Of a stretch of DNA of 25,173 bases, positions 1 to 25,173 are shown piece after piece; position 1 is the stretch's first letter, and every line of letters begins with the position of its first letter. Origin of the DNA: Ectocarpus siliculosus. Its lineage: Eukaryota; Sar; Phaeophyceae; Ectocarpales; Ectocarpaceae. The stretch lies in assembly GCA_000310025.1 (NCBI GenBank), contig FN649746.1, positions 1,852,573 through 1,877,745 on the forward strand. Direction: 5' to 3'. The notes beneath the pieces are model-generated. The model had not been told where the DNA came from. It saw only the letters and a program-made list of their open reading frames with translations, and did not search any database. A program made the translations under genes and the position numbers.

Positions 1-624
1 GAGCGGGTAGGTGTTTTCTAACAGTCTATCATCAACCGGGCTAATTGTTGTGGTTGCCTGATGTGCACGCGTGTGTGTACGTTGCTGGTGGAGCCTGCAA
101 CCGCAGCGCAACTGAGTGAGGTGTTCGTGCGTCTGCAAAGATTTTTCGAGTACCGCAAATATGCATATGGGAGTTATCCGGTGTGCGTTATAGATCAAAA
201 CGAATTGACTTAATTCGATGTCCGCACAGGGTCCGGAGTCATCGCACCTCTGTGCAATGAAAATTAAATGGCGAAAATGTTTGAAAAACGACCGCACGGG
301 GGTGCGATGACTCGCAACCTTACAGTACCAGCAGTCAGTTGTAACGATTGTCTTTCTTTCAGCAACATCCCATTCAATTTTTCCGCGTGGACCGCTGACA
401 GGCCAGCATTCCGAGTTTTCGGGCTCTCACAGGCCGCCACTTCTCCCGTTGCATTTTTTTCCGCCCTGGTTTGTTGTGGGACCGGTGATACCTTGCCCCA
501 GGGACCGCAACACCTACAGCAGTAGACGCACAAACATGACCAGCCGCCAGCCAACCGAACTGCTTCCTTCCCGTTCGACGATTCCGTCAACGACACTGCT
601 GCGCTCTTTTGTCGTTTGCCCCAG
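1..624. other. Region upstream of gene A, no supported exon
   Basis: No convincing coding exon is visible. The segment ends in a plausible 3' splice acceptor: a pyrimidine-rich stretch from about 560 leading to CCCCAG at 619-624. If it is used, gene A has an earlier exon either in this stretch or left of the window. A short open stretch starting at 268 ends at 525 and has no family resemblance. A promoter cannot be assigned by eye. Confidence 0.4.
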
Positions 625-656
625 GCGGCGTCAAGTACGCGGGGTCGGTGAGGGCG

Positions 657-3600
657 ATGGGCGGAGCCGAAGGCCCGGCTGCAAAGGATCCGATTCCGCA
701 GCGGCCGCACCTCTTCCAGCAGTACCCGCAGCACCTCTGCCGAGCGAACCAGCACGTCGGGGCGCGCGTCACGGTGTCCGGCAAGAGGCCGTCGTCCGAT
801 GCCGCGGAGCCCCCGCTGGAGATCCCGCCGCACGGCTTGGGGCTGGTCGGGTGCGGGGACAGTGGTGACGGTTCGGGCGGCACGGCCAGCGGCGTAGACT
901 CGCTGTCGTCTACGCCGGAGAGCTCGTGGGACGCGGAGCTGGTAGGCGACTTCGGCAGGCTGCCGATGGGGGACGTTGTGGTGGAGGTCTCTCGGAAAGT
1001 GAGTGTGGGGGGGGGGAGCAGGGGCGGCGGCGCCGGCTTCGCATCCTCAGCAACACTTGAGCGCATCCCTTTCGACTGCTGTGGTTTTGTGTCTAGAACG
1101 GGTAGTAATTCATGTGTTTGCATACGCATATTTTCGTTACAAAGACGCTACGGTGGCCGCGTGTACGCATACGACGAGCCATGAGCGCGCGCATACGCAT
1201 GATTAATATGGTCTGCGTCCCACACCACCCAGTTGCTTCCCAGTGGTCGACATCCGTAGCTGGGAAAGCGGCACCGCCGAGATGTGTCGGGAGTTTTGGA
1301 ACGTAGTTCGGGCGTGTCTCTCCGAAGACATGTCGTTAGAGAGGTTCTAGGACGTACGTGAGTTTTGTTGTTTGTTTCTTCAGCCTTGTGCACTCGCTCC
1401 CCGACGAGGGGTCCACATTGAACGCCGTCCCTCCCCATGGGTTCCGGGTTCGCCGTATGGGTTGATTTGCTTGCGGCGCATGGGTCATTCACCAACCACA
1501 AGCCCGTTCCTGCGGCATGAAAGCTCTCTTTTAAATCTGTTGCCTTTATTTTCGATCGATTTGTAGACATCGACGCTTATCTTCCTATAGTACGTTTTGT
1601 CGTTTTCGGATTCCGAACACCCCCGGTGGAGCCAAATTGGGGGGCGATCAATCTAGACCTCTTCCCCCACGACGCTTGGTCATACCTCAACAGTCACGAA
1701 GGAACAACCTATTTTTTCGTCTTGGCTTCATTTTGTGTCCAACCGCTGTTTGAAGGATTTCTTTCTGGGTCCATTTTTTTCCCGTTCGTAGATTTCAAGA
1801 ACGGTGTACCCCTTTCGGGGGGGGGGCTTGTGCCCATGGAAGGCGTGCGCATCAGTTGGACTATTATAGTACGGATATTAAAAGGAACTGAGCGGACACC
1901 GGGACGGTTTTTAATGTGAACACAGCAACCATTATTGGTCTTCCTGATTCCATCCATTTCCCGGCCCCCACGCCTTTAAACTAGGAGTGTGACTTGGAAG
2001 GCCGTCCAATCACCAGGATCGGAAACAGCCTGACCCCGATCACGGCTTCCTCCCCCGATGTTCGCGAAAGCCACATCGAATTCACGGGTCTCGAGAAAAC
2101 CGGCCACGACCTCCGCGGCCTGCGCGTTACAGCGATCTTCGGAGTGGATGCGGTCCATCAGATCGCTTGCGTCACCAGCCCCATCGAGGTGAGTTACATA
2201 CCGTATACGACACAAAATAACACACCCCCTGGACCGATTTTCGAATCTCGAATTATTGCACGATGAAGGGGATGCTTGAATGAATCGACACGATGTCGGA
2301 AAGCTCTCGACGAGGCGGCTTTAACGCCTTCATTTTCGGCGGTGCCAGTCAATCTGTTGTGGAGAAATCGAGTTTTGTAAACAGATTTAGGGGGTGTGGT
2401 ATCTTGTGACACCTACGGTAATCGGAGGCATGGTAACGAGGCTTGGGGGGGTCCCTGCCGGTGCTGAGCTTGGCGGCAGCAGTCGGCTGCGTCTTCCTTG
2501 GCACGGGTTCTACTCAACACACCTGTGTTGGTTTAGTCCTGGACACATCGCGGTTGAAGTGAGCGACAACAATGACTGCGTGATATCGGGGAACGTCTCA
2601 GAACCGAAACCGTAGGCGACGCAAAAGGTTCGATTCTGCTGCCACCTGCCGCGGCCCCCTTACCGTGATCATACCTGCGCCACAGTTGTTGCAGCACCCA
2701 CGATTAAGAAACAGGCTTTTGAGAGAAGGAAGGGGCTCAAATTTTGGCAATCCGTAAGAAAAATCTACTGAGAAGCACAAGGACCTAAAGAAATTGATCC
2801 TACACTCGATCCCACACTCCACTCTATATAATAATATCCTATGTATTATCTGGTGTGCTCGACGGTGGTGGTGACGAAATAAGAACTGGAGCCTCGACCC
2901 CAAATTGACGGTTTCTTAAACGCGGGCGCTAACTGCTGTTGTATGTTCCTTCGTTAGGTCGGACCCGATGGGCGCGCGTACTCGCGGGTGTTCTACCCGG
3001 GAATGCAAGAGATCTGGCCGGAGCTTTACAACACGTCTAACATCCGGTTGGTTGAGGTGCGGTGTGGCTAGGCTTCGAAGTTTGTTTCTGCGGGGGGTTG
3101 GGCAGGCGCGCGCAGGAGATTCCGCTCTAGTCTGCTAATTTGCAAAGCGGTTTAATCGTCCGTGAGAAGCAGCTGCCCAGGGGAGGGGAGGAAGGAGTGG
3201 AAGCAAGATGAAAGAAGGGGTCTGAAAAGGCCGTTGATGGCACGGAGGGATGGATGCATGAGAATTACCACTTGTGTGTATGTTTGTCGCTAGGCCGTGA
3301 AAGACCGAGACCGTGAGGCCTTTTTAGCCTGTCCACAGCCCTTTGATGTACCACGTTGAGAGATTCAGCATTGGCCCAGATGTCAGCAGCCTTCCCAGGA
3401 AAAACATGTAACTGTACAACATTGACATTCCAAGACGACGCATTTTCACCAAGAAAAGGAACGTTCATCCGAGCTCGTGTGGCTCCTCCAATCGGCTTGA
3501 CCTTTTCGTCTCCTGAAGCAGCTATCCCGATAACGATCTCCCCTGCCTGCCTCCCCCCGTCCACCCAAACAATGCCCTGCTGCTGTCCCTTCGCAGGTCG

Positions 3601-4871
3601 ACGTTGCCATCGAAATTTTATCGGACACGTGCGGCGAGTTCCGGTTTGTCGGGCCCCACCTCAAGGTAAGGCCAGGGGACCGCAAGCTGGGTTGTGAAGC
3701 TAGAAACGTGGTATGGTTCGTAGCTTGGACCTCTAGTTTCAACCAGCGTCGCGCGCCGTAAGTGGCTTGGCTTGGCGTTTCATTACCAAGCGTTGCGCTG
3801 GGCGTAGCAGCAGGCACGTCTTGCTGTCGGTGGCGTCCTATGTGTGCTGATGTAGACCAGCACGGCCTCCTACTGCACTCCATGGCAGACAAATCTCCCG
3901 CTACCTTGCTGGTGGCTTTTCCTTTTCCAACAACCACGATAGCCCCTTTTTTCGTTGGTCCCCCCTCTACACACTACTCCGGTTCGCGCGAGCATTTACG
4001 TGCGCATGCAAACCTGCCTAGTACAACCTCGGAAAGACTTTCCTGCAGCTCGCACACACACGCATGACGATCCCTCACGGGGTCCCAGATCATGGCCTTT
4101 AGAAGTTTTTTCTGCTTTCAACCGCACTGAGACCGACGCATTTGGTCAGCCGGTTAGCGCGGTCGATGCCAACATTTACATTTACAAAAAAAGAAAAAAA
4201 AAACACACACACACATGGTCCTCTTCAGACAGTTTGAGGTCGAACAATGGCATCACCTCTCGCGCCGGTATGTCCACCCCCCCCTTTGCCTGGAAGACCT
4301 GCGCCTGAATACAATCTTTGCACAGGGCTTGAGAATATCCCCATGCCTCTCGGTAACATCGATGTCTGTTTTCGTTGAATACGTTCATGTCTCCTCCGAT
4401 CAAGGCGTCTCGACCGCTTAGCGAACGACGCCGACTATCCCTGAACGTGCTACTCCGTTTTCTTAAAACTCACCCACGTCTCCTCCAATCTCGACTGCTT
4501 GAGCGAACAAAGCCGACCCTCCCTGATCGTGCTACTCTGATACGTCTACGTCTCCTTCAATCCCGCCTGCTTGGTGAACAACGCCGTCCCGCCCTGAACG
4601 TGCTACACCCACGCAGGTGGCCTACCGACGAGCCATACCACCCGTCGACGATGGCGGCGACGTTTCGCCGAGACCGACCGGGAGGCAAACCGCTCGTCGC
4701 GTGGCCGTACTGGTTGCGACGGGGGGGAGACCCCTGCAGGCACTCCCGCGCCAGGTGCTTCCCGCTCGCCCCCGTGCCGTCGACCACTCGTGGCCGGTGG
4801 CGGATCGATGCGTGGACATGCAACAGCAGCAGGCCTTTTACATGGGCGGCGAGGCCGCTGCGCATCAGCTA

Positions 4872-4902
<31 letters not shown>

Positions 4903-4922
4903 GGTGGGATATGCTGCAATAG
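657..4922 (+). CDS. Gene A: five-exon paralog of gene B, conserved beta-rich core and glutamine-rich tail
   Basis: Function not recognised with certainty. Exons are 657-998 (or 625-998 if the CCCCAG acceptor at 619-624 is used), 1985-2188, 2958-3056, 3597-3665 and 4617-4922. Every junction has GT..AG ends (donors GTGAGT at 999 and 2189, GTGCGG at 3057, GTAAGG at 3666) and every intron between these exons is phase 0. From the ATG at 657 the product is 339 aa. Residues 1-105 are Pro/Gly/Ser-rich. Residues about 105-238 form the core shared with gene B, containing TGHDLRGLRVT, IFGVDAVHQIACVTSPI, DGRAYSRVFYPG, WPELY and VGPHLK. Residues 239-339 are an Arg/Pro-rich then Gln-rich tail that stops at 4920-4922. 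The alternating hydrophobic pattern of the core suggests a beta-sandwich. Arrangement and tail would suit a transcriptional regulator, but no DNA-binding motif is proven. Splice calls rest mainly on exact agreement with gene B; the start is the least certain part. Confidence 0.8.
4184..4214 (+). repeat. A-rich run followed by CA microsatellite in intron 4 of gene A
   Basis: An A-rich stretch interrupted by G is followed by about six CA dinucleotides. This is simple-sequence intron content and nothing indicates a function. Confidence 0.8.
4386..4606 (+). repeat. Three imperfect tandem units in the last intron of gene A
   Basis: Units begin at about 4386, 4475 and 4546. Each starts with a variant of ACGTCTCCTCC, passes through a GAACnnnGCCG block and ends with a variant of CCCTGAACGTGCTACTC. 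Unit spacings are 89 and 71 bp, so the array has gained or lost short pieces. It runs almost to the 3' splice acceptor at 4615-4616. The pyrimidine-rich unit end may supply the polypyrimidine tract of exon 5 (inference). Gene B has no counterpart. Confidence 0.7.
4819..4902 (+). repeat. CAG/CAA tract encoding the Gln-rich tail of gene A
   Basis: A short run of Gln codons at 4819-4833 precedes the main CAG tract with CAA interruptions at about 4870-4902. In the exon 5 frame it encodes a run of about ten glutamines before a short RWDMLQ end. The tract is likely length-polymorphic. The tail of gene B is also Gln-rich but is not alignable residue by residue. Confidence 0.9.
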
Positions 4923-4931
4923 TTGCGGTTT

Positions 4932-4932
<1 letters not shown>

Positions 4933-4969
<37 letters not shown>
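4933..4969 (+). repeat. GA dinucleotide microsatellite after the gene A stop codon
   Basis: About 18 GA repeats begin ten bases after the stop codon, in the presumed 3' untranslated region. They run into a GGGAGAGGGAAGGGAGG purine tract, giving roughly 60 bases of nearly pure purine on the plus strand. Confidence 0.95.
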
Positions 4970-4971
<2 letters not shown>

Positions 4972-6733
4972 CGGGAGAGGGAAGGGAGGATGAGAGGTGT
5001 AACATGGAACGCACGCACAACGAGAACGGTCTTATTTTTGTGCTGCAAGGGAACCCTTCATTTTGTGGTCCATTGCTGTATCCGTAGCGTGATGCTGTGA
5101 TGGTGCTGTGCCTTTTCCGGTGATGCCATCAATGTTCGCGTTCTCGAGGTCATCGTTGTTCTTGTGTTTCGTGTCACGGCTGAAGCACTTCTTCTTCCGA
5201 TGTTGTATTTCTTCGTGGGTATCGACTATGTCGGGCAGGTATTGGTCTGTATTTACGCGCCATTAGCGGTTCCTCTCCCCCCCAAGTTTGTTTTTTTTGT
5301 CGCTTCTGTGCGTACAGTGTTGAGTGTTGTTTTTCAGTGCTCTGCCGGGCACGCCTCTCTTACACATGGGAGTTTTACCTGTCGTTCGTGTAATTTTCTG
5401 GTGTTGGTAGATTTGGCAGATTTGACCGCGAGAGCGGCCTCCTCCTTCCCCAATATGTTTGTTCTCTGGGTCGCGTGTACAACGTCTTAGGGCACCGGGA
5501 AAAGTTCGCTATTATTGTTTGTACCATGTGAGACGATTTGCTTTTTGTATTTTGTGTCTGGCGTTGCTTCGATGTCTGGACGTGCCTCTGGCGACACGGA
5601 GAAGGGAAACTTGACTTGATGTCATGTATAGTAGGAAAGATTCACGCCCACACGGTATTGTCTTTGTTCAGTATGCAAGGAACGTCACAAGTTCTCCGGT
5701 GCAATAGATATTATTGATGTGTTGCCCGTGATGTAGTCGGAGGTACCTAATGAGTACCACCACCACCGCCCCCGCCCACTCCCCCGTTTCTACCGTTTTG
5801 TCAAGTGGTGCTGTTTTCGATTGTACGATCTCTGGCTCGTTTCAGGCGCGTAGCAATATGCTTTTCTAGAGTTTTGCGCTCGACGAGTACTGGGTTTGTT
5901 TGCCTTCGCTTGTCTCCCGCCATGATCGACTGCTGTGCCAGTACATACGCACCCCTATATATCTGTAAACGCGAAAGCACCAAGGCATGCATACGCATGT
6001 TGTATCCCAAGAGAGTCCACCGTCGAGGGTACACGGCGCGAACATTATATTGTGGGATCCGTACATACAGTCGTCGGGGGGCGGAGATAATAAACGTCAA
6101 TATCGGGTCGATTCTTGTTTCTTCACTGCTCTATAGTTATTTCTGATTGCTAGTTAGTGTAGAATCCTCCGCGGAGGTGTGTTTTACCCAAGTACATATA
6201 TTTATTTTTCGTGAACGTTTCTCTCTTTTTCTTGGCGGCTATTTTCATGGCGGCTGCGGCGGGCCCGCACTGCTGTACAGCTGTTGATTGTATGGCATTC
6301 CTCCTCCTCTGTGATCCCGGCTGATGATATCTACTGTAGTTGTCGAGGACACACGAATTGCAGAAGGAATCAGGAACGGGGGGGAGCAACTGTAATCCAG
6401 ATAGTTTATTGCATGACGACGGGGCGCTACATGAAAACTCACTTACTTTCATTTTCAAGTTCTTTGCACAAGTCTACCGTACCAGGTACGTATTATAGTA
6501 GATTTTCGTGGAAGAAATATTGCAATAGGTATCGTAGCTGCAGATAATTACAAGCAGAGCCAATTAATTACATCAAAACTTAAAACCCCCTTACCACGCA
6601 CAGAAAATTCGGCGTTCTTGCGAAATTTCTGAAATGTAAGAGAAAGAGCGAACGACGCCTGCTGATTGGATGGTGCAGACAGTTCCATCCCTGGGTGCAA
6701 GTGCAAAACTGCCTTCCCACTTGAGCCGTCTCT
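4970..6733 (+). other. T-rich 3' flank of gene A, no gene seen
   Basis: No exon is supported. Composition is T/G-rich on the plus strand (for example around 5190-5560), like the stretch after gene B. This is compatible with a long 3' untranslated region, which is common in brown algal genes, but no transcript end can be placed. Short open stretches on both strands lack family features. Confidence 0.4.
6081..6133 (+). repeat. Short dispersed repeat, copy 1
   Basis: A segment beginning with GGAGATAATAAACGTCAA, followed by an ATCGGGTCGA core and a TTCTTGTTTC block, recurs with about 9 extra bases and a few substitutions at 12288-12345. It could be a degraded transposable-element end or a shared fragment of an older duplication of the flanking region. 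Neither copy lies in an exon. Confidence 0.5.
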
Positions 6734-6796
6734 TGTCTATAATCCCTATCAATTGTCCCCTCGATACGAGGGCACATTTGATAGGGTTTATAGACA
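6734..6796. repeat. 63-bp near-perfect palindrome (hairpin-capable)
   Basis: The 31-base left arm starting TGTCTATAA and the 31-base right arm ending TTATAGACA are complementary at 27 of 31 positions around a single central base at 6765. Mismatches fall at arm positions 10, 20, 24 and 31. The palindrome could form a long hairpin as RNA or a cruciform as DNA. Candidates are a miRNA-type precursor, a collapsed miniature inverted-repeat element or a binding site; none is proven. Confidence 0.9.
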
Positions 6797-9001
6797 GCAA
6801 CTGGCGGGAGCGTGGTAAACGGGGAACGAAAAGGAGGTTTTCAAGATATTGCTCTAGAGGGAAAGCGAGACCTTCTAACTCAAGCCCTAGGTTGCTCGGT
6901 GCCTCCTATCAACGGTGGGCTAGGTACTTCTTCCGCGCTTGCCCCTGTAGCGCTTTCCACCCAAGGGTAGACAGACGCGGCGCAACTTCGCTGTTGAACC
7001 CGCGGCGTAATCGCCCCGCGATTCGACCCGTTCATTACCCTCATACTCCTCCATTGTACAAAGCATCCATACTAAATAGACTAGAGTCGTCCCTGTGTAT
7101 TAGTGTTAGCGCGCGGCCTTCTTCTTTGTAGCTAGCCCGAGAGTCAAGTGCACGCAACGACCACTCACTACTGCTGTACTGCCGTAGACAAACGTAACTT
7201 CGTAATTGCGAACGAGACCAGAACAACAAACAACAGTCGGTTCTTCTAAAAAGAAACGGTACAATAATAATGATATAATGGTGTACGTATGGTATCTGGA
7301 CCGAGCACTGGTTGTTGCGTGTTTTTGGCGTTTGTTTGTCGTCGTGTGTGTGCTGACTATACTACTACCATGACACGTACTTTTTTATTACTTATTGTAG
7401 AAGAAGCATTGCAGGAGTAGGGATTGCTGTTCAACATCAACATGAAACTGTTCCGATCTCTGCGCATCCATGGACGTACTGAACTACTGGTGGTTGGTCC
7501 GGCTGCCGCCGACACCTTCACTGCGGGAGTAAAAGTGCAGGTGCGGTCATCTTCTACATATATATCGATCGGTGTTGTGCGGATGATCACCCACCGACCG
7601 CGAATATTGTCATGGCAACGAATGAATGAACAACAATCCGTCGTGTGTGTCAACTACGGCGGTTACTCTAGAGATGTCTTGTCATGCGTGGAAATCAGTT
7701 GATTGTGAGAGGTTGTGTGTTGCAGAGAGGTCAGAGCGTGGATTCTCCATGATGTCGTGGGATGGATCATCATCCTCAGCTGCGCGGCGGGTAGTTTCAC
7801 ACCACAGAGAGCACGCGGACAAATGGATCGGGAGACCGGGAGATTGATCATCGGGCGGCAGAACCCATTTTTCTACTAGAACCCTTTTGCCTGCCCAAAA
7901 CACCCCGTACGGCGCGATTCAGACATTTCTCCGAAAATAATCGTTGGCTGTATTTTGAGACGGTAGCCGCCGCTTGCCCATTAAAATCGAACAGAGCGGT
8001 CCGGAGAACGACAGACAGAGCGGTCTGGGGAACGCACTGCAATTCCCTTCGTTTTGAATATGCTGATCATCAGTGGTGAGAAAGGTAGCCGATGCATGCG
8101 ATGGGTTCGCTTCCAGTATTATAGGTCTGAAAGCCGATTTTATCTCCAGGTCAACCCTTTCGTCAAACGGATGTCCCATGACGCCAAGCCTTTGACCATC
8201 GCTATTTTTCGCTATTTTTCGAGGCGCGCAACGACCCGACTAATATATATTCTGAAAACAGCTGACAAGTATTCTGAAATAGCTCTCAGGTGCCACGTCA
8301 CCCCAAAGTTTTATACCGCTGCACTTGTGCATGTAGATGATATCACGCCCGAACTGCAACGAAATAGCCCGCAGGCCAACAGAAAAGTGATCTTGCGCAT
8401 CGACCCTTGCACCCTTTGCCGCCGCCGTCTTGAACTTTGCGTGCTTTTAGCCAGGTTCATGATCAGTCGGCTGCTGTGCTCCTCTCTTGCCCCCTGAGTC
8501 ACCATGCAGCACAGCGAAATTCAAATTTACTCATCTCCCTGCTGCATGTTTGCTGCGCATGTGAGCAAGTAGCTAATTCTCATTTTCCTGAGTACCACCG
8601 ATGCAATGGTTGAAGGTTGAGGTGTCCTCTTTTATCTTTCATAAGAACGCGGAGGGAAAATATTTTGCTCTTTCAGTTCCGAACTGGTAGAAAACTACAC
8701 GGTATTCGGTATCCTGCTCTGCGGGGGGCGGCTGGTGCGCCACACTGGTGTAACTTATACCCCTTGCACCCAACTGCTGTGCCCGTTTCGATCACGCGCA
8801 CCATACACACACCAAACGGCAGCACTGCAAATCTCGATCCTCCCCAGCAAGAGTGGCACCCGAGAGAGTCATCCGCATCAGGTTTCTCTCGGCACAACCA
8901 TCCAACTTCTATCGTCCAGACGAAAGAAGACACCAAGCCGCAACCGCCCGCCTGCGCCTGTTGTGTGTGGCCTGCTGTGTGCACCCAAGCTCAATCATAA
9001 C
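6797..9001. other. Intergenic stretch without a supported gene
   Basis: Several open stretches occur on both strands (for example plus 8054-8497, minus 7919-8179), but none shows a recognisable motif, conserved splice structure or clear coding composition. Small features are a 24-bp tandem duplication at 7991-8038 and a directly repeated CGCTATTTTT near 8201-8222. Confidence 0.4.
7991..8038 (+). repeat. Two-unit 24-bp tandem repeat
   Basis: ACAGAGCGGTCCGGAGAACG at 7991 is followed at 8015 by a copy with two substitutions in its first 20 bases. It is an isolated local duplication with no link to a gene. Confidence 0.8.
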
Positions 9002-9745
9002 ATGGCTACACCATCTTCAGACACGCCATCCAGCTCGCCCACAGGTGGCGCTGGAAGCATGCGGCCGGTTCGGCGGAAGCAAAGGGGCTGGGTGTTTAAG
9101 ATTGATGGCATCGCGAACCATGGTGAGACTGCTGCGGCTGTTGGCTGCTGCCGAAGCCTCATGATGTTGTGTGCACATCGACAAAAAACTTGCATCAAAA
9201 CAGGTTTGAAACGAACATGATCGCCTTCTGTGTAACGACGTAGATAACTCCGGAGATTAGATGTGAAGATCCTATCGACAGGTGACTTTCCTGACCACCA
9301 CCACCTCCAACCGCTGCGACCACTGCGCTCTCTTATCCCCTCACGGACTCTTGCCTCTTGCGTCGTGCCCCTTTGCCGTCGGCATCATCGTCAGAGATGA
9401 CGGAAGAGGACCTGTTTTTCGCCGTCCGTGAGAGGTACACGACCGTCAAACGTCTGGCCCTCAAGCACGCTGGCCCAGGACCAGCATCAGAACAAGCGGC
9501 TGAACCTGCATCAAAAAGCACACATGATCAAGTCGGGTTCCAGGCAGCGGCAGCTGGCGGCGTCCTGGTCGAAATTCAGTTCGCAGGCCCCCAGCCCAGC
9601 GAGGGTTGCGGCGCGCTCCTGTGCCACCTTCTTCGTGGCACCTCCGTGGAAGCCAGGCCCGTGGAGCTACCGCGCGGCCGCAAGAAAAATGCCGCTGCTA
9701 GATCCGATTCTGGTGCCGCGGCTGCTGACGGTCATCTATTTTCAG
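9002..9745 (+). CDS. Possible third gene: two exons, coiled-coil-like protein with a frame break
   Basis: The start ATG at 9002 has an A at -3 and a G at +4. Exon 1 is 9002-9122, encoding 40 residues rich in Ser/Pro then basic (RPVRRKQRGWVFKIDG), and ends phase 1 before GTGAG. The acceptor ATCGTCAG ends at 9394, and exon 2 continues in phase with EMTEEDLFFAVRERYTTVK. Codon composition then suggests the true frame moves by one base near 9463-9475, into a Gln/Lys/Leu-rich helical stretch (LAQDQHQNKRLNLHQKAHMI) that stays open to a possible phase-0 donor at 9745 (TTTTCAG|GTGCG). The unshifted frame also stays open, to a stop near 9790. The pattern resembles coiled-coil proteins; a weak resemblance to the N-terminus of RPGRIP1-type ciliary proteins is only an impression. 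It could be a real gene with an assembly indel or a young pseudogene. No downstream exon is assigned. Confidence 0.4.
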
Positions 9746-11544
9746 GTGCGCTGCTGCTGCTGCTGCGGCAAGGAGTATATATCTGTTGGTGATGTTCATC
9801 TCACCCCTGCTCCTACTGTCTGGCACCAGTAGTTGCTAGGCCGTGTGTGTGTGTGCTTTCGAACTTCAGTAGAGCAGTACGTTATGCTGCTGATGCGTTA
9901 TGCCAACGCGACGTTTTCCTAAAGTGAGAGGACGAGTTTAGATCCTGCAACGGGCAACGTGCGAGTAAAGGTGGTAGCTGGATGGCAGTTCGCTTATTGG
10001 GCAGTTCGCGCCAGCGTGGAAGTATTTGCCAGCCTACAAACTGCTGCTGGTCTGTGATCTGCTGGTATACTTCAGCCGTCTCGAGCCCCAAAAGGTTGAA
10101 GACACGCCCGCGAAACACACTCTCGGATGGTCTGTACTTGTTTGTTTTGTGAATCTTTCTCAGAGCTGACGGCTGTGTGTGGTGCGATCCCGTCTCATTA
10201 CCACAGAGAGAGAGAGTGTGTGTGAAAGAAAGGGAAGATGGACCTATAATCTACCGCAGCAGATACAAAGTGCCGTGCGGGAGGAGAGGACGAAAAGTCT
10301 CAATAAATAATTATGCATGCAGAATAAACAAAAAATGCACGCGGTGGATGGACGTTGTGGAGACGTTGTACCGTTATTATCATCGTATCTCACACGCAGT
10401 AGCAGTCTGCTACTACTGTAGTCTAGCTGGTACAACATGTTTCTCGAGGAAGATATGCATACGTACGTGGTCATATGTTGTTGTACCTGGGTCCTTCGCC
10501 CATAGTTGAACCCTTGTGTATTGATTCAAACTTGGTAAACATTTGTTGAGTAGGAATACGTAGTTTTAGTTGGCGATTGGCAGTACAGCAGTAGACTTGT
10601 TGAACCGTAAAGAAAAGTTGCCCCCTGTGTGAAAAAAAGTCTGTTGAAATGATTTAATTGGTGTTTTCGCTTGCGATTTCTCCGACCCTCACCCACTGCC
10701 GGGCGTTGGGTTGCACGCTATCATCGCGAATCGATCAATGAGACACACGCACACACCAGCGAGATCCTACGGTTTGTCTGTCGGTCTCACAACATGCCTT
10801 GTCGCGAGGCTCCACACCTGCTGTGCGTACTCTAGTCAGTGTGGCAGCGGACACAGAAAATAATGGAAGTGTGTGTGGCTTTTTGGGAAAAGGTAAATCA
10901 TCAGCCAAAACGTCAGTCAAACCACCAGCAAAGGAAAACCGTTGTACGGTCGCGATGGTTGGTACAGGCCCGGCGAGATGGCACAGGCCGAAGAGATCGC
11001 CCCCCCCCGCGCGCGCGTTTTTGTTCGATAATAAAGCCAGTGGGTTTTTGCACAGGGATCAGAGATGTGGCACAGGACGGAGAGAGAGGAGGTCGCACCC
11101 CCGTGCGACAAAAGAAACAGTTTTAGATATTAACAGGTTGATCGCACACACGCCTACATACAGCAGTACTTTCGCATCCTCACGGCATATTCCACAGCAT
11201 AGACGATGCTGTGTATGGGACAATGGCATAGCCGCTGACGGCACGGCCTGTGACCACGGAAGGATGCGTTTTAGTTGGACCAGCACGGATACAGAAGATA
11301 CCGAGCAGACAGGTTTTTCATTGTGCATTGTCTCCACCGAAAACTAAAATCCAGACATACAACGGTACATGTACAGCTTTTTCAAGCACTCTTTTACGTG
11401 CTTACCTATCTAGACTGTGATACCATCTGTATTTCTCAGACGGGATGGGGTGTACTACAGTAGGTGCAGCTCTATTGAGACCAGCACCCCCTTTTCCAAT
11501 GGTACGCACAGACACACGAAGACATGTATTTTGCTTTCTGACAA
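9746..11544. other. No supported gene between the third gene and gene B
   Basis: Nothing recognisable was found. If the donor at 9745 is real, further exons of the third gene should lie here, but no clear acceptor-exon-donor unit stands out. The open stretch at 10799-11347 is stop-free but lacks protein-like composition. A CT/GA-rich patch lies near 10205-10230 and a C-run followed by alternating CG near 11000-11020. Confidence 0.35.
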
Positions 11545-11578
11545 ATGCCGGTTGCAGACATTGTTGTCGTCTACTCAG
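11545..11578 (+). CDS. Candidate short first coding exon of gene B
   Basis: ATG at 11545 opens eleven codons (MPVADIVVVYS) plus one base, immediately followed by a perfect GTGAGT donor at 11579. This phase-1 end fits the phase-1 acceptor at 11896-11897 (GGGGGCAG), which would join it to GYGGSMLLPPHQ in exon 1 of gene B. Gene A exon 1 also has an acceptor in phase 1, which supports an extra 5' exon in both genes. The exon is very short and could be chance. With it gene B would be 291 aa instead of 275. Confidence 0.3.
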
Positions 11579-11911
11579 GTGAGTCTTCGTCTACGGGTAG
11601 GTGCGCATGTGTACGTATTTTTAGTCATTCCTCATGAAAATCATCGGTGTGTCCCAACGATTGTAAACACGATCAACGTACGGTCATGGTGGTCGATGCT
11701 ACTCTTTCAAGCTATGTAACGGCGCTTGTGGCAAAATCACCGTCCCTTGTCGGATGTCAACGGTTCGCCCAAGCGGCGCGCCGTATGACCTGTAGCTCGA
11801 CGGACACCCACCGCTCGTTCTCCGAATCAACTCATCTATCGACAACGCTGACCTTCGCGGCGCCACCCCCTCCCCGGTGTACGTCAAACGGGGGCAGGGT
11901 ATGGGGGTAGC

Positions 11912-14900
11912 ATGCTGCTGCCACCGCACCAGGGGTTTGATGGCCAAGGTCTGCCTTTCCCCGGGATGCATCATCCGCCCGGGGGTCACCCGTCCTACTC
12001 TGGGTCGGGCGAAGGCCACCACCCGCTGTCCTCGACGGGCCATGGCTTCGGCGGCGGCGGCGGCGGCGGCATGGCCGAGGAGCGCAGGCTGCCGATAGAG
12101 GGGGTGGTGGTCGCGCTGGCCCGCAAGGTGGGTGGTACGCGCCGCTTCCGGCGTTGGTAAGTAGCGCTTCTCGTCGCGTTGCTCACGCGTGATTCCGTTG
12201 CCCCTCGTCGTGTGGTAAGAACGCGCAGCTCGTATGTTTTCTTTTCCCGCCACTGACGGGGGCTGTTTCATACGCAGAACGGGGCCGGAGACATGAAACG
12301 TCAAAATCGGGTCGAGATTCGGTTTCTTGTTTCATCGCCGCTATGTATCGAAGCAAGATGTCGGTTGTGCCCGTGCGCCGCGGATACTGGGGTCGCAGGA
12401 ACGGCATGCCGTAACGGTCTCGTAGAGGAACAGCTTGTCATATAGATTTAGTATAGGATCCACCGCTGAGCTGTGTTTCATAACCCTATTTTCATATCTT
12501 TTGTGATAATTTGAGCCTCTGTTTCTTAACTATTAATGGATACTTCGAAGTATATCTTGACTGCGGGCCCGTTCTGCAGCCCTGCTGCCGTGCCCCCGCC
12601 CCGGCTACATCCTCCCTCTGGTGTTGAACGGTAGCAGGAGCGACCCGTGCACAACGCAAGCAAGCCTCCTTCCCCGTCCTCCTCCAAGTGCTCGGTGGAC
12701 ACGCGACGTACACCACAAAGCATGAATACTCTATTCTGGAGTTGTAGGGTCCACGCGAATGACTCACATACACGCTGCGACCTGATGGATCCCTCGATCG
12801 CACCCCCCGACATCTCTCGTTCCCAGCCTTTCCCAAGCCCCCACGCTCCCCGGCCTTGTATTTCCGCGGCATGACTCTTGAACACCACAACCCCGACGAC
12901 GATCCCGCGGCTACAGGAATGTGACTTCGAAGGTCGCCCGCTTCCCGGGGGCGGCAGCGGCATGACTCCAAGCAGCACTGTCTCCTCGAACGGCCGCGAT
13001 ACCCACGTCGTGTTCACGGGGCTAAACGACACCGGCCATGACCCCCGGGGCCTGCGCGTCACGGTGATCTTCGGAGTCGATGCTGTGCACCAGATTGCCT
13101 GCGTCACGAGCCCTATCCAGGTGGGTTGAGGCGTCTTGTACAGTAATGGTGGTGTAGTGACAGACGAAAATCGCCGCGTTGTATCGGGAGCCTGCTGGGC
13201 GGGTGGTATGCGTGCGCCTCTAGTCTATATTGCTTGAGCGTTCGGGGGGAGGTCCCTGAATAGGGCTAGGCTGTTGTGCCAAGGAATTATCACCGCGATA
13301 TATGCATCGAGAACCGCGCTACTGGGGACCGCGACATATCGGGACCAGTCCATAGGCCGAACGCTTGATAGTGACCGCATCTCGGCTGTCTCACGCGCCT
13401 AGGCCGTTTCTGTTGGGCCTCGACTGGCGAGACTCAGAAACGATACAGTCGTGCTGTGCCCCCGACCCCCCAACCTTAATGTCGTGCCTGCCTTTCTGTT
13501 GTGTGTCTTTGGTCCCTTCTCCAGGTCGCAGCCGATGGTCGGGCGTACTCTCGGGTGTTTTACCCCAGCCTGGAAGAGGTCTGGCCGGAGCTGTACTACA
13601 CGGTTGACGTTCGAGCGGTTGAGGTGCGGTGGGAGGGCCTCGCACATCCCCCGCGTATCGCGTCTGTTGCTTCTCCCGACTTTGACGTCGACCCATTTAG
13701 GGTCAGATATCACAAGCACGCAAGAAAAAACGTAACACCTCCCCAGCAAAAGACATCCCCAACACCGACGGATGGCAGACGTATATCTTGATCTCAGCTA
13801 TCGGTGCCTTCCGCCAATGAGTGTCCTCCTCTGTCGGTCTCTCCGATGTTCGAAAAAAAAAGACATCCCCGTAGCCATTGCATGGGAGTTGAAGCCAAGC
13901 CGTGGCGCTGTTGAGAGATCTCTCGCCCGCGAGTGCATAACAAGAAGCGGGTTCTGAGCATTTACGAGGGGTTGTTGGCACCTGGCTCCCGTAAATATTT
14001 GAGGACAAGCACCGCCCACCTATGCTTCCATTTTGAACCCCGAACCTTTCCCGAAGTGTTAGCGACTCCCGAGGAAGTGGTAGCGTTACTCCCGCGCCCA
14101 AAAAATAGATCGGTTGGGAAATCAGGTCTAGCCTCCAGCGTCCGTCCGCACCTTCGCCCCCTACCCGACCTTAACGGTGTTAGGTTGCTCTGTTTCATTC
14201 CCAGGTCGACGTTGCCGTCGAAGTTCTCTCCGACGATGGTCGCGAGTTCCGGTACGTGGGCCCCCACCTCAAGGTAAGACGTGTGGGCAGGAAACTCGGG
14301 CGTGTCCCTTTGGTGAGCGATTGTTCGGATGAATGGATGATGTTGGCCGGCTGTCGGCGTGGCTACTTTAATTATTGTCCGTGCGGTCATGTGATGCGCT
14401 CGGCAAGGCACGAGGCAGGTTGGAATATAATCATGTCAAAGTCCAAGAGAGTTGGTTGCGGTAGAGGGGGGGCGTGCTCTTGTTTTGAATGCCTTAGCGG
14501 TTAGACCATTCACCACGCGTCGTCGAGAGGACGGAGCGTTGTTCCCACAAGACCGATCACCGACGGCCAATCGTTCCTGCCCCTTGCGGTGGGGTGGGGG
14601 GGAGGGTGTACTCATAGTCGTGCATGCCGTAGTCGTTAGAACATTGACCTCGCATCCCTACAAAGCCGGGACGGAGCACGCCGGGTTCTCACCGGACCAG
14701 GCTCTCACGTCACCAAGCGCGAAGCGCCGTGAGGTATTTGGCGAGTCATGAAGGGTGCGCTGCATCCTGCTAGGGGTGTTCGGCATCTTGTGCTTACTTC
14801 CTTGCGTACGGATGACACTTGCGTATGACTTAATTTATTTTCTGGTGCTTTCACTTCCATAGACAGTTGTAAGCACTGTGCAACTGCCTCGAGGGTGTTT

Positions 14901-15794
14901 GACCAATTTAACACAACGTGGTGCGATAATCCCCTTTGCACTGAGTGAGGGTTCTCGACCCCGCACAACATAATCTACCCGACCACCATTCATGGTGAAC
15001 GAAACAAAAACAAAGCGAAGGCAAAAAAAACGGTAACCTGGTTGCCGAGCTCACGAAGTGATCGGCTTGTTCTACAATATCGCTGCCTAGCGACGAGAAC
15101 TCAACCCCGATGGCAAACATCGGGGAGGGGGATGGCAAACATCGAGGGGGGGGGGGGGGGTGAAGTATTTAGGGAAGAAAAGGGGATCGTTGAGGAGGAC
15201 ATGGAGAACCGCAGTTGGAAACGATTGTCTTGTACGTTCATGATTGTTTAGGCTAGAAAGTGTTGTGTAAAAAAAGAAAACTCGCTACATATCGTACACG
15301 AGGAGAAAAGATGGTAGCCGCACAAACACCAGAAATGGATGAAGGTGTAAGAGAGGCAAGATCGCCGACAGGAGAACACAAGACAGACCACAACGAGCGC
15401 CCAAAAAGGACGCTGGCAGTGTCCCGCGTTTGGAACTACAGTAGCTGTATTTACACCTAAAGTTCTTGCTTGGTGCACGACCACGAAAGACAAGCAATAA
15501 ATGCCCCCATTCCTTCCTTCCCTCCCAACTCCCCCGGACACGTACGAACAACAGGTGGGATACACACGCATCACGCCCCCCTCCGGCGCCATGGGAATGA
15601 TTCCGGCGGCCTTTTCGGCATCGCGCGGAAACCCGTCCGCAGGTATGGGGCAGCCCGGTTTCCCTGGGGGCGCCGCCTCTGCGGAGCAGCAGCAGCAATG
15701 GCAGCAGCAGCAGTGGCAGCAGCAGCAGTGGCAGCAGCAGCAGCAACAGCAGCAGTCATGGTGGCAGCAGCAACAGCAGCAACGAGGCCTCTAA
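11912..15794 (+). CDS. Gene B: five-exon paralog of gene A, conserved core and Gln/Trp-rich tail
   Basis: Exons are 11912-12127 (or from 11898), 12917-13120, 13525-13623, 14205-14273 and 15555-15794, with GT..AG ends and phase-0 introns throughout. The product is 275 aa from the ATG at 11912. Residues 1-62 are Gly/His/Pro-rich with a run of seven glycines and look disordered. Residues 63-196 are the core: VVVALARKECDFEGRP, then VVFTGLNDTGHDPRGLRVT, IFGVDAVHQIACVTSPI, DGRAYSRVFYPS, WPELYY and FRYVGPHLK. Residues 197-275 are Pro/Gly-rich, then glutamine blocks separated by single or paired tryptophans, ending QRGL. Exons 2-4 have the same lengths as in gene A, and substitutions are mostly conservative or in the linker after EGRP, so both copies appear selected as proteins. 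A nuclear regulatory role is inferred only from the tail and an uncertain resemblance of the core to velvet/Rel-type folds. Confidence 0.85.
12288..12345 (+). repeat. Short dispersed repeat, copy 2
   Basis: This is the second copy of the segment at 6081-6133, located in intron 1 of gene B. It keeps the AACGTCAAAATCGGGTCGA core (one change) and the TTCTTGTTTC block, with an insertion between them. The minus-strand open stretch over it (12183-12407) is therefore more likely repeat than gene. Confidence 0.5.
14466..14700 (+). repeat. SINE-like element of two diverged tRNA-like units in intron 4 of gene B
   Basis: Unit 1 (about 14466-14580) starts with a G run, then a CGTGCTCTTG block and TTAGCGGTTAGACCATT. 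Unit 2 (about 14590-14700) repeats the plan: G-rich run, GTGTACTCAT, GTAGTCGTTAGAACATTGAC, then CCGGGTTCTCACCGG. The GTTAGA segment resembles a tRNA D-arm (A-box region), and GGTTCTCACC in unit 2 resembles a B box, at tRNA-like spacing. Unit 1 recurs inverted at 24999-25111 with about 88% identity by eye. This suggests a tRNA-derived SINE family or a LINE 3' end; the element class is inferred. Confidence 0.6.
15109..15160 (+). repeat. 22-bp tandem duplication ending in a 15-base G run
   Basis: GATGGCAAACATCG occurs at 15109 and 15131. The second copy is followed by GA and then a G homopolymer at 15146-15160. It lies in intron 4 of gene B about 400 bases before exon 5. The G run could form a quadruplex in the transcript and is a likely place for assembly error. 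Confidence 0.8.
15687..15782 (+). repeat. CAG/CAA tract with TGG interruptions encoding the gene B tail
   Basis: In the exon 5 frame the tract encodes blocks of three to eight glutamines separated by tryptophan codons, including one WW pair. The first three blocks are near-regular five-codon units (four Gln plus one Trp). This Q4W pattern differs from the uninterrupted run in gene A. Confidence 0.95.
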
Positions 15795-17594
15795 CACCCC
15801 CTTCGCAAGGTGAACCCTGGTCGGTGGAATACGGGACTTAGTCCCTCACGTGGGTACCCCATATTTCCCTTCCCGTTTGGGACTTCACGATTGGCCGTGG
15901 TGTCGTGGTGTCTGTGACTCACTGTAGGCGTTGTGGTGTCGGTTTATTAGTGGGGTCACCACCAAACCCCGTTGCATCCCTTGGATGGATGTGTCCCTTG
16001 GAGTTGTAACCGCCGGAGGATTTCTTCTCCAGGCACTCACCGTATTTTTTTCTCCTCTTGGTGATTTTTACGTGCATGTATTACGCTGTGTGTTCCTGTA
16101 GCGATGCGGCTGGCTCGCGTCTTTTTTACGTGATAGCCATCATCGCCCGCTCGGTTATTTTATCCTTGACTGAAGTCTGTTCTGTGTCACTATTGGGTTT
16201 GCGGCTGTGGCGCCCCTCGCACGAACAGCTTACATGTTGTTGGTCTTTCGCTCGAAAGCGACCACTGCGGCCTCCCCCTCCCCCGTAAAATAGTGCGTTG
16301 GTCGTGTCGCTATTGCTCTTGGGGAGCGAGCGATCCCAGCACTAGCGATCTGGCACCAACTCACAGGGTTTGTTGATCAATGTGCATCCGTTTGTTTTAT
16401 GCAACGTGTATGTTTTGCTTGGTAAGGACGGAAAGGAGCGTTTCAGTCGCTCTCAGACCCGGTATGAGTGAGTTCGCCTTTATTTGTGTTTCGCCCCCCG
16501 CGGTTGTTTGTCGCCGGTATGGGGAACCTTTCGAACTTCGCTGTATGTTTCCTCTGCTCTCGTTGTCCCACCATCGTGACCAGCTTCCCCCCTCCATACA
16601 AGCTGTTCGAAGTCCTAGGCTTGTTGTATTAGAAACCGTCTTGAGTCTCGTCTGGTGTTAATGAGAAGGCGAGCATGTGGTTCGGCGTAGTGTCTGGATC
16701 TTTGGAAGCCGCAGATGAGTCCTACTGTTCTCGCTACTGTCCTGTGCACGGTATTGTGTTTTCTTAAAGATGGTACTGCAATATGACACGCTTGGATCAC
16801 CCGTAACCATCGGTACAAGAGATGGATGTTCTTGGGTCAGTTGTACGTATCCCTTACGCTTTTTCTGGTGTTTTAAGTACCATCATCTTGTTTTGAAATT
16901 TTACATGTGCATTGGTTTGTGTCGTACATTGCTGTGACCCGTCGCACCGTTTGTTCTGGTACTCTTTTTTAGCCTTTTTTTTTGTGTTTTTTTTGTGGTG
17001 GTGGTGGTGGTGGTGGTACGTCGCGTACGCATACTTGAATCGATAGGTGTCGTCTAATAACTAGGTTTGATCGGTTGCATGTACGCGTGGTGCTGGCGGC
17101 CTTTCGTTCCACCCTGTTTTTTTCTAGTGTTCTTTTTGTAAAAATGGCGGGATGTTGTGGCCTCCCCCTCTGTTCTATTTATCGAATTATTGTTGCTTGC
17201 TATTTTTTCCTTGGTTTCTTGCTCGGCTACATCGGCAAACCTGCCCCCGGCCCCTTATTGTGTCTCGGGAAGATAGTCGTTAGCCTTTGTAAGCTTCTTG
17301 TCATTTCACGCGAACCGTTTCATTTGTTCCGATAAGGAGGAGTGACGACTGCGCACGGAAATAAGTGATGTACACAAGGGCAAGAGGTTAGATATTTGAT
17401 GAGTCTCAGGAAGCCACATTGAAGGCAGGAAGTCATCGACGTGTCCAGCATGTTTGCAGCGACTGTATACTATACTGGATTCATTCTGCGGGGCTCCGGA
17501 TTGGCTTTCTTCAGCTGAGAGAGAGGCAAGGCCATGGGCTAGGTGTGAACTACCGTACGAGGGGCGTACGTAGAAGAGCTGGCATTTCAGACGG
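15795..17594 (+). other. T-rich presumed 3' region of gene B, no gene seen
   Basis: The stretch is strongly T/G-rich on the plus strand, especially 16050-17340, with no credible exon. It resembles the T-rich stretch after gene A, which fits a long 3' untranslated region. A TGG trinucleotide run lies at 16995-17017 just after two T homopolymers. Transcript end not determinable. Confidence 0.4.
16995..17017 (+). repeat. TGG trinucleotide microsatellite
   Basis: About seven TGG units follow T homopolymers, in the T-rich stretch downstream of gene B. It is not in a credible reading frame. Confidence 0.9.
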
Positions 17595-18522
17595 CTACTG
17601 CCGGCGGGGGGAGGAAGGACCGGAGAGTGTGTTGGAGTTCGAATAGGTATAATATTTTCTGTGGCGAAGAGGATGACTGGGTTCGCGCGTGAGCGTGCGC
17701 ATGCAGGCAGTGCAAGTCAGATCTCGCAACGTCGGCGCATCAGCGCTAGGAGGATCACAGGGGTATCTAGATATGCGCGAGTAAAAAAAAAGCCAGTGCT
17801 GTTTCCTTTCTGTCGGACCAGTTGTTCCTGGAGCAAAGTATGTAGCGTTTCCCGTGTGTGTCTTAGGCGCTCCGCGCGATGCGGGGGGACGGAACGACCG
17901 CGTCCTTGTGGTGGTTTGAGCTGCTCCCGGTGTATCGGCTATTCGGCCGGGGCCGCTGATGGGGGTCTGTCCGAGTAGGAATCGTACGATATCATGGGTC
18001 CGACATGCGTGGCACGAGGCGCTAGGCGCCGGTGGGGAGGGGGGGGGGCGTGTGTCTGTCGGTAGAGTTTGGGTGCCTGTCGTAACCTCTCCTTGTCTGA
18101 GAGCGCTTATCCCTTTCGGTGCGGTACAAGTAACGAGGACGCTAAGGTGTAGGGATGCTCGTAAGGCTATTATTGTCCGGTTGGTGAACCCCGAAACAGG
18201 CCGGCCTGCAATCGTGGAAGGAAGCAACGACGACGCTGGCCGCAGGGGAGAGATATCGGATAGAATAATAGTAGTAGTGCAGGGAGAGGGCAGATGGACG
18301 GAAGATCCGGGCACGTTCAAGGTATATAACCGGAATATATATGGAATACGTAGACATGGTGCCCCTCAAACTAGCGAAGGGACGGGAGACGACGGCAAAG
18401 AAGGGTCGGGAAATCACCAAGTTAGACAGGCAACAAGAAGCCGTCTCGCTAACTCTCGATTTTGGTGGATGTCGATGGAAATAGTATCATTGGGGTCTCA
18501 GTATGTTGGGACGGCAATGTAG
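17595..18522. other. Stretch open on both strands, coding status unresolved
   Basis: The minus strand is stop-free over 17595-18320 (241 codons, Thr/Ser/Pro/Arg-rich). The plus strand is open over 17959-18522 (187 codons), including the more protein-like patches VRLVNPETGRPAIVEG and GRWTEDPGTFKVYNRN. No family is recognised and there is no splice context. Dense GC, with few chances for stops, may explain both. Nearby diverged repeats make a decayed transposable element the most likely source (inference). Confidence 0.25.
17810..17834 (+). repeat. 25-bp direct repeat, copy 1
   Basis: CTGTCGGACCAGTTGTT plus eight more bases recurs at 18745-18769 with two mismatches in 25. Together with the longer repeats at 18486 and 18956 it marks a locally duplicated region. 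Confidence 0.6.
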
Positions 18523-18621
18523 GGGCCCGGTTAGTCGACGTGGTAGTGAAGCTTGGATTCTGAGTGAGAAAAGAGGGAAGCGGCCGGTGTCGCACCCTTC
18601 GTTGTTACCTTCCAGACTTCG
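18486..18621 (+). repeat. Diverged direct repeat, copy 1
   Basis: Shares its order of blocks with 18956-19099: ATTGGGGTCTC, GTATGTTGGGACGGCA, a GGCCCGGTTAGT block, GAGGGAAGC, CCGGTGTCGC and GTTACCTTCCAGACTTCG. Small gaps separate the blocks. The spacing between copies is about 470 bp. Confidence 0.7.
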
Positions 18622-18744
18622 CAGATAAACGTACCCGGGCAGAACATGCAGGGCCGCCCAAGTCACGTCTCACATCGCACGCGCAGCAGTGCTTGGAGTA
18701 GCACAGGGATAGATGGACGTACGAGTAGACAACAACGCTGGTTG

Positions 18745-18769
18745 CTGTCGGACCAGTTGTTTCTCGAGC
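18745..18769 (+). repeat. 25-bp direct repeat, copy 2
   Basis: Second copy of the 17810-17834 segment, containing a CTCGAGC variant near its end. It lies between the two longer repeat copies. Confidence 0.6.
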
Positions 18770-18955
18770 TAGTGTTGTCTTTCTTCCCATACATTCCCAC
18801 CCATTCCACCATTTTGTTAATCCAAAATGTGCGTGGGGTGGGGAAGTCACGATAACTGGGGTACGAGTACCACGTAGTACTCCCTTGATTACATGTGGAG
18901 TGCTATTTTCGATGATGGACTGGTGGTACTAAGAGGGCCTGCTGGTTGGTAGAGT

Positions 18956-19099
18956 ACCATTGGGGGGTCTCGGTATATTGAGACGACAGTTGTTGTGCCC
19001 CGGCCAGTTGATATGGAAGGGAAAAAAACTTTGGTGCTGGCTATGAAACGAGGGAAGCAGTGACCGGTGTCGCGCCGCTGTGTTACCTTCCAGACTTCG
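18956..19099 (+). repeat. Diverged direct repeat, copy 2
   Basis: Partner of 18486-18621. The final block GTTACCTTCCAGACTTCG is identical in both copies. The interior has an A-rich insertion and substitutions. A diverged pair of terminal repeats or an old segmental tandem duplication would both fit. Confidence 0.7.
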
Positions 19100-19125
19100 A
19101 AGAAAGTAGCAGCAAATATGACATC

Positions 19126-19173
19126 ATTGTTTTCAATATCGGAGAGATGATTGTTTTCAACATCGGAGAGAAT
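19126..19173 (+). repeat. Two-unit 24-bp tandem repeat
   Basis: ATTGTTTTCAATATCGGAGA at 19126 is repeated at 19150 with one substitution. It begins 26 bases after the end of the second long repeat copy. Confidence 0.85.
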
Positions 19174-20965
19174 GACCCCATGAATGGATGTCTTGCGTGA
19201 ACAAGAAGAGCAACGAACGGATGTTTATTTGAGGGTTACCTGTGGCCTTTGGTCGTCAGCTGTAACCTCGGGTCAGCGACGAGTGACCCGCAAAAATAGT
19301 GCCTGCGTTCGCTCGAACGGTCCCGAGAGCGGTCCCGACGGGCATTCATCATTCGGTCTGGTTGAGTAGCGATACCGATCTTGTCGAACGAATCCACTGT
19401 ACAATGCCACAAGTCTCTTGGCCCTCGTCTGTCCACACTGATATCCTAGTTATATCTGGACCCAAGAAGAGCATACTGCTGCTGTAGTACCGGGTAGACT
19501 GGGGAATAAGCGTCACAACAACAAACAACAGTAGTAGTAGCGCACCCAGCGTGTGCCAGTCAGTCCGCGTTTGATCCTGGAGCGACAATCTCCTTGATTG
19601 GTCAACAGGGTCCATGGCAATCATGCCACCTCGCGGGCAACCGTTACCCGTAACATCAACGTCTGCGCGGGCCATGTGTGAGGGGCGAGCAGGTGGACTA
19701 CAGCAGTTGGCTTTGAATACAGCGGCGAACGATTTTGACAAAGCTGAAAGTTGACAAGTTGCAAGGAGAGTTTTTTTGCCCACCGTACGTGAAAGATGGG
19801 GACGCTGAGGGATTTTGAGCCTTATCCGTCTCGCTGTTTCTTAGAAAATACACACACAATCACAGAAGGGTTGTGTTGAAGATAATAGCCCGTCACTTCA
19901 GTACGCCGTGTGGGGCGTAGATGTGCTACATGAGCGGCAGGTGCGACAATAACATCCAACAACAGCGGAAGTCTAATAAAAATCAGAATAATACAATTGT
20001 AGGTTTCCGCCATGCATGCAGTACCTGGCACTTTTTTTTTTCTCCCGTGTACCTGGCACTCTCTTTGTTCCTTTCTCCACCACACCTCGCAGGATTGAGC
20101 CTGAGTTCTAGCCCTCAGGAATTCTCTTCTACCCGCGGGTATATACCACAAACGTGCGGTCGTGGTCGACGAACGTACACGCTTGACGGCTGCAGGCTAC
20201 AACAACTGACCAACCAACCTTTGCGTCGCCACAGCCCCCGTGTGGGCAAACACGCAGCAAGCGTTTATGTATGCCACCGATTCAACGGCTGAAGGGCACC
20301 CACCTGACTTCAAGCCCTAGGACAATGATGCTCCTACAGCGGTTATTTTTACGTGGGATGCCATCACACAACACGCACCCATTTCGCTGGGTTGCGCTGC
20401 CGATCGACCGGTAAAGATTTCGGCTGCGGCACAATCAATCTGTAGTAGCGCTGACGTGATCTGCGGAGATGTGTTTCTGTTGTTAGAAAAACAGAGATGC
20501 GCTGCGGCGTAGCAGATGAGGTGGTGCAACACTACTGCAGTCATACCACTGGGTGGACACTTGTTTCAGTGGCGGCCCGGGACCGACTGGACTTTTGTTT
20601 TGTGGTCCGAGGCAATATCAGCGAGGGCAGGCACAGGCTGACTTACACTTACTTGTTTACGTCGGGGGGTCACGCAGCTGGGCCTCTTGGGGGTGTATAG
20701 AATGCAGGCCGACCCGGCCGACAACGCCTAGCCCGGCCGGGGTTACCGGTTGGGGCACACAGGCGGCGGAGCCCTATCGCAACTGGCCGCCGGCGAAGCT
20801 ATGGTGAGTCGATGGATGTGTGGGTGCTTGTCTCATTTCCCCTTATAACCCCATTGTGGGTTCAGCTCCAGTTGGCGGGCATTTTCAACACAGCCGCGGC
20901 CAAATGCTCTCCTCTCCCCCCGCTGTCTCCCTCCGCCCTTGCCCTGAACTTGCATAGCTGGTGAT
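19174..20965. other. No supported gene
   Basis: Open stretches on both strands are short and overlapping, without recognisable motifs. A plausible donor (CTATG|GTGAGT) ends a possible exon near 20804, after a GC-rich patch starting near 20710. On its own this is not enough to call a gene. Confidence 0.3.
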
Positions 20966-21176
20966 ATGTGCAGCTTCGCGAGACAGCAGTCGACAGAGAG
21001 CTCGTTTCTTCTCGGGGTGGGGCACGTACACCTAGAGACAACGATGATTTCACCCGTGATGCCAACAACATGCTTGTCCATCTTTTGCACGCATCGTGGC
21101 TTTGGGCACCAACCAAGGAACGTTCTTCGTACCGCGCGCATCGACCTCCGAACATCACCATACTGCTACTGTAGTA
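20966..21176 (+). CDS. Possible terminal exon of an unidentified gene
   Basis: After a GATATGTGCAG acceptor at about 20970, one frame reads LRETAVDRELVSSRGG, continues through DNDDFTRDANNMLVHLLHAS and stops at 21174-21176. Its charged and hydrophobic pattern is more protein-like than its surroundings, and the donor near 20804 lies 166 bases upstream. The family is not recognised. A second frame and the minus strand are also open over most of this stretch, so direction is uncertain. Confidence 0.2.
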
Positions 21177-21368
21177 GTTCATTTTTGGGCGCTAGGCATT
21201 TGCGTATGGTGTTGGGGATTTATCTGGAAGCTACCCCTGTTTTTAGCCGGGCCTCTGCCTCCCGCACATGACGGGAACAGCGCCGTTGCGCGTCACCTAT
21301 GGTCAGCGCGAAACCATTTTTTGCATCTATTTTGCGTCCCATACGGCGGTAGGCTGCAAAAGATACTT

Positions 21369-21394
21369 CCCCCCCCGCCCCCCGCCCCCCCCCC
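21369..21394. repeat. C-rich run with three C tracts
   Basis: Cytosine tracts of 8, 6 and 10 bases are separated by single G residues. The minus strand could form a G-quadruplex. No gene association is evident. Confidence 0.9.
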
Positions 21395-22404
21395 GGATAT
21401 CTTTGTCAGCACTTGATGATTCTGCAGCTAAGACAGCTTCGGCGTCGGAGCGTTATCTCGTCGAGAGCTTGCCTGAAACATGTCCTTCTAGTTTGGCATG
21501 GCATATTCTTCGTGTGGTGGAGACAACGAGTCTTCATTATTGGTCCAGGGGGTGTCATGTCTATTTGCCCCCTAGGTGGCACTGCCACTACTGCTGAACA
21601 GCACACGTGACGCTGGACATATATTCATTGTGTTGTTTCTCTGTTATGTAGTTTTTTGCAAGTTCTTGCATCACCCCTTGCCGCGGTGCTCTCTTCACCC
21701 CACTCCGGAGGGATGCCTTTACCACTTGTACTTTTGTAAATCGGTCCAAATAGGGGATGTGACTCCTCACGCCTACAGCACCTGGCAGGAGGTCGTTCAT
21801 ATTTTATATCCTGCGTTTGCGAAGTGGCTCTTGCCCGTCCATATGGACGGAGGCAAGTGGGAGCGGACCGACACTGCGTACCGTGCAGACGAATGCATCA
21901 CAATAAGTGAGCGATCGATTTCTAGACCTCGGTCGCCTTGCAGCCAAAGGCTATGTGTTTCAGCAGTATGTATTGTACCAGTGAGTAACAGAATTTGCCT
22001 TTTTTGAGAAAATATCTCGTTTCGAGAGAGATCCTTCCTTACAAATGACGGTCGGGTTTGGATAGCACCCTCTTTTTAAGAAAGTTCATAACCTTAACAC
22101 AAAAGACTACCCGATCGAGATATAATGACCACAGCAGTAGTGGAGTGGGATATGTTGAAGTCTTTGAAGCGAGTGGGAGAAAAACAAGCTGGATACCGGG
22201 CTTATTTTGAACTATTTCAGCCTATGTACACAGGCCCTGAGTTGTTCCGGTGATGACAACTGTTGCTACTTATAATAATCACAAAGCATCTGTGATGTAA
22301 GACATTATTCCCTTTTAGTTGCGGAACAATGGACTCTCTTGATACAATAGATCGCAATCCTGTGCATTCTCCCACACGTTTACGACGGTATGCACCGCTG
22401 TAGT
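21395..22404. other. No supported gene
   Basis: I see no recognisable coding region, repeat or RNA gene here. Two overlapping plus-strand open stretches (to 21597 and 21576-22007) lack coding composition or motifs. Confidence 0.35.
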
Positions 22405-23163
22405 CTAAGTTCCGAAGGCGCGAAATATCTTCTGTTGAGGGTATCCTAGCTCCCGCTGGAACCACGTGCTGCCAATCGTGCCACTACAAGTTCTCCCGAC
22501 GGCTTGTGTGCTTTTCGCCACCTTGCTCCAAAAGCGTGCGATGGCCGCTTTGTCTCTTGGGGGCCTCGGCGACCATCTCATGCGCTTTTCAGGCACAGGC
22601 ATCGTTGACGGGAAAGCTCGCTGTCTCGAACGCATGTCGTTCTCGCTAGACACTGGCAAGCCCCCATGCTGAAAAATGTACATAGTCTAATCTCTCTCCG
22701 GCCTTGGTGTGAAGGGTGGGGTGTATTTCGCCGTCAATTTGATTTGCGGCGCTCCTGAAACGCTTTCCTGCATTGCTCATGTACCCATGCCCGTAAAATC
22801 GTATGTGCCACAAGCAAGCGTGACCAACGGCAGACAGCAGTGGATCGCATTTCCTGTCCTAGTGCTCCCCGAAAGACTCTTTCAACCAATCGCCGCACCA
22901 TGCCCTTCACCGGCGCTTCTTCTATCAACAAGAGGTCGGGCTCTCCAACCACAACAACGTCCACCCCATGGTTGACATGGTTTAACATGGGTTTTTGGGG
23001 GCGATACCTTGCAGCAGTAAAGCAGTCGTCTAATAGTGAGAGGACGACCGAACCAACACCACCAGATGGGTTTTGGCCACCAAAGGCCAATACGTACGAG
23101 GGAATGCTGCAAGCTGTCTTTCGTGGAATCTGGCAGAACACGACATGCATGTCCATGGGTTAA
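22405..23163. other. Unresolved open stretch next to the LINE
   Basis: The minus strand is open over 23156-22734 (140 codons, including GVDVVVVGEPDLLLIEEAP and LDDCFTAARYRP) and over 22683-22405 in another frame. The plus strand is open over 22840-23163 (including FNMGFWGRYLAAVKQSSNSE). It lies where a LINE endonuclease would sit, but I see no endonuclease motifs on the plus strand. It may be a fragment of a different element or a broken gene; I cannot choose the strand. Confidence 0.25.
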
Positions 23164-23208
23164 AATGTCCAAGCCAACCAATAACCTTGCCCCCCTCCCC
23201 GTTTGGGA

Positions 23209-23784
23209 GACGAAGGGGCACGGGATGAATTCCAGAAGGGACTGGCTGGTAGTGTCGAACCCTTGAGGACACTGCTGAGAAGCGTCGAATACGGACAGGT
23301 AGACGTACAAGCAGCAGGGGACAGGGTGATGAAGGACGGGAGTCCATAGTGAACACAACGGTAGAGGGAGTAGTGGGAAAGAAGGTGGTACGGTGTGGGG
23401 TATCGGTTAAGTGGTGGGATGACGAGCTGAAAGAAGAAATAGGGGAACGTAGAGAAGTCTTCAAGAGTACCTGGGTGAGGGGTCTGAGGAGAGTTGGGAA
23501 AAGTACAGGGCCAAGAGGAAACAGGTAAGGGACTATATAGTGAAAAAGAAGAAAAAGTGCATTTGGGACGAAGTAGTGCAGAAGGCCAACGGGCGCCGGG
23601 AGGGGAACGCCAAGCAGATGTGGGAAGGGATTAGTGGGATGGTAAATAAGACCGCTCAAGGGGGGGATACAGGGGTAGCAACTTTGCGAGGTGTAAACGG
23701 AGGACTAGTCAGCAATGGGAAGGGAAAAAGGGAAGTTCTTACAAGAGGCTTCGAGTACCTTCGGAGAATTAAGCTTTTGACCAA
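23209..23784 (+). pseudogene. Decayed LINE linker region upstream of the reverse transcriptase
   Basis: Pieces of the segment usually found between endonuclease and reverse transcriptase are readable in successive frames. The first is GDEGARDEFQKGLAG at 23209-23346. The second is IVNTTVEGVVGKK then VKWWDDELKEEIGERREVFK at 23346 to about 23487. The third is EESWEKYRAKRKQVRDYIVK at 23486 to about 23770. The frame then returns to that of the RT. The WWDDELKE...RR and WEKYRAKRKQVR patterns are typical of non-LTR elements. All three frame changes are in the same sense, each like the loss of one base. No endonuclease is seen, so the copy is probably truncated near 23170-23210. Confidence 0.7.
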
Positions 23785-25098
23785 GTGTTTAAGAAGGAGG
23801 TGGACGCATGGGCCCAGAAAGAAGAAGAGACATCGAAGGCAGACGGTGGGAACGTAGAACTAGAAAAGGAGTTCAATAAGGACGAGGTTGAGGCGTGTGT
23901 GAACAAGCTGCAGTGCCACAAAGCAGCAGGGGCGGATGGGATAGTCAACGAGTTCATGAAGTTTGGGGGGAAGGGGATGATCCAGCTGATGGTACTGCTG
24001 TACAACTGGGTGTGGAAAAATGAGTATGCTCCAAGTAGATGGAGGGAAGGAGTGGTTGTGAACTTGTTTAAGAAAGGAGACAAGACTGACCCAGGAAACT
24101 ACAGGGGTATCACACTGTTGAACACAGTAGGAAAAGTGTTCTGTAAGCTGCTGAACGATAGGATAGTGGGAGTATTGGAGAAGGAACGTAGCATTAGTGA
24201 GGGCCAGGCAGGTTTCCGACAGAAGAGGGGGTGCGTATACCACGCATTCATGGTAGGGAGAATCATCCAAGGTAGAAAGAGGGCGGGAAAGCCGACGTAC
24301 TGCTTCTTCCTGGACGTGAAAAAGGCATACGATACCGTATGGAGAAATGGGCTGTGGAAACCATTGTCCAAGTACGGGATCGAGGGGAAAATGTGGAGAG
24401 TGCTGAAGAAGATGACAGAGTGTACGAAAAGCGCCGTCATGCTAGACGGAGAACTGTCTAAATTCTTCGACATTGAGCAGGGGGTCCCACAAGGTTGCAC
24501 GCTGTCCCCGACATTGTTCCAGGTGTTCATCAACGATCTGTTGGAAGTCGTAGAGGCAGTCCGGAAGGGAGTAAAAGTAGGGGACACGGAAACTTCGGTG
24601 TCAGGAATGCTGTTTGCGGATGATTTTGTTGGTATGTCGGACACCCCTGAGGGACTGCAACTGCAAATTGACGCGGCGAAGAATTTTACTGATAAGTGGA
24701 GATTGTCTGCCAACGTTAAGAAGAGTGCCGTCATGGTGTGCAACGAGGACAGGGAGGAACCAGTAGAACATAGATGGAAATGGGGGATCGAGGAGATTGC
24801 AGTAGTGGACCAGTACACATACCTCGGAGTAGAGATCGCAAAAGACTGCTCGTGGAATGCACACATGTCCAAGGTAGCGGAAAAGGGCAAAGCACACATG
24901 TCCAAGGTAGGAAGTGGTTTGAAAATGGCGGGAAGGGACATCGTTTGGACAGACAGACTAGGGAAGACATTTTTGAGCCACCTTTGGCAAAGTAGGAAGG
25001 AACGATTGGCCATCGGTGATCGGTCCTGTGGGAACAATGCTCCGTCCTCTGGAGGACGCGTGGTCAATGGTCAAACCGCCAAGGCACGCAAAACATAA
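23785..25098 (+). CDS. Non-LTR retrotransposon (LINE) reverse transcriptase, chimeric 3' end
   Basis: The 437-codon open frame begins at an arbitrary GTG because the true upstream part is frameshifted. It carries the reverse transcriptase blocks in order: KAAGADGIVNEFMK (about residues 45-58), FKKGDKTDPGNYRGITLLN (about 95-113), EGQAGFRQKRGC, motif A FLDVKKAYDTVW with Asp177, motif B QGVPQGCTLSPTLF, motif C LFADDF with the catalytic pair FADD at 277-280, WRLSANVKKSAVMV and YTYLGVEI (about 345-352). The enzyme family copies element RNA into DNA at the target site. The RT core is unbroken, so the copy is fairly young or was recently active. After HLW near residue 403 the frame enters the inverted SINE-like repeat (24999-25111), so the last 35 or so residues are not LINE-derived and the usual C-terminal zinc knuckle is missing. 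Confidence 0.92.
   Translation: MFKKEVDAWAQKEEETSKADGGNVELEKEFNKDEVEACVNKLQCHKAAGADGIVNEFMKFGGKGMIQLMVLLYNWVWKNEYAPSRWREGVVVNLFKKGDKTDPGNYRGITLLNTVGKVFCKLLNDRIVGVLEKERSISEGQAGFRQKRGCVYHAFMVGRIIQGRKRAGKPTYCFFLDVKKAYDTVWRNGLWKPLSKYGIEGKMWRVLKKMTECTKSAVMLDGELSKFFDIEQGVPQGCTLSPTLFQVFINDLLEVVEAVRKGVKVGDTETSVSGMLFADDFVGMSDTPEGLQLQIDAAKNFTDKWRLSANVKKSAVMVCNEDREEPVEHRWKWGIEEIAVVDQYTYLGVEIAKDCSWNAHMSKVAEKGKAHMSKVGSGLKMAGRDIVWTDRLGKTFLSHLWQSRKERLAIGDRSCGNNAPSSGGRVVNGQTAKARKT
24859..24910 (+). repeat. In-frame 33-bp tandem duplication in the RT frame
   Basis: GCACACATGTCCAAGGTAG starts at 24859 and again at 24892. The encoded protein reads HMSKVAEKGKA twice in part (the second copy continues HMSKVGSG). 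Period is 11 codons, so the frame is kept. It lies in the region after the YLGV block. Confidence 0.9.
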
Positions 25099-25111
25099 GA
25101 GTACGCCCCCC
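24999..25111 (-). repeat. Inverted copy of the SINE-like unit at the LINE 3' junction
   Basis: Read on the minus strand it matches 14466-14579 at about 88% by eye, starting in the same G run and including GACCATTGACCACGCGTC, GAGGACGGAGCATTGTTCC and GATGGCCAATCGTTCC. It overlaps the end of the RT open frame. The poly-C run that follows on the plus strand is the G run of the element in reverse. Confidence 0.85.
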
Positions 25112-25173
25112 CCCCCCCCCCTTCCTCTTCTCCTACGTCCCCCTCTTCTTCTTCAAGCTTCTCCACTCTGCGC
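25106..25173 (+). repeat. Poly-C run followed by a pyrimidine-rich tract
   Basis: About 16 cytosines are followed by CT-rich sequence to the window edge. It may be the tail of the inserted element or its flanking target. It is an obvious place for assembly uncertainty. Confidence 0.8.

Follow-up and report, generated by a model that had tools for sequence, protein, structure and literature searches.

The stretch of DNA analyzed here (the window; 25,173 nucleotides from Ectocarpus siliculosus) contains two genes on the forward strand, A and B, each composed of five exons in models that were derived from the genomic sequence, with predicted start codons and 5′ ends. In gene A, exon 1 (657–998, 342 nt) encodes a low-complexity N-terminus, and its final 14 residues apparently belong to a domain that is common to both proteins. 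Exons 2 (1985–2188, 204 nt), 3 (2958–3056, 99 nt), and 4 (3597–3665, 69 nt), all in phase 0, encode the core of this domain, and exon 5 (4617–4922, 306 nt) encodes the domain end, followed by an Arg/Pro-rich stretch, a poly-Q tail, and the stop codon, with a CAG repeat at 4872–4900. Gene B follows the same plan. Its exon 1 (11912–12127, 216 nt) contains a putative start codon and encodes a Gly/His-rich N-terminus, the final 14 residues of which apparently also form part of the domain; exons 2 (12917–13120, 204 nt), 3 (13525–13623, 99 nt), and 4 (14205–14273, 69 nt) are in phase 0; and exon 5 (15555–15794, 240 nt) encodes the domain end and a Q/W-rich tail that terminates in a stop codon, with a repeat array at 15685–15781. 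The predicted proteins, rebuilt from the sequence, comprise 339 residues (A) and 275 residues (B), and neither reading frame contains an internal stop before its stop codon. All eight introns have GT-AG ends and are in phase 0. The lengths of introns 1–4 in A/B are 986/789, 769/404, 540/581, and 951/1281 bp, and the rebuilt models thus agree with the initial annotation in the sizes and phases of exons 2–4 and in all of the intron lengths. For Ectocarpus, a mean intron of 740 bp and a GC content of 54% have been reported (PMC6418280); the mean intron length here (788 bp) and the GC content of the window (53%) come close to these values and are consistent with a brown algal origin.

The end of A and the start of B are 6,989 bp apart. 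Between them lies a candidate gene C on the forward strand, formed by segments 9002–9122 and 9395–9745, which can be joined through a GT-AG intron into one open frame; later exons of this candidate were not found. Its product weakly resembles the Pfam p31comet (Mad2-binding) family (E 0.21–0.23, 11 bits versus a cut-off of 24), and among its seven matches in the PDB sequences, two chains of MAD2L1-binding protein cover the same stretch as p31comet (E 0.91 and 1.1), with four matches ranking above the first of these chains. The description of A and B as a tandem pair is therefore loose: they are local paralogues, and with the possible gene C between them they may be neighbors rather than strictly adjacent duplicates. 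A frame of 441 residues at 23773–25098 on the forward strand encodes a reverse transcriptase (Pfam RVT_1, E 5.9e-34), which in our judgement is LINE-like. Besides RVT_1, the Pfam scan, which covered 19 of the 232 listed frames of the window and the joined gene C, yielded only sub-threshold matches, such as DUF4716 (E 0.0011), Cyclin (E 0.023), DUF1765 (E 0.038), and SR-25 (E 0.055). The DUF4716 match corresponds to a 29-residue stretch of a frame on the reverse strand within intron 1 of B (12778–12864). No tRNA or Rfam matches were found in the window.

Homology between A and B is clear in exons 2–4, where the two genes share 83 of 124 residues (44/68, 22/33, and 17/23 in exons 2, 3, and 4, respectively) and 280 of 372 bases; the residue count, previously made by eye, is reproduced exactly by recomputation. 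For each of the three exons, the alignment score was reached by none of 60 shuffles, and a tblastn search with gene A detected exon 2 of B with an E value of 2.7e-25. Identities at codon positions 1, 2, and 3 number 94, 109, and 77 of 124, which is the pattern of translated exons. Outside A and B, no third copy of the domain was detected below E 1 by tblastn of the whole window.

The domain is not assigned to any family in the libraries that we searched, in line with the initial annotation. Neither the domain nor either of the full-length proteins reaches the cut-off of any Pfam family, and the best Pfam match of the A domain is DUF3719, with an E value of 0.19 and 11.9 bits versus a cut-off of 23. 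Searches of NCBIfam and PHROGs with the A/B domain returned no match, and neither did a search of the PDB sequences with A or with the A/B profile. The only PDB match of B, a putative glycerate kinase (E 0.52), was taken as a chance similarity, as were the 65 phage records that were retrieved by tblastn with the A core, all with less than 60% identity and with E values of 0.5 to 3 for the best 20 of the 65. Pattern searches for relatives yielded 75, 65, 57, 13, and 15 stretches in viral contigs, none of which was confirmed by tblastn, and 168 and 166 stretches in prokaryote genome contigs, none of which was confirmed. Judged by titles and the beginnings of abstracts, the literature matches listed include no recognized description of the family, which does not imply its absence from print, and a search on transcription associated proteins of Ectocarpus and brown algae found nothing. 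Structure prediction was applied to exon 2 alone and gave four strands, the locations of which coincide in A and B, with no helix of at least four residues. Both predictions were run on one pair of sequences, entered in opposite orders; their mean pLDDT values of 55 and 57 and pTM of 0.34 are too poor for naming a fold. We take these models only as a hint that the segment encoded by exon 2 may be mostly β.

Velvet proteins of fungi (VosA, VelB, and VeA) combine a β-rich domain of ∼150 residues with low-complexity arms, an organization that A and B, with their low-complexity arms and possibly β-rich domain, would resemble. A velvet/Rel (NF-κB-like) DNA-binding domain, which would make A and B transcription factors of the fungal/animal kind, could be envisaged from the strands in the low-confidence exon 2 models, the Q-rich tails of both proteins, and a by-eye resemblance of LRVTAIFG...TSPIEV...FYPGMQE in A to the end of VosA. 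This identity is, however, very improbable. When the A/B profile was compared with VosA and VelB using hhalign, the score was 11.9 over 6 columns, and 95 of 200 column-shuffled decoys reached it, whereas VeA, used as a positive control, was found with a score of 135 over 149 columns and a probability of 99.5%. Among the Rel, RUNX, STAT, CSL, and velvet kinds of domain, this one-by-one comparison covered the velvet proteins, and for an immunoglobulin fold of the Rel/NF-κB kind the models covered exon 2 alone, at the poor confidence given above. The FPGM-like match of A is absent from B, which carries FYPSLEE at the position of FYPGMQE. The A/B domain is also acidic, with a pI of 5.1–5.3, unlike the pieces of VosA and VelB that were used (9.2–9.3), which weakens a DNA-binding reading, yet the corresponding value for VeA is 7.0. 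There was no accepted Pfam match (the velvet domain is PF11754) and, as noted above, no PDB match for A or the A/B profile. We reject a velvet/NF-κB-like identity on sequence, with the profile similarity to the velvet proteins compared being at the level of decoys while the control was found. Literature searches joining the velvet domain with brown algae, and velvet/Rel homology transcription factors with stramenopiles, returned nothing.

The likeness of A and B extends beyond the three internal exons. The ends of exon 1 (RLPMGDVVVEVSRK in A and RLPIEGVVVALARK in B) are identical at 8 of 14 residues, and the starts of exon 5 (VAYRRAIPP and VGYTRITPP) at 5 of 9. At the DNA level, the exon 1 ends form a 51-nt repeat with 73% identity (repeat D8), and taken alone the exon 1-end match is weak in tblastn (E 2.8–3.8). 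Both matches are short and suggest homology without being strong. With the likeness reaching into exons 1 and 5, the five exons correspond and all four intron sites are equivalent, each in phase 0 in both genes; introns 2 and 3 are flanked by clearly homologous exons, and the equivalence of introns 1 and 4 relies also on the short matches. The common domain then seems to span ∼147 residues across five exons, more than was initially noted. This bears on exon shuffling, in which a gene of unrelated origin would have acquired a copy of the exon 2–4 block alone; in its favor, most of exons 1 and 5 cannot be aligned between A and B. Both arms are, however, of low complexity, for which quick divergence is expected, introns 1 and 4 occupy the same place and phase in A and B, and the suggestive matches at the exon 1 ends and exon 5 starts also speak against shuffling, making it a very improbable origin. 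The protein identity, the exon 2 match, and the equivalent intron sites instead identify A and B as paralogues.

The exons and introns of the two genes have diverged very differently. Over exons 2–4, dN and dS were 0.21 and 0.69 (NG86), 0.18 and 1.20 (YN00), and 0.19 and 1.08 (ML), which correspond to dN/dS ratios of 0.30 (bootstrap range 0.19–0.49, 500 of 500 resamples), 0.15, and 0.18, respectively; these ratios are approximate because dS is high (0.7–1.2), and each is one pairwise value from two sequences in which constraint is not separable by copy. At fourfold sites with common first two bases, 23 of 49 are identical. The ratios are not near 1 and indicate purifying selection on the exons, so the earlier proposal that the protein core has been kept holds for the pair. 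A pairwise ratio cannot tell the two branches apart and would tolerate one of the genes being a decaying or unexpressed pseudogene, but the full open frames, the GT-AG ends of all splice sites, and the coding-type substitution pattern in A and B make this most unlikely.

In the intron interiors, from which 6 bases at the donor end and 20 bases at the acceptor end were taken off, the alignment scores were reached by 41, 8, 36, and 18 of 60 single-base shuffles for introns 1–4, respectively, so the interiors align no better than shuffled sequences, as expected for neutral introns. Slight likeness may be left at the edges of introns 2, 3, and 4: the two genes agree at 20 of the 31 bases with which intron 4 begins, and in both intron 2 and intron 3 at 12 of 20 bases on the acceptor side. 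Nearly all sequence likeness has thus been lost, which bears out the suggestion that the introns were rewritten after the duplication. Repeats and mobile-element pieces occur in and near the introns. Intron 4 of B contains a retroelement fragment on the reverse strand (14466–14581) that is a reverse copy of 24995–25110, where the reverse transcriptase frame ends, with 98 of 116 nt identical (inverted pair I1). In intron 4 of A, a 49-nt unit is present in three imperfect copies (4408–4609, family D6), which are spaced by 82 and 71 nt and adjoin the exon 5 acceptor. A short dispersed similarity (74%, E 5e-6) links 12281–12342 in intron 1 of B with 6077–6130 downstream of A and is probably a repeat fragment.

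We consider it very likely that A and B are old copies of one intron-bearing gene, both of which have been retained under constraint. A single gene would have been duplicated together with its introns, and both copies would have been kept in use, with purifying selection holding the exons that encode the ∼147-residue domain. The four phase-0 intron positions would have persisted, while the intron interiors would have drifted, gained or lost DNA, and taken in pieces of mobile elements until almost no likeness was left. Both copies are presumably expressed, and each is probably constrained, as judged from their sequences. The contrast between exons and introns, which the initial annotation had singled out, is not noteworthy in itself. 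At a dS of 0.7–1.2, synonymous sites are strongly diverged, so unalignable introns at persisting positions are expected, and the contrast reflects the ordinary action of purifying selection in the exons and of drift in the introns, the common course for duplicated genes. In a study of rice segmental duplicates (PMC1779517), 197 of 281 duplicated pairs (70%) are identical in the number, position, and phase of their introns, and the other 84 are not. A and B resemble these pairs in having the same intron number, positions, and phase, conserved exons, and introns that are free to diverge; they differ from the pairs described there in being a local duplicate rather than a segmental block, in their non-plant host, and in the unassigned protein family.

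As for function, a compact, acidic, and possibly β-rich domain might bind a partner, and the low-complexity arms and Q-rich tails might aid the assembly of complexes, possibly in transcription. The Q-rich tails in both proteins, the domain pI, and the four strands of the exon 2 models weakly point to a regulator or adaptor of this kind that acts inside the cell, a reading that we offer tentatively, as poly-Q by itself is weak evidence for a regulatory role. It is likewise conceivable, although doubtful, that the domain is a β-sandwich of its own kind and, together with Q-rich arms, defines an as yet undescribed family of regulatory proteins in brown algae (or stramenopiles), in which a local duplication left two diverged copies that were both kept. 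In their gene structure A and B are ordinary, and they illustrate no more than that intron sequence is lost sooner than exons and intron positions. The conserved domain, which went unrecognized in the family libraries that we searched, may be of more consequence. Should it occur only in brown algae, it would add to the lineage-specific candidates of a group that became multicellular independently.
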